Source of the DNA: Gloeobacter violaceus PCC 7421 | GTDB taxonomy: Bacteria > Cyanobacteriota > Cyanobacteriia > Gloeobacterales > Gloeobacteraceae | Length of the DNA: 64,000 nt | Reading direction: 5' to 3' | Assembly: GCF_000011385.1 (NCBI RefSeq) | Contig: NC_005125.1 | Location: forward strand, 434,001 to 498,000 | Shown here: positions 1-64,000 of the stretch, piece by piece | How the letters are laid out: each line of letters begins with the position of its first letter | How positions within the stretch are numbered: position 1 is the stretch's first letter | Position numbers and translations under genes: made by a program | The notes under the pieces: generated by a model | What the model saw: the letters and a program-made list of their open reading frames with translations, nothing else | Databases searched by the model: none | Told to the model about the DNA's origin: nothing

Positions 1-1017
1 AGGTTCCTGCAGATAGACCACCGAATAGCGTTCGTAGACCTCGCCCAGGTCGCGCTGGTCCTGCTCCAGGGCCAGCAGCAGATCTTGAGGCGGGTTGCCC
101 TCGGCGAGACTGAGCAAATCGCGCAGGCGCTCGACGCTCTTGATGTACTTGGCGAGCACCCGGCTGCGCTGGTGGCAGGCGGTCTTCCAGGTGACAAGAG
201 CGTTCACCGAGGGATTGCCGTCGCGGTCGGAGCCCACCCAGGAGCCGAAGCGGCAGAAGGTACCCAGCGAACGGGTGAGCGAGGGATGGAACATGTCGAG
301 GCAGCGGACCAGTTCGCTGCGCACCCGTGGCATCGCCTCGAAGAGCACTTCCTCGAAGTAATGGACCGTGTGGGCCACCTCGTCGAGCACGGTCGGGCGC
401 ACCTGGTGCAACTCGTCGGTGCGCCACCAGATGCGGATTTCCTCCAGCATGGTCGTGTGCACTTGCTGCTGCTGCCATTCGCTGAGGGCGTTGTCGAGAT
501 CATCCAGCAGGTGCACGATCCGGCGGTGCTTGGTGCGGATCGTGCGGCGGACGATCTCGGTGGGATGGGCGGTAAACACCAGGCGTACATCGAGTTGTTG
601 CAGAACGCGCTCGATCTCGGGGGTGGAGACGCCGAGGCTTTTCATCTCGTCAAACAGCCAGCAAAAGGAGCCCGGCTGGGCGGTATCGGCGCTGAAACTG
701 GCCTGCAACCGCAGCCGCTTGCGCTCGTGGTGCTGCTCGACGATATTGATGAGCTGGAAATAGATCGAAAAGGCCCGGATGGCGAGCACCGATTTCTCGA
801 GCGAAAGTTCGCGGATGAGCGCCAGGCCCTCGCCGGTGCGATCTTGGTGGGAGGCCCACAGCCGATCGAGCAGTTCCACCAGATCGCCCCCGCCTTCTTG
901 GGCAGCCACCTGCCGCAAAAGTTGCTCTACCAGTTCGATGTTGTCGCGCAGCGACTGGTGGGAGAGTGCCGAGGGAGAACCGGCGGCAGCAAGGTCGATC
1001 GGAGTGTCCCAGTTCAC
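1..1017 (-). CDS. ppc: Phosphoenolpyruvate carboxylase, N-terminal part (cut by window edge)
   Basis: Cytosolic enzyme that carboxylates phosphoenolpyruvate to oxaloacetate, the anaplerotic reaction of cyanobacteria. About 339 N-terminal codons are present and the gene runs off the left edge. The catalytic-histidine motif VFTAHPTEIVRRT lies near residue 150 and the second signature FGSWVGSDRDGNPSV near residue 255. The start is taken as the GTG at 1015-1017 (VNWDTPIDLAAAG), because the nearby upstream ATG on this strand meets a stop after ten codons in this frame. A terminator-like hairpin separates it from the porin gene upstream. The family is certain; the exact start is less so. Confidence 0.93.
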   Translation of the reverse strand, partial: MNWDTPIDLAAAGSPSALSHQSLRDNIELVEQLLRQVAAQEGGGDLVELLDRLWASHQDRTGEGLALIRELSLEKSVLAIRAFSIYFQLINIVEQHHERKRLRLQASFSADTAQPGSFCWLFDEMKSLGVSTPEIERVLQQLDVRLVFTAHPTEIVRRTIRTKHRRIVHLLDDLDNALSEWQQQQVHTTMLEEIRIWWRTDELHQVRPTVLDEVAHTVHYFEEVLFEAMPRVRSELVRCLDMFHPSLTRSLGTFCRFGSWVGSDRDGNPSVNALVTWKTACHQRSRVLAKYIKSVERLRDLLSLAEGNPPQDLLLALEQDQRDLGEVYERYSVVYLQEP

Positions 1018-1099
1018 GTCTTGGCCTCTTGCGAATGTACCGCCATTCTATGAACCAGCGCAGCCTGGGGCGATTGGCTATAGAAAGTCTTCTGATGAT

Positions 1100-1133
1100 A
1101 CAAAAAAACCGGGTCCAGGCCCGGTTTTTTTGT
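1100..1133 (-). terminator. Rho-independent terminator of the porin gene
   Basis: A GC-rich stem (CCGGG...CCCGG) is flanked by an A run on one side and a T run on the other, so it can work on both strands. It lies 17 bases beyond the porin stop codon and before the ppc start, so it most likely ends the porin transcript. Confidence 0.85.
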
Positions 1134-1149
1134 ATCGATGACAAACAGC

Positions 1150-2991
1150 TTAGAACTCGAAGGTGGCCCGGACGTTGCCCACCGTCAGACCATTCTGGTT
1201 GACGTTGTTGGGGTTGATCACAAAGAGCACCTCCGGGGTGAGCGACAGCCGGTCGGAGACCCGGAAGCGGTAGGCGACCGCGACGTTGCCCTCGGTGCCG
1301 GTGCGGTTGAAGGGCAGGCCGCTCACCACGCCGGTGATCGGGTTGACGCTGCCTTCGAACACGTTCTGCGCACCGCGCGGATCGTCGGACGGGTTGCTGC
1401 CCTCAGTCGGGAAGGCAATCACGCCGTTGTTGGAGATCTGGATGGGCTGCAGGTAGGCCACCTGCAGCGCGTTGCCGCGGCCGAACAGATCGGGGAAGGC
1501 GAGACCAGCCATCCAGGTGTTGGAATCGAGCGAACCGCCCACGTTCACGCCGTTCGCACCGCCGTTGGCGTAGCCGTAGAAGTTGGAGTTGGCGAAGGTG
1601 TAGCGGCCGAAGATGGCGACTTGGGGCAGAATGTCCCAATCGACGTGGGCGTTGAAGATGTTGTGGCCGACGTTGCTGACGTTGCCTGCGTCGTAGCGCA
1701 GACGACCGTCGCCGCCGCCCGAACCGGAGGCGTCACCGAAGATAAAGCCGGTGCTGCCGCCCGCGGAGGAGACGTTGACGTAGCTGTAGCCGATACCGAT
1801 GTCGATCGACGGGGTGGGCTGGAAACCAATCTCAGCCGCAATCTGGGTGCTGCCGCCGAACAGACCTGAACCGCCGAAGGGCACGTTGCCCGGCTCGTCG
1901 GCAATACCACCGGCCGAACCGCCGTCGCGCGCCGCGTAGAAGATGCGCAGGGCAAACTGCCGCGAGAAGCGCAGGTCGATATGGGCGCCGGGGTGGGAGC
2001 TTTCTTGAATCTGAATCAGCAGCGGGTCTTTGCGGAAGTTGCGGAAGGAGAACTGCTGGCCTTCGTTCTGGGTGAACTTGTTGCGGCCGAGCAGGTCAAT
2101 ATTTTCGATGCGCGGGCCGAAGCGGATGCGCAGGTTGTTGGTGCCGCCAAACAGCGACAGCGGGAAGTCGTAGTAGACTTTGTCGAAGTCGACCGCGGAG
2201 CGGCCGTCGAGGGGACCGCCGGTCGATTCGGCGTAGTCGACGCGGGCGACGCGGCCCTGCCTGGAGGTGAAGGGCGTCGATTCGCCGGCGCGGCCGTTGA
2301 GGCGGACGCGCAACTGGTCGCCCCTGGTAATCAGCGAATTGGCCCGGATATTGAGGCGGGTGCGGGTGATGAAGTTGGCGTTGGCCTGACCACCGAACCC
2401 TTGGGAGTTGCCGGCGCCATCCACGTAGTTGTAGTTGACGTCGCCGCCCTGGATGTTGGCGGCCATGATCACTTCGGCGTCGAGTTTGGCGGTCGTCGAG
2501 AAGAGCTTCGACTCGATTTCTTTGGTTTTCGCTTCGAGGGCGTCCACGCGACCGCGCAGCGCCGCCAGTTCGTTGCGGAACTCTTCCTGCAGCCGCTGCA
2601 GCGTGGCCAGGTCTTCTTTAGTGGCCAGGTTGGCGGTGGAAGCGGTGATCAGTTCGTTGACTTTTTCGAGACAGGCATTCAGACCGGCGGCAAATTCGTA
2701 GCGGGTCAGCGGCCGGTTGCCCCGGTAGGTCTTGTCGGGATAGCCCTCCAGACAACCGTAGCGCTCGACGACGCTCTTGAGCGCCTGGAACGCCCAGGAA
2801 TTTGGATCGACGTCGGTCAACTCCGAGACCGAGTTGACCTGGGCGGTCGAACGGCCCCGTTGCCCGAACAGTGATGGGCTACTCAGATCGTTGACGCTCG
2901 TCGTCGGCATCTCGGCCGAAGCCGGTTGCGCGACCACAGCAAGAAGGCCCAGCACACCGGCCAGCCCCAAGCTTACGTAAGCATGTCGCAT
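1150..2991 (-). CDS. SLH-domain cyanobacterial porin (OprB/iron-uptake porin type)
   Basis: Outer-membrane beta-barrel predicted to let small solutes or ions through the outer membrane and to hold the cell wall through its SLH domain. Reading from the ATG at 2989-2991 gives 613 residues. That ATG has GAGGAG at a good distance, whereas the GTG three codons upstream overlaps it. A signal peptide covers about residues 1-27 (ending ASA). One SLH domain follows at about 57-110 (SVSELTDVDPNSWAFQAL to LTRYEFAAGLNACLEKV), then a short coiled coil to about 165. The rest is Gly/Asn/aromatic-rich barrel sequence ending in FEF. This is the common cyanobacterial major-porin architecture. The substrate cannot be read from sequence. 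Confidence 0.92.
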   Translation of the reverse strand: MRHAYVSLGLAGVLGLLAVVAQPASAEMPTTSVNDLSSPSLFGQRGRSTAQVNSVSELTDVDPNSWAFQALKSVVERYGCLEGYPDKTYRGNRPLTRYEFAAGLNACLEKVNELITASTANLATKEDLATLQRLQEEFRNELAALRGRVDALEAKTKEIESKLFSTTAKLDAEVIMAANIQGGDVNYNYVDGAGNSQGFGGQANANFITRTRLNIRANSLITRGDQLRVRLNGRAGESTPFTSRQGRVARVDYAESTGGPLDGRSAVDFDKVYYDFPLSLFGGTNNLRIRFGPRIENIDLLGRNKFTQNEGQQFSFRNFRKDPLLIQIQESSHPGAHIDLRFSRQFALRIFYAARDGGSAGGIADEPGNVPFGGSGLFGGSTQIAAEIGFQPTPSIDIGIGYSYVNVSSAGGSTGFIFGDASGSGGGDGRLRYDAGNVSNVGHNIFNAHVDWDILPQVAIFGRYTFANSNFYGYANGGANGVNVGGSLDSNTWMAGLAFPDLFGRGNALQVAYLQPIQISNNGVIAFPTEGSNPSDDPRGAQNVFEGSVNPITGVVSGLPFNRTGTEGNVAVAYRFRVSDRLSLTPEVLFVINPNNVNQNGLTVGNVRATFEF

Positions 2992-3070
2992 TGTTAACAC
3001 TCCTCAACCATTCAGCGCACACGTGGTCCAGAATCATAATCGCATACGATTTCGCGCCGGGCACAGTTTT

Positions 3071-3958
3071 TTAATGGCGCCGTTGCACGATAAATTCGGC
3101 AAGGGCGGTCAGCGGTCGCGCCGATGCCCCAAAATCCGCCAGTTCCGCCACCGCCTGCTCCCGCAACTGCTCGGCGCGGTCGCGCGCGCCGTCGTAGCCC
3201 AGCAGGCTCGGGTAGGTCGCCTTGCGGTCGCGCAAGTCCTTACCGGCGGTCTTGCCCAGTTCAGCCTGGGTGGCGGTGATGTCGAGCAGATCGTCGCGGA
3301 TTTGGAAGGCCAGTCCGATGCAGCGGCTGTAGCGGGTCAACCGCTCGACGACCCCGCCGTCGGCCCCGGCCAGGATGGCGCCGGAGATCACCGAGACCTC
3401 GAGCAAGGCACCGGTCTTGTGGGTGTGGATGTATTCGAGGGTTTCGAGGGTGATTGTCCGGCCTTCCGATTCGAGATCGACCACCTGGCCTCCCACCAGA
3501 CCGGCGCCGCTCGCCGCTTTGCCCAGACGGCCGAGCACCTCGACGACGCGCTCGGGCTGCGCCCCCACGGTTTTCTCGGCGATCAGTTGAAAGGCGTAGG
3601 CGAGCAGGGCGTCGCCCGCCAGGATGGCCATGTCCTCGCCGTAGACTTTGTGGTTGGTGAGCTTGCCCCGGCGGTAGTCGTCGTCGTCCATGGCGGGCAG
3701 GTCGTCGTGGATGAGCGACATGGTGTGCACCATCTCCAAGGCGCAGGCGGTGGGCATCGCCAAATCCGCACTGCCGCCGGACATCCGGCAGCTGGTCAGG
3801 CACAAAATCGGCCGCAGGCGCTTGCCTCCCGCCAGCAGCGAATAGCGCATCGCTTCGTAGAGCTTGTCCGGGTACTGCTGGGGCAAATAGCGGTCGAGGG
3901 CGGCTTCCACCTGCGAGCGGCACTGGCGCAGGTAAGCGTCGAGGTCGAACTGTGACAT
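3071..3958 (-). CDS. crtE: Geranylgeranyl diphosphate synthase (trans-polyprenyl synthase)
   Basis: Cytosolic enzyme that condenses isopentenyl diphosphate with allylic diphosphates to make the C20 precursor of carotenoids, phytol and quinone tails. The protein is 295 residues, normal for the family. The first aspartate-rich motif is [15 protein letters not shown] at about residues 84-98 and the second is FQIRDDLLD near residue 220; both bind Mg-diphosphate. GGKRLRP near residues 44-50 is the usual isopentenyl-diphosphate contact. It is followed on the same strand by the porin gene across about 80 bases, so co-transcription is possible but not shown. Product chain length (C15 or C20) is assigned by the cyanobacterial norm. 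Confidence 0.93.
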
Positions 3959-3994
3959 GGCTTGCGGTTTGCTGCACAGAAATTGTACCGGACC

Positions 3995-5530
3995 CTAGCT
4001 CTCCAGGCGCTCCAGCACCGCCGCGTGGCTGGCGGGGCCGTTGTTGAAGGCGTTGAGCACCGTCGAGAGCTGCTCGAACTGCCGTCCAAGGTAGGGATTG
4101 GTGTAGCTCACCAGGATCGTGCGCTCCCCCGCAAGGCTTTGCAAGAAGTGCTCTGCGGCCGGGTGCACCCCGGCCGTTCCCCGGTAGGCGCGCACCGGTG
4201 TGAGCACCTGCACCAGCGTGCGCCGATGGGCAGCGGCGCGCTCGCCCAAAAACGCCAGGTACTCCTCACCCGAGGCTGCCTCCAGCCAGTGGGTCTCGTA
4301 GTGCGGCCCCAGTTCGCGGCGCTCGAGGATGGGCGAATCGGCTGCGACCGCGCCGTCCAGGCAGCGGTCGACCACCAGGATGTTGAGGGTCGGCTTCAGA
4401 CAGGGAACCGGCAACAGCCCGGCCCGGTCGCGCTCGACGGTCACGGCCGCCTTGGCGATCATCCGCTCCAGGGCCTGGCCGGAGCGCTGCTCGATGGCGA
4501 GGGGCGAAGCGGATGGGGGCGCCAGGCGCGCCTTGGCGGCGAGCACCCGCTCCACCGAGGCGTAGAGCCGCTCTTCGCTGAGCAATCCCCGCCGCACCGC
4601 CGAGACGATTAGATCAACCGTGTCGGGCACGCTCTCGGGCATCATGATCACGTCCGCACCGGCTTGCAGGGCCCGCACCGCCGGGGCGGGCCAACCGGCG
4701 ATCGCCCCCATGTTGAGGGCGTCGGTGACGATGATGCCCGTGTAGCCCCACCCTTCGCGGACGATCTCGGTGAGGATCCGCCGCGAGAGGGTGGCGGGCC
4801 ATTCGGGATCGAGGGCGGGCACACGCAGGTGGGCGCTCATCAAGCTGTCGGCCCCCGCCGCCAGGACCGCCCGAAAGGGCAGCCAGTCCTCCGCTTCGAG
4901 CCTGTCGCGTCCGCGCCCGAGCACCGGCAGCGCCAGGTGCGAATCGACCTCGACGTCGCCGTGGCCGGGAAAATGTTTGATAGCGGAGAGCACCCCGCCG
5001 TCGCGCAATCCGGCGGCAAAGGCCACCCCCAGGCGGGCCACCTCCCGTGGGTCTTCGCCGAAGGAGCGTAAACCAATGACCGGATTGCGGGGATTGCTCA
5101 TCACATCAAGACAGGGGGCGAGCACCCAGTTGATGCCCACCGAGCGCGCCTCCCGGGCGGTGATCGCCCCGCAGTGGTAGGCGTAGTCGGCTTCTGCCGC
5201 GGCCCCCAGGGCACGGGCCACCGGCAGCACCGTGGCGCCGCGGATGTGCTGGCCGCACCCGGCCTCCAGATCGGCGGCGACTAGAAGCGGCAGGGCCGCC
5301 TGCTGCTGCAGCGCCTGAATTTTGAGGAACGTGTCACCCAGGCTGCCGCCGTAGACGAGCACACCGCCGACGCCGTGGGTGACTATCGCCGCTTCGAGGC
5401 GGGCTGCGTCCAGCTCCCACTGCGGATAGAGCCGCTGGTGATCCAGCAAAAACCCGGAGATGCGCGGCACCAACAACTGGCCGATCGCTTCTTTTAAGTT
5501 CAGTTGTGCGGCGCCCGGTAAATTGGCCAT
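3995..5530 (-). CDS. nagZ: Glycoside hydrolase family 3 beta-N-acetylhexosaminidase
   Basis: Predicted to remove N-acetylglucosamine from cell-wall muropeptides. The protein is 511 residues from the ATG at 5528-5530 (MANLPGAAQLNLKEAIGQLL). A longer reading frame continues upstream, but its extra residues are low-complexity and overlap the divergent histidine-kinase gene. The GH3 signature KHFPGHGDVEVDSH at about residues 184-197 contains the Asp/His dyad region of NagZ enzymes. An extra domain follows the TIM barrel, so it is longer than the roughly 340-residue enterobacterial NagZ and resembles two-domain bacterial GH3 hexosaminidases. The adjacent sensor kinase is transcribed divergently from about 90 bases away. 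Confidence 0.87.
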   Translation of the reverse strand: MANLPGAAQLNLKEAIGQLLVPRISGFLLDHQRLYPQWELDAARLEAAIVTHGVGGVLVYGGSLGDTFLKIQALQQQAALPLLVAADLEAGCGQHIRGATVLPVARALGAAAEADYAYHCGAITAREARSVGINWVLAPCLDVMSNPRNPVIGLRSFGEDPREVARLGVAFAAGLRDGGVLSAIKHFPGHGDVEVDSHLALPVLGRGRDRLEAEDWLPFRAVLAAGADSLMSAHLRVPALDPEWPATLSRRILTEIVREGWGYTGIIVTDALNMGAIAGWPAPAVRALQAGADVIMMPESVPDTVDLIVSAVRRGLLSEERLYASVERVLAAKARLAPPSASPLAIEQRSGQALERMIAKAAVTVERDRAGLLPVPCLKPTLNILVVDRCLDGAVAADSPILERRELGPHYETHWLEAASGEEYLAFLGERAAAHRRTLVQVLTPVRAYRGTAGVHPAAEHFLQSLAGERTILVSYTNPYLGRQFEQLSTVLNAFNNGPASHAAVLERLES

Positions 5531-5623
5531 TCCGACCTGCGACCCATCGACGGCCCATCGATTGTGTCCCAAGGGGAGCGTTGCCACAATAGGGGCGGAA
5601 GGCACGCGAGGGGAGAAGGCGCC

Positions 5624-6721
5624 GTGTGGCCCTGGCTGGCTGTGGGTATTGCCTCGGGAGCACTGCTGGGCGCTCTGGGCACCTGGCTCGCTCTGCGCGG
5701 GTCGATCGCCATCTATCGCGCTTTGCTGGAAGCCGCCCCCGTCGCCTACGTTCTGCTCGATAGCCAAAACCGGCTCATCGCCGCCAGCTCCCTGGCCGGT
5801 CGCTACCTGGAATTGCCGGCCATCGGTTTACCCGTGGTCGAACTGGACGCCACCTTGATGGACCTGGTGCTGCAGGCGCGCCGGGGCATGACGGTACAGC
5901 AGCGCAACGTCGGCCTCAAGACCGTCCGCGGCGACTGGATGGTGGGTGCGCTGGCGGTACCGCTGCCGGGTCTGCGGGTGGGACTCTACCTTGACGATCA
6001 AAGTGCGGTGGCCCAACTCCTTCAGCAGCGCGACCGCTGGGTGGGAGACGCCGCCCACGAACTGAAGACCCCGCTCACCTCCATCCGGCTGGTGGCCGAG
6101 ATGGTCCTGCCGCGGGTGGGGCCGGATCAGCAGCGCTGGCTCGAGCGGCTACTGGGCGAGGTGCAGCGCCTCAATCTGTTGGTGCAGGATCTGCTCGAAT
6201 TTAGCCGCTGGCAGGCGGGCCGCACCCAGTTGAATTTCAAAGAAGGGGTGGATCTGGTGCAACTTGTCGAGCAGACCTGGGCCACCCTGGAGCCGCTCGC
6301 CGAGCGCCGCCAGGTGCGCATAGAGATCGACAGCCCCGCGAGCGTGAACGTCTGTGCCGATGAAGAGCGCCTCTACCGGGCCTTGCTCAACCTGCTCGAC
6401 AACGCCGTGCGCTACAGCCCTAAGGGCGAAGCGTTCTGGGTGCGCATGCGCTCACAGCCCGATTGGGTAACCATCGAGATTATCGACGGCGGCCCCGGTT
6501 TTCCGCGTCAGGATCTCGATCGGGTCTTCGAGCGCTTTTACCGCGCCGATCCGGCCCGCGCCCGCCAGACCGGCGGTACCGGCCTGGGGCTCGCCATCGT
6601 CCGTCAGATTGTCGAAGCGCACCAGGGCATAGTCAAAGCCGACAACCACCCCGAGACCGGCGGCGCCTGGCTGAGCGTGCGGCTGCCGGTGCGGCCGGTG
6701 CCCACCGCCACCGTCCGCTGA
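5624..6721 (+). CDS. Membrane sensor histidine kinase, PhoR/SphS-like
   Basis: Two-component sensor kinase of 365 residues from the GTG at 5624, which has GGGGAGAAGG just upstream. Residues 3-24 form one membrane segment. A PAS-like region follows (APVAYVLLDSQNRLIAAS). The dimerisation and phospho-acceptor motif HELKTPLTSIRL has its histidine near residue 145. The ATP-binding boxes are N (LLNLLDNAVRYSPKG), G1 (IDGGPGF), F (FERFYR) and G2 (GTGLGLAI). The single N-terminal membrane segment plus PAS resembles PhoR/SphS phosphate sensors, but no response regulator is adjacent and the pst operon is 33 kb away. The stimulus therefore stays unassigned. Confidence 0.88.
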   Translation: MWPWLAVGIASGALLGALGTWLALRGSIAIYRALLEAAPVAYVLLDSQNRLIAASSLAGRYLELPAIGLPVVELDATLMDLVLQARRGMTVQQRNVGLKTVRGDWMVGALAVPLPGLRVGLYLDDQSAVAQLLQQRDRWVGDAAHELKTPLTSIRLVAEMVLPRVGPDQQRWLERLLGEVQRLNLLVQDLLEFSRWQAGRTQLNFKEGVDLVQLVEQTWATLEPLAERRQVRIEIDSPASVNVCADEERLYRALLNLLDNAVRYSPKGEAFWVRMRSQPDWVTIEIIDGGPGFPRQDLDRVFERFYRADPARARQTGGTGLGLAIVRQIVEAHQGIVKADNHPETGGAWLSVRLPVRPVPTATVR

Positions 6722-6829
6722 AACTATCTGCCTTGGGGCGTAGACGATGTTCGACTGATTTGAAGAGCGGCCGGGCGGGGCGGCCAACCTAAAGTGAAGC
6801 GGAAGCCATATCTACTTGAAAGGACGCCC

Positions 6830-7216
6830 ATGGACGGTTCGTACAGCGCCGAGAGCAATGTCCAAGACCAAATGCAGCAGTGCATCGATCTGTGCCTGAA
6901 GGCCCACGATCTCTGCCTGGCTTCGGCGATGCGCCGAATCGAACTTGGGGGCGAGGCGGCCGGTCTGGCGCCGGTGCGCCTGCTACTCGACTGCGCAGAA
7001 CTCTGTCAAACCCACGCCAATCTGATGAGCCGCCGCTCCGAGTACCACGCCCGCCTGAGCCCGATTTGTGCCGCCGTCTGCGAGCAGGTGGCGGCCCACA
7101 GCGAGATGGCGGGCGACGACCCGCAGTTCCAAGCCTGCGCCGAGGCCTGCCGCCGGGCGGGGGAGTCCTGCCAGAAAATGACCTACGCCGATTCGTCCCT
7201 GGGCGCCACCGTCTAA
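6830..7216 (+). CDS. Cys-rich four-helix-bundle metal-storage protein (Csp/DUF326-like)
   Basis: Small protein of 128 residues with about ten cysteines in CxxxC and CxxxxxxC spacings (QQCIDLCLKAHDLC, LLDCAELC, PICAAVC, QACAEACRRAGESC). These line the core of Csp copper-storage bundles and related DUF326 proteins. No signal peptide is seen, so a cytosolic copper store or buffer (Csp3-like) is the natural reading. The start is the ATG at 6830, which has GAAAGGA upstream; a reading frame 12 codons longer has no better site. The SDR gene begins 23 bases downstream, suggesting a two-gene transcript. Copper specificity is inferred from the family. Confidence 0.8.
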   Translation: MDGSYSAESNVQDQMQQCIDLCLKAHDLCLASAMRRIELGGEAAGLAPVRLLLDCAELCQTHANLMSRRSEYHARLSPICAAVCEQVAAHSEMAGDDPQFQACAEACRRAGESCQKMTYADSSLGATV

Positions 7217-7239
7217 ATCTATTTTCTGAGGTTGTCTTC

Positions 7240-8100
7240 ATGTCTCAGTCCCAGCAACTCCAGCCGCCCCAGCAACAGGAGCGCCAGCCCGGCCTCGAAT
7301 CGGAGATGACTCCGAAACCCCAGGCCGACGATCCCAAATACCGCGGCAGCGGTAAACTCCAGGACAAAGTGGCGCTGATTACCGGCGGCGATTCCGGCAT
7401 CGGCCGGGCGGTCGCCATCTTTTACGCCAAAGAAGGCGCGGATGTGGCCGTTCTTTATCTCGACGAGCACGACGATGCCAAGGAGACCTGCCGTCTGGTA
7501 CGAGAAATCGGTCAGCGTTGTCTCACCATTGCCGGGGATATCGGCGACGAGTCGTTCTGTCGGCAGGCTGTCGCACAGGTGGTTGATGAATTCGGACGCC
7601 TCGATATCCTCGTCAACAACGCCGCCGAGCAGCACCCGCAAAAGAGCATCGAGGACATCAGCGCCGAGCAACTGGAGCGCACCTTTCGCACCAACATTTT
7701 TTCTTTTTTCTATATGACCAAAGCGGCGCTACCGCACCTCAAACCCGGCAGCGCCATCATCAACAGCACCTCGGTGACGGCCTACAAAGGTTCGCCGCAA
7801 CTGCTCGACTACTCTTCCACCAAAGGGGCGATTGTCGCTTTTACCCGGTCTCTCTCCCAGGCACTGCTCGAAAAGGGCATTCGCGTCAACGGCGTCGCCC
7901 CCGGCCCGATCTGGACACCATTGATCCCCGCCTCGATGTCCCCGGAGCGCACCGCTTCCCACGGCAGTTCTGCGCCGATGGGCCGGGTGGGTCAGCCGGA
8001 GGAAGTGGCGCCGAGCTACGTGTTTCTCGCCAGCGACGACTCGTCATACATCACGGGCCAGATCCTGCATCCCAACGGCGGCGAGGTGGTCAACGGCTGA
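7240..8100 (+). CDS. Short-chain dehydrogenase/reductase, YghA/GSP39-like
   Basis: NAD(P)-dependent oxidoreductase of 286 residues. A Gln/Pro-rich leader of about 35 residues, typical of the YghA/general-stress-protein-39 group, precedes a Rossmann fold. The nucleotide loop is TGGDSGIGR at about 47-55, the NNAA motif follows, and the catalytic YxxxK has Tyr191 and Lys195 (YSSTKG). The C-terminal VAPGPIWTPL and ITGQILHPNGG are standard. The start is the ATG at 7240; the open frame extends 120 codons upstream, but that part is antiframe to the Cys-rich gene. Its last 11 bases overlap the convergent citramalate synthase gene. Substrate unknown; this group is often induced by oxidative or osmotic stress. 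Confidence 0.88.
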   Translation: MSQSQQLQPPQQQERQPGLESEMTPKPQADDPKYRGSGKLQDKVALITGGDSGIGRAVAIFYAKEGADVAVLYLDEHDDAKETCRLVREIGQRCLTIAGDIGDESFCRQAVAQVVDEFGRLDILVNNAAEQHPQKSIEDISAEQLERTFRTNIFSFFYMTKAALPHLKPGSAIINSTSVTAYKGSPQLLDYSSTKGAIVAFTRSLSQALLEKGIRVNGVAPGPIWTPLIPASMSPERTASHGSSAPMGRVGQPEEVAPSYVFLASDDSSYITGQILHPNGGEVVNG

Positions 8101-9661
8101 GGCCGTACTCAATCCCTTCGATGACCGCCCGGCAACTGGCCTCGATAATGTTGGCCGACACCCCGATGGTCGTCCAGCGGCCCAGACCGTCGCTCGATTC
8201 GACCAGAACCCGGGTGCGGGCGGAGGTGCCGTGGGCGCTATCCAGGATGCGCACTTTGTAGTCGACCAGGTGCATGCCCGCCACCTGGGGATAGCAGCCG
8301 ACCAACGCCTTGCGCAGGGCGGCATCGAGGGCTGAGACCGGCCCGTTGCCGTCGGCGGCGGTGTGCTGGAGCACTTCGCCGACGCGCACACGCACGGTGG
8401 CCTCCGAGCGCACTGTACCGTCCGGGAAGGTCTGGCAGGCGGTGTAGAGTCCTTCGAGGGAGAATAGGGATTTGCGGATCTCCAGGCACTCACGCACCAG
8501 CAACTCGAAACTGGCTTCGGCCGCCTCGAACTGGTAACCCTCGGACTCCAGCAGCTTGATTTGCTGCAGGATACGGCCCACCGCCGGGTCGTGGCGCTCG
8601 AAACTGAAGCCCATCTCGGTGAGCTTAGTGAGCACGTTGCTGAGGCCCGCCTGGTCGGAGATGACAATGCGGCGGCGGTTGCCGACGCTCTCCGGCACGA
8701 TGTGCTCGTAGGTCTGGGGGTTGCGCTGCACGGCGCTCACGTGGATGCCCCCTTTGTGGGCAAAGGCGCTCGCCCCGACGTAGGCGGCGTGATCGTTGGG
8801 AGCGAGATTTGCCACTTCGCTCACGAAATGGGAGACTTCCGTCAACCGGGCCAACTGCTCCGGGGCGATGAGCGCGTAGTTCATCTTGAGTTGCAAATTC
8901 GGGATGAGCGCGCAGAGATTGGCGTTGCCGCAGCGCTCGCCGTAACCGTTGACGGTACCGTGCACCATGCGCGCCCCCGCTTCGACGGCGGCCAGGGCAT
9001 TGGCCACGGCAGTTTCTGAATCGTTGTGGGTGTGGATGCCGAGTTGCACTTCGAGATTGTGCTCCCGGCAGTAATCCCGGACTGCTTCGACGCTCGTGCG
9101 GATCTGCTGGGGAAGCATGCCGCCGTTGGTGTCGCACAGCACCACCCACTGCGCTCCGGCATGGGCTGCGGCGCGCAGGGCGGCCAGGGCATATTCGGGA
9201 TTTTTGTAGTAGCCGTCGAACCAGTGTTCGCAGTCGAAAATTACCCGCCGATCCTGGGTGCGAAAGAAGGCGACGGTATCTTCGATCATCGCCAAATTTT
9301 CTTCGAGGCTGGTGCGCAAACCTTCGTGCACGTGCAGCTCCCAGCACTTGCCGAAGGTGGTGACCCATTCGGTCCCCGCAGCGAGAATTTTGCGCAATCC
9401 GGCATCTTCCGACGCGCGCACCTGCGGTCGCCGGGTCGAACAAAAAGGAACCACCGCGCTGTGCTTAAAACGGGTACTGTGCAGGCGCTCGAAAAACTGA
9501 TCGTCCTTGGGATTGGCCCCCGGCCAACCGCCTTCGATAAAAGGCACCCCCAGTTCGTCGAGTTTGTGGGCGATGCGCAATTTGTCCTCGACTGAGAGGC
9601 TCATCCCCTCGCGCTGGGCGCCATCGCGCAATGTTGTGTCGTAAAGATAGATGCGTTCCAC
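8090..9661 (-). CDS. cimA: (R)-citramalate synthase
   Basis: Condenses acetyl-CoA with pyruvate to citramalate, opening the threonine-independent route to 2-oxobutyrate and isoleucine. The protein is 523 residues, as usual for CimA. The N-terminal TIM barrel carries the HMGL/IPMS signature DTTLRDGAQREG at about residues 8-19 and the metal site HTHNDSETAVANAL. The C-terminal LeuA-type allosteric domain provides isoleucine feedback in relatives. GASAFAHKGGIHVSAV is the conserved linker helix. A 2-isopropylmalate synthase would usually read differently after the start motif, so CimA is preferred. The gene converges with and overlaps the SDR 3' end. Confidence 0.92.
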   Translation of the reverse strand: MERIYLYDTTLRDGAQREGMSLSVEDKLRIAHKLDELGVPFIEGGWPGANPKDDQFFERLHSTRFKHSAVVPFCSTRRPQVRASEDAGLRKILAAGTEWVTTFGKCWELHVHEGLRTSLEENLAMIEDTVAFFRTQDRRVIFDCEHWFDGYYKNPEYALAALRAAAHAGAQWVVLCDTNGGMLPQQIRTSVEAVRDYCREHNLEVQLGIHTHNDSETAVANALAAVEAGARMVHGTVNGYGERCGNANLCALIPNLQLKMNYALIAPEQLARLTEVSHFVSEVANLAPNDHAAYVGASAFAHKGGIHVSAVQRNPQTYEHIVPESVGNRRRIVISDQAGLSNVLTKLTEMGFSFERHDPAVGRILQQIKLLESEGYQFEAAEASFELLVRECLEIRKSLFSLEGLYTACQTFPDGTVRSEATVRVRVGEVLQHTAADGNGPVSALDAALRKALVGCYPQVAGMHLVDYKVRILDSAHGTSARTRVLVESSDGLGRWTTIGVSANIIEASCRAVIEGIEYGLSR

Positions 9662-9818
9662 TGTCTCGGTCCGGCGATGCGGGACTTCAGTATAGGTTCT
9701 CCCCAGTATCCTACGTTACGATTATTCCTTTTCAAGGCAGATTCAACCCCGCTGGGAATCGCTGCCGGCTTGCTGTCATGCCGACTTTGAATAGGGTGAG
9801 ATACAGTTATTTCTGTCG

Positions 9819-11105
9819 GTGGATGCTCTGCGCTCTATGCCCTTCACATCCGGAGCCCTGGTTCAAGATCGCTACTTGCTCGAACGCCAGTTGGGCTCGA
9901 CGGGAGCCCGGCAAACCTGGCTGGTGCAAAACTCGGCTACCGGCCAAGCGCTGACGCTCAAAGCCCTGTACTTCGGCACCGGGATGGACTGGCGGAACCT
10001 GGCGCTGTTTGAGCGCGAAGCCCAGACCCTCAAAAGTCTCGATCACCCGCGCATCCCGCGCTACCACGAATTCTTTCAGTGGCAGCAACCGGAAGGGGAC
10101 TACTTTTGTCTGGTTCAAGATTACATTCCCGGCGTGTCTCTCGCCGAGCAGGTACACAGCGGCAAGCGTTGGAGCGAGGCGCAAATCGAGCAGGCGGCCC
10201 TCGAAATTCTGGAGATCCTGGATTATCTGCACAGCCTGGCCCCGCCCGTGGTCCACCGCGACATCAAACCGAGCAACGTGATCTGCGGCGAGGACGGGCG
10301 TCTGTATCTGGTGGATTTCGGTTCGGTCCAGGCGGAGCAGGTGAGCGGACGAACAGTAACCGTGGTGGGCACCTACGGCTACATGGCACCCGAACAATTC
10401 GGCGGAAGAGCAGTCCCGGGTTCCGATCTTTACAGTCTGGGAGCAACGCTTGTTCATTTGGCCACAGGGATGAACCCTGCCGATCTTGTCGATGGCGGTT
10501 TCCACATCCGGATCCCCGAGCAGCTGCCCTTGAGCCCCGGCCTGCGGCACTGGGTGGAAAAACTTGTCGATTCCGATCCGGAGCGGCGCTTCAAAAACGC
10601 CCGCGAAGCGATCTCGGGTCTGCGGTGCAAAGATTCGCTCGCGCATCCCTCCGAGACCACCTACCAGGGCCGGATCGCCCTTCGCCCCGGCCGGGAGAGG
10701 TTCTGCGTCGAAGTGGCTGCCCGCGAACCCGCCTTCGAGGACATCCTCACCGGTTTTGCCTGCTTTATTTTGTTTGTGATCGCCACTGCTTCGACCCACA
10801 CCCTCAAAGTGCTCGAACCCGGCGACGGCCTGACCGTGTGGATATTCATGGTGCTGTTGACCGTCGGATTTTGGGGGGTACTGGTGTTCACAGCGAGCAA
10901 CACACTGCTTCGGCTGTTGTGCTGCACGTGTCTTGAAGTGGATCGTGAGCTATTTACCCTCAGCCATTGGATTCTGGGAAAACGCATCTTTAACAAATCC
11001 GGGAGGGTCATGGCTTTGCTGGGCAAGCAGCGTTTGAGCTTCGATCTGACAACGGCTGAGCACCACTTGATCCTGGCGCACGTCCAGCGCTGGCTGAACC
11101 GATAA
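9819..11105 (+). CDS. Membrane-anchored Ser/Thr protein kinase (Hanks type)
   Basis: Protein kinase of 428 residues with all core motifs. A glycine loop region lies near residue 20, HRDIKPSN has His146 and Asp148, the DFGS motif has Asp166, and GTYGYMAPEQF forms the P+1 region. The kinase domain ends near 275. Two hydrophobic helices follow (ILTGFACFILFVIATA and WIFMVLLTVGFWGVLVF), so it is held in the membrane with both termini probably cytosolic. A short tail after about residue 350 is not recognised. The start is uncertain: GTG at 9819 or ATG at 9837; no strong ribosome site decides it. Partners cannot be read from context. Confidence 0.88.
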   Translation: MDALRSMPFTSGALVQDRYLLERQLGSTGARQTWLVQNSATGQALTLKALYFGTGMDWRNLALFEREAQTLKSLDHPRIPRYHEFFQWQQPEGDYFCLVQDYIPGVSLAEQVHSGKRWSEAQIEQAALEILEILDYLHSLAPPVVHRDIKPSNVICGEDGRLYLVDFGSVQAEQVSGRTVTVVGTYGYMAPEQFGGRAVPGSDLYSLGATLVHLATGMNPADLVDGGFHIRIPEQLPLSPGLRHWVEKLVDSDPERRFKNAREAISGLRCKDSLAHPSETTYQGRIALRPGRERFCVEVAAREPAFEDILTGFACFILFVIATASTHTLKVLEPGDGLTVWIFMVLLTVGFWGVLVFTASNTLLRLLCCTCLEVDRELFTLSHWILGKRIFNKSGRVMALLGKQRLSFDLTTAEHHLILAHVQRWLNR

Positions 11106-11482
11106 CGATCGGCAACAACTGAGGGGGTTTGTGGATTTTTGCTGGGCACGCGGGTCTGTGGGTGCGAGAGGCGGAACCCCCTTCGGGTTCCCCTCTCGCG
11201 CTCTCCAACCTCCCCGCGTCGAGGGGCTGCCAGCCCCCCGACACCCCCCGGACTCAGGGGCACGGCCGGGTACGAGATTTTGCGGGTGGGCTGGGTTGAC
11301 TTTTCCAGGGCCTGCACGATGCGTGTCGACTGCGGCACAAAGGCTTGCCTGTCGCTGGGCTGCAGGTATATTTGGATGCGAGGCAATTGAAAACCAAGCA
11401 ACAGCCGACGGCAGAGGAATTTCTTTGCCTTAATTTTTGCGAATCCAAATGCTGTAGAATTCAACCTGCAACAGCAGTCCGC
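11106..11482. other. Gene-poor interval with palindromic elements
   Basis: No coding sequence is supported here. The first half is very GC-rich and holds a long imperfect hairpin and a compact palindrome (listed separately). The second half is AT-richer and presumably holds the promoter of the following membrane-protein gene, but no convincing -35/-10 pair stood out. Confidence 0.6.
11164..11236. repeat. Hairpin/palindrome pair, possible intergenic repeat
   Basis: Left arm 11164-11178 pairs with right arm 11185-11199 (GCGAGAG...CTCTCGC, with one mismatch or bulge, loop CTTC). A second perfect stem lies at 11223-11237 (GGGGCTG-C-CAGCCCC). They follow the kinase gene and could terminate its transcript or be one copy of a dispersed palindromic element. 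No T run follows either stem. Confidence 0.45.
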
Positions 11483-12085
11483 ATGCGGATGTCCTCTATG
11501 CAAAAAGCTTCGTTCGTACTGGCGATAGCAGTGCTCCTGATGCCGCCTGCCCGTCACTGGTCGATCTGGCCCCAAGCGGACTTCTTGACCGTGCTGCTCT
11601 TTCCTAGCGTTTTCTTTGTTCCACTGTTGTTTTTGATCTGGGCGTTCGGCTGGTTCGGTCCGCTGCGCCAGAGCTCGCCGGGCGGGGCATTCCTGGTCAT
11701 CTGGTTGGCCTGCACATTGCTGTTGTATGTTTTCTGCTTCTTGTTTCCCTGGGCTTCCTCGATCGCTCCTTTGTCTTCCACGGCGGCGTGTCTGCGGGTT
11801 GCAACCACCGTCGCCGCAGCTAACGGCGCCCTGATACTGGTCCTGAGACTCCTTGGCGCTCCATTGAACGTGCTGACGGTAAGTGTGCCTGCTTTTTTGA
11901 TTACCGCAACTGGACTATTGTTCGTTCCGCTGAGTGTCTCCGAGACCTACCTGCGCAGCCACATTGCTGGAAACCTCTGGCCTGCCGCCTTCGGCGGTGC
12001 GCTGATCTCGTATATGCTCACTGTACAGTCGGCCGCCCACGAGCACGAAAAGCGGCATCATCCAAACATCAAGCTTCCCGGCTGA
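11483..12085 (+). CDS. Unknown multi-pass membrane protein
   Basis: A 200-residue protein from the ATG at 11483 (ATGs at 11489 and 11498 are in frame and equally possible). It is not recognised as a known family. About five hydrophobic stretches are visible: ASFVLAIAVLLM, FLTVLLFPSVFFVPLLFLIW, FLVIWLACTLLLYVFCFLF, NGALILVLRLLG and VSVPAFLITATGLLFVPL. The tail is short and His/Lys-rich (HEHEKRHHPN). The open frame extends 46 codons further upstream but those residues are not membrane-like and no ribosome site supports them. It lies alone between two gene-poor intervals. Coding status rests on the long hydrophobic pattern. Confidence 0.6.
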   Translation: MRMSSMQKASFVLAIAVLLMPPARHWSIWPQADFLTVLLFPSVFFVPLLFLIWAFGWFGPLRQSSPGGAFLVIWLACTLLLYVFCFLFPWASSIAPLSSTAACLRVATTVAAANGALILVLRLLGAPLNVLTVSVPAFLITATGLLFVPLSVSETYLRSHIAGNLWPAAFGGALISYMLTVQSAAHEHEKRHHPNIKLPG

Positions 12086-12648
12086 CGATAAATAGAAGCG
12101 GCAGCTATCCCTGCTTGCAGGTGTGCGATGACGGTGCTGATCTTCTAATAATTGGAGCGTTTTTCAGCCGGATATAGAACGGCACAACAGCCTAAAGCCC
12201 TCACTGGTGAGTTTTTCAGGTCAGCCCGTGTGACGTCCGAGATCGCGAAACGCTCTAAACAACCTCTACCTCTACAGCGCGTCCGGCTTAGTGCTCCACC
12301 GCTCTTGGCGAGGGCTGCCGGGGACGGCGGTCGTGCATACGGGCGGGCGGGCGCAAAGGCAGGGGCTGCTCAATGGCCAGAGCGCGGCGCAAAGCGGCAA
12401 TAAACAGCAGATGGGACTGGACGCAGGTGTCGATCGGGATGAACTGGTCGCGCATGGTGTGGATTGAAATGTTGGGCCAATTGTACATTCTTACGAACCG
12501 GAGTGCCCGGCAAATTTTTTCGTGCTTTGCCGCCGGGTCCGACGACGAAGGGGGGGTTACTACAGCGATCCCAGCCGCACCAGCCCGCCAGGACCACAGC
12601 CTGCTATCCCAGTGGAGCCCTTTCCAGAAATCTTCGCAATTGTGTCAA
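12086..12648. other. Gene-poor interval, possible gene remnant on the minus strand
   Basis: No confident gene. The minus strand at 12288-12488 has a 66-codon frame whose start (ISIHTMRDQFIPID) faintly resembles the C-terminal tail of M20-type peptidases, after which it becomes Arg/Pro-rich. There is no ribosome site and no upstream body in frame, so it may be a decayed gene end. A short inverted repeat sits at 12155-12255. Confidence 0.35.
12155..12255. repeat. Short inverted repeat, MITE-like
   Basis: GAGCGTTT at 12155-12162 is matched by AAACGCTC at 12248-12255, framing about 85 bases with no coding capacity. No target-site duplication is visible at the edges, so a small mobile-element remnant is only one possibility; an RNA hairpin base is another. 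Confidence 0.3.
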
Positions 12649-14322
12649 TTAGTTGATGAACACTTGCCCCGCCTTGATGGTCACCGTCATCGGCGCTTCG
12701 ATCGTGATCGAGCCCGTGGCGTCGTCGAGTTTGATAAAACAGCCCCCCGGTGTGCGCAGCTCCATGAACTGGTCGGTCTCGTTGATCTGGATTTGATAAT
12801 TGTCGGCGGTGCGGATGTAGATCCCTTTTTTGTCCGGCGGCGTGTCCTCGTCGGCAAAGCGCAGATAGTGGCCGACACGGGTCTTCATCGTGCGCAACTT
12901 CACCGGGGTGAGCGAATCGTCCACCGTCTCGGGGGTGTCGTCCTTGCCGTTCCAGACGCCGCCCACCACGTAGGGGCGGTGGATGTCGCCGTGCTCGAAG
13001 CAGACGAGCACTTCGTCGTTGACCTCCGGCATCCAGTAGATGCCGTGCTTGGGTCCGGCGCCGGGGCCGACGACACGCGCCCAATTGCTCTCGTGCTCCT
13101 CGGTGAGGGTGGGAAATTTCACTTTCACCCGCCCCATGCCCTCGGGGTCTTTGTTGTTGGTGACGATGCCCACCAGGTTGGTCTGGCCGGGTTTGAGCTT
13201 GGGCTGGGGCGACAACCCCGTCATCAGATTGCCGCCGCGGGTGCCGCGCACGCTGAATTCGGTGGTGTAGACCAGGTCGTGGTAGAGGTGGCGCGCGTCG
13301 GTGACGTAATAATCGCCCGTCAGCTTTTCGCCCAATCCGGTGAGCTGCACCAGCCGCCCCGGCCGTACCTTCGGCTCGCCCTCGGCGCGGGCGTCGGCAA
13401 AGATATATTCGCCTCCCATCTCGTCGCAGATAGCCTGGGCCATGGTGTCGGCCTCCTGGGCGTTGAAGACGGGATGATCGACCACGACCAGCTTCGGTTG
13501 GAGGTCGAACTGGCTATTGGAGGAACTGCCCGGTTCGTAACCGGTCTTGGTGACCACCTGTTCGCTCTGGGCGGTGGCGACGATCGTCTTTTTCTCGATG
13601 TAATCCCAGCTGCGCACCTCGACGGAACTCACCTGCTCAGCCGTGCTCATGCGCACACGAAAGGCATTCAGCCGCACACCCCAGCGCAGTTGCACCGGCT
13701 CGATCTGCCGCGGCCGGTGGAAGTGCACCTGTTCGTCCTGCACAAAAAACTCGAACCCGATGCGCGCCGCCCGTTCGCGCAAAAACGCCATGTTGGTCTG
13801 GTTTTCTTGAAAGACATAGTCGTGGGGGATGCCGCTTTCTTCGATCTCGCCGCCGGCCTGCAGGCCCACCTCCGCCACGATCTTGCGGACAATGTCGCTG
13901 TCGGTCATGTTGACGAACGAACGGTTGAAGCGGCCCTTGTGCAGCCGATGGGACATGTCGTAGCCGCGCAGAACCATCGGGGCGGAGGGATCTTCGGTGA
14001 AGTGGGTCTCGATGCCGGTAATCTCACCCACCAGCAGCTTCGGCAGGGCGTTGTCCGCCATGAACTCCGGCGCGGTCGTGGTGGCGGCGCGAAACCCGAA
14101 GGTAATCTTTGCACCGACTTTGAGGGCCGGGTGGTTGATCCAGTGGTGGATGTCGCGCATCCGGCCCGGGGTGAAGGGGTTGTGCAGGATGAGCGTAAAG
14201 GCGTCGGGCAGGTGCAGGCTCTCCTCGACACAGATCTGCTGGGTGCTGATGACGAGCTGATCGGTGTCCTCGGCGCTCATCCCGTCGAGGGTGATATTGG
14301 GCTTCGAGTTGTACTTTGGCAT
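12649..14322 (-). CDS. VgrG-like spike protein of a contractile injection system (Pvc8/Afp8 type)
   Basis: Predicted trimeric tip hub and needle that sits under the inner tube and pierces the target. The protein is 557 residues. The N-terminal two-thirds is the phage late-control D fold, with the conserved stretch around IPHDYVFQENQTNMAFL and LRERAARIGFEFFV. An OB-fold gp5-like domain follows (LVGIVTNNKDPEGMGRVKVKF to WMPEVNDEVLVCFEHGD). The C-terminus is a short beta-helix-type spike (GSITIEAPMTVTIKAGQVFIN). No effector extension is fused to the tip. It is the last gene of the minus-strand CIS block, 42 bases after the gp53-like gene. Confidence 0.92.
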   Translation of the reverse strand: MPKYNSKPNITLDGMSAEDTDQLVISTQQICVEESLHLPDAFTLILHNPFTPGRMRDIHHWINHPALKVGAKITFGFRAATTTAPEFMADNALPKLLVGEITGIETHFTEDPSAPMVLRGYDMSHRLHKGRFNRSFVNMTDSDIVRKIVAEVGLQAGGEIEESGIPHDYVFQENQTNMAFLRERAARIGFEFFVQDEQVHFHRPRQIEPVQLRWGVRLNAFRVRMSTAEQVSSVEVRSWDYIEKKTIVATAQSEQVVTKTGYEPGSSSNSQFDLQPKLVVVDHPVFNAQEADTMAQAICDEMGGEYIFADARAEGEPKVRPGRLVQLTGLGEKLTGDYYVTDARHLYHDLVYTTEFSVRGTRGGNLMTGLSPQPKLKPGQTNLVGIVTNNKDPEGMGRVKVKFPTLTEEHESNWARVVGPGAGPKHGIYWMPEVNDEVLVCFEHGDIHRPYVVGGVWNGKDDTPETVDDSLTPVKLRTMKTRVGHYLRFADEDTPPDKKGIYIRTADNYQIQINETDQFMELRTPGGCFIKLDDATGSITIEAPMTVTIKAGQVFIN

Positions 14323-14364
14323 CGCTGAGACCCTGGAATGGCAATAGTGAACAGCGGCTGGAGG

Positions 14365-14931
14365 CTAACCGGTCGGGGTGCGGGCGCTGCGCGAATCTGT
14401 CTGCCGGTTGGCCGCCCCGGCGTTGTCCCCCTGGGAGCCCGCGGCGATGTCGTCCACCTCCTGGAGCTTGAGGGTGATCATCGCCCGCACCGGATCGCCG
14501 TTGGGCAGAAACATCGTGTAATTGTAGGTCAGTGTGGTGACCACGCAGCGCAACTGGATGTTGGAGCCCATCGTGAACATGTAGACCAGAGGCCGTTTGC
14601 GGTTGAGCAGGCCGCCGTCGGCGGCTCCGTCCGCACCGGCGGTCGCATCGGAGACCTGTTTGGGGGAGACGGCGTCCTTGAGCGCATCGATATAGGACTG
14701 GCAGGAGGAGCGCGACTCGTAGGTGTCGATGAGCATGTTCTCGATTGTCACCTGGTAAGGTTTGACGCCTTTGTAGTCGGTGCTGGGCAGGGTGTCGTTG
14801 TTGCCGACCGAACCTTTGTTTTCTTTCCACTCCACCGTGCGCGTAAACGAGATGGCGCTCGGGTTGTACAAGAACGTGATCGTCGAGCCGCCGCCTTCTT
14901 GGGGGACGAGTTGGGCCTTTACGAGGGTCAT
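14365..14931 (-). CDS. Contractile injection system hub adaptor (gp53/Pvc7-like, no LysM)
   Basis: A 188-residue protein that in related particles links the tail tube to the spike. The opening (MTLVKAQLVPQEGGG, FLYNPSAISFTRTVEWKE) is typical of the CIS tube/adaptor N-terminal domain, where a membrane-protein-like YNP-x-S-I motif recurs. The region around TMGSNIQLRCVVTTLTYNYTMF continues that fold. Pvc7/Afp7 proteins often carry a C-terminal LysM domain; here the tail is a short Gly/Ala/Ser-rich stretch without one. GGAG lies eight bases before the ATG. It is placed between the giant repeat protein and the spike, matching the usual adaptor-then-spike order. Confidence 0.87.
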   Translation of the reverse strand: MTLVKAQLVPQEGGGSTITFLYNPSAISFTRTVEWKENKGSVGNNDTLPSTDYKGVKPYQVTIENMLIDTYESRSSCQSYIDALKDAVSPKQVSDATAGADGAADGGLLNRKRPLVYMFTMGSNIQLRCVVTTLTYNYTMFLPNGDPVRAMITLKLQEVDDIAAGSQGDNAGAANRQTDSRSARTPTG

Positions 14932-14964
14932 GGTCTTTCTCCTTCACTTGCGTGCTGCGTACAC

Positions 14965-24798
<9,834 letters not shown>

Positions 24799-24800
24799 CG

Positions 24801-25331
24801 CTAATTACTGCCGAAGTAGCCGCTCGCGTCGCGGGTCAGGTTCATCATCGCCCCGCCGCCGCCGCTTCTCTGGATGCGCAGGCCCTCGTAGGAGACGATC
24901 ACCTGCTCAATGGCCGCCGTCGCGTTCTGCGCGGGCAGGTTCGCCATCAACTGCGGACCTTTGAAGCCGGTCACCACCGCGCCGATCAGGGTCCAGCACT
25001 GCATGGTTTCGCCCGCCTGATTGAACAACACGATGTTGATATTGCGCCGTTTGGTCGGGGTGGCCGGATCGAGCGACCCGTAGGCCCACTCCCAAAAAGT
25101 GAGGCTGTCGGTGATGCCGCGCTGGAGGGTGACATCGCTGTAGGTCACCGGCCCCAGGTAGATGCGCTCCTGCTCGTTGACCCCGCCCTCGGCGTAGGAA
25201 TTTTTCTTCATCGTGAAGCCGATGCCGCTGCACTGCATGAACGACGCGGTCAACTCGCTGTCGATCTCGACGTAGAAGCGGTTGGGCAGAACGTAGTTCA
25301 GTTCGTGGACGACGTTGCCGTTTTGTGCCAT
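24801..25331 (-). CDS. Contractile injection system tail tube protein (gp19/Pvc5-like)
   Basis: Inner tube subunit of 176 residues, usual for the T4 gp19/Hcp-related tube family. The motifs NYVLPNRFYVEID, MQCSGIGFTMKK and RNINIVLFNQAGETMQCWTL are typical; the family forms stacked hexameric rings inside the sheath. The ATG at 25329-25331 overlaps the upstream stop as TGATG, which suggests translational coupling; a TTG one codon earlier is not needed. Only one tube gene is seen here, while complete CIS loci usually have two or three tube paralogues, so others may lie elsewhere. Confidence 0.92.
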   Translation of the reverse strand: MAQNGNVVHELNYVLPNRFYVEIDSELTASFMQCSGIGFTMKKNSYAEGGVNEQERIYLGPVTYSDVTLQRGITDSLTFWEWAYGSLDPATPTKRRNINIVLFNQAGETMQCWTLIGAVVTGFKGPQLMANLPAQNATAAIEQVIVSYEGLRIQRSGGGGAMMNLTRDASGYFGSN

Positions 25332-25606
25332 CAAAAGTGCCCCCCGTAGTCGCGTCCGCGCTCGCGGTGCCGATCCAGCTCGTCGCGCATCAGTTCGTAG
25401 ACCCGGTCGCTCAAGCGGCGCATCACCAGGTGGCTTTTGAGCACTTTGCCCGCCTGCAGCATCAGCGCCAGTTTTTGCTTGTTGCGCGTCTGCAAAGCGG
25501 CGCCTGCGGCCGTGCCTGCGGCCGAGTGCGCCTGAGCGGCGGGTGCCTGAACGGGTGAGGCGTGGAACCGGGTTTCGAGCTGGGGCGGTTTGGAGTTGAA
25601 ATCCAT
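25331..25606 (-). CDS. Small CIS-locus protein with conserved basic helical tail
   Basis: A 91-residue protein of unknown function, translationally coupled to the tube gene through TGATG. The first half is Ala/Gln-rich and probably flexible. The C-terminal half is helical and ends LSDRVYELMRDELDRHRERG. This matches the end of the giant protein (LAQEIYGLLRQRLEVERERSG) in the pattern L-x3-[IV]-Y-x-L-[LM]-R-x2-L-x3-R-E-R. Tails like this recur in other CIS-locus proteins, so the motif may bind one common particle component. It is not a Pvc6/DUF5908 protein by eye. The family cannot be named with certainty. Confidence 0.72.
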   Translation of the reverse strand: MDFNSKPPQLETRFHASPVQAPAAQAHSAAGTAAGAALQTRNKQKLALMLQAGKVLKSHLVMRRLSDRVYELMRDELDRHRERGRDYGGHF

Positions 25607-25703
25607 GGGTCGGACCCGAGGCTGGGATCAGTGTAGGAAGCTCCTTGCCGGCCTACCAGTGGCCAAAAGTCGGAGCCCTCGAATCCAAACTAGGGAATAT
25701 ATT

Positions 25704-26339
25704 TCAGGCGATGGCCACCTTGAACTGCACCAGGTTCTCGCGGCCCAACTGCAGCGTGTCGCCGTCCACCAGCTGGTAGGAAACCCCCGGGGTGAGCGGT
25801 TGGCCGTTGACGAAGGTGCCGTTGCGGCTGTTGTTGTCGGTGATCGTGTAGGTGGCGTAGGCGGCGTCCCAGAGGATACAGGCGTGGGGCCGCGAGATGA
25901 CCTGATCGTTGGGGATGCCGGTCAGATCAATTTCGGGAGCCGGTTTGACCGTGCCGCCGCGCCGGCCGATATAACTTTCGTCGCCCGGCGCTGCGAATTC
26001 GCGGCCGATGAGCGCGTGCACCAGTTTGAGCGTCGGCCGCCCCTGGGAGGCAGGCGGCGCGGCGGCCGGGGCGACCGGCGGCTGTGGGTAGGCGGCGGGA
26101 GCGGGCTGTGGGTACGCGGGCGGCGGGGCGGCCGGCGCGTAGACGTGCGGCGGCGGGGCCGGCTGCTGGTAGGGCGAGACGATAGGCGGCGGCGGTGGAG
26201 CGGCGGCGACCGGGGCGGCGCTGCCGCTGCGCACGACGTTACCGAGGGGTGTGCCGCACATCGGGCAGACCTGGGCGGTGTTGGGCAGTGTCCGGTTGAA
26301 GTATTCGCACTGCGGATTGGGGCACTTGGGAGCGGCCAT
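25704..26339 (-). CDS. Zinc-ribbon / FHA-domain protein
   Basis: A 211-residue cytosolic protein. The N-terminus is a zinc ribbon (CPNPQCEYF, then CPMCGTPLG). A Pro/Ala-rich linker runs from about 35 to 105. A C-terminal FHA domain follows, with YIGRRGG, ISRPHACI and NNSRNGTFVNG, the phosphothreonine-binding residues of the fold. FHA domains read Thr phosphorylation by Ser/Thr kinases. It lies 11 bases downstream of the pseudokinase gene and about 100 bases before the CIS structural genes, so it is probably in the same transcript. Whether it controls the CIS is an inference from context and from FHA proteins of type VI secretion. Confidence 0.87.
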   Translation of the reverse strand: MAAPKCPNPQCEYFNRTLPNTAQVCPMCGTPLGNVVRSGSAAPVAAAPPPPPIVSPYQQPAPPPHVYAPAAPPPAYPQPAPAAYPQPPVAPAAAPPASQGRPTLKLVHALIGREFAAPGDESYIGRRGGTVKPAPEIDLTGIPNDQVISRPHACILWDAAYATYTITDNNSRNGTFVNGQPLTPGVSYQLVDGDTLQLGRENLVQFKVAIA

Positions 26340-26350
26340 GGCGGTACCGT

Positions 26351-28441
26351 TTACTTGTTGGACAGCGGCAGTGGGACGACGCCCAGTTTTTCAAGATACT
26401 GCTGGCCCTGGCGGGTCGTCAGCAATTCGGCAAATTTGAGGCCGGAGGTCGGCCGGCTGTTGTCGCGGGGATAGACCACGGCCAGGGGAAAACCGAGCGG
26501 GTAGCGCCGCTGGGTGAACGCCCCGGCGTCGAGACGAAAGGCCTTGGCGCACAGGTTGACGTTGGGGTGGATGGGCCGGCCGTCGAAGCGCGGGTCGGTC
26601 TGCACCAGCGGCTGGATTTCGCCTTTGCCCTGATCGAGGGCCAGCGGATAGCCCGAGCACTGGTCGAAGGCTTTGACCAGGGTGCTGAAGGCGATGATCC
26701 CCGAGCGGTTGTTGTCGAATTCGGGCAGCACCAGCCGCTGGGTCTCCTTGGTGGGCAACACCGTCGCCAGGCTGCGGAAGGTGGCGACGCGCTGGGGGTC
26801 GTTCCCCAGTACCAGCCGCTCGAACATGCGCACAGCCTCCGGTTCGGTGGGGGCAAACAGTCGCACCGGCAGATCCGGCCCGCCCAGATCCTTCCAGTTG
26901 CGGACCTTGCCGGTGTAGAGCTTCTGGAGATTTTCGAGGCTGATCTTGCCCCCCAGGGCGTTGGGCAGGTTGCGCGGTTTTTTGCTGAAGGCGACGTAGA
27001 CCACCAGCCCATCGATGGCGATGGGCTTGCTCTCCAGTTCATCGCTGAGATCTTCGGTCAGGCTGGTGATCGCAAAGTCGGTGCGGATAAGCTGCACCAG
27101 CCGCACCGCTTCGCTCTCGGTGTCGATCTTGGGGGAGACGACGGGCGCAAAGCGCATCTCGACGCGGGCGCGCGGCTCGGTGAGCAGGTCGACAAGCCGC
27201 TGGTCGTCGGCGGGTTTGCCCTGCAATAGATAGCTCCAGGTGCCGTCGCGCTCGGCGGCGTAACTAAATGTGCCCTCCGGCACGCCGCTCACTTCCGCAA
27301 AGCTCGCCACGCGCGTGTCGATCTGGGGCGGCTTCGGGAACCAGCGCTCCAGTTGGGGCCAAAAAATAAACAACAATCCGGCGATCATCGCGAGCAATGC
27401 GAACGCCAACAGCGCAAAAAGGGTCAGGTTGGCTTTGTCCTTTTTGTCGTACTCGACCGGGGCGCTCACCGCTGCGAATTGCTCTTCTCCCGGCAATTTG
27501 AGCAAAGCCGCCCGCGCCGCCTCGGCCGTCTCGAAGGGCACATCGAGGCCCATCAGCCGGTACAGGTACTCCTGCAGACGCGGCTCCACGGCCGGCCACT
27601 GCTGCGGGTCGCGCGGGTCGAAGTAGCCGCCGGTGGCCGGGTTGACCAGTTGACCGGTCAGCAGAAAATACGCCACGTACCCGAGGGCGATCAGATCGTG
27701 CTCGGGCAGCGGCTCGTCGGCCACCGCCGGAGGCGGGTCAAACAACTGCTCCCAAAGGGCCAGATCGCAGACGTAGACAAAAAACTGCGCCCCGCCCCGG
27801 CTGATGAGCAAACTGTCGAGGGTGAGATGTCCGTGGGCGAGACCCGGCTGCACCTGGCCTGAGGGCAACCGAAATTTCTGGCTGTGCAGAAACTGCAGCG
27901 ATTGGAGCACCTGGTTGAGCACCGAGCGCACCTGGGCCGCGTTCATCGGGCCGCTTTCGGCCAGATGCCGCGCGAGGGTGGGCGACGCTTCGAGCGCGCC
28001 TTTGGTCACCAGATAACACCGTTCGCCCTGCTCGTCGGCGATCGCTTCCCAGGGGCTGACCAGCCGAAAGTCCTGGTTTTTGCCGTCGGCGGGCAATAGA
28101 CCCGCCACCCGCTTGAAGGCGTCCTTGCGCTGGCGGGTCTCGGCTTTGTTGAAGCAGCGGCTGGGAAGCAGGTACTCCTTGACGACGCACGGCTGGTTGT
28201 CCCCCGCCTGGATCGCCTGGTAGAGCCTGCCCATGCCGCGGGTGCCCACGAACTTGACGATCCGGTAGGTACCACGCGTGCCGCGGATCTCGGATTTTTC
28301 GGCCAGCAACGTCGGAAAGCCGCATTCCTGGCAGAATTTGGCCCCGGGGATCTGCTGGGCGGTCTGTACGAGCACGTCGCAATTGAGCGGCATGTTGCGC
28401 GAACAGCGGTAAGCCTTGTAGGAAGTTTCAAACAGTTGCAT
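26351..28441 (-). CDS. Pseudokinase - TM - PstS-like binding-domain fusion
   Basis: A 696-residue membrane protein. The start at 28439-28441 has GGAG eight bases upstream; a 28-codon upstream extension has no such site. The N-terminus has paired cysteines (YRCSRNMPLNC, FCQECG), probably a zinc ribbon. A kinase fold follows with a glycine loop (VGTRGMGRLY) and the beta-3 lysine (CVVKEYLLP). However, the catalytic loop reads HGHLTLDS instead of HRDxKPxN and the metal loop reads DLALWE instead of DFG, so phosphotransfer is unlikely. One membrane segment (LFALLAFALLAMIAGLLFIFW) leads to an outside domain of the PstS/PBP-like-2 family (IDGLVVYVAFS, LQKLYTGKVRNWKDLGG). It reads as a sensor coupling an outside ligand to an inside binding platform. 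Confidence 0.85.
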   Translation of the reverse strand: MQLFETSYKAYRCSRNMPLNCDVLVQTAQQIPGAKFCQECGFPTLLAEKSEIRGTRGTYRIVKFVGTRGMGRLYQAIQAGDNQPCVVKEYLLPSRCFNKAETRQRKDAFKRVAGLLPADGKNQDFRLVSPWEAIADEQGERCYLVTKGALEASPTLARHLAESGPMNAAQVRSVLNQVLQSLQFLHSQKFRLPSGQVQPGLAHGHLTLDSLLISRGGAQFFVYVCDLALWEQLFDPPPAVADEPLPEHDLIALGYVAYFLLTGQLVNPATGGYFDPRDPQQWPAVEPRLQEYLYRLMGLDVPFETAEAARAALLKLPGEEQFAAVSAPVEYDKKDKANLTLFALLAFALLAMIAGLLFIFWPQLERWFPKPPQIDTRVASFAEVSGVPEGTFSYAAERDGTWSYLLQGKPADDQRLVDLLTEPRARVEMRFAPVVSPKIDTESEAVRLVQLIRTDFAITSLTEDLSDELESKPIAIDGLVVYVAFSKKPRNLPNALGGKISLENLQKLYTGKVRNWKDLGGPDLPVRLFAPTEPEAVRMFERLVLGNDPQRVATFRSLATVLPTKETQRLVLPEFDNNRSGIIAFSTLVKAFDQCSGYPLALDQGKGEIQPLVQTDPRFDGRPIHPNVNLCAKAFRLDAGAFTQRRYPLGFPLAVVYPRDNSRPTSGLKFAELLTTRQGQQYLEKLGVVPLPLSNK

Positions 28442-28584
28442 TGCGCAACTCCTGCCCGGGCTGGAACCTGTAGTAGAAGAATGCCGGTACTGCCACGGAT
28501 CTAGCCAAGAATCTAACACAGCCATTTTCCCTAGGGAGGTAAGCTGGGCGTGTGCAGCGACCAGCGCCGCGTTGAGAATTGGCC

Positions 28585-29721
28585 ATGCATATCACCATCG
28601 AATGCCTGACGGGCTCCCTGGCGGGAAAAGTGCTTGCCTTCGATCAAGAAGAGATCAGCCTCGGGCGGGGCGAACAGAAAGAAAAGGACATCGATTTTGC
28701 CGACATCGACATCGGTGTCTCCCGCAACCACGGCCTGATTGCCATCCGCGCCGGGCGTGTCGTGTTCACCGATGCGAGCCGGGGCGGCACCCTGGTGCGT
28801 GGCCAACGCGTCAACAACGACTCGGTGGAGTTGCGCTCGGGCGACGAATTGCAACTCGGGGGACCGAGCGGCCCGCGTCTGCGGGTACGCTACCGGGCTC
28901 TCACCCAAATTGTCGAGCCGGGACGGATGCACACCCAGATGCCGGACCCGCCCGAGACGCTTATAGATTTGCCGCCGGCACCGCTGCCGCCGCCGCGCCC
29001 GGTCGCCGCGCCGCTGCCACCCGTTGCCGCGGCCATGCCCGCCGATGCGACGGCGATCCAGCCGCCGAGTGCCCCACCGCTTCCTCAGATTACGGCCCAG
29101 CCGGCACCGTCGCCCAATGGCACAGCGCCCCTGCCCTTGCCGCCGGTGAGCACCCCACCGCCGCCTTCCCAGCAGCAGACGATGCTCCAGATGCCGCCGG
29201 CCCCATCCCCGAGCGCCCCCACCGTACCGCCCCCTCCACGTCCGGCGGTGGTACCGGCGCCGAGCGCCCAGGCGCCCTACGTTCCACCGGTGCCGCCAAT
29301 GGGCGGTGAGACATTCTTCCAGCAAACAGTCGATCCCGACGCAACGGTCTACCACCCCCAGGCACCGTCCGCTCCACCTGTCCCGGAGGAAACATTCTTT
29401 CAATCCTTCGCCGCACCGTCCGCTCCCTCAGCCAGACCGGCTCCTGCCGCCCCGAACGCCAATTCCTACATTCCGCCTGAACAGCAGACGATGCTGCAAA
29501 CACCGGCACCGGTCATCGACAGCAATCCGACGCTGCTGCAAGAACCCGCGCAGTTCCCCTGGCTGTTGGTGACTTTATTCGCCCTGGGCGTGCTCGCCCT
29601 GCTGGCTGTGATCTGGGTGTTCTTGCTGCGCCAGTCGGTGGCCTTTTTTATCCCGGTGCCGCTGGTGCTGCTGCTGGGGCTGGGCTGGTTTTTCTACCAA
29701 AGTCGCAAAGCGGCCGGCTAG
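28585..29721 (+). CDS. FHA-domain protein with Pro-rich linker and C-terminal membrane hairpin
   Basis: A 378-residue protein. An N-terminal FHA domain covers about residues 1-105 (ISLGRG, GVSRNHGLI, RGGTLVRGQRVNNDS). A long Pro/Ala/Gln linker follows, with repeated QQTMLQ and ETFFQ segments that could hold phosphorylation sites. Two hydrophobic helices close the protein (WLLVTLFALGVLALLAVIWVFLL, FFIPVPLVLLLGLGWFFY). The ATG at 28585 is preferred to a TTG two codons earlier. It is transcribed divergently from the pseudokinase gene across about 140 bases, so the two may share a control region. Its 3' end overlaps ssb by four bases. Function is inferred only from the FHA fold. Confidence 0.85.
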   Translation: MHITIECLTGSLAGKVLAFDQEEISLGRGEQKEKDIDFADIDIGVSRNHGLIAIRAGRVVFTDASRGGTLVRGQRVNNDSVELRSGDELQLGGPSGPRLRVRYRALTQIVEPGRMHTQMPDPPETLIDLPPAPLPPPRPVAAPLPPVAAAMPADATAIQPPSAPPLPQITAQPAPSPNGTAPLPLPPVSTPPPPSQQQTMLQMPPAPSPSAPTVPPPPRPAVVPAPSAQAPYVPPVPPMGGETFFQQTVDPDATVYHPQAPSAPPVPEETFFQSFAAPSAPSARPAPAAPNANSYIPPEQQTMLQTPAPVIDSNPTLLQEPAQFPWLLVTLFALGVLALLAVIWVFLLRQSVAFFIPVPLVLLLGLGWFFYQSRKAAG

Positions 29722-30170
29722 AACGGAATATCGTCGAGATCGGGCTCGGGAGCCGTGGGCCGGGCGGGAGCCGCCGGACGGGGCGCCGGGCGGGCGGCGG
29801 GAGCACCGTTTTTGGCGGAGGCGGCTGGGGCGGCGGCAGGAGCAGGGGTCGCTCCGGCCAGGCTCTCGCCCACGGTGGCCGGGTAGACCTTGCGGGCAAT
29901 CAATTCGGTGACTTTTTCTTTGGTGCCGTCGGGGCGACCCCTGGTCTCCGCCTGCAGGCGGCCTTCTACCAGGACACCATCGCCGTGATGGAGGGTGCGG
30001 GCGACTTCTTCGGCCAGGTTGCCGAAGGCGACCATCCGGATCTGAAAGTCCGGTTCCTCGGGGCGGCCGGCACTGAAGCCGAGCAGGGTCGAAAGGCGCG
30101 CAAGCCCGTCCTGGGTGAAGCGCAATTCCGGCTCGGACTGAAGCGTACCCATCAAAGCAATGGCGTTCAT
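29718..30170 (-). CDS. ssb: Single-stranded DNA-binding protein
   Basis: A 150-residue protein that coats single-stranded DNA in replication, repair and recombination. The OB fold spans about residues 1-105 (MNAIALMGTL, VAFGNLAEEVA, VLVEGRLQ). A Pro/Ala linker leads to the acidic tip DLDDIPF, which docks partner proteins. The start at 30168-30170 gives normal SSB length; the open frame continues upstream into rpsF antiframe. It lies five bases after rpsF, the classic rpsF-ssb pairing. Confidence 0.95.
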   Translation of the reverse strand: MNAIALMGTLQSEPELRFTQDGLARLSTLLGFSAGRPEEPDFQIRMVAFGNLAEEVARTLHHGDGVLVEGRLQAETRGRPDGTKEKVTELIARKVYPATVGESLAGATPAPAAAPAASAKNGAPAARPAPRPAAPARPTAPEPDLDDIPF

Positions 30171-30175
30171 GGCGG

Positions 30176-30466
30176 TTAATCCTCTTCGCGAACAGTTAAA
30201 AACCGGATCACCTCTTCGCTGAGCCGGAAGGCCTTCTCCAGTTCGGCCACCGCCGTTGTCGGGGCGTCGTAGTTCATCTGGACGTAGATGCCTTCTTTGA
30301 ATTTCTTCAGCTCGTAGGCCAGGCGGCGCTTGCCCCGGTGCTGCGTCTCGACGGGGGCGGCGCCCTGCTCGGCAAGCAGCGTCTGGTAGCGGGTGATCGT
30401 TTGATCGATGATCTCGTCCGTGAGGTCGGGACGAAGAATGTACATGGTCTCGTACTTGGTGGACAC
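30176..30466 (-). CDS. rpsF: 30S ribosomal protein S6
   Basis: A 96-residue small-subunit protein. [11 protein letters not shown] at the N-terminus and [20 protein letters not shown] are typical S6 sequences. The GTG at 30464-30466 is chosen because AAGGAG precedes it by six bases and the upstream open frame is not S6-like. It heads the rpsF-ssb transcript. Confidence 0.96.
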
Positions 30467-30611
30467 GGGATCGCTCCTTACGGTCGATTCTGGCCCCCCG
30501 AAGGGAGCAAGGAACACTTTCACCACAGTAACAAAAAGCACCCTCCGCGGGGAGAAGGCTTTCTGTTTGCAAAAGCTGATACCGTGGGTGAGAGTTTTTC
30601 GTCCGACCTCC

Positions 30612-32120
30612 ATGAATTTATCGCGCATTCTCGATCGCCAGGTCCAGCTTCACCCCGATGCACCCGCTTTTATCGGCCCCGAAAAGTCGCTCACCTTTGG
30701 GGAGTTGGCGCGCGCAAGTGCCGCCGTGGCGGGCGGTCTGGCTCAGTTGGGGGTGGTGTGCGGCGATCGTGTGGCGGTGATGCTGCCCAACGTGCTGCCT
30801 TTTCCAATCGCAGCCTACGCCATCTGGAGACTCGGCGCGCAACTGGTGACCGTCAATCCCCTGCTCAAACCCCAGGAGGTCCGCCATCTGCTCACCGACA
30901 GCGGCGCGCGGGTGCTCGTCTCCCTGGGTCAGTTGTTGCCGCCCATCGCCGAATTGATCGCGGAACTGAATATCCAGGTGGTCACGGTCGGAGGCGGCGA
31001 GTTGGGCACGCCGTTTGAGCATCTGTTTGCCGCGCCGCCGCTGCTGGAGCCGGCTGCGGTAGCCCCCGAGGATGTGGTGGCCGTTCTGTATACCAGCGGT
31101 ACTACCGGCCGACCCAAAGGGGCGATGCTCACCAGCCGCAACCTTGGTTACGACTCGGAGGCCTGCGCTGCGGCGCTTGAAATTGGCCCCTCCGACCGGC
31201 TTTTTATGGTTCTGCCGCTGTTTCACGCCTACGGGATGACCATCGGTCTATTGGTCTGCACCCGCAACGGCGCGAGTGTGTATCTGGAGCCGCGCTTTGT
31301 ACCCGCCCAGGCTCTGGCGCACCTCAAACAATTCGAGTGCACGGCCTTTATCGGCGTGCCCGCGCTGTTCGCGGCCCTGCTTACCACCGAGGGCACGGCA
31401 CTCACCAACCTGCGCTTTTGCATCAGCGGCGGGGCGCCGCTGCCCCTGCCCGTCCTCGAAGCGTTTGAAGCGAAATTTCAGACCGTGATCCTCGAAGGAG
31501 ACGGGCCGACCGAATGCTCCCCGGTCACCGCCGTCAATCCCCTGCGCGGGGTGCGCAAAGCCGGATCGATCGGCATTCCGCTGCCGGGGCAGCAGATGAC
31601 CATCCGCGATCCCCAGAGCGGCGAATTTTTGAGCGACGGCGAGGTGGGCGAGATCCTGGTGCGCGGGCCGAACACGTTCAAGGGCTACCTCAACTTGCCC
31701 GAGGAGACTGCCCAAGTCTTTGTAGACGACTGGCTGCGCACCGGGGATCTGGGCTACCGCGACGGCGACGGCTACTTCTACATCGTCGATCGCCTCAAAG
31801 ATCTGATCATCGTGGCCGGGCTGAATGTCTATGCCCGCGAGGTCGAAGAGGTGCTCCAGTCGCACCCGCGGGTGCGGATGGCCGCGGTGGTGGGCGAATT
31901 CGACGAGTTGCGCGGCGAGGTGGTGCACGCCTTTGTAGAACCCATTTCTGAGCAGGAGCCGCCCGAAGCCCAGGAAATCATCCGCTACTGCCGTGAGAAG
32001 CTCGCCGACTATAAATGTCCGCGCCGGGTCACCGTGATGGCAGAGTTGCCGCGCTCCACTACCGGCAAAATCCTTAAGCGCGTCCTCAAGGAAGGATTTA
32101 AAGGGTATTCTGCGCAGTAG
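30612..32120 (+). CDS. AMP-forming acyl-CoA synthetase
   Basis: A 502-residue enzyme of the ANL superfamily that activates a carboxylate with ATP and joins it to CoA. The P-loop is [13 protein letters not shown] (about residues 161-173), the adenine motif is [11 protein letters not shown], and the hinge region is [24 protein letters not shown]. The C-terminal lysine motif [11 protein letters not shown] is present. Length and motifs fit medium/long-chain fatty acyl-CoA ligases; the exact acid is not readable. The start is the ATG at 30612 with GACCTCC upstream; a frame extending 68 codons earlier overlaps the rpsF 5' region. The ABC transporter genes follow on the same strand after 50 bases. 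Confidence 0.9.
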
Positions 32121-32173
32121 TTACTCTCACAAATGCATGCACCTTCGCCTCGGGCTCCCGCGCGCCCTCAACG

Positions 32174-33043
32174 ATGCTTGATATCCACAAGCTCAGCAAG
32201 GTCTTTCCATCCGGTGCCGTAGGCATCTCGGGAGTGTCGTTGTCGCTTGATGGGGGTGTTCTTGGCCTACTTGGCGCCAACGGTGCGGGCAAGACGACGT
32301 TGATGCAGATGCTGGCGACGATCACCACCCCCACAGCGGGCCAAATCCGTTTTCAAGATGTGGATATCCTTCGCCAACCCGATTATTTGCGCCGACGCCT
32401 CGGCTATTTGCCCCAGGACTTCGGCGTATACGACAACCTGACGGCGTTCGAATTTTTAAATTACTTTGCAGCCCTCAAAGGCGTCTCCAGCCGGGCGCGC
32501 GTCCTTGAGATGCTGGAACTGGTCAATTTACACACCGTAGCCCACCGGTCGGCCGGCACCTTCTCAGGTGGCATGAAGCAGCGCCTTGGGATTGCCCAGG
32601 CACTGATCAACAATCCAGACCTGCTCATCGTCGATGAACCGACGGCCGGGCTTGATCCGGAGGAGCGCGTCCGCTTCCGCAATCTGTTGGGGGATATCGG
32701 TTCCGGCAAACTGGTGATTCTCTCGACCCACATTGTCTCGGATATCGAATCGATCGCCACAATGATTGCCGTCATCAAAAAGGGACGACTGCTCGCCTGC
32801 GCTCCACCGGAAGCTTTGCTCGCCACCACTGGTGGCAGGGTCTGGGAAGCTGTACTGTCCTCGGCCCAGTTCGATGGGATCCGCTCCTCCCTCAAGCTTT
32901 CCGCTGCTGTGCGCAAACCCGATGGTATTCACGCGCGCATAGTCGCTCAAGATTGTCCCCTGCAAAACGCTGTCCCTGTCGAAGCGAATCTGGAGGACGC
33001 GTTTTTGTATCTGATGAATTTTGCACCTACGGCCTTCGGATGA
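32174..33043 (+). CDS. ABC transporter ATP-binding protein
   Basis: ATPase subunit of 289 residues. Walker A is GANGAGKTT, the signature is FSGGMKQRLGIAQAL, Walker B is LLIVDEPTAGLD, and the H-loop is STHIVSD. The sequence is of the DRR/CcmA-like ABC-2 group that drives export. Its stop overlaps the start of the permease gene (ATGA), so the two are coupled and form one exporter. Substrate unknown. Confidence 0.93.
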   Translation: MLDIHKLSKVFPSGAVGISGVSLSLDGGVLGLLGANGAGKTTLMQMLATITTPTAGQIRFQDVDILRQPDYLRRRLGYLPQDFGVYDNLTAFEFLNYFAALKGVSSRARVLEMLELVNLHTVAHRSAGTFSGGMKQRLGIAQALINNPDLLIVDEPTAGLDPEERVRFRNLLGDIGSGKLVILSTHIVSDIESIATMIAVIKKGRLLACAPPEALLATTGGRVWEAVLSSAQFDGIRSSLKLSAAVRKPDGIHARIVAQDCPLQNAVPVEANLEDAFLYLMNFAPTAFG

Positions 33044-34629
33044 ACATCGCTTTTCAACGCATCCAAGCAATCGTGGTTACCGATTTTCGGCTTCGCTTTC
33101 GCCGCCTTTCCACAGCCGTGCTCTTTTTGCTGCTGTGCCTGACGGCCTACAGTCTCGTACCCGATCCCAGCAGCGGCACAACCTTGATGGCGGTGAACGG
33201 CCAACGGGTTTTGTACAATTCGACCGTCATTGCCCTGGTCACATCGGTTCTGGGTTCGGTGCTGCTCACTTTGACGGGCTTTTATCTAGTCAGCCACTCC
33301 CTCCAGCGCGAGATCACCGCGCGCACCGGCTTCGTTGTCGCCGCCACCCCCGTGCGCAACATCGAATATCTGGCGGGCAAATTCCTCGGCAACGCCGTTC
33401 TATTGGGCTCTATCGGTGTGGGCTTGATGCTGGGCGTCATGGTCATGCACCTGCTGCGAGCGGAATCCCCGCTTGAGCCCTTGGTATATTTATCGATTTA
33501 CCTCTGGATCTTGCTGCCGACAGTCGCCTTTGTATCGGCAATAGCCCTTGTCTTCGAGACATTTCCTTGGATATCAGGTCGCCTGGGGGATGTCATTTAT
33601 TTTTTTGTCTGGGCTGTTTTGTTGAGTGTTCCTGCTGCGTTGCTTGCTTCGGGTCGGGCTCTTGATGGGTGGCAACTCATAGATACCACCGGCCTGAGCT
33701 ATGCCATCGATGAGATTACTCGGCAAACCCAGGGTAAAGAAGTGAGTTTAGGGGCAGTTCCCTTCGATCGGGGTAAGCCTACTTTGGAGATGACCACTGT
33801 GGGTTGGAGCCAGGGTGCCATCCTCACCCGCCTGGCCACAATCCTCCTGGCCCTACCTCTTCTCGGTCTTGCCCTCACTGCCTTCGCGCGCTTCGACCCG
33901 ACTCGTATCAAGTTGTCCGAGCGTAGCAGCACAATCAACCCGCTCGCCTGGCTCAACGGGCTGGTCAAGCCTCTGGCCCGTGTTCTTGAGCCTCTTTATG
34001 CCATCGCCGCTATCGCCGGCCTACCCGGCTGGTTGCGGCTCGTTTTGTGCGATGCGCTCCTGACGCTGAGTCTCTCGCCCCTAATCTTGATCGTGGTTGT
34101 CGGCCTTGCGGTAGCCAATAGCTTCCTACCGATCGAGACTGTGCATTCCACGATCTTGCCCCTGATGTTCGTGGCACTGGTACCCGTGCTGGCTGGGATT
34201 CCTACCCGCGAAAGGCAGGCGGGTCTGACCGCTTTGCTGCTGACCGTCCCTGCTGCCAGGAGCAACTTTGCCGGCTGGAAATACGGATCGCTGTTGGTGG
34301 TGACGCTCTGCTTCACGGCGATCCCGCTGCTGCGTCTGGTGTGGGTACAACCGGGTGAAGGCATTTCCCTGATGGCAGGTTCGCTGTTTGTGGCGGCAGC
34401 GGCTCTGGCGGGTGGTATGCTTTCCGGCGGTCCAAAGACTTTTGTGTTGATTTTCATGCTGTTCCTCTACTTGGTTGTTAGCGGCGGTGGCCAGTCATCC
34501 ACGCTTGACTTTGCCGGGTGGTACGGCAAGGCCACACCGGCTGTCCAGGGAGGCTACGCCGCCGCCGCGGCTGTGCTGGTGGCCGTTTGCCACCTCAAGC
34601 ACCGTTGGGATCTGCGCCGAATGTATTGA
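33040..34629 (+). CDS. ABC-2 type permease
   Basis: A 529-residue membrane protein partnering the ATPase immediately upstream. The ATG at 33040 sits in an ATGA overlap with the ATPase stop. About ten to twelve membrane helices are visible, for example AVLFLLLCLTAYSLV, VTSVLGSVLLTLTGFYLVS, LPTVAFVSAIALVF and VIYFFVWAVLLSVPAALLA. A large non-membrane loop lies between residues about 210 and 260. It is longer than a simple six-helix ABC-2 permease and may be a fused or duplicated permease. The exported substrate is unknown. Confidence 0.86.
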   Translation: MNIAFQRIQAIVVTDFRLRFRRLSTAVLFLLLCLTAYSLVPDPSSGTTLMAVNGQRVLYNSTVIALVTSVLGSVLLTLTGFYLVSHSLQREITARTGFVVAATPVRNIEYLAGKFLGNAVLLGSIGVGLMLGVMVMHLLRAESPLEPLVYLSIYLWILLPTVAFVSAIALVFETFPWISGRLGDVIYFFVWAVLLSVPAALLASGRALDGWQLIDTTGLSYAIDEITRQTQGKEVSLGAVPFDRGKPTLEMTTVGWSQGAILTRLATILLALPLLGLALTAFARFDPTRIKLSERSSTINPLAWLNGLVKPLARVLEPLYAIAAIAGLPGWLRLVLCDALLTLSLSPLILIVVVGLAVANSFLPIETVHSTILPLMFVALVPVLAGIPTRERQAGLTALLLTVPAARSNFAGWKYGSLLVVTLCFTAIPLLRLVWVQPGEGISLMAGSLFVAAAALAGGMLSGGPKTFVLIFMLFLYLVVSGGGQSSTLDFAGWYGKATPAVQGGYAAAAAVLVAVCHLKHRWDLRRMY

Positions 34630-34669
34630 AGTGTTATCCTCAGGCCAATCCGAGAGCTTGAATCAGCCC

Positions 34670-35320
34670 ATGCGCATGGTCATTTGCTGTTTGCTGCTCA
34701 GCACCGGTTTGCTTGCGGCAGTACCCTCCCCGGCTGAGCAAAATGCGCTTCCAGCTACCGAGCGGCAGGTGGAAGAGGTGGTCACGCGCCTGACGGGGAT
34801 CATGACGACCACCCAGCAAGCACAAAGCGATGCCGCCCGGCCCGATGTGCGGATGACCACCTGCTCTGTGCAGCTTGAAGGCGACAAGTCAAAAGCTATC
34901 TATCTTTACCAGGAACAGACGATGTCGAACAATCTGGGTGCGCCTTACCGGCAGCGCCTGTTGCGCATCGCCGCGAGCGCCGACGGCCGCGCGGTCGAAT
35001 CGGCAGGATTCAAATTCGTCGAGGCGAAACCTCTGGCGGGACTGTGCGCCAAACCCGCCGCCGAGCGGCTGATCGCACCCATGGCTCTGGACGGCGATCC
35101 GACTTGTACTGTGCGGCTGGTACAGGCGGGCGACAAGTACATGGGCACCACCCCGGAGGGTGGTTGTCAGAGCAACGTGCGTGGGGCGGCGCGGATCACC
35201 AACGAGATCACCTTATATAAAGAAGGTATGGACACCCGGGACCGGGGCTTTGACGCCCAGGGCAACCAGGTGTGGGGAGCCAAGGAAGAACCGTACCGGT
35301 TTCGTCGGTTGACCCCCTGA
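34670..35320 (+). CDS. CpcT/CpeT-family protein with signal peptide
   Basis: A 216-residue protein of the CpcT/CpeT fold. The core AIYLYQEQTM, LGAPYRQRLLRI and GFKFVEAKPLAGLC follows the phycobiliprotein lyase family, which attaches bilins to cysteines of phycobiliproteins. Unlike cytosolic CpcT, it begins with a hydrophobic segment (MRMVICCLLLSTGLLAAV) ending near PSPAEQ, which looks like a signal peptide. An exported form would not meet cytosolic phycobilisome subunits, so a lyase role is doubtful. The start is the ATG at 34670; a 65-codon upstream extension overlaps the permease gene antiframe. It follows the permease by 40 bases. Confidence 0.8.
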   Translation: MRMVICCLLLSTGLLAAVPSPAEQNALPATERQVEEVVTRLTGIMTTTQQAQSDAARPDVRMTTCSVQLEGDKSKAIYLYQEQTMSNNLGAPYRQRLLRIAASADGRAVESAGFKFVEAKPLAGLCAKPAAERLIAPMALDGDPTCTVRLVQAGDKYMGTTPEGGCQSNVRGAARITNEITLYKEGMDTRDRGFDAQGNQVWGAKEEPYRFRRLTP

Positions 35321-35380
35321 GGGCCGGGCGGTACGGGCAGGATCTCTATACTGAAAGTGAGCCCAGGCGAGGAGATGACG

Positions 35381-35743
35381 ATGGCACCCGAGGAAAACCC
35401 GAGCCCCACGGAGAGCACCCCACCACCACCGGAGGCCGCTCCCCCCGGCGCCGAATCGAAAGCCAGTGTCCAGGAGCGCCTCGATCGGGCGCTGCACGAG
35501 GCGGCGCGCAAGCTCGAAGAGACCGCCGAGCAGTTCGAGCGCCTGGGTTCCCAGGGCACCAAGGCAAGCGAATACTCCCAAAAAGTCGCCTCGCAACTGC
35601 GCACGGGCGCGCGCTACTTAGAAGGCGCCGAAGTCGACGATCTGTTGGAGCGCACCCGCTCGACCGTCCGGCGCTATCCGGTGGCGAGCCTCGGGATCGC
35701 CTTTGGAGTCGGCTTTGTCCTGGCCCGCTTGCTCAAACGCTAG
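35381..35743 (+). CDS. Small membrane-anchored stress-type protein (YqjD/ElaB/DUF883-like)
   Basis: A 120-residue protein: Pro/Glu-rich N-terminus, amphipathic helical middle (about 30-90) and one C-terminal membrane helix (YPVASLGIAFGVGFVLARLLKR), the usual ending of DUF883 proteins. The ATG at 35381 has GAGGAG seven bases upstream; an earlier GTG is less suitable. It is the first of three small membrane-protein genes, an arrangement like yqjD-yqjE-yqjK of enterobacteria, where such proteins associate with ribosomes or membranes in stationary phase. Function here is inferred from architecture only. Confidence 0.78.
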   Translation: MAPEENPSPTESTPPPPEAAPPGAESKASVQERLDRALHEAARKLEETAEQFERLGSQGTKASEYSQKVASQLRTGARYLEGAEVDDLLERTRSTVRRYPVASLGIAFGVGFVLARLLKR

Positions 35744-35756
35744 GAGAGACGGGTCC

Positions 35757-36134
35757 ATGCGCCAGAGCGAACCGAGCCTCAAAGATCTGCTGACCGAACT
35801 GGTGGGCCAGTTCGAGCAATTGGTAGTCCAGCACATTCGCCTGGCTCGGCAGGAGTTCACCGCCGACGGCCAGAAGCTGGCCTTCCACGCGGGCGGGGTC
35901 GTGCTCGGGCTGCTCCTGTTGGTGCTCGGCATGGCCTTTGCCGGGGTGGCCCTGCTGGTCGGATTGCAACTGGTGCTACCGACCTGGGCGGCGGCGATCG
36001 TTGTTGCTTTGCTGTTTTTAAGTAGCGGCAGCCTCATCGCGGCGGGGTCAATGCGCAACCTCAAGCGCAACAGCCCGGGGCGGGCCATCGAAGAAGCGCA
36101 GGAGACGATCACATGGCTGATTCGCAGGAAGTAA
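35757..36134 (+). CDS. Holin-superfamily membrane protein (YqjE-like)
   Basis: A 125-residue protein starting 13 bases after its neighbour. A helical N-terminus (LLTELVGQFEQLVVQHIRLARQEF) precedes two long membrane helices (GGVVLGLLLLVLGMAFAGVALLVG and AAIVVALLFLSSGSLIAAGS). This pattern is that of the YqjE / putative actinobacterial holin-X family. Nothing suggests lysis. Its end overlaps the next gene by 22 bases. Confidence 0.8.
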   Translation: MRQSEPSLKDLLTELVGQFEQLVVQHIRLARQEFTADGQKLAFHAGGVVLGLLLLVLGMAFAGVALLVGLQLVLPTWAAAIVVALLFLSSGSLIAAGSMRNLKRNSPGRAIEEAQETITWLIRRK

Positions 36135-36523
36135 CCGTGGCCGCCAACGGCAAACCGGCCCCCTCCGGGGCGCCCGAGACCGCACCGCTTGCCGAGGCGG
36201 ACCTGCAGCGCACCCGCGAGCGCATCGCCCAGACCGCCAGCGCCATCGAACAGCGCGTCAAAGCAGATCTCAACTGGCGCACCTGGGTGAATCGCTACCC
36301 CCTGGGCGCCGTGGGCGTGGCCGCCGCCGCCGGAGCCCTGGTCGCCTTGGGCCTGCCCGGGGGGAGCAAGCGCAGAGCAAACCGCGACGAAGTGATCGCC
36401 CGGGAGGTGGGCAAAAGTTCGCTCGTCGCCTCGGTAGTCTCGACAGTGGCCACCCTCGCCCTGCGCGAGGGAGCCCGCATCGTCGTCGAGCGGTTTCTAG
36501 GCGACGGCAAAAAGCCTGAATAG
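36113..36523 (+). CDS. DUF3618-like membrane-associated protein
   Basis: A 136-residue protein, third of the small cassette, overlapping its neighbour by 22 bases. Motifs are LQRTRERIAQTASAIEQRV (the helix typical of DUF3618 proteins), a short hydrophobic stretch (PLGAVGVAAAAGALVALGL) and a C-terminal amphipathic region (ATLALREGARIVVERFLG). It converges on purS with one base between. Role unknown. Confidence 0.75.
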   Translation: MADSQEVTVAANGKPAPSGAPETAPLAEADLQRTRERIAQTASAIEQRVKADLNWRTWVNRYPLGAVGVAAAAGALVALGLPGGSKRRANRDEVIAREVGKSSLVASVVSTVATLALREGARIVVERFLGDGKKPE

Positions 36524-36790
36524 CTAGCGCCGGGCTGCTTCGAGGGCCACTACTTCGAATTTGTAGACTTCGATCACTGGGTTGGCGAGCATCTGATCAC
36601 AAAGGCGGTCGACCTGATGGCGCGCTTCGGCGTCGTTGTCCGCCTCCAGTTCGAGTTCGATGTACTTGCCGATGCGCACATTGGCGACGCTGGCGTACCC
36701 CAGTTGTTGCAGGCCGGAGCGCACCGCCACACCCGCCGGATCGAGAACGGAGGGACGCAGCGTTACCCGGATAGTTGCTTTGTAGTGCAT
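36524..36790 (-). CDS. purS: Phosphoribosylformylglycinamidine synthase, PurS subunit
   Basis: Small subunit of the purine-pathway FGAM synthase complex (PurS-PurQ-PurL). The protein is 88 residues. TIRVTLRPSVLDPAGVAVRSGL and YIELELEADNDAEAR are the PurS fold. The ATG at 36788-36790 gives normal length, while the longer frame adds unrelated residues. purQ and purL are not nearby. It lies in an interval between convergent and divergent neighbours and is probably transcribed alone. Confidence 0.93.
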   Translation of the reverse strand: MHYKATIRVTLRPSVLDPAGVAVRSGLQQLGYASVANVRIGKYIELELEADNDAEARHQVDRLCDQMLANPVIEVYKFEVVALEAARR

Positions 36791-36885
36791 ACGTCTGCTG
36801 CTTCGGCTGATTGTAGGGCCAATTTTAGCAATTCCACCCCCGCCGATATACTGTTTGAGCATCAGTAAGGAGAGACGGAGAGACG

Positions 36886-38256
36886 ATGAGTGCGCGATTG
36901 GCGGCGATTGTACTGGCGGCGGGCAAAGGCACCCGCATGCGCTCCACCCTGCCCAAGGTGCTGCATCCCCTGGCGGGCAGCACCATCCTCGAACGGGTGC
37001 TCGCCGCGTTGGGCGAACTTGCCTTGGCCGAATGCTTTATTGTCGTGGGTCAGGGGGCCGAGCTGGTGCGCGGGCGCATCGCCCGTCCGGGGGTCCAGTT
37101 TGTGGAGCAAACCGAACAGCGGGGCACCGGGCACGCCGTTCAGCAGGTGATCCCGCACCTGGAGGGCTTCGAGGGCGAAGTCCTGGTGCTCAACGGCGAC
37201 GCGCCGCTGTTGCGGCCCAGCACGGTCGCCCATCTGGTCGAAAAACACCGCAGCTTCGCGGCCGACGCCACGATTCTCGCCGCCCGGATCGCCGATCCGG
37301 GCGGCTATGGCCGGGTGTTCCTCGACGCCGATGGCCGGGTGCGCCAGGTGATCGAAGATCGCGATTGTACCGAGGAGCAGCGCCGCAACGACTTGATCAA
37401 CGGCGGAGTCTACTGCTTTCGGTGGCCTGCGCTGATGACGGTATTGCCTGCATTGAGCGCCGACAACGACCAGGGCGAGCTGTACCTGCCGGACGCACTG
37501 CCGATGCTCACCCACGTGCGCGCCGTCGCAGTGGAAGACCCCCAGGAGATCTTTGGAATCAACGACCGGCTGCAACTGTCCCAGGCGAGCCGCATCCTGA
37601 ATGAGCGCACGCTGGTGGGGTTGATGCTCTCGGGGGTGACCATCGTCGACCCGTTGCGGGTCACCATCGACGAGACCGTCGAAATCGAACCGGACGTGGT
37701 GATCGAGCCGGAGACCCACCTGCGCGGCGCCACCCGCATCGCCGGAGGCTGCCGCATCGGTCCCGGGACCCTGCTGGAAGATACGGTCGTGGGGGCGGGC
37801 ACCGAAATTCTGTACTCGGTCTTGCGCCGTTCGCGCGTGGGAGCGCACTCCACCATCGGTCCGTACTCACACCTGCGGCCCGGTGCCGATGTGGGCTCCC
37901 ACTGCCGGGTCGGCAACTACGTAGAAATCAAAAACGCCACCATCGGCGATCACACCAACGCGGCGCACCTGAGCTATGTGGGCGACGCAAGTGTCGGCGA
38001 GCGGGTCAACTTCGGCGCCGGCACGATCGTGGTTAACTACGACGGCAAACACAAGCACCGTACCGAAATCGGCGACGGGGTGCGTACCGGCGCCAACTCC
38101 TGCCTGGTGGCCCCGCTCAAGCTGGGCGACGGGGTGACCGTCGCCGCCGGCTCCACCGTCACCGAAGATGTGCCCTGCGGATTGGTGATTGCCCGCAGCC
38201 GCCAGGTGGTGAAGCCCGACTGGAAAGCGCCCTACGAGCGCACCGAGGATGGTTAG
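36886..38256 (+). CDS. glmU: Bifunctional UDP-GlcNAc pyrophosphorylase / GlcN-1-P N-acetyltransferase
   Basis: Makes UDP-N-acetylglucosamine for peptidoglycan, lipid A and polysaccharides. The protein is 456 residues. The N-terminal uridylyltransferase has [18 protein letters not shown] (residues about 11-28), and the C-terminal left-handed beta-helix acetyltransferase has hexapeptide repeats, with [21 protein letters not shown] and [13 protein letters not shown]. Both activities look intact. GGAGAGACG precedes the ATG. Its end overlaps surE on the other strand by four bases. Confidence 0.96.
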
Positions 38257-39044
38257 CCGCCCGCCAGGGGATCAAAGATTTTCTCCCACTGCCGGGCGCC
38301 CAGTAATCCGATCCCCGGTTCGTAGGTGAGGTCGTACTTGAGCGGGGTGATCGCGATACACCCCTCGCCCACGGCGACCACGTCGCTGTCGGGGGCTTCC
38401 TCCGATTCGATCACTTCTCCGGCCAACCAGTAATAGTTGACCCCGCGCGGATCGACGCGCTTGACGAACTGGTCGCGGTAGCGGCGCATTCCCAGACGGC
38501 AGACGCGCGCGCCGAGGATCTCACTTTCCGGAAGGGCCGGCACATTGACGTTGAGCAAGAACGCCTCCGGCAGCGGCTGCACCTCCAGAGCCCGCACAAA
38601 GCGCACCAAAAAATCGGCCGCCGGCTGAAAGTCGCAGCGGACGCGGCTTGCGAGCGAAACGGCAATGCTCGGCAAGCCTTCGATCGTCCCTTCCATGGCC
38701 GCCGAGACCGTGCCCGAGTACAGGACATCCGAACCCAAATTCGCTCCGCAGTTGATCCCCGAGACCACCAGATCGGGCCGTTCGCCCAGCAGCGCGTCAA
38801 GACCCAGCTTCACCGAGTCGGAGGGGGTGCCGTTGATTGCCCAGGCCGCCAGTCCCGGCTCGAAGAGGTTTTCGACCGCTTCGGCGCGCAGGGGCTTGTG
38901 CATCGTGAGGGCGTGGCCCGTGGCCGAGCGCTCGCGATCCGGGCAGACCACCGTCACGGTATGACCGGCACGATGGAGGGTATTGGCCAGGGTGCGGATA
39001 CCCTGGGCGAGGATGCCGTCGTCGTTGCTGACAAGAATGCGCAT
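38253..39044 (-). CDS. surE: 5'/3'-nucleotidase SurE
   Basis: Phosphatase for nucleoside monophosphates and polyphosphates, often linked to stress survival. The protein is 263 residues. [16 protein letters not shown] at the N-terminus contributes the metal-binding aspartates, and [13 protein letters not shown] carries the conserved asparagine. Family length is normal. It converges on glmU with a four-base overlap. Confidence 0.94.
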
Positions 39045-39209
39045 GGCTCTATTATTTCATCCCCCGCCCCGACCACCGCGCGTTGCCAGAACACCGTAAA
39101 TGTCAGCATGCCGGCGACACATCGCTCGCCCGTTGCCTGCGCATCGCCTGTAATGCAGGTGATGCCACCCATTCGGTCACCGCATGCGTGTGGGCGCTCC
39201 CTGACTATT

Positions 39210-39242
39210 GTTAACCTTGCCTTAATCGAATTTCGTTACCCT
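39210..39242 (+). promoter_or_regulatory. Pho-box-like direct repeats upstream of pstS
   Basis: GTTAACCT (39210-39217) and CTTAATCG (39221-39228) fit the cyanobacterial Pho-box half-site PyTTAAPyPy at the usual 11-base step. A third related site, GTTACCCT (39235-39242), is three bases out of step. This predicts binding of an SphR/PhoB-type regulator when phosphate is low. Confidence 0.65.
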
Positions 39243-39306
39243 GGGGGCGCTCAGTGTTTACTGTGCTGGACAACAACGTTCCCCAGACAAAAAAGGTTGA
39301 GAACCT

Positions 39307-40350
39307 ATGCAGACCAACAAGTGGACCCGCAGGGCTTTTGTTTCGGTAGTGGCTCTGGCTTCACTCGCTTCTCCCCTGTTGACGCAGGTCGCCCACGCCC
39401 TGACCCTCAGCGGCGCCGGCGCAACGTTCCCGCAGCCACTCTATGAAAAGTGGTTCTTCGAGTACAACAAGAAGAACCCCGATGTCAAAATCAACTACCA
39501 GGGCATCGGCAGCGGCGGCGGCATCAACCAGATCACCAACAAGACGGTTGATTTCGGCGCTTCCGACGCGGCAATGAACGACGAGCAGCTCGCCAAGGTC
39601 GGCGGCTCCTCGAAGATGCTGATGCTGCCCATGACCGCCGGTGCAGTGGCTATCACCTTTAACGTGCCCGGTGTGAAGTCGGGTTTGCGGATCACCCGCG
39701 TGGCTTTGACCGATATTTTTCTGGGCAAGGTCACCAAGTGGAACGACCCGGCCATCGCCTCGGTCAACCGCGACGTCAAGCTGCCGGATTTGCCCATCGC
39801 CGTGGTGCGCCGCTCCGACAGCTCCGGTACGACCTTTATCTTCACCAACCACCTGTCGGCGATCAAATCCTCGGATTGGTCCGAGAAAGTCGGCAAGGGC
39901 ACCTCGGTGAACTGGCCCACCGGCATCGGCGCCAAGGGCAACCAGGGCGTCTCCGCCCAGGTCCAGCAGACTCCCGGTGCGATTGGCTATGTCGAGTACG
40001 CCTACGCCACCGAGAACAACCTGCCGGTGGCCGCGGTCGAAAACCGCGAAGGCAAGTTCGTGCTGCCGACGGTCAAGGCGACCGAGACCGCCCTCGACGG
40101 GACCAAGTACCCCGAAAATTTCCGCGTCTTCATCGAAGATCCGGACGGGGCCGGTTCCTATCCGATCGTGGGCCTCACCTGGCTGCTGGTGTACAAAGAA
40201 GGCAACGACAAGGCCAAGGCCGCTGAACTGAAGAAGTTCGTCAACTGGGCCTTGACCGAGGGGCAACAGTACGTCGAGCCCCTCAAGTACACCCCGCTGC
40301 CTGCCGCCGTCTCCAAAAACGTGATCAAGGCGGCCGAGCAGATCAAGTAA
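39307..40350 (+). CDS. pstS: Phosphate ABC transporter substrate-binding protein
   Basis: Periplasmic phosphate binder of 347 residues. The export signal has two adjacent arginines (KWTRRAFVSV) before a hydrophobic core and ends near AHA. The TRRxFV pattern is close to a twin-arginine motif, although most PstS proteins use Sec. The binding loops GAGATFPQPLYEKWF, GSGGGINQITNKTVDFGASD and RSDSSGTTFIFTNHL are typical. It is first in pstSCAB and lies 65 bases downstream of Pho-box-like repeats, so it should be induced by phosphate limitation. Confidence 0.95.
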   Translation: MQTNKWTRRAFVSVVALASLASPLLTQVAHALTLSGAGATFPQPLYEKWFFEYNKKNPDVKINYQGIGSGGGINQITNKTVDFGASDAAMNDEQLAKVGGSSKMLMLPMTAGAVAITFNVPGVKSGLRITRVALTDIFLGKVTKWNDPAIASVNRDVKLPDLPIAVVRRSDSSGTTFIFTNHLSAIKSSDWSEKVGKGTSVNWPTGIGAKGNQGVSAQVQQTPGAIGYVEYAYATENNLPVAAVENREGKFVLPTVKATETALDGTKYPENFRVFIEDPDGAGSYPIVGLTWLLVYKEGNDKAKAAELKKFVNWALTEGQQYVEPLKYTPLPAAVSKNVIKAAEQIK

Positions 40351-40385
40351 ACATCCACCGACCATTTGCCATTCCAAGAAGGGTT

Positions 40386-41363
40386 ATGCAGACGCAACCA
40401 TCGAACCAGCTCGAAGCTCCCGAGAACCTGACCGCCGGCGGGGGTTCTTTACAACCCGACACCATTGCCCGCGGTGTGTTCCTGGTGGCGGCCCTGGCTG
40501 TCGTCGGCACCCTCTTCTGGATGGCGTTCGTGGTCGCCCGCGACGCACTGCCCGCCATCTCCAAATTCGGCCTCGGTTTTCTGGTCAACTCGACCTGGGA
40601 TCCGGTCGTCGAGGAGTTTGGCGGGCTCACTTTCGTCTTTGGGACAGTCGCCAGTTCCGCCATCGCCATGCTCCTGGCGGTGCCGGTGGGCCTTGGAATC
40701 GCGATTTTCTTGACCGAGGACTTTCTGCCGGAGTGGGTTCTCACTCCCATCGCCTTTATGGTCGAGTTGCTCGCCGCCATCCCGAGTGTCGTCTACGGAC
40801 TGTGGGGCATCTTCGTGATGATCCCGATCGTCCGTGCGGTCGAAACGTTTTTAAATCAAACCCTGGGCTGGATCCAGATTGGCGGCAAATCGATCTTCGG
40901 TGTGCCCTACGGGCCGGGCCTGCTCACGGCGGGCATACTTTTGGCCATTATGATTTTGCCCACCATCGCCTCCATTAGCCGCGATGTGCTCAGGGCGATC
41001 CCGCGCAGTCTGCGCAACGGCTCGCTGGCCCTCGGCGCCACCCGCTGGGAGACGATTTTCCGGGTGCTCCTGCCTGCGGCCTCCTCGGGGGTCGTCGGCG
41101 CCTGTATCCTGGGCCTTGGCCGCGCCCTGGGCGAGACGATGGCCGTCACCATGGTCATCGGCAACACGCCGCAAATCGACACGTCGATCTTTGCCCCTGC
41201 CTACACGATTGCTGCTTTGCTTGCCAACGAGTTCGCCGAGGCCAACACCCCGGTGCACATCGGCGCGCTGTTTTTCGCAGCTCTGCTGCTGTTTGTGATC
41301 ACGCTGTTGGTCAATGTCGTCGCTGAGTTGATCGTGCGCAGAGTCTCGCTGGAGCGCAACTAA
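40386..41363 (+). CDS. pstC: Phosphate ABC transporter permease PstC
   Basis: Inner-membrane permease of 325 residues with about six helices. The EAA loop region (SISRDVLRAIPRSLRNGSLALGATRWETI) contacts the ATPase. It partners PstA; the next gene starts six bases after its stop. The N-terminal 35 residues are polar and cytosolic. Confidence 0.95.
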   Translation: MQTQPSNQLEAPENLTAGGGSLQPDTIARGVFLVAALAVVGTLFWMAFVVARDALPAISKFGLGFLVNSTWDPVVEEFGGLTFVFGTVASSAIAMLLAVPVGLGIAIFLTEDFLPEWVLTPIAFMVELLAAIPSVVYGLWGIFVMIPIVRAVETFLNQTLGWIQIGGKSIFGVPYGPGLLTAGILLAIMILPTIASISRDVLRAIPRSLRNGSLALGATRWETIFRVLLPAASSGVVGACILGLGRALGETMAVTMVIGNTPQIDTSIFAPAYTIAALLANEFAEANTPVHIGALFFAALLLFVITLLVNVVAELIVRRVSLERN

Positions 41364-41369
41364 ACCGCC

Positions 41370-42257
41370 ATGACAACCTCCCTTAGGCCCGAACAGCCGG
41401 TTTCCGACGATCTGACAAGCCCGCTCGAACCGGGGCGGGCGCTGTTTACGACCAGCATGACCACCCTGTCGGTCGTCTTCACGTTCTTTGCGATCATCCC
41501 GCTTTTTTCGGTGCTGATCTACGTACTCATCCAGGGTTTCTCCTCCTTGAGCCCGGACATCTTCACCGAGTTGCCCGCCCCGGCCGGCACCCCCGGCGGC
41601 GGCTTCGGCAACGCCATTCAGGGCACGCTGCTGATGGTGGGCATTGCTGCACTGATCAGCGTCCCGTTTGGGGTACTTTCGGGTATTTTTCTTTCTGAGT
41701 ATGCCCGCGACGATCGGGGGATCATTGAAGTTGTCCGCTTCGGGGTCAACGTTCTGGCCGGTGTGCCTTCGATCGTGATCGGTGTATTCGCCTACGGCGT
41801 GGTGGTGCTCTCCACCAAGACCTTCTCGGCTTACGCGGGAGGCTTCGCCCTCGCCATCTTGATGCTGCCCATCATCGTGCGCACGACCGAAGAGGCGCTC
41901 AAACTAGTGCCCTGGGAATTGCGCCTGGGCTCGCTGGGACTGGGAGCCGATCGCTTCAACACGATCGCCCGGGTGATCGTCCCGGCGGCCCTGCCGGGGA
42001 TCATCACCGGCGTGATGCTCGCGGTCTCCCGCGCCGCCGGTGAGACGGCGCCGCTGCTGTTTACCGCGCTGTTCAGCCAGTACTGGATTGACAAGGTGGG
42101 CCAGCCGACCGCTTCGCTGGCGGTGTTAATCTTTAACTACGCGACCACACCCTACGCAGATCTGCAACGCAAGGCGTGGGGAGCTTCCCTCCTGCTACTG
42201 ATCTTGGTGCTGGCCATCAGCATCATCTCCCGTTATGTCTTCCGTCGTCGTTTCTAA
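41370..42257 (+). CDS. pstA: Phosphate ABC transporter permease PstA
   Basis: Second permease subunit, 295 residues, about six helices. Its EAA loop is [25 protein letters not shown]. The family fold and the gene order pstS-C-A-B confirm the call. pstB starts 17 bases downstream. Confidence 0.95.
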
Positions 42258-42274
42258 ATTGGGATATTTCCGCA

Positions 42275-43081
42275 ATGAGCAGTGAGCAGCTTCAAGCCGA
42301 TCAGGTGCCCACCAAGGCCGGTATCGCCTACAAAGTGCGCAACATGGCCTTTTTCTACGGCACCAAGAAGGCCCTCGATAATATCAGCGTCGATCTTCCC
42401 GCCAAGTCGGTCACGGCGATTATCGGCCCCTCCGGCTGTGGCAAATCCACCTTTATCAAGGCCCTCAACCGCATCGCCGAGGCGGAGACCAAGGTACGCA
42501 TCGACGGGCAAATCGAACTGTTCGGTCAAAACATTTACGATCCCAAAGTCAACATCACCCGTCTGCGCCGCCGCGTCGGCATGGTCTTCCAGCGGCCCAA
42601 CCCGTTTCCGATGACCATCTACGACAACATCACCTACGGGCCGCGGGTGTTTGGATTTAAGGGCAACTACGACGAAATCGTCGAGACGAGCCTGCGCAGA
42701 GCCGCCCTCTGGAACGAAGTCAAAGACAAAGTCAAGACTTCGGCCCTCGGTCTTTCGGGCGGCCAGCAGCAGCGCCTGTGCATCGCACGCTCCCTAGCGG
42801 TCAATCCCGACGTGCTCTTGATGGACGAACCGTGCTCAGCCCTCGACCCGATCGCTACGCTGCGCATCGAAGAACTCATCGAGACGCTGCGCGATCAGTT
42901 CACGATCATCATCGTGACCCACAACATGCAGCAGGCGGGCCGCGTCTCCCAGAACACCCTCTTTTTCAACACCGACGAGAGCCGCATCGGCCAACTGGTC
43001 GAAAATGGTCCCACCAAGGAGATCTTCTTTTCTCCCAAGGACAAGCGCACCGAAGATTACATTTCCGGCCGCTTCGGTTGA
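42275..43081 (+). CDS. pstB: Phosphate ABC transporter ATP-binding protein
   Basis: ATPase of the Pst importer, 268 residues from the ATG at 42275; a 33-codon upstream extension overlaps pstA. Walker A is [16 protein letters not shown], the signature is [17 protein letters not shown], and Walker B is [12 protein letters not shown]. The last residues [18 protein letters not shown] are the PstB hallmark. No phoU follows; the operon seems to end at the terminator 30 bases downstream. Confidence 0.96.
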
Positions 43082-43111
43082 TTCACACCGCCTAGAGTTC
43101 ACAATCTATGG

Positions 43112-43162
43112 CCGAGGCCCGTTTTTGTTTTCAAGAACGGGCCTCTGAGTCGGTTATTTTTT
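43112..43162 (+). terminator. Intrinsic terminator after pstB
   Basis: GAGGCCCGTT (43115-43124) pairs perfectly with AACGGGCCTC (43136-43145), and TTATTTTTT follows nine bases later. The T-rich end already overlaps the last codons of the convergent Xer-like gene. Confidence 0.78.
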
Positions 43163-44002
43163 GTGCAGACCGCTGCGCGGATGGGCCAGATCGTAGACGC
43201 GCCGAAGGCCTTGGGCGACGGTGGGTTGTCGGCCTGCAGCGGCCTGAGTCGAGCGCAGGCCTAGCAGCGCCTGCACGTCTACCGGATCGGTTCCCCCCTC
43301 CAGCAGGTGGGCGGCGTAGCTGTTGCGCAGCTGCTGTGCAGTGACTCCGTAGCGGGACAGGTATGCCTGCAGGGCACGCACGCTCAACCGATGGCCGCGC
43401 CGAGAGACAAACAAAGCCCGCTCGGCAATGCCGGCCGCCAAACCTGGCCTGCCACACCGAAGGTAGTCGAGGAGGGCGGCATACAAGCGCGGATCCAGCA
43501 GGACGTCGCGCTGCGGCAGCCGCCACAGCCCGCGCTCCCAGTCCAGGTTCTCCAGGTTGGCTGCACTCACCTCCGCCGAACGCAATCCACCCGCATACAG
43601 GGCCAGGATCAAGGCCCGATGGCATACACCGCAGGCGTCATCGCCCACCGCACCCAGCAGGGCTTCCAATTGCTGCGGGCGCAACGGCGGCGGCCCGGGC
43701 ACACGCGAGGTCTCTGTGGGCAAAGCCGCCGCCGGATCGGCAGCGATGACGCCCTGCCGGTGCAAATACCCATAGAACACCCGCAGGCTGCTGCGCTTGC
43801 GACGCAACGTGCCGTGGCCGATCCCCCGCTCGCCAAGCTGGACAAGATAGCTTCGCAACTGCTCCGGCCGCGCTGCGAGGGGATTGGCCGTTTGGAGATA
43901 GCCGAACCATTGCTTGAGATCGCAGCGGTAGGCCCGGCAGGTGGCAGGCTGCAGCCGACGCTCGCGCTCCAGATAATCCCAAAAGTCGTCGAGGCAACTC
44001 AC
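43154..44002 (-). CDS. Xer-family recombinase homologue lacking catalytic residues
   Basis: A 282-residue protein with the XerC/XerD layout: SAM-like core-binding domain (residues 1-85) and a catalytic-type domain. The first arginine is present (LYAGGLRSAEV). Other active-site positions have changed compared with E. coli XerD. The beta-hairpin lysine is missing (RLPQRDVLL). H-x-x-R reads TAQQLR, with Gln for His. LLGH reads LLGL. The TQIYTH tyrosine stretch reads STQAAAG, so no tyrosine occupies the nucleophile position. The C-terminal RRVYDLAHPR is normal. DNA binding may persist, but strand exchange is unlikely. A true XerC/D pair is expected elsewhere in the chromosome. Confidence 0.82.
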   Translation of the reverse strand: MSCLDDFWDYLERERRLQPATCRAYRCDLKQWFGYLQTANPLAARPEQLRSYLVQLGERGIGHGTLRRKRSSLRVFYGYLHRQGVIAADPAAALPTETSRVPGPPPLRPQQLEALLGAVGDDACGVCHRALILALYAGGLRSAEVSAANLENLDWERGLWRLPQRDVLLDPRLYAALLDYLRCGRPGLAAGIAERALFVSRRGHRLSVRALQAYLSRYGVTAQQLRNSYAAHLLEGGTDPVDVQALLGLRSTQAAAGRQPTVAQGLRRVYDLAHPRSGLHKK

Positions 44003-44017
44003 GCCCGCCCCATCTGC

Positions 44018-44497
44018 TCAAACCAGCGTTTTGTGGGTGTGGCTGTGCTGCTTGACGTTGTCGCTGTCGCTGATCAGCCTTTCTCCTCCCAGAATGCGGC
44101 GAAAGGCAGGATCATAATGGAGCCTGAATTGCCCGGTCTCGGGAGTGCAAACCTCCCCCACAGGCACCAAGCGCAGGTCGCTTTTGGCTTTGTAGGTGCG
44201 GGCAGCCGCCTGGGTGCGGCCCAGAAAATCGTGGCAGACATGGGCATCTTCGCCCAGAATGTCCGTGGGCAGCACCGGGCGCTGATCAACAATGACCGCA
44301 CCGAGAGTGGTGGCATAAATCTTGAGATAGGAGGTACGGTTGCCGCGGCTCATCGCCTCGAGCGCGGTCGCCGGGATAGGCTCCACCACCCGCACGGGAT
44401 CGGTTTTGCCCTCCGCATTCTTTTGGTAGCACAGAGCCACTCCCACAACCACATAGTCCATGGCGCTCAAGTGTGCCAGTTGCTGGGTGTAGCTCAC
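44018..44497 (-). CDS. Conserved protein of unknown function (159 aa)
   Basis: Not a family I can name. A soluble 159-residue protein without signal peptide or membrane segment. It opens MSYTQQLAHLSAMDYVVVGV, has an Ala-rich centre (PATALEAMSRGNRTSYL) and later DFLGRTQAAARTYKAKSDL, with a His-rich end (KQHSHTHKTLV). It ends 15 bases before the Xer-like start, so the two may be co-transcribed. The composition and codon pattern look like those of the neighbouring genes. Confidence 0.7.
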   Translation of the reverse strand: MSYTQQLAHLSAMDYVVVGVALCYQKNAEGKTDPVRVVEPIPATALEAMSRGNRTSYLKIYATTLGAVIVDQRPVLPTDILGEDAHVCHDFLGRTQAAARTYKAKSDLRLVPVGEVCTPETGQFRLHYDPAFRRILGGERLISDSDNVKQHSHTHKTLV

Positions 44498-44663
44498 GGT
44501 TACCTCGCTTTTTGACCATTGCTTACGTACAGGATAGGACCGTTTGCTGTGCCTGCGGAGCGATCTTGAGGTTAACAGTATGTGTCATTTTGCTGCGGAC
44601 TATGGCGAAGCGTCCCGGACCGCTACTATATAAGGGCTGCCACCCTACAATTTCACTTTATCT

Positions 44664-45491
44664 GTGTCTCAAGAGTATACCCAGAACCTTCGAGCCGGTT
44701 TCGACAGGCTCAATTTGCCCGAACTGCGCAAGTTGGAGCGGACGGAGGCAGGTTTGGCAAAGGCATTCCTAAAATCCGCCCGGATTCTGCACAGGCAGCT
44801 CGAGCGGGTCGAAGCCGCCGTGCAACGCGACAAAGAGCCCGACACCCTGAGTGTGACCGTGGCGGCCCTCTTTGCCCGTATGGTCCGCCATTATTACTCC
44901 CATACCGCTCTGGAGGTTTACCGCGACACGGTGGCGTCGCGGTTCGTACTGGACCAGCTTTATCGGGTGGGGGTCACGATGCTCTATCTCATCGAAAAAC
45001 CCCACGGCTTTGAAACTTACGTCGCAGAGTCTCAACCCTATCTGCGCCGTTTGGTCGACATTGTCGAGGAGCAGCTGGTCGCTTTTCCAGAGCATGGCGA
45101 GCTGGTCTCCATCCGCCAGACCCTGCGCTCGATGCTCAACCGTCAGGGGGGGCCCGTACCGCTTAAGAGTGCCGACAACCTCGACGAGCGCGCCCGGTGG
45201 CAAGGGCTGCAGTTTCTGAGTGACCCGGCCCGCAAAATTCGCCTGCTCGCGCCACCGGGAAGCTGGCTCGATCTGCAACTGGAAAATTCGCGCGCGGCCC
45301 AGGTGCGCGGTCGCGTCAACTTTACCCACCTGCGCGATGCCGCTCACCTTTGCCTGCACGTTACCCAGGCTTTGCTTGAGGCGGATGACCTTGAAGTCGC
45401 AGGGCTTAACCAGCGGACGCTGAACACCTTGTTTGAATGGTTCTACGAGGCCCATGCTCTCTACGAGTCGCAGGTGCGCTCGGTCAACTAG
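44664..45491 (+). CDS. Conserved helical protein of unknown function (275 aa)
   Basis: A 275-residue all-helical soluble protein from the GTG at 44664 (no strong ribosome site). The middle reads like a DUF5677-type helical fold (MVRHYYSHTALEVYRDT, FVLDQLYRVGVTMLYLIE, HLCLHVTQALLEAD), but the match is only by eye. No catalytic motif is visible. It lies divergently from the 159-residue unknown gene and faces the zinc-finger-like gene downstream. Confidence 0.65.
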   Translation: MSQEYTQNLRAGFDRLNLPELRKLERTEAGLAKAFLKSARILHRQLERVEAAVQRDKEPDTLSVTVAALFARMVRHYYSHTALEVYRDTVASRFVLDQLYRVGVTMLYLIEKPHGFETYVAESQPYLRRLVDIVEEQLVAFPEHGELVSIRQTLRSMLNRQGGPVPLKSADNLDERARWQGLQFLSDPARKIRLLAPPGSWLDLQLENSRAAQVRGRVNFTHLRDAAHLCLHVTQALLEADDLEVAGLNQRTLNTLFEWFYEAHALYESQVRSVN

Positions 45492-45503
45492 CGATGCCTG
45501 CCG

Positions 45504-45896
45504 CTAGCCGGCTCCTCGGCTCATTCGGTAGGTAAACTCACTGACGGAGGGATTGGGCCGGTTGGGAAAAAGCGTACCGGTGGTGCGCTTCCAGTCGTGT
45601 TCGGAAGGCACTATTGCGGTGAGTACGCCTTCGCTGCTCTGACGCACCAGCATCCACATCTTGCCGTGCTCGCCGCAAAAAAACTCCTCCAACCACGCGC
45701 AGTTATCTACGTACTCGCTTTTCTGGCTGATGAGCAAAGCAGCCTGCTTGCGCGGAATCCCGCCCTCCGCAGTCATTTCCGAAAGGTGGGTATAGAACAG
45801 GTGGTACTTCTGGCTGCCGAGGCGCCACAGACGGGCCTCGCAATGGGGGCAGTGGAATCGATCGACCTTACTTCGCTTGCTGCGCTTGCCCGGCAT
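45504..45896 (-). CDS. Small zinc-finger-like conserved protein (130 aa)
   Basis: A 130-residue protein. FHCPHCEARLWRLGSQKYHLFYTH has CPHC followed by a histidine pair, like a C2H2 finger. The remainder is alpha/beta with CGEHGKMWMLVR and SEFTYRMSR. The basic N-terminus (MPGKRSKRSK) could contact nucleic acid. It converges on the helical unknown gene, 12 bases apart. I do not recognise the family. Confidence 0.65.
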   Translation of the reverse strand: MPGKRSKRSKVDRFHCPHCEARLWRLGSQKYHLFYTHLSEMTAEGGIPRKQAALLISQKSEYVDNCAWLEEFFCGEHGKMWMLVRQSSEGVLTAIVPSEHDWKRTTGTLFPNRPNPSVSEFTYRMSRGAG

Positions 45897-46370
45897 GACT
45901 CTTTCCCGGCCTGAGGCCCTAGAAGTGCTCGAAAGAAAAATGCATGCCCGCCGCCTCCGCTGAGGATGACCGGCTTCGAAGCGCGTGGCTTGCTATGTTT
46001 GTAAAAATGTCTCCCGCGCACGGGCAGGGCTCACCTGGGGACCTTCCGCTGGCTGAGCGACTATCAAAAGAACACACTCCGAAGCGACCAATCACTTGCC
46101 TCGCCAAATCAGCAGAGCCCACAGAACTTTAAACACGACATAGAGAAAACCTAACATACCTACGGCGGTCGAAGCTCAGAGGTCACCCACACTAAGAACC
46201 AAAAAAGCCTGCAACTCAGCTGTGGAAGGTGTCTTAGAAGCCGCCTTCTTCCGGACTGGTCCAGCGATCCTACGCCTCTTCAAGTGGGTAACCAGGGTGA
46301 ACAAGTCATAACCCCTCGATACAATCCCGTGAGAGAAACAGAGTGTTAACAGCCAGAACCTTATCAAACG

Positions 46371-46399
46371 TTAGGTATGTCACGCAAGCCCGTTATAAA
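46371..46399 (+). promoter_or_regulatory. Possible sigma-70-type promoter for the EPS leader
   Basis: TTAGGT (46371) and TATAAA (46394) are 17 bases apart. The -10 is good, the -35 poor. It would start transcription about 450 bases before the first gene, including the whole structured leader. Confidence 0.3.
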
Positions 46400-46504
46400 A
46401 ATTAGCACTTAACTACTAACTGGATTTGCTAGTCTGTCTTAGCAAAGAATCAAGGAACCCGGAGTCGCTTTTACAACCGAAAAGCAACTTTCAGGTAATA
46501 AAGT

Positions 46505-46822
46505 CTGGGCATTGCAGGGGGCAGGAGCGACAAAAATGCGTCATCTGCTTCACGCTCTTTGAAAAACAGTGAGCTTCTGCCGATCCCCAGGGCTTATAGT
46601 CAACCACCCTACGTTTTTCGATAGTTCTGTGCTCCGTGATACTGACTACGCGAAAACACGTAGCTACTTTGTAAACACTTGCAAATCGTCAAACGAAGAG
46701 TGATGCAGGGTAAAAACCCTGCGAGATGCGGTTCAGGCACCGCGGCAGGCTGCTTAAGACGACACCTCTGAGTGCGCTTGAACGGTCTCTCGAAAGGGAG
46801 GCCGTTCGCGCATTTTTTTTTT
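46505..46822 (+). promoter_or_regulatory. Candidate structured RNA leader of the EPS operon
   Basis: The first element has three nested helices: CTGGG 46505-46509 with CCCAG 46586-46590, GGCAG 46520-46524 with CTGCC 46577-46581, and GAGCG 46525-46529 with CGCTC 46553-46557. Three local hairpins follow: CTACG/CGTAG at 46646-46663, GCAGGGT/ACCCTGC at 46705-46722, and GCGGT/ACCGC at 46728-46743. The element ends in the terminator described separately. No known riboswitch class was recognised. Confidence 0.55.
46780..46822 (+). terminator. Intrinsic terminator 36 bases before the EPS start codon
   Basis: GAACGGTCTC (46780-46789) pairs with GAGGCCGTTC (46798-46807), with one G-U pair, loop TCGAAAGG, then ten T residues at 46813-46822. 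No gene ends immediately upstream, so it is most simply an attenuator inside the leader. Confidence 0.8.
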
Positions 46823-46858
46823 GCACGGGCAATTGCCTGAGTCACACGGAGAGCAACG

Positions 46859-47833
46859 ATGCAAAAGCGCAACTGGCGAGAGTGGACAATCCTTCCTGGC
46901 TTGCTGGCTTTGCTAGGGACAGCGCCGATGGTCGGGTCCGCCTCAGCGATGACCCTGAGCGCCTACGACCGGGTCTCAGTAACCGTTGTCAACGGCGAAG
47001 AATTCAGTTCGGCGGGTGAGCAGGGCTTCGTGGTCGGTGCCGACGGCAACATTTTTGTGCCCCAGCTGGGCCGCATCCCAGCTGCCGGTCGCGAAGAGCT
47101 CGAGTTGCAGCAGGAACTCGCCCAGCGGTTGCGGGAGTACATCCGCGTGCCCGATGTGCAGGTGCGGCTGGTCTCGATGAGTTCGGTGGCTGTTGACGTA
47201 AGTGGTTCGGTCTACCGTCCTGGTCTGGTTACTTTACAACCACCCGCCTCAGTGGCCACCAAGATGGAAGTCGGCGCGGTGCGCACCGTTTACAACGCCA
47301 TTAAAGAGGCGGGGGGAGTGCGCCCCGACGCAAACCTGGCCCAAATCGAACTGGAGCGCAACGGCCAGCGCACGCGTCTACCCCTGGGGCAGGATGTTCC
47401 GGTGATCAGCGGCGATCGCATTGTCGTCGCGAGTCTTGGCCCGGGGCAGTACGAGATGGCGAACCTGCCTTCGCAGTTGGCTCCTGAGCAGATTACCGTC
47501 TACGTCTCCGGTCAGGATCTGCCCAGCAACGCGGTCGGCCCGGTCAAAGTCCGGCCCGGCACCACCCTGGCGGGAGCGCTCACTGCGGCGGGCGGTTCGG
47601 GCGAGTCTTTCTTGCGCGGTGGCCGCCAGGTGACTTTGATTCGCACCGACCCGACCAATGGCCAGCGCACGGCCCAGAATTTCCCGGTCGCCCAGGTGAT
47701 GGACGGCACTAACGATCTCAAGCTGCTCCAGGACGACAGCATCGTGGTCAACGCTGGCTCCCCGGCCAACGCCGAAGGATTTCTGAGCTTGATCCAGCCG
47801 TTGCTGATGCCGTTCGTGTGGCTGTTCCGATAA
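46859..47833 (+). CDS. Polysaccharide export protein (Wza/BexD-like, SLBB)
   Basis: Periplasmic/outer-membrane channel-type protein of 324 residues for exopolysaccharide export. A signal peptide covers about 1-30. The polysaccharide-export domain follows (LSAYDRVSVTV, VGADGNIFVPQLGRIPAAG, DVQVRLV), and two SLBB-like domains are visible (VSGSVYRPGLVTL, VSGQDLP...VKVRPGTTLAGAL). There is no lipobox cysteine, unlike Wza lipoproteins. GGAGA precedes the ATG. It heads the operon after a leader that ends in a terminator. Confidence 0.9.
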   Translation: MQKRNWREWTILPGLLALLGTAPMVGSASAMTLSAYDRVSVTVVNGEEFSSAGEQGFVVGADGNIFVPQLGRIPAAGREELELQQELAQRLREYIRVPDVQVRLVSMSSVAVDVSGSVYRPGLVTLQPPASVATKMEVGAVRTVYNAIKEAGGVRPDANLAQIELERNGQRTRLPLGQDVPVISGDRIVVASLGPGQYEMANLPSQLAPEQITVYVSGQDLPSNAVGPVKVRPGTTLAGALTAAGGSGESFLRGGRQVTLIRTDPTNGQRTAQNFPVAQVMDGTNDLKLLQDDSIVVNAGSPANAEGFLSLIQPLLMPFVWLFR

Positions 47834-47890
47834 TAGGCGTTGGGGTTGACAGATTTACCGCAAACCTAGCTTGGCTAGAAGGATGTTTTT

Positions 47891-49921
47891 ATGAGTAGTG
47901 TTGTTGCGATTGGGCGTCGCCATTGGCGTCCGCTGCTGGCGCTCAACAGTGTGTTGCTGGCTGCGACGGTGGGCATTGCTTTGTTTTATCCGCGCACCTG
48001 GACTTCGACTGCGCAGCTGATTATTCCAAACAACAGTAGCAGTTTGAGCGCTAATCTCGGGCCGCTGGGCAATTTGCAGCAGCAGGGGCTTACCTACTCC
48101 AACCAACTCAATCCAACTGGAATCCAATCAGATATTTTGCTGAGCAGCAACGTGCTTCGCCCCATTTGGGAAAAAGATCCCGAGCGAGCGGAAAAGTTCT
48201 CCCGCCTGGAGCAGTACGCCAAGCTTTTCAAAAGCAAGGCGGGCGATCAGTCTACCATTTTGGTGCTTGAAGCCAAAGGTTCTAGTTCTGAGCTTGCAAA
48301 GCAGCGCTCAGAAGCGGTGCTGCAGTCCTATCAGCAGCGTCTCAATGAGTTACGCATCGACGACTCGAAGCGGCGCGATCAATTCTCCAAAGAGGAATTG
48401 CAGCGCGCCCAAAAAGAGTTGCAGCGCGCCCAGCTTGCGCTTTCTAATTACAAGCAGTCAACAGGGCTGCTCGACGCAGACGAGCAAACGCGCGGGCTTG
48501 TAGCGACGCTCAACACGCTGCGCTCCAGCCAGGCGCTGACGCAGGCTCAATCTGAGGCGGCTGCCCAACGCGCCGACAGCCTCGAGCAGGCTGTCGGCAT
48601 GGACATGGGCCGTGCCACCGCCGCCTTGAATTTGGGAGAGGACAAGGCCTATCAGGCTCTGCGCGCCAAGCTTGCCGATGTCGAATCGCAGCTGGTTCAG
48701 GCGCGCGGTTTATACACCGACAAAAACCTGCGTGTCAAGTCGTTGGAGCTGCAGCGCGAAGAACTGCTCGCAAAAATCAAACAGCAAGTGGGCAGCATCG
48801 TGCCCGACGCCGCAAAAGTGAACACCTCTTTGGGGGGCAACAACTACCGCGACTCGCGCATCGATCTGATTTTGCAGCTTATCCAGGCCCAGGCTGAGAG
48901 TGCTGCCCTGGGCAGACAGTCAGAGCGCATTCAAAACCGCATCGACAGCATCGATTCACAGCTGAAGACCCTCGCTCCCCGCCAAAGCCGGTTGCGCGAG
49001 TTGACCCGCCGCTATGAGATCGCCGAAGGCGTCTACAAGGGTATGGTGGCACAGATGCAGCAGGCCAAAGTGAATGCTTTTGACGCTTACCCGAACGTGC
49101 AGATTCTCGATGCGCCCTCGGTCAACTCCAGGCCGAGCCCGTCGGGGCTGCTGATTGCGGTCGGCGGGCTGGTGGCGATGCTGTCCGGCAGCATCGCCTT
49201 GGCGCTGTGGCTGGAGCGGCGCAATCCGCTACTCGCCCTGCGCGAACTCGAGGGCACCGGACTGCCGGTTCTGGCGCGCATTCCCCGCCTGAAGGAGTCG
49301 GCTGCCAAAGTGGCGGAGGCTGAGGAGTTCCGGCAGCTGGCCTCGGTGGTGAGTCTGTTGCCGCTCGAGAGCCGTCGGTTGATGATTACCAGTTCCGGCG
49401 TCGGCGAAGGAAAGACCACCGTCACCCTAGGACTTGCCAAGGCACTGCGCGAACTGGGCTTCCGGGTGCTGGTGGTGGACGCTGATTTCCGCCAGGCGGG
49501 CTTGGGGCGGCGACTGCAAATCGAAGGGCAGAGCAGCGAACCGGTCGCCCTCGCGCCGTCGTTGAACTTCCTGCCCGCCTGCCTGCCCGAGGCTGGCCTT
49601 TCTGTAGGTGAGTACATCGCCAAAGGCCAGTTCACCCGCTACTTGGCGGAACTCGAGCGCACGGGCAATTACGATTACGTGCTCATCGACACAGCGCCGG
49701 AGGATCTGGTGGCCGAGACCAAACTCATCGCCGCCGCCATCCGCAACGTGCTCTTTGTGGTGCGCTCGGGCGTGAGCAACCGCGACTCGGTCAACAGCAG
49801 CCTGTACACACTGCAGCGCTTCGGCAGCAGCATCAGCCTCGTCATCAACGGCAGCGAGTCCGCCAAGGACGCCTACCGCTATCGCTACGAGCGGCCGGCT
49901 TTGCAAGCGGCCGATTCATAA
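47891..49921 (+). CDS. Wzz chain-length / tyrosine autokinase fusion (BY-kinase)
   Basis: A 676-residue inner-membrane protein that controls polymer length and export. A Wzz-type domain with a membrane helix near the N-terminus (LLALNSVLLAATVGIALF) leads into a long coiled-coil region (about residues 130-330) and a second membrane helix (GLLIAVGGLVAMLSGSIALALW). The cytosolic kinase has Walker A (GVGEGKTT, about residue 504), Walker A' (VLVVDADFRQ) and Walker B (VLIDTAP). The C-terminal tyrosine cluster YRYRYE has Tyr662, 664 and 666 for autophosphorylation. The fusion order is that of Wzc-type proteins. The downstream gene starts three bases after its stop. Confidence 0.91.
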   Translation: MSSVVAIGRRHWRPLLALNSVLLAATVGIALFYPRTWTSTAQLIIPNNSSSLSANLGPLGNLQQQGLTYSNQLNPTGIQSDILLSSNVLRPIWEKDPERAEKFSRLEQYAKLFKSKAGDQSTILVLEAKGSSSELAKQRSEAVLQSYQQRLNELRIDDSKRRDQFSKEELQRAQKELQRAQLALSNYKQSTGLLDADEQTRGLVATLNTLRSSQALTQAQSEAAAQRADSLEQAVGMDMGRATAALNLGEDKAYQALRAKLADVESQLVQARGLYTDKNLRVKSLELQREELLAKIKQQVGSIVPDAAKVNTSLGGNNYRDSRIDLILQLIQAQAESAALGRQSERIQNRIDSIDSQLKTLAPRQSRLRELTRRYEIAEGVYKGMVAQMQQAKVNAFDAYPNVQILDAPSVNSRPSPSGLLIAVGGLVAMLSGSIALALWLERRNPLLALRELEGTGLPVLARIPRLKESAAKVAEAEEFRQLASVVSLLPLESRRLMITSSGVGEGKTTVTLGLAKALRELGFRVLVVDADFRQAGLGRRLQIEGQSSEPVALAPSLNFLPACLPEAGLSVGEYIAKGQFTRYLAELERTGNYDYVLIDTAPEDLVAETKLIAAAIRNVLFVVRSGVSNRDSVNSSLYTLQRFGSSISLVINGSESAKDAYRYRYERPALQAADS

Positions 49922-49924
49922 GTC

Positions 49925-51304
49925 ATGTCACCAATGGATGCACCGATTGCAATCCGCGCCGGGCTAGTGGATAGCCTGCGCGCCATGTGGGGCCAGATGA
50001 GCCATGCTGAACGCTCGGTCTTCGGCATTATTGTGCTGTTGCCCCTCTGGTGGGGCATTGGCTTTGGTTATATTAGTTTGCTGTTGCTGGCCGGTCTGGC
50101 TGCTTCAGAACTGTGGCAGTTCGGGCGGATCCGTCTTAAAGCGCCGCGGCCCGAGGTGTGGGCGCTCTTTGCCTTTGGTGCCTACGTCACGGTCAATATG
50201 AATTTGCACGTTGAGAAGATCACGGGCAACTCGCTGCTTTCTCCGACGTTGCTGTGGATTGGTGGAGCGCTGGTGCTCTGGTACATCCAGAGCAACGATG
50301 TGCGCGTGCGCGTGCAAGTGGCTATCTGGGCCATCGCAGTGTTGATGGCTGAGGTGCTGGCGGTATGGCTGGTGGCGCACTTTGTAATTGGAGAAAGCAG
50401 CTTACCGATCATGCGCTCACTGACCGGTCTGCTGCTTTCTAAGCAGGAGCGTTATGTCGAAGGGCTGGGCGACACGAATTACCTGCGGTTATTTGACGCC
50501 GAGGACGGTACAAGTTTTCTGGGTACGCCGCGCTACGCGGCCTTTTTTGGCCATCCTGAGTTTTTTGCCCAGGCTACGGCTTTTGTCTTCTTGCTTGGGC
50601 TGAGCGGGCGATCGCCTTGGCCGTTGCTGCTGGGCTCGGCCGCGGTGGTGGCACTTATCCTCGACGGTGCCCGCTCCTCGGTGGCGGTGCTGATAGCGGT
50701 TTTGGCTCTGCGCATGTTGTTGACGCTAGGTAAACATGGGGGTATCTGGGCGCTTTTCGCTTTGATTGCCGCGCTGAGTTTCGGGGCCCTTGCACTGCCT
50801 CCGGTGACCGAAGCACTGGTAACCACCTACGAGCGGACGGTCGACTCGACCAATAACCTGCGCAAGGCTTCTACCGAAGCCCGTTCGCTACTTTATGGGC
50901 GAACTTTCGAGAGCTTGGGGGACGCGCCGATTTTTGGCCACGGTATTCCAGGCCGTACCGTTGTACCTGGCTACGAGCCTGCAAAGGTTGGAAGCCACAG
51001 TTTTTTACTAGGTGCACTGCTCTACTGCAATGGTCTGGCAGGAACACTGCTTTTTGGAATCTTTGCGGTGACTTTCATGCGCTGGCTCTGGCGTACCCGC
51101 GCCGACCGTCCGGACTGCGTGTGGTGGACACTACTGCTTTTTATGATCCTGGCGTCCGTGGTGGCCTTTGACTTCACTCGCATGGCCATCCTGCTGCTGT
51201 GCACGATGCTTTCGTTGGACCGCGGGCGCACAGAAACAGACGAGGCAATGTGGGCCGTCAAGCAATTCCCTCGGACTCAACAGAAACTGGCTGCAAGTAG
51301 GTAG
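49925..51304 (+). CDS. O-antigen/EPS polymerase-like membrane protein (Wzy)
   Basis: A 459-residue protein with about eleven to twelve membrane helices (for example VFGIIVLLPLWWGIGFGYISLLLLAGL and GGIWALFALIAALSFGALAL) and a large periplasmic loop around residues 300-350. The pattern fits Wzy/O-antigen ligase-type polymerases, which join repeat units on undecaprenyl diphosphate at the outer face of the membrane. Sequence conservation in this family is low, so the call rests on topology and on its place between Wzz and a glycosyltransferase. Confidence 0.8.
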   Translation: MSPMDAPIAIRAGLVDSLRAMWGQMSHAERSVFGIIVLLPLWWGIGFGYISLLLLAGLAASELWQFGRIRLKAPRPEVWALFAFGAYVTVNMNLHVEKITGNSLLSPTLLWIGGALVLWYIQSNDVRVRVQVAIWAIAVLMAEVLAVWLVAHFVIGESSLPIMRSLTGLLLSKQERYVEGLGDTNYLRLFDAEDGTSFLGTPRYAAFFGHPEFFAQATAFVFLLGLSGRSPWPLLLGSAAVVALILDGARSSVAVLIAVLALRMLLTLGKHGGIWALFALIAALSFGALALPPVTEALVTTYERTVDSTNNLRKASTEARSLLYGRTFESLGDAPIFGHGIPGRTVVPGYEPAKVGSHSFLLGALLYCNGLAGTLLFGIFAVTFMRWLWRTRADRPDCVWWTLLLFMILASVVAFDFTRMAILLLCTMLSLDRGRTETDEAMWAVKQFPRTQQKLAASR

Positions 51305-51338
51305 TGAACGATGTACTTTTGACATCTTGGAGTACACA

Positions 51339-52412
51339 ATGAGCACTCAAAGTCCTTCCTCCCACTCGCCAATATCGAGCCAACCGCTAGTCAGCATCAT
51401 CATCTGTAACTACAATTTTGGCCATCTGATTGGCCAGGCTATTGACAGTGCCCTGAAGCAAACCTATCGTAACTGCGAAATTGTGGTGGTGGACGACGCT
51501 TCGACCGATCACTCGGTTGAAGTCATTCGCTCCTATGGCGATCAAGTTCGTCCCATCTTTCTTGAGAAAAACAGCGGGCAGGCCGAAGCTTTCAATACTG
51601 GTCTGCGCAATAGCCGCGGAGAGATCGTTTGTTTTCTCGATTCAGACGATCGCTACTACGAAAACAAGGTTGAGCGTGTAGTCGAAGCCTTCGGTGAGCA
51701 TCCAGAGTGGGTGCAAGTGTCCCACTCATGGGTGACTGTCGATGCCGAAGATACCAAGATAGGCTACGGTGCCAAAAGTCTGGTGCAAGGAGATGTGCGT
51801 CGTATGCTGCTTACCTGGGGCCGCTATCCGTGCGCCATCACATCTGCCCTGTCCTATCGCCGTAGTGTGCTGGACAAAATTCTGCCGATACCTAACCGGC
51901 AAGTGTGGGTTTGTGGCCGTTCATACGACGGGGGGGCCGATTGCTACTTGGTAGCGGTTGCTCCTTTTCACGGCCAAGTGGGCTTTGTCAAAGAGCCGTT
52001 GATGTACTACCGCATTCACGGCAAAAACAGGCGTAGCCGCAGCAAGAATTTTGAGCACGCTGTGCATTGTTACAAAGCGGTTGGACAGTTTGTCAACGAC
52101 GCCGCCAAGCAAACCGGGGTGGCGGGCCGCTTCGATATCAGTCGTGACGGCCAGTATCTGGCACTCCTCTCTCTTCACGAAGGTGCCTCCCAATGTTCGC
52201 TTTTGAAGATTGTGGCTTTGACCCTTGATGAGGCGAGGGGCACGGGTATGCGCCCCTGGGACGCCCTCAAGTGGATGCTACGCCGCTCGATCTGCGTCGT
52301 CTCCCCTAAGGATGGCAAGGAAGTTTTGCTGCTCGGATTAAGCAGCTTTATCCGCACCAAGCTTGCTGCTCAAGTTCCTGGGATGGCGCGCGCTTCCTCT
52401 ACCCGCTCATGA
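51339..52412 (+). CDS. Family 2 glycosyltransferase
   Basis: A 357-residue cytosolic enzyme that adds a sugar to the growing repeat unit. The start ATG at 51339 follows TCTTGGAG. The GT-A opening VSIIICNYNFGHLIGQAID, VVVDDASTD and the donor-metal motif FLDSDD (about residues 96-101) are intact. Donor and acceptor are unknown. It overlaps nothing and is followed by the flippase gene 13 bases downstream. Confidence 0.92.
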   Translation: MSTQSPSSHSPISSQPLVSIIICNYNFGHLIGQAIDSALKQTYRNCEIVVVDDASTDHSVEVIRSYGDQVRPIFLEKNSGQAEAFNTGLRNSRGEIVCFLDSDDRYYENKVERVVEAFGEHPEWVQVSHSWVTVDAEDTKIGYGAKSLVQGDVRRMLLTWGRYPCAITSALSYRRSVLDKILPIPNRQVWVCGRSYDGGADCYLVAVAPFHGQVGFVKEPLMYYRIHGKNRRSRSKNFEHAVHCYKAVGQFVNDAAKQTGVAGRFDISRDGQYLALLSLHEGASQCSLLKIVALTLDEARGTGMRPWDALKWMLRRSICVVSPKDGKEVLLLGLSSFIRTKLAAQVPGMARASSTRS

Positions 52413-52425
52413 GACGGGTAGCCTG

Positions 52426-53910
52426 ATGGGAAACAAAATTGGCTGGATTAAACCCCTGCTCAACCGCCTGCCTTTGCGCGGACATCTGGCCAGAGGAGGA
52501 ATGTGGCTGCTGAGTGCCTTTTTCTTCGAAAGGGGCTCTCAGTTTCTCATGCAGCTGTTGCTGGCCCGGTTACTCTCGCCGAACGAATTCGGGTTGTGGG
52601 CAATGGTGCTGGTGCTTACCAACTTTTCACGGCTTTTTCGTGACGGGGCGGTAGGTTCAGTCCTGGTGCAGCGGGGGCTGGAGGACAAAAAGCTGGTCGA
52701 TGCCGTCTACAGCCTTGGGGTGAACATTTCTTTCGGAATGTTCATTTTGCAGGCTCTGGCAGGGTTTCCGCTGTCGCTGTTTTTTGATCAACCCTTGCTG
52801 TGGCCGCTGACAGCTTTTCACGCGCTGGTGTTTTTGATTAACGCCGGCACTGGTGCCCACGACGCGGTCATGTTGCGTCAGCAGCGATTCAAGGATATAG
52901 CCATCAGCGACAGTGCAGCAGGGGCCTCCCGCCTGCTGGGCGCTGCCATCTGTGCACTGTGCGGAGGAGGTGTCTGGTCCTTTGCGGTGGCTGAAGTCGC
53001 TTACGCCTGCACCGATGCCGTCACCCGTAGGCGCATGAGTGGCTATCGTTTCGCTTATGCCTTTAAGCCCGATCCTGAGGCGCTCAAAGAAGTGCGGCGT
53101 TTTATTACCGGCATGCTTGGCATCAGCATGGCCGCCCAAGCCAACACCAGCGGCGACAATCTGGTCATCGGCCGCTTGCTTGGAGCCCAGGCGCTCGGCT
53201 ACTACAACGTCGCCTACCAACTGGCGATGGTGCCGGTTTTTGCTGCAGCAAAGACCAACCGCGTCCATTTCTCGGCCCTCTCAAGAATGGAGCCTGCCGA
53301 GTGCCGGCCCTACGTGGTACGGGCCATCGAACAGTACGGTCTGATTGCCGCCCCGATCAACGCCCTTTCCTTTGTGCTGGCCCCCTGGCTGATTCCGTTT
53401 CTCTACGGAGCGGACTGGGTCGATGCAATCAAGGTCTTTCAACTGGTCCTGGTCTTTGCCTACGTGCGGGGGACGATGCAAATATTGGGCACTTCCCTGA
53501 CCGCCGCCGGCAAACCGGGGATCAATGCCCGGATCAACTGGGCGTTGGTACCGCTTTCAATCCCGGCCTATCTTGCCGGTGCGTGGCTGGGAGGCATCCA
53601 GGGGGTGGCCCTGGCGGTGGCGGTGGTCATGGGGCCAGCTGCGTTGGTCTGGTTCTGGTTAGCCGTCTGCCGAACCAACGGCTGGCGTTTGGGCGACCTG
53701 GCAAGGCCTATTTTATTGCCGCCCGCAGTGGCTGTGCTTGCAGTCGCTTCCACCTGGCTAGTGACGTTGCCGATAGCCCTTGAGGCGTTAATGATGCTGG
53801 CGTTCTATCTCGTATCGGTGACGGGGTTACTCATCCGTCTGCCCAAATTGCGGGGCCAAGACAAAGCTTACATCCAACAAGATCTGGCCAACACTACCTC
53901 CAAGCATTAG
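52426..53910 (+). CDS. Polysaccharide flippase (Wzx-like)
   Basis: A 494-residue membrane protein with about twelve to fourteen helices. The N-terminal region (GGMWLLSAFFFERGSQFLMQLLLARLLSPNEFGLWAM) is typical of the MATE-related polysaccharide transporter family. It moves lipid-linked repeat units across the inner membrane for Wzy. The ATG at 52426 is chosen; an earlier start overlaps the glycosyltransferase gene. Confidence 0.9.
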   Translation: MGNKIGWIKPLLNRLPLRGHLARGGMWLLSAFFFERGSQFLMQLLLARLLSPNEFGLWAMVLVLTNFSRLFRDGAVGSVLVQRGLEDKKLVDAVYSLGVNISFGMFILQALAGFPLSLFFDQPLLWPLTAFHALVFLINAGTGAHDAVMLRQQRFKDIAISDSAAGASRLLGAAICALCGGGVWSFAVAEVAYACTDAVTRRRMSGYRFAYAFKPDPEALKEVRRFITGMLGISMAAQANTSGDNLVIGRLLGAQALGYYNVAYQLAMVPVFAAAKTNRVHFSALSRMEPAECRPYVVRAIEQYGLIAAPINALSFVLAPWLIPFLYGADWVDAIKVFQLVLVFAYVRGTMQILGTSLTAAGKPGINARINWALVPLSIPAYLAGAWLGGIQGVALAVAVVMGPAALVWFWLAVCRTNGWRLGDLARPILLPPAVAVLAVASTWLVTLPIALEALMMLAFYLVSVTGLLIRLPKLRGQDKAYIQQDLANTTSKH

Positions 53911-53914
53911 AACT

Positions 53915-54574
53915 ATGGAAACCCTTACTCGCAAGCCCGAGGTACGCAACCTCCAAATGCAGCAAGCCGTCAAGCGTCTGCTTGATTTAGCCGGTGCCGC
54001 ACTAGGTTTGCTACTTTTTGCACCGATCTTCGCCTATATCGCCTTGCGAATCCGGCTCGATTCGCCTGGGCCGATCTTTTTTCGGCAGCAGCGCATGGGT
54101 CTGGGCGGCCAGTACTTTCACGTCTGGAAGTTCCGGACGATGGTCACCGACGCGGAGACCCAACTGGCCCGCCTCGAAAAATTCAACGAGTCCGAAGGCG
54201 GAGTGTTGTTCAAAATGAAAAACGATCCTCGCGTTACTTCCTTTGGGCAGTTTCTGCGCCGCACCAGCCTCGACGAGTTGCCTCAGCTGATTAACGTCTT
54301 GCTGGGACAGATGAGCTTGGTCGGTCCGCGGCCTCTACAGGAGCGTGATTGCCAGCGCGCCAGTGCGCTTTTCGATGCGCGCCGACTCGGTGCTCGCCTG
54401 TCGGTGCTGCCTGGGATGACTGGTCTGTGGCAGGTAGGTGGCCGCAGCGAATTGAGTTTTGAGCAGATGCTGGATCTCGATTTACAGTACGCAGAAACCT
54501 GGTCGTTGCGCCTTGATCTGGTCATTCTCTGGAAAACCGTTCAGGTTGTTTTGGTCAAGCGGGGAGCGTATTGA
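53915..54574 (+). CDS. Undecaprenyl-phosphate sugar phosphotransferase (WcaJ/ExoY family)
   Basis: Initiating enzyme that moves a hexose-1-phosphate onto undecaprenyl phosphate, starting repeat-unit synthesis. The protein is 219 residues with one N-terminal membrane helix (LAGAALGLLLFAPIFAYIAL). The catalytic domain has SPGPIFFRQQRMG, WKFRTMV, LRRTSLDELPQLINVL and MSLVGPRPL. It lacks the extra N-terminal helices of WcaJ and looks like the short ExoY/RfbP-C type. It is five bases after the flippase. Confidence 0.93.
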   Translation: METLTRKPEVRNLQMQQAVKRLLDLAGAALGLLLFAPIFAYIALRIRLDSPGPIFFRQQRMGLGGQYFHVWKFRTMVTDAETQLARLEKFNESEGGVLFKMKNDPRVTSFGQFLRRTSLDELPQLINVLLGQMSLVGPRPLQERDCQRASALFDARRLGARLSVLPGMTGLWQVGGRSELSFEQMLDLDLQYAETWSLRLDLVILWKTVQVVLVKRGAY

Positions 54575-54608
54575 TAGCGGCAAATATTGCCCTTCTGGAA
54601 GGACAGAC

Positions 54609-55784
54609 ATGCTGACGCAGAAACAACGAGCAGATGGCCGTACACGCGAACGGTACCGGGTGGCACTCATCCATACAAGTGCCGGAGTGATCTGGAGTGG
54701 GGGCTCGGAGATTTTCGCCATCGAGATGTCCCGGCGCCTCTCCGAATACTTCGATGTCGAGTTGCTCAGCGGCGAGCCGTGCGGCCCTCTGAGCACGCCC
54801 GTCGGCGCTGTCTCCCGCACTCGCTCTCGGGCTGTGTTTCGCCATCCGCTGCTTGCTCCACTGTGGCGGCGCTTTACGAACGTGCCTGAGCTGTGGTGGG
54901 AGTATCTAACTGGCTATTTTCCGACGGTTTCCCACTTGCTTAGAAAACCGGCCGACCTAGTCTTTCCCATCAACGGGTTGGGGGGGTTGGCGGCCGCCTG
55001 GACCGTGCGTGCCTTGATCGGCACGCCGCTGCTTTACACTGAGCATTGCGGCTTGTTGCGCAACGGTCGTGATCTACGGCGCAGCCTGGACTTTCGTCCG
55101 GATCGCCTGATTGCCCTTTCGACGGAGATTGCCGAGTTCGCTCGCCGACACCGGCCACAGCAGCCGGTAGCGGTGATTCCCAACGGTATCGATCTGGCTC
55201 GCTTTCGTCCGGAGGGCGAGTGCATCGAGCTTGGCCTGCCTGCGCCAGTGGTTTTGTGCGTCGCTTCTTTGCGCAAAGACGGCCACAAGCGCGTCAATCT
55301 AGCCATCGAAGCGGTTTCCCGCTTGCCAGGGGTCAGCTTGCTCATCTGCGGCGACGGCCTGGATCGCCCCTACTACAGCGCCCTAGCCGAGCGCTTGCTT
55401 GGGGCTGGGCGTTCTCGCATCGACTCGTTCCCGTTCGAGCAGATGCCGGCGGTCTATCGTTCGTGTCAGGCGTTTACCTTACCCTCGGTCGACGAACCCT
55501 GGGGGCTGGCTTACGTGGAGGCCATGGCCTCGGGGCTAGGGGTAGTTGCAACCGACGATGCCATGCGCCGCCATATTGTCGCAGATGCCGGTTTGCTGTG
55601 CGATGTCACGGACATCGACACATACGCCCGCTGCCTTAGGCAGGTACTTGCTGAAAATTGGCAGGAGCGCGCCTTGCGCAGCTCCCGCCGGTTTGGATGG
55701 GACCGGTTGGCTATCGACTACCGTGATGCCATCGTCGAGACCATCCAGGTGAAGCAAACCGCCTCCAAAAAAGCAGCGGATTGA
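54609..55784 (+). CDS. Family 4 glycosyltransferase
   Basis: A 391-residue GT-B enzyme. The N-terminal VALIHTSAGVIWSGGSEIFAIEMSRRL carries the usual glycine-rich acceptor loop. The C-terminal donor half has VIPNGIDLARFRPEGE, LLICGDGLDR and SVDEPWGLAYVEAMASG, the E-x7-E motif region. It adds an unknown sugar to the repeat unit. The start at 54609 follows GGAAGGACAG. It ends the plus-strand run, facing the IPT/TIG gene 15 bases away. Confidence 0.92.
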   Translation: MLTQKQRADGRTRERYRVALIHTSAGVIWSGGSEIFAIEMSRRLSEYFDVELLSGEPCGPLSTPVGAVSRTRSRAVFRHPLLAPLWRRFTNVPELWWEYLTGYFPTVSHLLRKPADLVFPINGLGGLAAAWTVRALIGTPLLYTEHCGLLRNGRDLRRSLDFRPDRLIALSTEIAEFARRHRPQQPVAVIPNGIDLARFRPEGECIELGLPAPVVLCVASLRKDGHKRVNLAIEAVSRLPGVSLLICGDGLDRPYYSALAERLLGAGRSRIDSFPFEQMPAVYRSCQAFTLPSVDEPWGLAYVEAMASGLGVVATDDAMRRHIVADAGLLCDVTDIDTYARCLRQVLAENWQERALRSSRRFGWDRLAIDYRDAIVETIQVKQTASKKAAD

Positions 55785-55799
55785 GCGATGGTCCTCGCC

Positions 55800-57203
55800 T
55801 CACGGCAAGTCGATAACACGCCAATCCGGCGATTGGCGGTACCAGTTGGTATAGCCCATCTCGCGATTGTTCACCTGCGCGCCGTTCCAGGGGGCGTAGG
55901 CGTCCACCCACCAGTCGGCACCCAACTGCACCAGGGCCGGTCCACTGATTTTCATCCGCCCCTCGACGCGGCAGCCGCTGACGGTGTCCTGCGGCGACCA
56001 GGAAGCCCGCGGAGTGTTCATGTACCAGTGAAAAATTTTGTCGGGATGCTGGGAAAGTTTCAACACGACCGAGTCGTTCTGGGCGTTGTAGGTGTAGGGC
56101 ATCGGCTCGGTCTCGCGGATGCTGTACCAACCCGAGCGCACGTACAGATGTCCATAGACCGAACCTTGATCGTCGGCGAGGAGCTTCTCGGTGCCGTTGA
56201 TCGTGCACCAGAGTTTCATGTAGTCGATCTCGACGGTGGCTTCACCAGTTTTGCTGGTATCGACGATCGCCTGTCCCCAGTAGGTGATGGCCGTGAAACC
56301 GTCCGGGGGGGTGAGCGGTTCTTTGACGCAGGCGATGCGTTGGGGCACATCGCTCGGTACACCGGCGTCCGGCACGGTGAAGTCGTTGTAGCTGGTGATT
56401 TTGCCTGCAAACGTGTCGATGGTCACTTTGCCGGTACTTGCCGTGCAGGGCACTTGGGTCCGCAGCTCATTATGGCTGATGTATTCCCAGCGCTCGGCGT
56501 AGCCTTTGCCGAAGGCAACGCCTCCGATACCACTCAAGTTGATGCCCTTGATGGTGATATCAGTGGCAGGGTAGGCCGAACCTTGCAAAGGCGTGATGCT
56601 GGTAATACTCGGAGGATCGCTGGTGAAGGTATTCGAACTGGTGACGCTGCCACCGGAGGTGGTTATGGTAATCTTGCCGGTAACGTTGCCTACTTTGGTG
56701 GTGGCGGTTAGCTGAGAACTCGAATCGTAGGTAAAAGGAAGGTAAACGTTGCCGATCTTGAACGATTGCACTCCCTCGAAATTCGCTCCTTTAACCACTA
56801 CTTTTGTTTCCGGTGGACCGCCGGCGGGCGAAAAGCTGCTGATGCTGGGCTTGGCGATGGTTACGGTGAAGGAGTTTGAACTGGTGAGACTGCCCGAAGA
56901 TGCCTTCACCGTAATTTTGCCTGTCTCGGCGTTGGAGTTAATAGTGGCTGTTATCGTGCTGTCGGAAGTTTGTGTAAAGCTTACATTGCCTCCGCCAAAT
57001 TGGACTGAGGAGACATCTTTGAAGCCTGAACCGTCGATGGTCACCGTTGTACCAATTGGACCACTTGAGGGTGAAAAACCAGAAATACCCGCCGCAAGCG
57101 CGCGCGAGCCGAGTTCTGGTAGACCCAGCAGTACCAATAGTGTGTAGAACAAAGCGCAATATGAGAGAATTGGCACTGGTCTGAACAGTTGAAGGTAATA
57201 CAT
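55800..57203 (-). CDS. Secreted IPT/TIG-domain protein
   Basis: A 467-residue protein. An N-terminal hydrophobic signal (LSYCALFYTLLVLLGL) ends near SRALAAG. Three IPT/TIG Ig-like domains follow (ISGFSPSSGPIGTTVTIDGSGF, ISSFSPAGGPPETKVVVKGANF, ITSITPLQGSAYPATDITIKG) to about residue 240, then a C-terminal region not recognised. The start is the ATG at 57201-57203, six bases after GGAG; an ATG four codons upstream has only two bases after its GGAG. It is on the opposite strand inside the EPS locus. It may bind or shape the extracellular polysaccharide, by context only. Confidence 0.82.
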   Translation of the reverse strand: MYYLQLFRPVPILSYCALFYTLLVLLGLPELGSRALAAGISGFSPSSGPIGTTVTIDGSGFKDVSSVQFGGGNVSFTQTSDSTITATINSNAETGKITVKASSGSLTSSNSFTVTIAKPSISSFSPAGGPPETKVVVKGANFEGVQSFKIGNVYLPFTYDSSSQLTATTKVGNVTGKITITTSGGSVTSSNTFTSDPPSITSITPLQGSAYPATDITIKGINLSGIGGVAFGKGYAERWEYISHNELRTQVPCTASTGKVTIDTFAGKITSYNDFTVPDAGVPSDVPQRIACVKEPLTPPDGFTAITYWGQAIVDTSKTGEATVEIDYMKLWCTINGTEKLLADDQGSVYGHLYVRSGWYSIRETEPMPYTYNAQNDSVVLKLSQHPDKIFHWYMNTPRASWSPQDTVSGCRVEGRMKISGPALVQLGADWWVDAYAPWNGAQVNNREMGYTNWYRQSPDWRVIDLP

Positions 57204-57586
57204 AACTATCTCCATGTCTCCGCTATCGGGGTGCTTCGGGTGGCATTACTGCGTAAAGTCTGCGCCAAGCGCAACACGTGGAGCCTTCAAAGCATTTAAG
57301 TTAAAGTCCTTGAAGGGGATCCTCACGCGCGAATGAAAAATACAAGCTGCCAGCAGACTGTGACATTCATCTCACGAAATCATTGCGATGTAAAACAAAA
57401 TCCACTGTACAGGTGAGCCAATCAACCCAGATGAAAGCTGTGCCGTACCATACGACACGACTGGATCCTGGAGGATATACGATGCGTTCCGTACGCGGGT
57501 GCAGGCGTCTTTGGTCTTGCATCGGTATTTGCCGGCCCTTTCTGCCACATTGTTCCCAGTAGTTATACAAATTCAGTGAGGAGGCG
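57204..57586. other. Divergent promoter region between two EPS-locus genes
   Basis: About 380 bases between the IPT/TIG gene and the dioxygenase gene. A 67-codon minus-strand frame at 57367-57570 has no ribosome site or family features. No clear promoter or terminator was picked out. Confidence 0.5.
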
Positions 57587-58477
57587 GTGAGCCCAGTGAA
57601 GCGAATGTTTCCCCATCTGCAAAATTATGTACGGATGGTTAGAAAGGTTCTTGTCAGTGCTGCAAGCATTCGGCAACAGCCGCACAACCGATTCACCTCC
57701 GATGGGTACGAGGTGATTCCCGATTTTTTGAGTTCGGCCGAATCTCGGGAGATCATTGCATTTGCCCAAAGCTATGTACGAGGACATAGCTATGTGATCC
57801 CCCCGCAACACTACTGCGAGGATGAGCAAGATGGTGGGAAGTGCTACATGCATCATCGAGCTGAAAGCACCGATATAAACCTCGGCATGGTGCAGTTTAT
57901 CAATGTTCAGAAACTGGATGAGCGCTACAGCCGCTTGCTGTATTCTGTCAAGACAATGCTTGAGAAGCGTACCGGCGAGACGCTGGTGGCCCAAAGCGCC
58001 GTCGTTCAACTGGACATGCCCGACCAGCAAACTAAGCGCCGATTGCACACCGACGGCCTGACCGTTCGGTATAAAGCTTTTTTGTACCTCAGCGATGTTC
58101 AAAACATCGACGACGGGCCGTACACGGTCATCGCCCACTCCCACAGGCACGTTGCTCGTAAACTTCTCAATCTGTTTTACGTCCGCTGGCGTTCACTCGG
58201 TTGGAGTCGAGAAAAAGTCAGCCGTTCCGACCAGTTCGGTGATATGGCGCTTTTCTACAATGAAAAGCAAACGATACCCATCCTTGGGCAGGCGGGCACG
58301 TTGATTCTTTCAAATCAACTGATTGTCCACCAGGGTGGATACAACACAAATCCGCGCTGGGCGCTGATTTTGCATTACATTCCTAGTAAGTTTTGGGATG
58401 GAAAGCCGTTCGACATGTACCAGAAAGATGTAGGATCACAAGGGTATCCCGACCAGCAAATGCTGGCGGAGGCATAG
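57587..58477 (+). CDS. Phytanoyl-CoA dioxygenase-like Fe(II)/2-oxoglutarate enzyme
   Basis: A 296-residue protein of the PhyH/2OG-oxygenase fold. The proximal iron ligands are in LHTDGLTVRYKAFLYLSDV (HxD), and the distal histidine with the 2-oxoglutarate arginine in SNQLIVHQGGYNTNPRWALI. The start GTG at 57587 follows GAGGAGGC closely; GTG at 57596 or ATG at 57605 have better spacing. Its neighbours make polysaccharide, so it may hydroxylate a sugar, lipid carrier or small molecule. Such enzymes are not usual parts of Wzx/Wzy loci, and the substrate is not evident. Confidence 0.75.
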   Translation: MSPVKRMFPHLQNYVRMVRKVLVSAASIRQQPHNRFTSDGYEVIPDFLSSAESREIIAFAQSYVRGHSYVIPPQHYCEDEQDGGKCYMHHRAESTDINLGMVQFINVQKLDERYSRLLYSVKTMLEKRTGETLVAQSAVVQLDMPDQQTKRRLHTDGLTVRYKAFLYLSDVQNIDDGPYTVIAHSHRHVARKLLNLFYVRWRSLGWSREKVSRSDQFGDMALFYNEKQTIPILGQAGTLILSNQLIVHQGGYNTNPRWALILHYIPSKFWDGKPFDMYQKDVGSQGYPDQQMLAEA

Positions 58478-58558
58478 ATACCTACAGACAGATTGATGGT
58501 CAATGAGAAATAGTGAGCTTGGCGTGAACCAGCCTGCTACGACTTTGGAGGGATGCGT

Positions 58559-60475
58559 ATGTTGATTAGAAATCGTTGCCGATACTTGGTGGCCGTGCGC
58601 ATGTCGGTGCTGACAGCGGGGTTGCTGGCGCTTGCTACTCTGGTGAGCTCCCCCGCCGCCAAAGCAAGCGGTAAGCTAAGTGTGAGAACTCCAGACTCTG
58701 AAATTGTCAACAATCGTGTGGTTTTCAGCACAGTCGACGAAGAGATTCGCTCCCCAAAATCGGTGACTTTGACAAACTCAGGCCTGGAACCTCTGACAAT
58801 CAGCAGTCTTGTCCTCGGAGATTCGGATGAGATCGTCAATGCGGCGAACGGTCGCAGCGGAGACTACAAAAGAGCGGGCGACTTTCAGATACTGAATGCA
58901 CCTGCTTTGCCTTTGGTGCTCGCACCGAACGCGTCACTCGAGCTATCGATTCAGTTTGCTCCCCAGCGTGGTTCGGGAATCATCCAGAACAGTTCTACGC
59001 ATTCGACCAATGCCGAGAACTATGCGACGTTGAGTGTTAGTACTGATGACCCGGCACAGCCGATCTTCAAGATCCCGCTTGCAGGCCTCAACGCCGTTGG
59101 TTATGAGGGCAACAACGAGCCGGCGGCGGCGGAAATCTCGCGAAGCTTCGGCTGGAGCACCGTCATCGGCACCGAACTGCTCAAGATTGGTGGTGATAAA
59201 GCCCTCGTCGGTGAAGAACTTTACTCGCCTTACTGGGTTCGCGCCGATGCGAGCAAGCCTCTGCTCGCTTGGCCCCTTGCCAGGTATGCGGCGCGCAAAA
59301 CCGGTTTGCAAGGCTACACAAAACTTCGGCCGAAATCTGGAGGAACCGATAACCAGATTTTGGTCTTTGAAGGCGGCAGCGACGAAAGCGGTGGTGAAAA
59401 CCAGCGGTTGCTTCCGAAAATTTCGGTCGATGGGACCGACGTCGCCCCGACGGCTGGCACCATTGGGCGGTTTCCGAACGGCCCTTTCGGCATCAAGCTC
59501 GACAACGCTTACATCAATGATGCACAGAATACCCCTGACCAGCCCCACAACTGGCGCATATTCCCCGTGCGCGACAAAAATGGGGCGCTTGTGCCGAACC
59601 ATTGGTATGGGATCGTCGACCCTGGTAATAAAAATCCCACCCCCGAATCGGGCAAGAATTACGACTATCAGGACGGCGTTTTCCTGCTTGCTAATGTAAG
59701 GCCGGAAAGCGCGTCGCTCAACCCTGCAACGCCCGGCCTAACGCCCGGCAACTCTGCTTTGATTCTCTTTTTTCGCTCGGCCGTGTCCGGCACCCTCACG
59801 GATGTCAACGGAGCGGGTCTGGGGTTTACCAGCACCCAGCGCAACAACAACGATACCTTCACTAGCACCCCTTCCTACAATGCGGGGTTGCTCCGCCTGA
59901 GCACCGCAAATACCGGCACGCTAGTCTTAACAACAGCTGACAGCAGCCCCAGCCGAACGGACAACAATCTTGTCAACGGTCTGCAACTAGCCTTTGACGG
60001 CAGAAGTGTACCTTTTACTGCCTCTGCTAAAATCCTAGGCCCGCTGTCCCAAATTGCGGTGCCGCCTTATCAGCAGGCAGGCATCTTTACAGGCCCCGAT
60101 CAAGATAATTTCATCAAACTCGTAGCCAGGGCCACGGACACAAACACGATAGGTATCGAATTCTACCAGGAGCGACGAGCAGTGGGTACGACCATCAGTA
60201 CTGTCTCGCTCGCTAACCCCTCGACCCTACAGTCGCTGGAGTTGTACCTGACGGCTGATCCCAACGGTTCCACCATCAGGTCGGCCTACCGCGCCGTTTA
60301 TGCGGATTTAGACACGGGTGTGGTGAATCTGCCTGGAACCGTTACTCTGGCAGGTGGCGACAAAGGCCGCTACTTCGACTTGCAGAGCAAAGCCGGGATC
60401 ATGGCATACAGCAAGGATTCTCCATCCATCCAGATTGTTTACGATAATTTCCAGGTTCTCAAGGCTAATCCCTGA
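58559..60475 (+). CDS. Secreted ASH/choice-of-anchor-type protein
   Basis: A 638-residue exported protein. A signal peptide (VAVRMSVLTAGLLALATLV) ends near AAKASG. An ASH/SPD-2/Hydin-like Ig domain follows (SVTLTNSGLEPLTISSLVLG to LELSIQFAPQRGSG). The rest is a long region with LEVS/CUB-like beta segments that I do not recognise. The ATG at 58559 is preferred because GGAGGG lies six bases upstream; the ATG at 58553 abuts it. It is probably an outside structural or carbohydrate-contacting protein of the EPS locus. Confidence 0.78.
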   Translation: MLIRNRCRYLVAVRMSVLTAGLLALATLVSSPAAKASGKLSVRTPDSEIVNNRVVFSTVDEEIRSPKSVTLTNSGLEPLTISSLVLGDSDEIVNAANGRSGDYKRAGDFQILNAPALPLVLAPNASLELSIQFAPQRGSGIIQNSSTHSTNAENYATLSVSTDDPAQPIFKIPLAGLNAVGYEGNNEPAAAEISRSFGWSTVIGTELLKIGGDKALVGEELYSPYWVRADASKPLLAWPLARYAARKTGLQGYTKLRPKSGGTDNQILVFEGGSDESGGENQRLLPKISVDGTDVAPTAGTIGRFPNGPFGIKLDNAYINDAQNTPDQPHNWRIFPVRDKNGALVPNHWYGIVDPGNKNPTPESGKNYDYQDGVFLLANVRPESASLNPATPGLTPGNSALILFFRSAVSGTLTDVNGAGLGFTSTQRNNNDTFTSTPSYNAGLLRLSTANTGTLVLTTADSSPSRTDNNLVNGLQLAFDGRSVPFTASAKILGPLSQIAVPPYQQAGIFTGPDQDNFIKLVARATDTNTIGIEFYQERRAVGTTISTVSLANPSTLQSLELYLTADPNGSTIRSAYRAVYADLDTGVVNLPGTVTLAGGDKGRYFDLQSKAGIMAYSKDSPSIQIVYDNFQVLKANP

Positions 60476-60516
60476 GCTTGGCGTACAGGTCAAGTCATCG
60501 CTTGTAGCGACGCACG

Positions 60517-60547
60517 AGGACGACCGGTAATCTGCACCGGTCGTCCT
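60517..60547 (+). terminator. Perfect GC-rich hairpin, terminator-like
   Basis: AGGACGACCGGT (60517-60528) pairs exactly with ACCGGTCGTCCT (60536-60547) across seven bases. It is 40 bases after the secreted-protein stop. Only three T residues follow, so it may be a weak terminator or a transcript-stabilising stem. Confidence 0.55.
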
Positions 60548-60626
60548 TTCGAACGACAAGGCTCCAATCCAGGTAGACCTGAAGCTTGAAGCTGAAAAAA
60601 ATTGCTCAACCGCTTGGTGCAAACCC

Positions 60627-61862
60627 ATGTTGCCAACAGTACTGAATGTTTCTCAAAACTATTTCATTCGGGGAGGCTCAGACCGATATTTTTTCAGTCT
60701 GGGAGAGTTGCTGGAAAAATGGGGGCATCAGGTCATTCCATTTGCAGCCCGCCAACCAGAAAATTGCGAGACCCCCTGGGCACATTACTTTCCGGAACCG
60801 ATTAACTTCACATCCCCTTCCGCAAGGGATCTTCTCCGCTTCGTGCACTCAAAACCAGCTGCAGATGCCTTGAGTCGCCTGCTTGGCGAGCACCGACCGG
60901 CGATTGCCCACCTGCACATCTACTACGGGCAACTGACCACATCGATTCTGCGGCCGTTGAAAGAGGCGGGGATCCCCATAGTGCAGACGCTGCACGAGTA
61001 CAGGCTGGTCTGTCCGGTATCGACGCTGATGTCCGCCGACGGTCAGCTATGCCAGAGCTGCAACGGCAAAGATTTCTGGCAAGCCGTGGCAAAGCGGTGC
61101 AATCGGGGATCGCTGAGCCGCTCGTTGCTCAGTGCCGCCGAGTTGTATTACTCTCACGCCCTCGGCGGTGTCATCGACAAAGTCGATCGGTTCATCACCG
61201 TCAGCCATTTTCAAAGACGAAAACTGGCCGAATTGGGAATCCCGGCGCACAAGATGGTGACAGTACACAACTTTGTCGATGTTTCAAACATTCCCGTCAA
61301 CCCCGGCAAGGGCGACTATTTTCTGTACTTTGGCCGCCTTGAGCGCTTGAAAGGGATCTTCACGCTCATTGAGGCGGCCGCACCACTGACAGAAGTACCG
61401 CTGTTGATCGTGGGCGATGGCGAGGCCCGTGAGGAGGTCGAAGCCACTGTGGCCCGCAGAGGCCTCTCCCACATCCGCGTCCTCGGGCCGAAGCGAGGCC
61501 GAGAACTGCAACAACTTATCGCAGACAGTTTGTGCTGCGTGCTGCCGTCGGAGTGGTACGAAAACTGCCCAATGGCCGTGCTGGAAGCGTATGCCCACAG
61601 CCGACCTCAGATCGGTGCCGACATCGGCGGAATCCCCGAATTGATCGAAGATGGCACCGACGGACTGCTCTTCGCACCCGGCGATAGTGAACACCTGCGC
61701 GAGTGCTTGCTTGCCATGGCCCGCGATCGGCGCAGGGCAATGGAGATGGGTCTGGCGGGAAGGCAGAAAATCGAGCGGTATTTCAGTCAAAATCACCACT
61801 ACGAACAGATTGTCGGCGTCTACAACGATTTGATGGGCGCAAAGGTGCCCGTTCCGCGTTAA
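60627..61862 (+). CDS. Family 4 glycosyltransferase, second copy
   Basis: A 411-residue GT-B enzyme. The acceptor loop is NYFIRGGSDRYFFSL at the N-terminus. The donor half has GKGDYFLYFGRLERLKGIF, VLGPKRGRELQQLI, PSEWYENCPMAVLEAYAHS and a typical C-terminus. It probably adds another sugar of the repeat unit. It starts after the hairpin at 60517-60547 and likely begins a second transcript with the two sulfotransferases. Confidence 0.91.
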   Translation: MLPTVLNVSQNYFIRGGSDRYFFSLGELLEKWGHQVIPFAARQPENCETPWAHYFPEPINFTSPSARDLLRFVHSKPAADALSRLLGEHRPAIAHLHIYYGQLTTSILRPLKEAGIPIVQTLHEYRLVCPVSTLMSADGQLCQSCNGKDFWQAVAKRCNRGSLSRSLLSAAELYYSHALGGVIDKVDRFITVSHFQRRKLAELGIPAHKMVTVHNFVDVSNIPVNPGKGDYFLYFGRLERLKGIFTLIEAAAPLTEVPLLIVGDGEAREEVEATVARRGLSHIRVLGPKRGRELQQLIADSLCCVLPSEWYENCPMAVLEAYAHSRPQIGADIGGIPELIEDGTDGLLFAPGDSEHLRECLLAMARDRRRAMEMGLAGRQKIERYFSQNHHYEQIVGVYNDLMGAKVPVPR

Positions 61863-61941
61863 ATGCTTTGTATTGCAAACATCGCCGCAGCGATCGTTTG
61901 CGGCGTCAATCCAGCAATTGAATCGCAAAGGTGTCCTCCCT

Positions 61942-62880
61942 ATGGCTGTTCAGCAAATCGCACCAATCGTCAAAACCGAAGCGGGTGTATTGCCAAATCT
62001 GGTCATCGCCGGAGTTGTCAAAGGCGGCACGACCTCGGTGTTTACCTATCTGTCCCAACACCCGGACATTTGTCCTTCGAGTAAGAAGGAAACGTGCTAC
62101 TTCTTACCCGTTCGATACGGTGGTGAACCGGCACCCGTTACCGAATATCTTCTCAATTTCAAGCGATACCGGACAGAACGCTACGTGATGGAAGCAACGC
62201 CTGGTTATTTTGAAGGAGGGTACAAACTCGCTAGTTTGATGAGACAGCAACTTGGTCAAGCCAGGATTGTCATGATCTTGCGCGAGCCAGTCGAGCGGTT
62301 GTTCTCGTTTTATAACTATCAGAAGGCAATGCTCAATATCAGCAAAGATATGATCTTCGATCGTTATATTAAACTGTGCGAGAACATTCCCTACACTGAG
62401 GTCTGCAAGCAGACAAATGATCCTTACTGGGGTATTCAAGGCGGCTTCTATGCCAACTACATGAACGACTGGTTTGAAGTCTTTCCCGACTCAATTAGAG
62501 TGTTCTTTTTTGATCAAATTAAGCGTGATCCAGCGCTGCTGCTTGCGGAACTCTATGATTGGCTTGGCGTTGAGGCTGTCGTTCCTGAGACCCTCAGGGT
62601 GGAGAATAAAACCATCAGCTACAAAGTTGCGTTGCTGCACAAGGCGGCGCTCGCTTTTAATATGAAAGCCGAGCGAGTTTTGCGCTTGTTCCCCGATCTC
62701 AAAGACGCCGCTCGCAGGCTATACTTCACCCTCAACGGCCAGCCCTTTGAAGAAAGAATGTCCAGCAGAACGCGCTCCTACCTTGAATCTGTCTATGCAC
62801 CCTACAACGAGCGCCTCGCCCATCAGCTTGCAAAGCGTGGATACAGTAATATGCCAACTTGGCTTGTCCCCCCGGCTTGA
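61942..62880 (+). CDS. Sulfotransferase (PAPS-dependent), first of a pair
   Basis: A 312-residue enzyme of the sulfotransferase family. The 5'-phosphosulfate loop is VVKGGTTSVFTYLSQHPDIC, and the 3'-phosphate motif region is REPVERLFSFYNYQ. ETCYFLP in the early part is typical. It transfers sulfate from PAPS to a hydroxyl, here most likely of a polysaccharide unit or a related glycan. The ATG at 61942 is preferred to a TTG 23 codons earlier. Local base composition is more AT-rich than elsewhere in the window, for example around 62300-62600. Confidence 0.85.
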   Translation: MAVQQIAPIVKTEAGVLPNLVIAGVVKGGTTSVFTYLSQHPDICPSSKKETCYFLPVRYGGEPAPVTEYLLNFKRYRTERYVMEATPGYFEGGYKLASLMRQQLGQARIVMILREPVERLFSFYNYQKAMLNISKDMIFDRYIKLCENIPYTEVCKQTNDPYWGIQGGFYANYMNDWFEVFPDSIRVFFFDQIKRDPALLLAELYDWLGVEAVVPETLRVENKTISYKVALLHKAALAFNMKAERVLRLFPDLKDAARRLYFTLNGQPFEERMSSRTRSYLESVYAPYNERLAHQLAKRGYSNMPTWLVPPA

Positions 62881-62975
62881 TCCAGGGCATCTACACGTTG
62901 TTGGCCTCGGTTGAAGGCCGCTGCGCAGAGTGTTGCCTGCCTAATTCCACCCAAGGATTTCACCGGAGAGCATCG

Positions 62976-63863
62976 ATGAAAAATCCGCCCATTCGCTTGA
63001 TGGTCGCTGGCGCCCACAAGGCCGGCACGACATCGCTAAAAGACTATCTAGGCCAACATCCAGACATCGCCACCCACGATCAAACAGAATATTGCGGCTT
63101 CCTTGCCGATGTACAGTACGCCAAGGGCTACGATGCCACCTTCAGGCAGTACTTCCCGGAAGCGAGCCCAGGGCACTCGACGATCATCGCCAAGTGCATC
63201 GAGGTGATGTACCAGCCGAAGATGGTCCAGCGCCTGTACGAACACAATCCCGACTGCCGGATTGTGCTGTTGCTGCGCCATCCCATCGACCGTGCCTACT
63301 CCGCCTACTGGTACTTGCGCTGCAAGGCCTGGGAAGAGTCGCCTTCCTTCGAGCAAGCTCTGGCGGAGGAGCCCGAGCGGCTGCGCAGCAACAACATCCG
63401 GGTATTCTCGGGAGCCTACCTCAACCGCAGCACTTACTACAAACATTTGGCCAATCTCTACAACACGTTCGGAGAGCACCGCGTCCAAGTCTTCCTGGTG
63501 GACGATTTGAAGAAAGATCCCGCCGCAGTATGCCGCAAGATCTTTGAAGCGGCCGGGGTCGATGGGGCGTTTACACCTTCATTTGAGCGGCGTTCAAACG
63601 CTGCTGCCCTGTCGCGATCGGTGGAACTGACCAAGATGATGACCTCCGACAACGACCATTTCCTCAGGGCGATGATCAGGCCCTTTCTACCTTCAAAGCT
63701 GCGCTACACCATCCGCAAAGCCCTGCTTAGCCTCAATGAGAAACCGTTTACTCCGCCGCCGATGAAACCCGAGACTCGGCAACGCCTTATTGAGTATTTT
63801 CTCCCCCACAACGGCGCCCTCAGTTCGATGCTTGATCGACCGCTGCACAGTTGGAATCGTTGA
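62976..63863 (+). CDS. Sulfotransferase (PAPS-dependent), second of a pair
   Basis: A 295-residue enzyme of the same family as its neighbour but clearly divergent. The 5' loop is AGAHKAGTTSLKDYLGQHP and the 3' motif is LLRHPIDRAYSAYWYLR. The C-terminal AALSRSVELTKMM region follows. GGAGAG lies eight bases before the ATG. Two adjacent copies suggest sulfation at two sites or on two sugars. Confidence 0.87.
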   Translation: MKNPPIRLMVAGAHKAGTTSLKDYLGQHPDIATHDQTEYCGFLADVQYAKGYDATFRQYFPEASPGHSTIIAKCIEVMYQPKMVQRLYEHNPDCRIVLLLRHPIDRAYSAYWYLRCKAWEESPSFEQALAEEPERLRSNNIRVFSGAYLNRSTYYKHLANLYNTFGEHRVQVFLVDDLKKDPAAVCRKIFEAAGVDGAFTPSFERRSNAAALSRSVELTKMMTSDNDHFLRAMIRPFLPSKLRYTIRKALLSLNEKPFTPPPMKPETRQRLIEYFLPHNGALSSMLDRPLHSWNR

Positions 63864-63892
63864 CGATTTGTCCTTGGCTGATTCTGTAGTCC

Positions 63893-63925
63893 GTGCGCCC
63901 CCGGCAGCTATTGCCGAGGGCGCAC
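63893..63925 (+). terminator. GC-rich hairpin after the second sulfotransferase
   Basis: GTGCGCCCCCGGCA pairs with TGCCGAGGGCGCAC with one mismatch. No T run follows, so it is only terminator-like. Confidence 0.45.
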
Positions 63926-63970
63926 TTAACCAATTGCAGGCTGTTGCTTATCATTTCAGGAGTTGTCCGA

Positions 63971-64000
63971 ATGAAAATTGCGTTTTGCGGGACTCGGGGT
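63971..64000 (+). CDS. Start of a further gene, probable GT4 glycosyltransferase (cut by edge)
   Basis: Ten codons (MKIAFCGTRG) are visible before the right edge. The opening M-K-I-A-F-x-G-T-R-G is frequent in family 4 glycosyltransferases and context supports another EPS gene, but so little sequence cannot prove it. Confidence 0.4.
   Translation, partial: MKIAFCGTRG

Follow-up and report, generated by a model that had tools for sequence, protein, structure and literature searches.

A conserved C-terminal tail shared by a small protein and a giant tape-measure-like protein of cyanobacterial CIS loci

The gene slot between the tube and Cis7 is occupied in phages by the tape-measure protein and in Afp-type systems by the spike plug. 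The body of phage tape measures is usually, though not universally, largely helical or coiled coil. In published structural work, the C-terminal residues of the 80alpha and T5 tape measures are observed as trimers (PMC10996793); the Alg6 plug, a C-terminal helix that forms a trimer, lies in the spike cavity, contacts Alg7 and Alg8, and is required for assembly (PMC8894135); and Anabaena Cis6 is located like the Alg6 plug (PMC8894136). Streptomyces Tme is a tape-measure-related CIS effector whose gene lies just upstream of the baseplate genes and which is said to interact with the spike and the tube initiator (PMC11126660); such tape-measure-related effectors are known from Streptomyces (PMC11126660, PMC13277306). 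The Streptomyces CIS paper gives a typical tape measure as absent there, and a search of the Anabaena CIS paper returned no mention of one. In the literature searched on tape measures, CIS plugs and the Gloeobacter CIS, an incomplete coverage of these subjects, no description of the tail or of the giant proteins reported here was seen.

The Gloeobacter locus and its gene order across cyanobacteria

The window (the whole 64,000-nucleotide stretch of Gloeobacter violaceus PCC 7421 that was analysed) carries, on its minus strand, the gene order kinase-like/PBP, FHA, small, tube, giant, Cis7, hub (Table 1). Elsewhere in the genome of 4,659,019 bases, a locus at 4.30 Mb has sheath, three tube and Pvc16-like genes and one at 1.51 Mb has gp25, J and Tail_P2_I genes, so that the CIS parts (sheath, tubes, initiator, hub, gp25, J-type baseplate) are all present but split over three distant loci. 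Neither DUF5908 nor a tape-measure candidate besides the giant was seen at these three loci. The kinase-like/PBP fusion and FHA protein also precede the CIS genes in many related loci; the 1.51 Mb locus encodes another FHA protein, and the 4.30 Mb locus has a gene for a protein kinase. Because kinase-like and FHA genes accompany CIS loci, by analogy they suggest that the CIS is under phosphorylation control, for which PpkA and Fha of the T6SS are a precedent.

Table 1. Features of the CIS locus in the window
Feature	Coordinates	Strand	Basis or remark
Kinase-like protein fused to PBP-like domain	26351-28525	-	Heads the gene order in the window
FHA protein	25704-26339	-	Between the kinase-like/PBP and small-protein genes
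Small 91-aa CIS protein (A1 family)	25331..25606	-	In other cyanobacteria, relatives lie directly before the tube gene
Conserved C-terminal tail domain of small protein	25334..25471	-	A1 alignment, AF2 helix; earlier motif at 25358-25414
gp19-like tube protein (Cis5 position)	24801..25334	-	PF06841 E 6.8e-35
Giant 3277-aa Pro/Glu/Ala-rich acidic protein, tape-measure-like	14965..24798	-	Composition; phage tape-measure module in relatives
Conserved N-terminal PLG box of giant (first 60 aa)	24619..24798	-	[PSTQ]LG counts across giants
Conserved 36-aa C-terminal tail of giant	14968..15075	-	A2 profile E 5.3e-21, AF2 helix; earlier motif at 15001-15057
CIS_tube tube-initiator protein (Cis7 position)	14365..14931	-	PF19266 E 7e-17
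Hub/spike protein (Cis8 position)	12649..14322	-	PF04717 E 3e-28, PF05954 E 1.8e-8

A sample of 292 genomes from the phylum contains 13, this genome counted, with relatives of the small protein. When the surroundings in the 12 other genomes were inspected, the giant tail lay between tube and Cis7 in all eight stretches that reach that far; in the other four the contig stretch stops before the tube-Cis7 interval. A search of genome contigs with a hub alignment yielded 80 loci, all cyanobacterial, with a Cis7-like gene in 78, of which 75 have more than 400 nt upstream of that gene. A giant tail (E<1e-5) was found in 69 of these 75. The tube gene is visible in 44 of the 69 and is directly preceded by the small protein in 40, giving the order small-tube-giant-Cis7-hub, with tails on both proteins, in 40/44 cyanobacterial loci whose full stretch can be seen. 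The four loci without the small protein (L116, L147, L149 and L151; Oscillatoria sp. HE19RPO and three Laspinema) encode giants of only 270-325 aa and have no small-protein-like ORF in the kinase-tube gap. Six of the 75 loci fall below the giant-tail cut-off: five (L088, L100, L103, L118, L123) are Cis7-hub modules without a tube match, and the sixth, L135, has a single weak giant-tail match 59 aa from the protein's end. The Cis7-hub pairs of those five adjoin conserved proteins of ~550 and ~175 aa. In three classical cyanobacterial loci, a DUF5908 plug gene sits between the tube matches and the Cis7-like match, and in the cyanophage Pan1 the order is tube, chaperone, tape measure, distal tail.

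The shared C-terminal tail

The small protein ends in LSDRVYELMRDELDRHRERGRDYGGHF and the giant in LAQEIYGLLRQRLEVERERSGHHYLGRMPW. Translation of the two ORFs places the tails at the C-termini where the initial annotation had put them, and its description of the proteins as otherwise unlike is correct as regards their bodies; the interval under which it reported the motif, 24801-25606, covers the small and tube genes and leaves out the giant's tail. The likeness extends past the helix (RERG..Y.G), with a conserved Y-x-G-R extension. The strict, middle, core and loose patterns of that annotation occur in the window (six frames, open frames of at least 50 aa) in two places only, the small protein and the giant. 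A motif search across CIS loci recovers the tails on both genes, while the exact strict pattern proves narrow (2/70 giants, 2/42 small proteins); a 19-residue core, L-x3-[IV]-Y-x2-L-x3-L-x3-[RK]-E-R, composed post hoc with the sequences already in view and applied in a looser spelling, fits 69/70 giants and 42/42 small proteins. Almost without exception in the cyanobacterial loci, the tail lies a few residues from the C-terminus. AlphaFold2 predicts a helix over residues 59-88 of the small protein (mean pLDDT 93 over 61-80) and over residues 3237-3267 of the giant (pLDDT 96 and 87 in the two middle ten-residue blocks). Giants of six loci (L082, L086, L106, L145, L153, L155) have two tandem tail copies, one terminal and the other roughly 50-85 aa earlier.

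No family in Pfam, PHROGs or PDB sequences matched the tails or the small protein. The shortest small proteins are of ~48 aa, and those of Nostocales (L074-L143) have a common N-terminal GDxGGTAGYAG motif. In a Leptolyngbyaceae MAG (L133, 2751-3461), the small tail is fused to a Cis7-like CIS_tube domain within a 237-aa ORF; tail and fusion together point to the small protein acting in the same neighbourhood as the giant's putative anchor.

Profiles were built from 13 small-protein tails (A1) and nine giant tails (A2), and scored against 1,960 background C-termini, which come from ORFs of 100 aa or more in the loci retrieved. With A1, trained on small tails alone, 69/69 giant tails score over every background C-terminus; with A2, 19/41 small tails exceed the background maximum. 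Read from sequence, the relation between the tails is therefore clear when the small tails are the query and weaker when the giant tails are. A single profile-profile comparison of A1 with A2 gave a probability of 94.5% (E 8e-8). Within this genome, A1 finds the small gene first (E 1.8e-20) and the giant tail second (E 0.0033); A2 finds the giant first (E about 5e-21), its next match (E 0.14) lying inside an unrelated frame. Among 386 cyanobacterial genomes, A1 has matches in 22 (E<1e-8) and A2 in 23 (E<1e-6), and all 22 genomes with a small tail are among the 23 with a giant tail, the extra one being G116. The strong A2 matches share the tube-Cis7 slot, with Cis7 and hub adjacent, in 22/23 genomes; in G352 (L169) the giant tail is near the tube and small genes, and Cis7 and hub were not seen within the stretch fetched. 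The profiles also cross over: A1 picks up the giant tail at E<=0.01 in three of its 22 genomes (G000, which is this genome, G008 and G060), and A2 picks up the small genes of G008, G278, G167, G125 and G193 with E between 0.01 and 0.2. A weak A2 match in L158, internal to an unrelated frame, was dismissed as chance.

The initial annotation had proposed that the motif is a common docking sequence on two C-termini, which would be undone if it were equally frequent at the ends of unrelated proteins. The tails stand far above the 1,960 background C-termini and are conserved across cyanobacteria, and so give good support to a common sequence that may serve in docking. Its wider suggestion, that the motif serves CIS generally as a tag for targeting or packing, was not borne out: strong matches are confined to the small and giant genes and the one Cis7-like fusion. 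No further protein class had a strong match in the profile searches of the 386 genomes or the scans of fetched loci, nor did either of two DUF4157 proteins in L143.

On a crude measure, small and giant tails from the same locus resemble each other no more than tails paired at random (1827/2000 permutations reach the own-pair score), and this comparison gave no signal of pairwise coevolution between them. Because own-locus tails are no closer than cross-locus tails in this crude test, a shared, slowly changing receptor fits better than private pairing.

The giant proteins and the phage tape-measure module

The 42 complete giants are of 270-3277 aa (median 1134.5) and share an architecture of a conserved N-terminal box, a variable, low-complexity, disordered middle and a conserved C-terminal helix. 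Ser, Pro, Thr and Glu are abundant in them and Cys, Trp and Met nearly absent; Pro makes up ~10% of the pooled residues and 6-20% of each 200-aa stretch of the window giant, in which Asp and Glu reach about 20% against 0-6% for Lys and Arg per stretch. At least two [PSTQ]LG occur within the first 60 aa of 30/42 giants, against 0.11 expected from internal windows. Pfam scans of two full-length giants, that of the window included, recognised no domain. Short repeats in the window giant (SLEEQF-like, LTVLRSL) were dropped as a general explanation because they are absent from the five tested giants outside the Gloeobacter pair. Length appears to change quickly: the hubs of the window and of L073 are 98.6% identical, whereas their giants are of 3277 and 2500 aa, a difference of 777 aa that must be read with the caveat that L073 is a MAG scaffold whose repeats may be collapsed. 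Over all pairs, which are not independent, hub identity and giant length difference have a Spearman correlation of -0.61.

Many Nostocales giants contain GFxxGG and SDTVPAMLTPGEFVIN, which belong to a module of ~60 aa (GxATGG...SDTVPAMLTPGEFVIN) common to phage tape measures and 42/70 giants. A profile built from 36 giant segments finds the module in these 42, at a distance of 216-327 aa from the C-terminus; among the 55 giants of which 300 aa or more are available, it finds the module in 36. The L128 segment matches 839 phage records at E<=10, and all 25 matches listed of these 839 are annotated as tape measure, the top one with 57% identity and E 3e-16; the profile itself matches the tape measures of Nodularia phage 2AV2 (1.2e-27) and Pseudanabaena phage Pan1 (1.3e-15). 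PHROG tape-measure families match module segments with E down to 1.1e-5, and the full L143 giant matches phrog_25241 at 0.0053 over the module residues. By the 36-segment profile, the module is absent from the window giant and L073, and altogether 28/70 giants, the window's own included, lack it, some of the other 27 being partial. The window giant thus belongs to the family by its tail, N-terminal box and position, and the sequence homology to tape measures is that of its relatives. No copy of the shared tail was found in the two phage tape measures tested (2AV2 and Pan1, one of these sequences being without its own C-terminus), and a 75-aa piece of the L124 giant, taken at its C-terminal end, had no phage match.

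Like the giants, the tape measures of 2AV2, Pan1 and diffocin (CD1366) are large ORFs between the tube and the distal or hub genes, and phage and tailocin tape measures have a published C-terminal helix such as is predicted for the giants; unlike the giants' low-complexity, Pro/Ser/Glu-rich acidic body, judged by composition, theirs is a coiled coil. Tme/Sle1 of Streptomyces resembles the giant as a large tape-measure-related CIS protein but is, as described, coiled-coil/transmembrane with an enzymatic or globular C-terminus, where the giants have a putative docking helix and no recognised domain.

The Cis6/Alg6/Afp6 plug has the giant's slot before Cis7 and, as in the giant, a C-terminal helix ending E-R; Cis6 (50 aa) is similar in length to the shortest small proteins. 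By sequence, DUF5908 corresponds to Cis6/Alg6 (7b5h, E 9.4e-13; 7aef, E 1.7e-6), whereas the tails have neither a DUF5908 match nor the EIREL strand, and the giant is hundreds to thousands of residues longer. PF19265 (DUF5908) matched nothing in the genome at E<=0.1 and none of the 13 A1 sequences at E<=10, and hhalign found no match between the tails and a DUF5908 alignment of only two sequences. Among 1,963 C-termini, A1 ranks Alg6 1st and Cis6 70th, and A2 puts none high. We take the Alg6 ranking as a hint and set aside the identification of the tails as DUF5908; position and a weak resemblance link giant and plug tentatively. The tape measure Afp14 of eCIS likewise has a presumed length-control role and differs in its gene position.

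A proposed docking helix at the Cis7/Cis8 junction

We favour, with a probability of roughly 0.58, the reading that the shared tail is a docking helix at the Cis7/Cis8 junction, the giant a tape-measure-like protein of the lumen and the small protein a second copy of the helix. Since the giant occupies the tape-measure slot and most relatives carry sequence typical of tail-length rulers, its C-terminal helix probably anchors it at the tip of the injection machine. An anchor is also the simplest account of a polar-ended C-terminal helix on a tape-measure-like carrier whose gene neighbours are adjacent Cis7 and Cis8 genes. The helix would hold its carrier where the tube initiator (Cis7) meets the hub/spike (Cis8), docking on the spike, probably as a trimer, as is published for phage and diffocin tape measures and the Alg6/Cis6 plug; the middle, which is long, disordered and acidic, would extend through the tube lumen, and at the far end the N-terminal box would touch the cap. 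The small protein would most likely bind the giant's site or a neighbouring one, and might form a mixed plug, keep the place until the giant arrives or add an extra anchor. The missing module in the window giant and 27 others, the Pro-rich body, the length shift between near relatives, the two phage tape measures without the tail, the missing profile match to DUF5908 and the absence of the small protein from 4/44 complete loci count against this reading.

The giant may instead be cargo, a long, disordered effector in the lumen whose tail is a loading anchor on the spike, with the small protein as a cargo or loader using the same anchor; we regard this as possible, though clearly the lesser prospect. 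A length of 270 to 3277 aa with fast turnover would suit a payload, as would the Streptomyces effectors noted above, and the giant could fill that role because no DUF4157 effector (eCIS_core domain) was matched in the whole genome; yet the two Pfam-scanned giants have no recognised domain, and the protein holds a structural-gene position and is conserved at both ends. Like helices frequently pair, and the strict co-occurrence in 22/22 small-tail genomes among the 386 would follow if the tails bound each other in a hetero-oligomeric coiled coil, with the small protein a dedicated partner or chaperone of the giant C-terminus. Such pairing seems improbable when giants without the small protein occur in 4/44 loci and the permutations, crude as they are, give no sign of coevolution. 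That the tails are generic amphipathic helices, alike by chance or shared composition, has in its favour the shortness of the motif and the commonness of heptad-like charged helices. It is already contradicted at the level of sequence, and we consider it very improbable: 69/69 giant tails outscore the whole background under the small-tail profile, the giant tail is that profile's second-best match in the genome, and conservation runs past the helix into Y-x-G-R.

The docking reading can be carried further, into speculation that we hold doubtful: this CIS lineage may measure or fill its tube with a giant disordered acidic protein, pinned at both ends and having no coiled coil; DUF5908 would have come from an ancestral tape measure reduced to its C-terminus, and the small protein would be the anchor on its own, occupying the site before the giant docks. 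Were the giant a ruler with the diffocin ratio of 817 residues per 1388 Å, tails would range from ~46 nm (271 aa) through ~193 nm (median giant, 1134 aa) to ~557 nm (window).

With their conserved ends, phage tape-measure module and twelve-fold length range, the giants allow a direct test between length control and cargo. Two genes without a name, one for a small CIS protein and one for a giant, gain a family description, and the family offers a concrete tie of phage tape measures to the spike plug of CIS. Set beside the Anabaena paper, a search of which gave no mention of a tape measure, and the Streptomyces paper, in which a typical one is stated to be absent, it bears on how CIS set tail length or hold cargo.

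Follow-up and report, generated by a model that had tools for sequence, protein, structure and literature searches.

We describe a membrane protein of Gloeobacter violaceus PCC 7421 in which a pseudokinase is fused to a PstS-like outer domain and which is tied to one type of cyanobacterial contractile injection system (CIS), a phage-tail-like machine. Its gene lies in a window of 64,000 nucleotides (the whole stretch of DNA analyzed) from a complete chromosome of 4,659,019 bases (Table 1). Co-inheritance with a single CIS type indicates that the fusion protein is probably the membrane dock or trigger of that CIS and not a phosphate sensor. Our main reading, to which we give a probability of roughly 0.5, is that the protein would be a dedicated CisA-like membrane receptor that docks the CIS and licenses its firing through a cytoplasmic platform of pseudokinase and FHA protein; the topology, the docking to the particle, the control of firing, and the phospho-dependent recruitment of the FHA protein are the parts of this mechanism that we infer.

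Table 1. Features of the fusion gene and its surroundings, in window coordinates
Feature	Position	Strand	Basis
Pseudokinase-membrane helix-PBP fusion gene	26351..28441	-	696 aa
N-terminal four-Cys module (C13, C21, C37, C40)	28322..28405	-	Pattern in 84/86 members tested (63/65 + 21/21)
Pseudokinase domain, residues 51-315	27497..28291	-	Model, structure matches, alignment of 116 homologues
HGHLTLDS, residues 203-210, replacing HRDxKPxN	27812..27835	-	HRD position without Asp in 116/116 homologues
DLALW, replacing DFG	27752..27766	-	Asp kept in 114/116, Gly replaced
Single membrane helix, residues 339-367	27341..27427	-	Predicted model
PstS-like (PBP-like-2) outer domain, residues 389-694	26360..27277	-	Pfam, structure matches, residue alignment
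PTEPEAV (531-537), aligned to the PstS loop of Arg/Ser/Gly/Thr phosphate contacts	26831..26851	-	Alignment
Zinc-ribbon FHA protein	25704..26339	-	FHA, E 9e-16; 11 nt downstream of fusion gene
Second FHA protein with C-terminal hydrophobic segments, divergent from fusion gene	28579..29721	+	FHA, E 6e-11
Small conserved CIS-cluster protein	25331..25606	-	Conservation in clusters
CIS tube protein	24801..25334	-	Phage_T4_gp19, E 7e-35
3277-aa variable-length protein between tube and LysM-like genes	14965..24798	-	Position common to shorter proteins in relatives
Small baseplate-type protein (presumably LysM/Afp7-like)	14365..14931	-	Conserved beside spike gene
CIS spike (VgrG-like)	12649..14322	-	Closest solved chain 9gtr, Streptomyces CIS, E 1e-44
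True PstS	39307-40350		PBP_like_2, E 7e-44

The association with the CIS was measured across 388 cyanobacterial genomes, 94 of which carried the fusion. The fusion and one sheath type occurred together in 88 genomes, the fusion alone in 6, the sheath alone in 11, and neither in 283 (the sheath threshold was set in a clear gap in the per-genome best E values, about 1e-120 versus about 1e-80). Genomes with only other sheath types carried the fusion in 2 of 58 cases. The Fisher P value of 1e-66 ignores relatedness, and the better argument is therefore that genomes of the same family have either both genes or neither. A sample of 59 genomes yielded 15 with the fusion, 14 of them with this sheath type; the fifteenth was a fragmented assembly with a tube match only. 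In at least 25 genomes, the fusion and sheath genes lay no more than about 35 kb apart on the same contig. In several genomes, the fusion gene is not adjacent to the sheath and is sometimes far off; in Gloeobacter, the sheath cluster (C1:4298235) and a gp25-like baseplate gene (C1:1517329) occupy two further places in the chromosome. Gene content was read from the best 80 of 148 matching loci, a Nostoc-rich set with no fusion relatives from outside the cyanobacteria. Within the fetched flanks of these best 80, we counted the tube at 48 loci, the sheath at 45, an FHA gene at 59, and a histidine kinase/response regulator pair at about 60. The recurring order is sheath, histidine kinase, response regulator, fusion, FHA, tube, LysM-like, and spike. 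These associations support the functional tie to the CIS that a preliminary description of this DNA had suggested, and far more strongly than the sequence alone could show.

That CIS is related to the one found in Streptomyces. The Gloeobacter sheath matched Streptomyces CIS sheaths at E values of 5e-125 (8bky) and 3e-122 (8bl4) versus 4e-54 for the Anabaena thylakoid CIS, and the spike showed the same preference (structure entries were linked to the Streptomyces CIS through the data statements of the papers). These matches, together with the co-occurrence, place the fusion with a CIS of this kind. The thylakoid-anchored CIS of Anabaena resembles the proposed system in being a cyanobacterial CIS at a membrane; we rejected it as the same system because of its more distantly related sheath and because the paper names no kinase, FHA protein, or PBP (PMC8894136). 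Its anchoring is by Cis12 and Cis13. Elsewhere in the window cluster, the 3277-aa protein had no Pfam match and is perhaps a tape-measure or cargo protein. The small baseplate-type protein had no NCBIfam match; its LysM/Afp7-like name is an assumption based on its position. Counterparts of the 3277-aa protein are much shorter (e.g., 977 aa in G010 and 1894 aa in G014) and similar at the ends alone. Small proteins starting (Q)TEFEFTLPKGYLD, frequently encoded twice, rank with the best-conserved products of the CIS clusters (L050:7407-7790, L059:13519-14241), and the Gloeobacter copy had no Pfam or NCBIfam match.

The reading frame of the fusion gene spans 26351-28525 (-), and an in-frame start at 28525 is possible; comparison with homologues shows that the homology begins near the ATG at 28441, the likely start. 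A copy with 98% identity is present in a MAG filed as Aphanocapsa lilacina. In order from the N terminus, a four-Cys module leads into the kinase fold, which a membrane helix connects to the PstS-like domain. We ruled out a frameshifted N terminus, since the odd Cys-rich start is conserved across homologues; the module is missing from some diverged members. The AlphaFold2 model (35 aligned sequences) had a mean pLDDT of 86 and a pTM of 0.50, as expected of two domains linked through a helix, and it resolved both domains confidently with the single helix between them. Lys and Arg residues averaged 3.55 per 15 residues before the helix and 2.25 after it, a bias compatible with an N-in orientation. 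The predicted architecture fits the single membrane helix and the inside/outside design that the preliminary description had put forward.

The inner domain has a bilobal kinase fold, matching the structures of PknA, PknB, and Stk1 over residues 46 to 324 with Z scores of 18 to 19.6. The Pfam Pkinase model reached an E value of 0.002 on the fusion, short of its cutoff, and matched 8 of 35 homologues at E ≤ 0.001. The beta-3 lysine (K88) is present, and the catalytic and DFG motifs read HGHLTLDS and DLALWE (residues 226 to 231), which bears out the original assignment as a pseudokinase. Among 116 homologues, the position of the HRD aspartate holds Asn (110), His (5), or Gln (1), that of the catalytic-loop Lys mostly Asn, Ser, or Thr, and that of the catalytic-loop Asn Ser, Thr, or His. 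None of them has the catalytic Asp in a shifted position; the conserved acid at 209 aligns with a noncatalytic site. Of the 116, 110 retain the beta-3 Lys and 114 the DFG Asp, and E89, W230, G71, and H203 are invariant or almost so. Judged from the alignment, the domain is a pseudokinase family-wide, with the loss of the catalytic Asp common to all members examined. Because the beta-3 Lys and the DFG Asp persist, the domain may still bind nucleotide. The universal absence of the catalytic Asp beside other nearly fixed positions suggests that the fold is selected for something besides phosphotransfer. PADLOC gave a partial kinase-fold match to the PD-T4-6 defense kinase (E value of 1.9e-13, residues 20 to 189 of 696); we rejected an anti-phage reading because the kinase models match only partially and the context is a CIS.

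The outer domain is clearly related to the PBP-like-2 family, as had been proposed. Pfam PBP_like_2 matched the fusion at an E value of 4.6e-6, right at its cutoff, and 32 of 35 homologues at E ≤ 0.001, and the fold aligned with structures of PstS and phosphate-binding proteins with Z scores of up to 22.6. Unlike PstS, it has a pseudokinase attached and phosphate contacts that are replaced throughout the family: Arg, Ser, Gly, and Thr have given way to Pro (Pro531, 114/116), Glu (Glu535, 112/116), Ala (93/116), and Ile, Val, or Leu. The stand-alone cyanobacterial PBPs (ten examined) retain the GGST(T/S)W and GGT or SGT motifs. The replacements argue against a phosphate ligand, and the reporting of phosphate or another anion suggested in the preliminary description is not supported by these residues; some ligand besides phosphate is possible. 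The true PstS noted at 39307 was confirmed. It lies about 10.9 kb from the fusion gene; the genes after it look like those of an ordinary phosphate transporter, and nothing visible ties it to the CIS; phosphate sensing linked to this protein was rejected, given the lost contact residues of the fusion.

In several cyanobacteria, a gene for an active four-Cys-prefix kinase (HRDIKPSN or HRDIKLSN, with DFG) directly precedes one for a membrane-anchored PBP whose motifs are intact. Such adjoining pairs were seen at loci L173, L174, L175, L176, and L179. Pairs of this kind (e.g., L173, L174, and L175) share with the fusion the order of four Cys, kinase, membrane helix, and PBP, but in them the kinase and the PBP are separate genes, the former with active motifs (HRDIK, DFG) and the latter with its motifs intact; they are possibly an unstudied anion-responsive kinase system of cyanobacteria. 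In a PBP-domain tree, the fused members formed one group on a long stem in 200 of 200 bootstrap trees (root and true sister group not settled). The simplest reading would be a single fusion event, after which both sites were lost.

The zinc-ribbon FHA gene may be the functional partner of the fusion. It adjoins or overlaps the fusion gene at 59 of the best 80 of 148 loci (overlap lengths are approximate, as gene starts were taken at the first Met), and its phosphothreonine-binding residues and four Cys are invariant (60/60). Its match to the TagH model was weak (E value of 7e-8, below the cutoff). No FHA gene stands beside the fusion at 21 of these 80 loci, so the FHA protein is not essential everywhere. 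The second FHA gene also adjoins the fusion in other Gloeobacter genomes and in G004. A search for a phospho-acceptor Thr specific to FHA-linked members gave nothing firm, since the enrichment at positions 45, 108, 130, and 187 reached about two-thirds in a Nostoc-rich sample. In Gloeobacterales, an active-looking Ser/Thr kinase (HRDIKPAN) with N-terminal Cys residues is encoded beside the sheath and tube genes (L059:14669-15541(+), L036:5107-5955(-), L070:12374-13246(-)) and is a candidate source of the phosphothreonine bound by the FHA protein. Near the spike end of the window cluster (9819-11105 (+)) lies the gene of a further Ser/Thr kinase, in which the HRDIKPSN and DFG motifs are intact and hydrophobic segments occupy the C-terminal part.

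In many genomes, a gene pair for a histidine kinase and a LuxR-type response regulator recurs next to the sheath or the fusion (L062:16737-18569, L066:15429-17293, L094-L172) and likely provides transcriptional control of the CIS. The fusion had initially been suggested to report to the CIS operon; its tie to the CIS stands, and this two-component pair is the better candidate for controlling the operon. The fusion more likely docks or gates the particle. In some genomes with the fusion away from the CIS, a CHASE2-domain membrane protein, perhaps an alternative sensor, is encoded next to the tube gene (L066:8232-9944(-), L065:14789-16444(+), L136, L137, L145).

In the mechanism that we propose, the fusion protein would cross the membrane once, with its N terminus inside and its SBP-fold domain toward the periplasm (or the lumen in thylakoid-bearing species). 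Its cytoplasmic part would dock the CIS particle or baseplate at the membrane and license firing, with the kinase domain acting as a noncatalytic binding platform. At loci that encode an FHA partner, phosphorylation of a threonine by another, active Ser/Thr kinase could recruit the FHA protein, in the manner of MviN and FhaA. The model for this role is CisA (SCO4242), a bitopic protein with a solute-binding-like outer domain that is needed for firing of the Streptomyces CIS and is proposed to act by bringing the particle to the membrane and setting off its firing (PMC12237407). Compared by description only, CisA and the fusion are both CIS-linked, and the single pass, the cytoplasmic N terminus, and the outer position of a solute-binding-like domain described for CisA are predicted for the fusion; the CIS of Streptomyces coelicolor has the sheath and spike closest to those of the fusion-linked CIS. 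The cytoplasmic part of CisA is largely unstructured, whereas that of the fusion is a pseudokinase with a Cys module; the outer domains measure about 160 and about 305 aa, respectively; and an FHA partner is not described for CisA, whereas an FHA gene lies next door to the fusion.

Other membrane kinases and pseudokinases offer precedents for single elements of this mechanism. According to a review, the MviN pseudokinase recruits FhaA in mycobacteria, a membrane pseudokinase platform that, like the fusion, works with an FHA protein (PMC12599244). As described there, MviN differs in having lost all three motifs and ATP binding, in its carbohydrate-binding outer domain, and in its role in peptidoglycan synthesis (PMC12599244). 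The same review presents EssB/YukC as a membrane pseudokinase that scaffolds the type VII secretion machine; unlike the fusion, it serves another machine, has another outer domain, and has all motifs and the glycine loop degraded (PMC12599244). PpkA-Fha demonstrates that FHA signaling can control a contractile machine, that of type VI secretion, and PpkA shares with the fusion the order of kinase fold, membrane helix, and periplasmic domain and the FHA protein (PMC6082577). PpkA is an active kinase, whereas the fusion has no catalytic Asp and hence not the HRD/DFG pattern of a PpkA-type kinase, and the fusion-linked CIS is of the Afp/Streptomyces kind.

In our analysis, the CisA-like receptor is suggested by the co-occurrence, the gene order, the Streptomyces-like sheath and spike, the loss of the catalytic Asp beside other nearly fixed positions, the intact FHA partner, the active kinase in the Gloeobacterales CIS locus, and the MviN and EssB precedents. 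Against it stand the unstructured cytoplasmic part and smaller outer domain of CisA, the loci without an FHA gene, the search that singled out no phospho-acceptor Thr, and the fusion genes that lie off the sheath. More tentatively, the proteins may form an undescribed pseudokinase family, derived from a fused kinase/PBP pair with both sites lost, that docks the CIS and licenses firing through an FHA phosphothreonine adaptor as the counterpart of CisA.

The fusion could instead be a purely structural membrane anchor of the CIS or its baseplate, without sensing or gating. Both of its active sites are degenerate, type VII secretion has a membrane pseudokinase, EssB, as a scaffold, and the connector Cis13 anchors the Anabaena CIS; the strongly conserved residues of the outer SBP fold and the intact phosphothreonine reader next door suggest regulation, and we consider a mere anchor rather unlikely. 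A receptor for a small molecule other than phosphate, whose signal would pass via the pseudokinase to either the CIS or an active kinase, just as receptor pseudokinases activate partners, would fit the SBP fold, the stand-alone relatives with intact motifs that adjoin active kinases, and the conserved acids E397 and E535, which lie in or near the old anion site and could suit a different ligand. With the phosphate contacts replaced, no ligand nameable, and a partner kinase linked in few loci outside Gloeobacterales, such a receptor is clearly improbable. It is very unlikely that the fusion is a noncanonical enzyme moving phosphate or AMP onto the FHA protein, like PpkA on Fha: the HRD Asp, the loop Lys, and the loop Asn are all lost, and the acid at loop position 209, conserved as it is, aligns with a noncatalytic residue of HRDLKPEN, even if the beta-3 Lys (110/116) and DFG Asp (114/116) are kept, an FHA gene is linked, and SelO and SidJ show alternative chemistry in pseudokinases. 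An unrelated gene that happens to neighbor the CIS, as its distance from the sheath cluster in some genomes might suggest, has next to no chance of explaining the 88/6/11/283 co-occurrence, the shared contigs in at least 25 genomes, and the recurring gene order.

Literature joining a CIS with a pseudokinase, with a kinase and FHA protein, or with Gloeobacter yielded nothing on the fusion protein (most subscription journals were outside its scope). Every part of the fusion has a precedent; the combination, the tie to a CIS, and the double loss of active sites were not found in this literature. How a CIS that is kept inside the cell locates the membrane and decides to fire is an open question, and CisA is the sole such factor described in Streptomyces. 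The fusion protein would be a second candidate CIS receptor, one whose cytoplasmic domain is predicted to be folded and whose FHA partner is defined, and it links a family of pseudokinases to a concrete machine. It occurs in Nostocales, where genetics is often feasible. Its pairing with an FHA protein suggests that phosphothreonine signaling may control CIS firing, as it does in type VI secretion.
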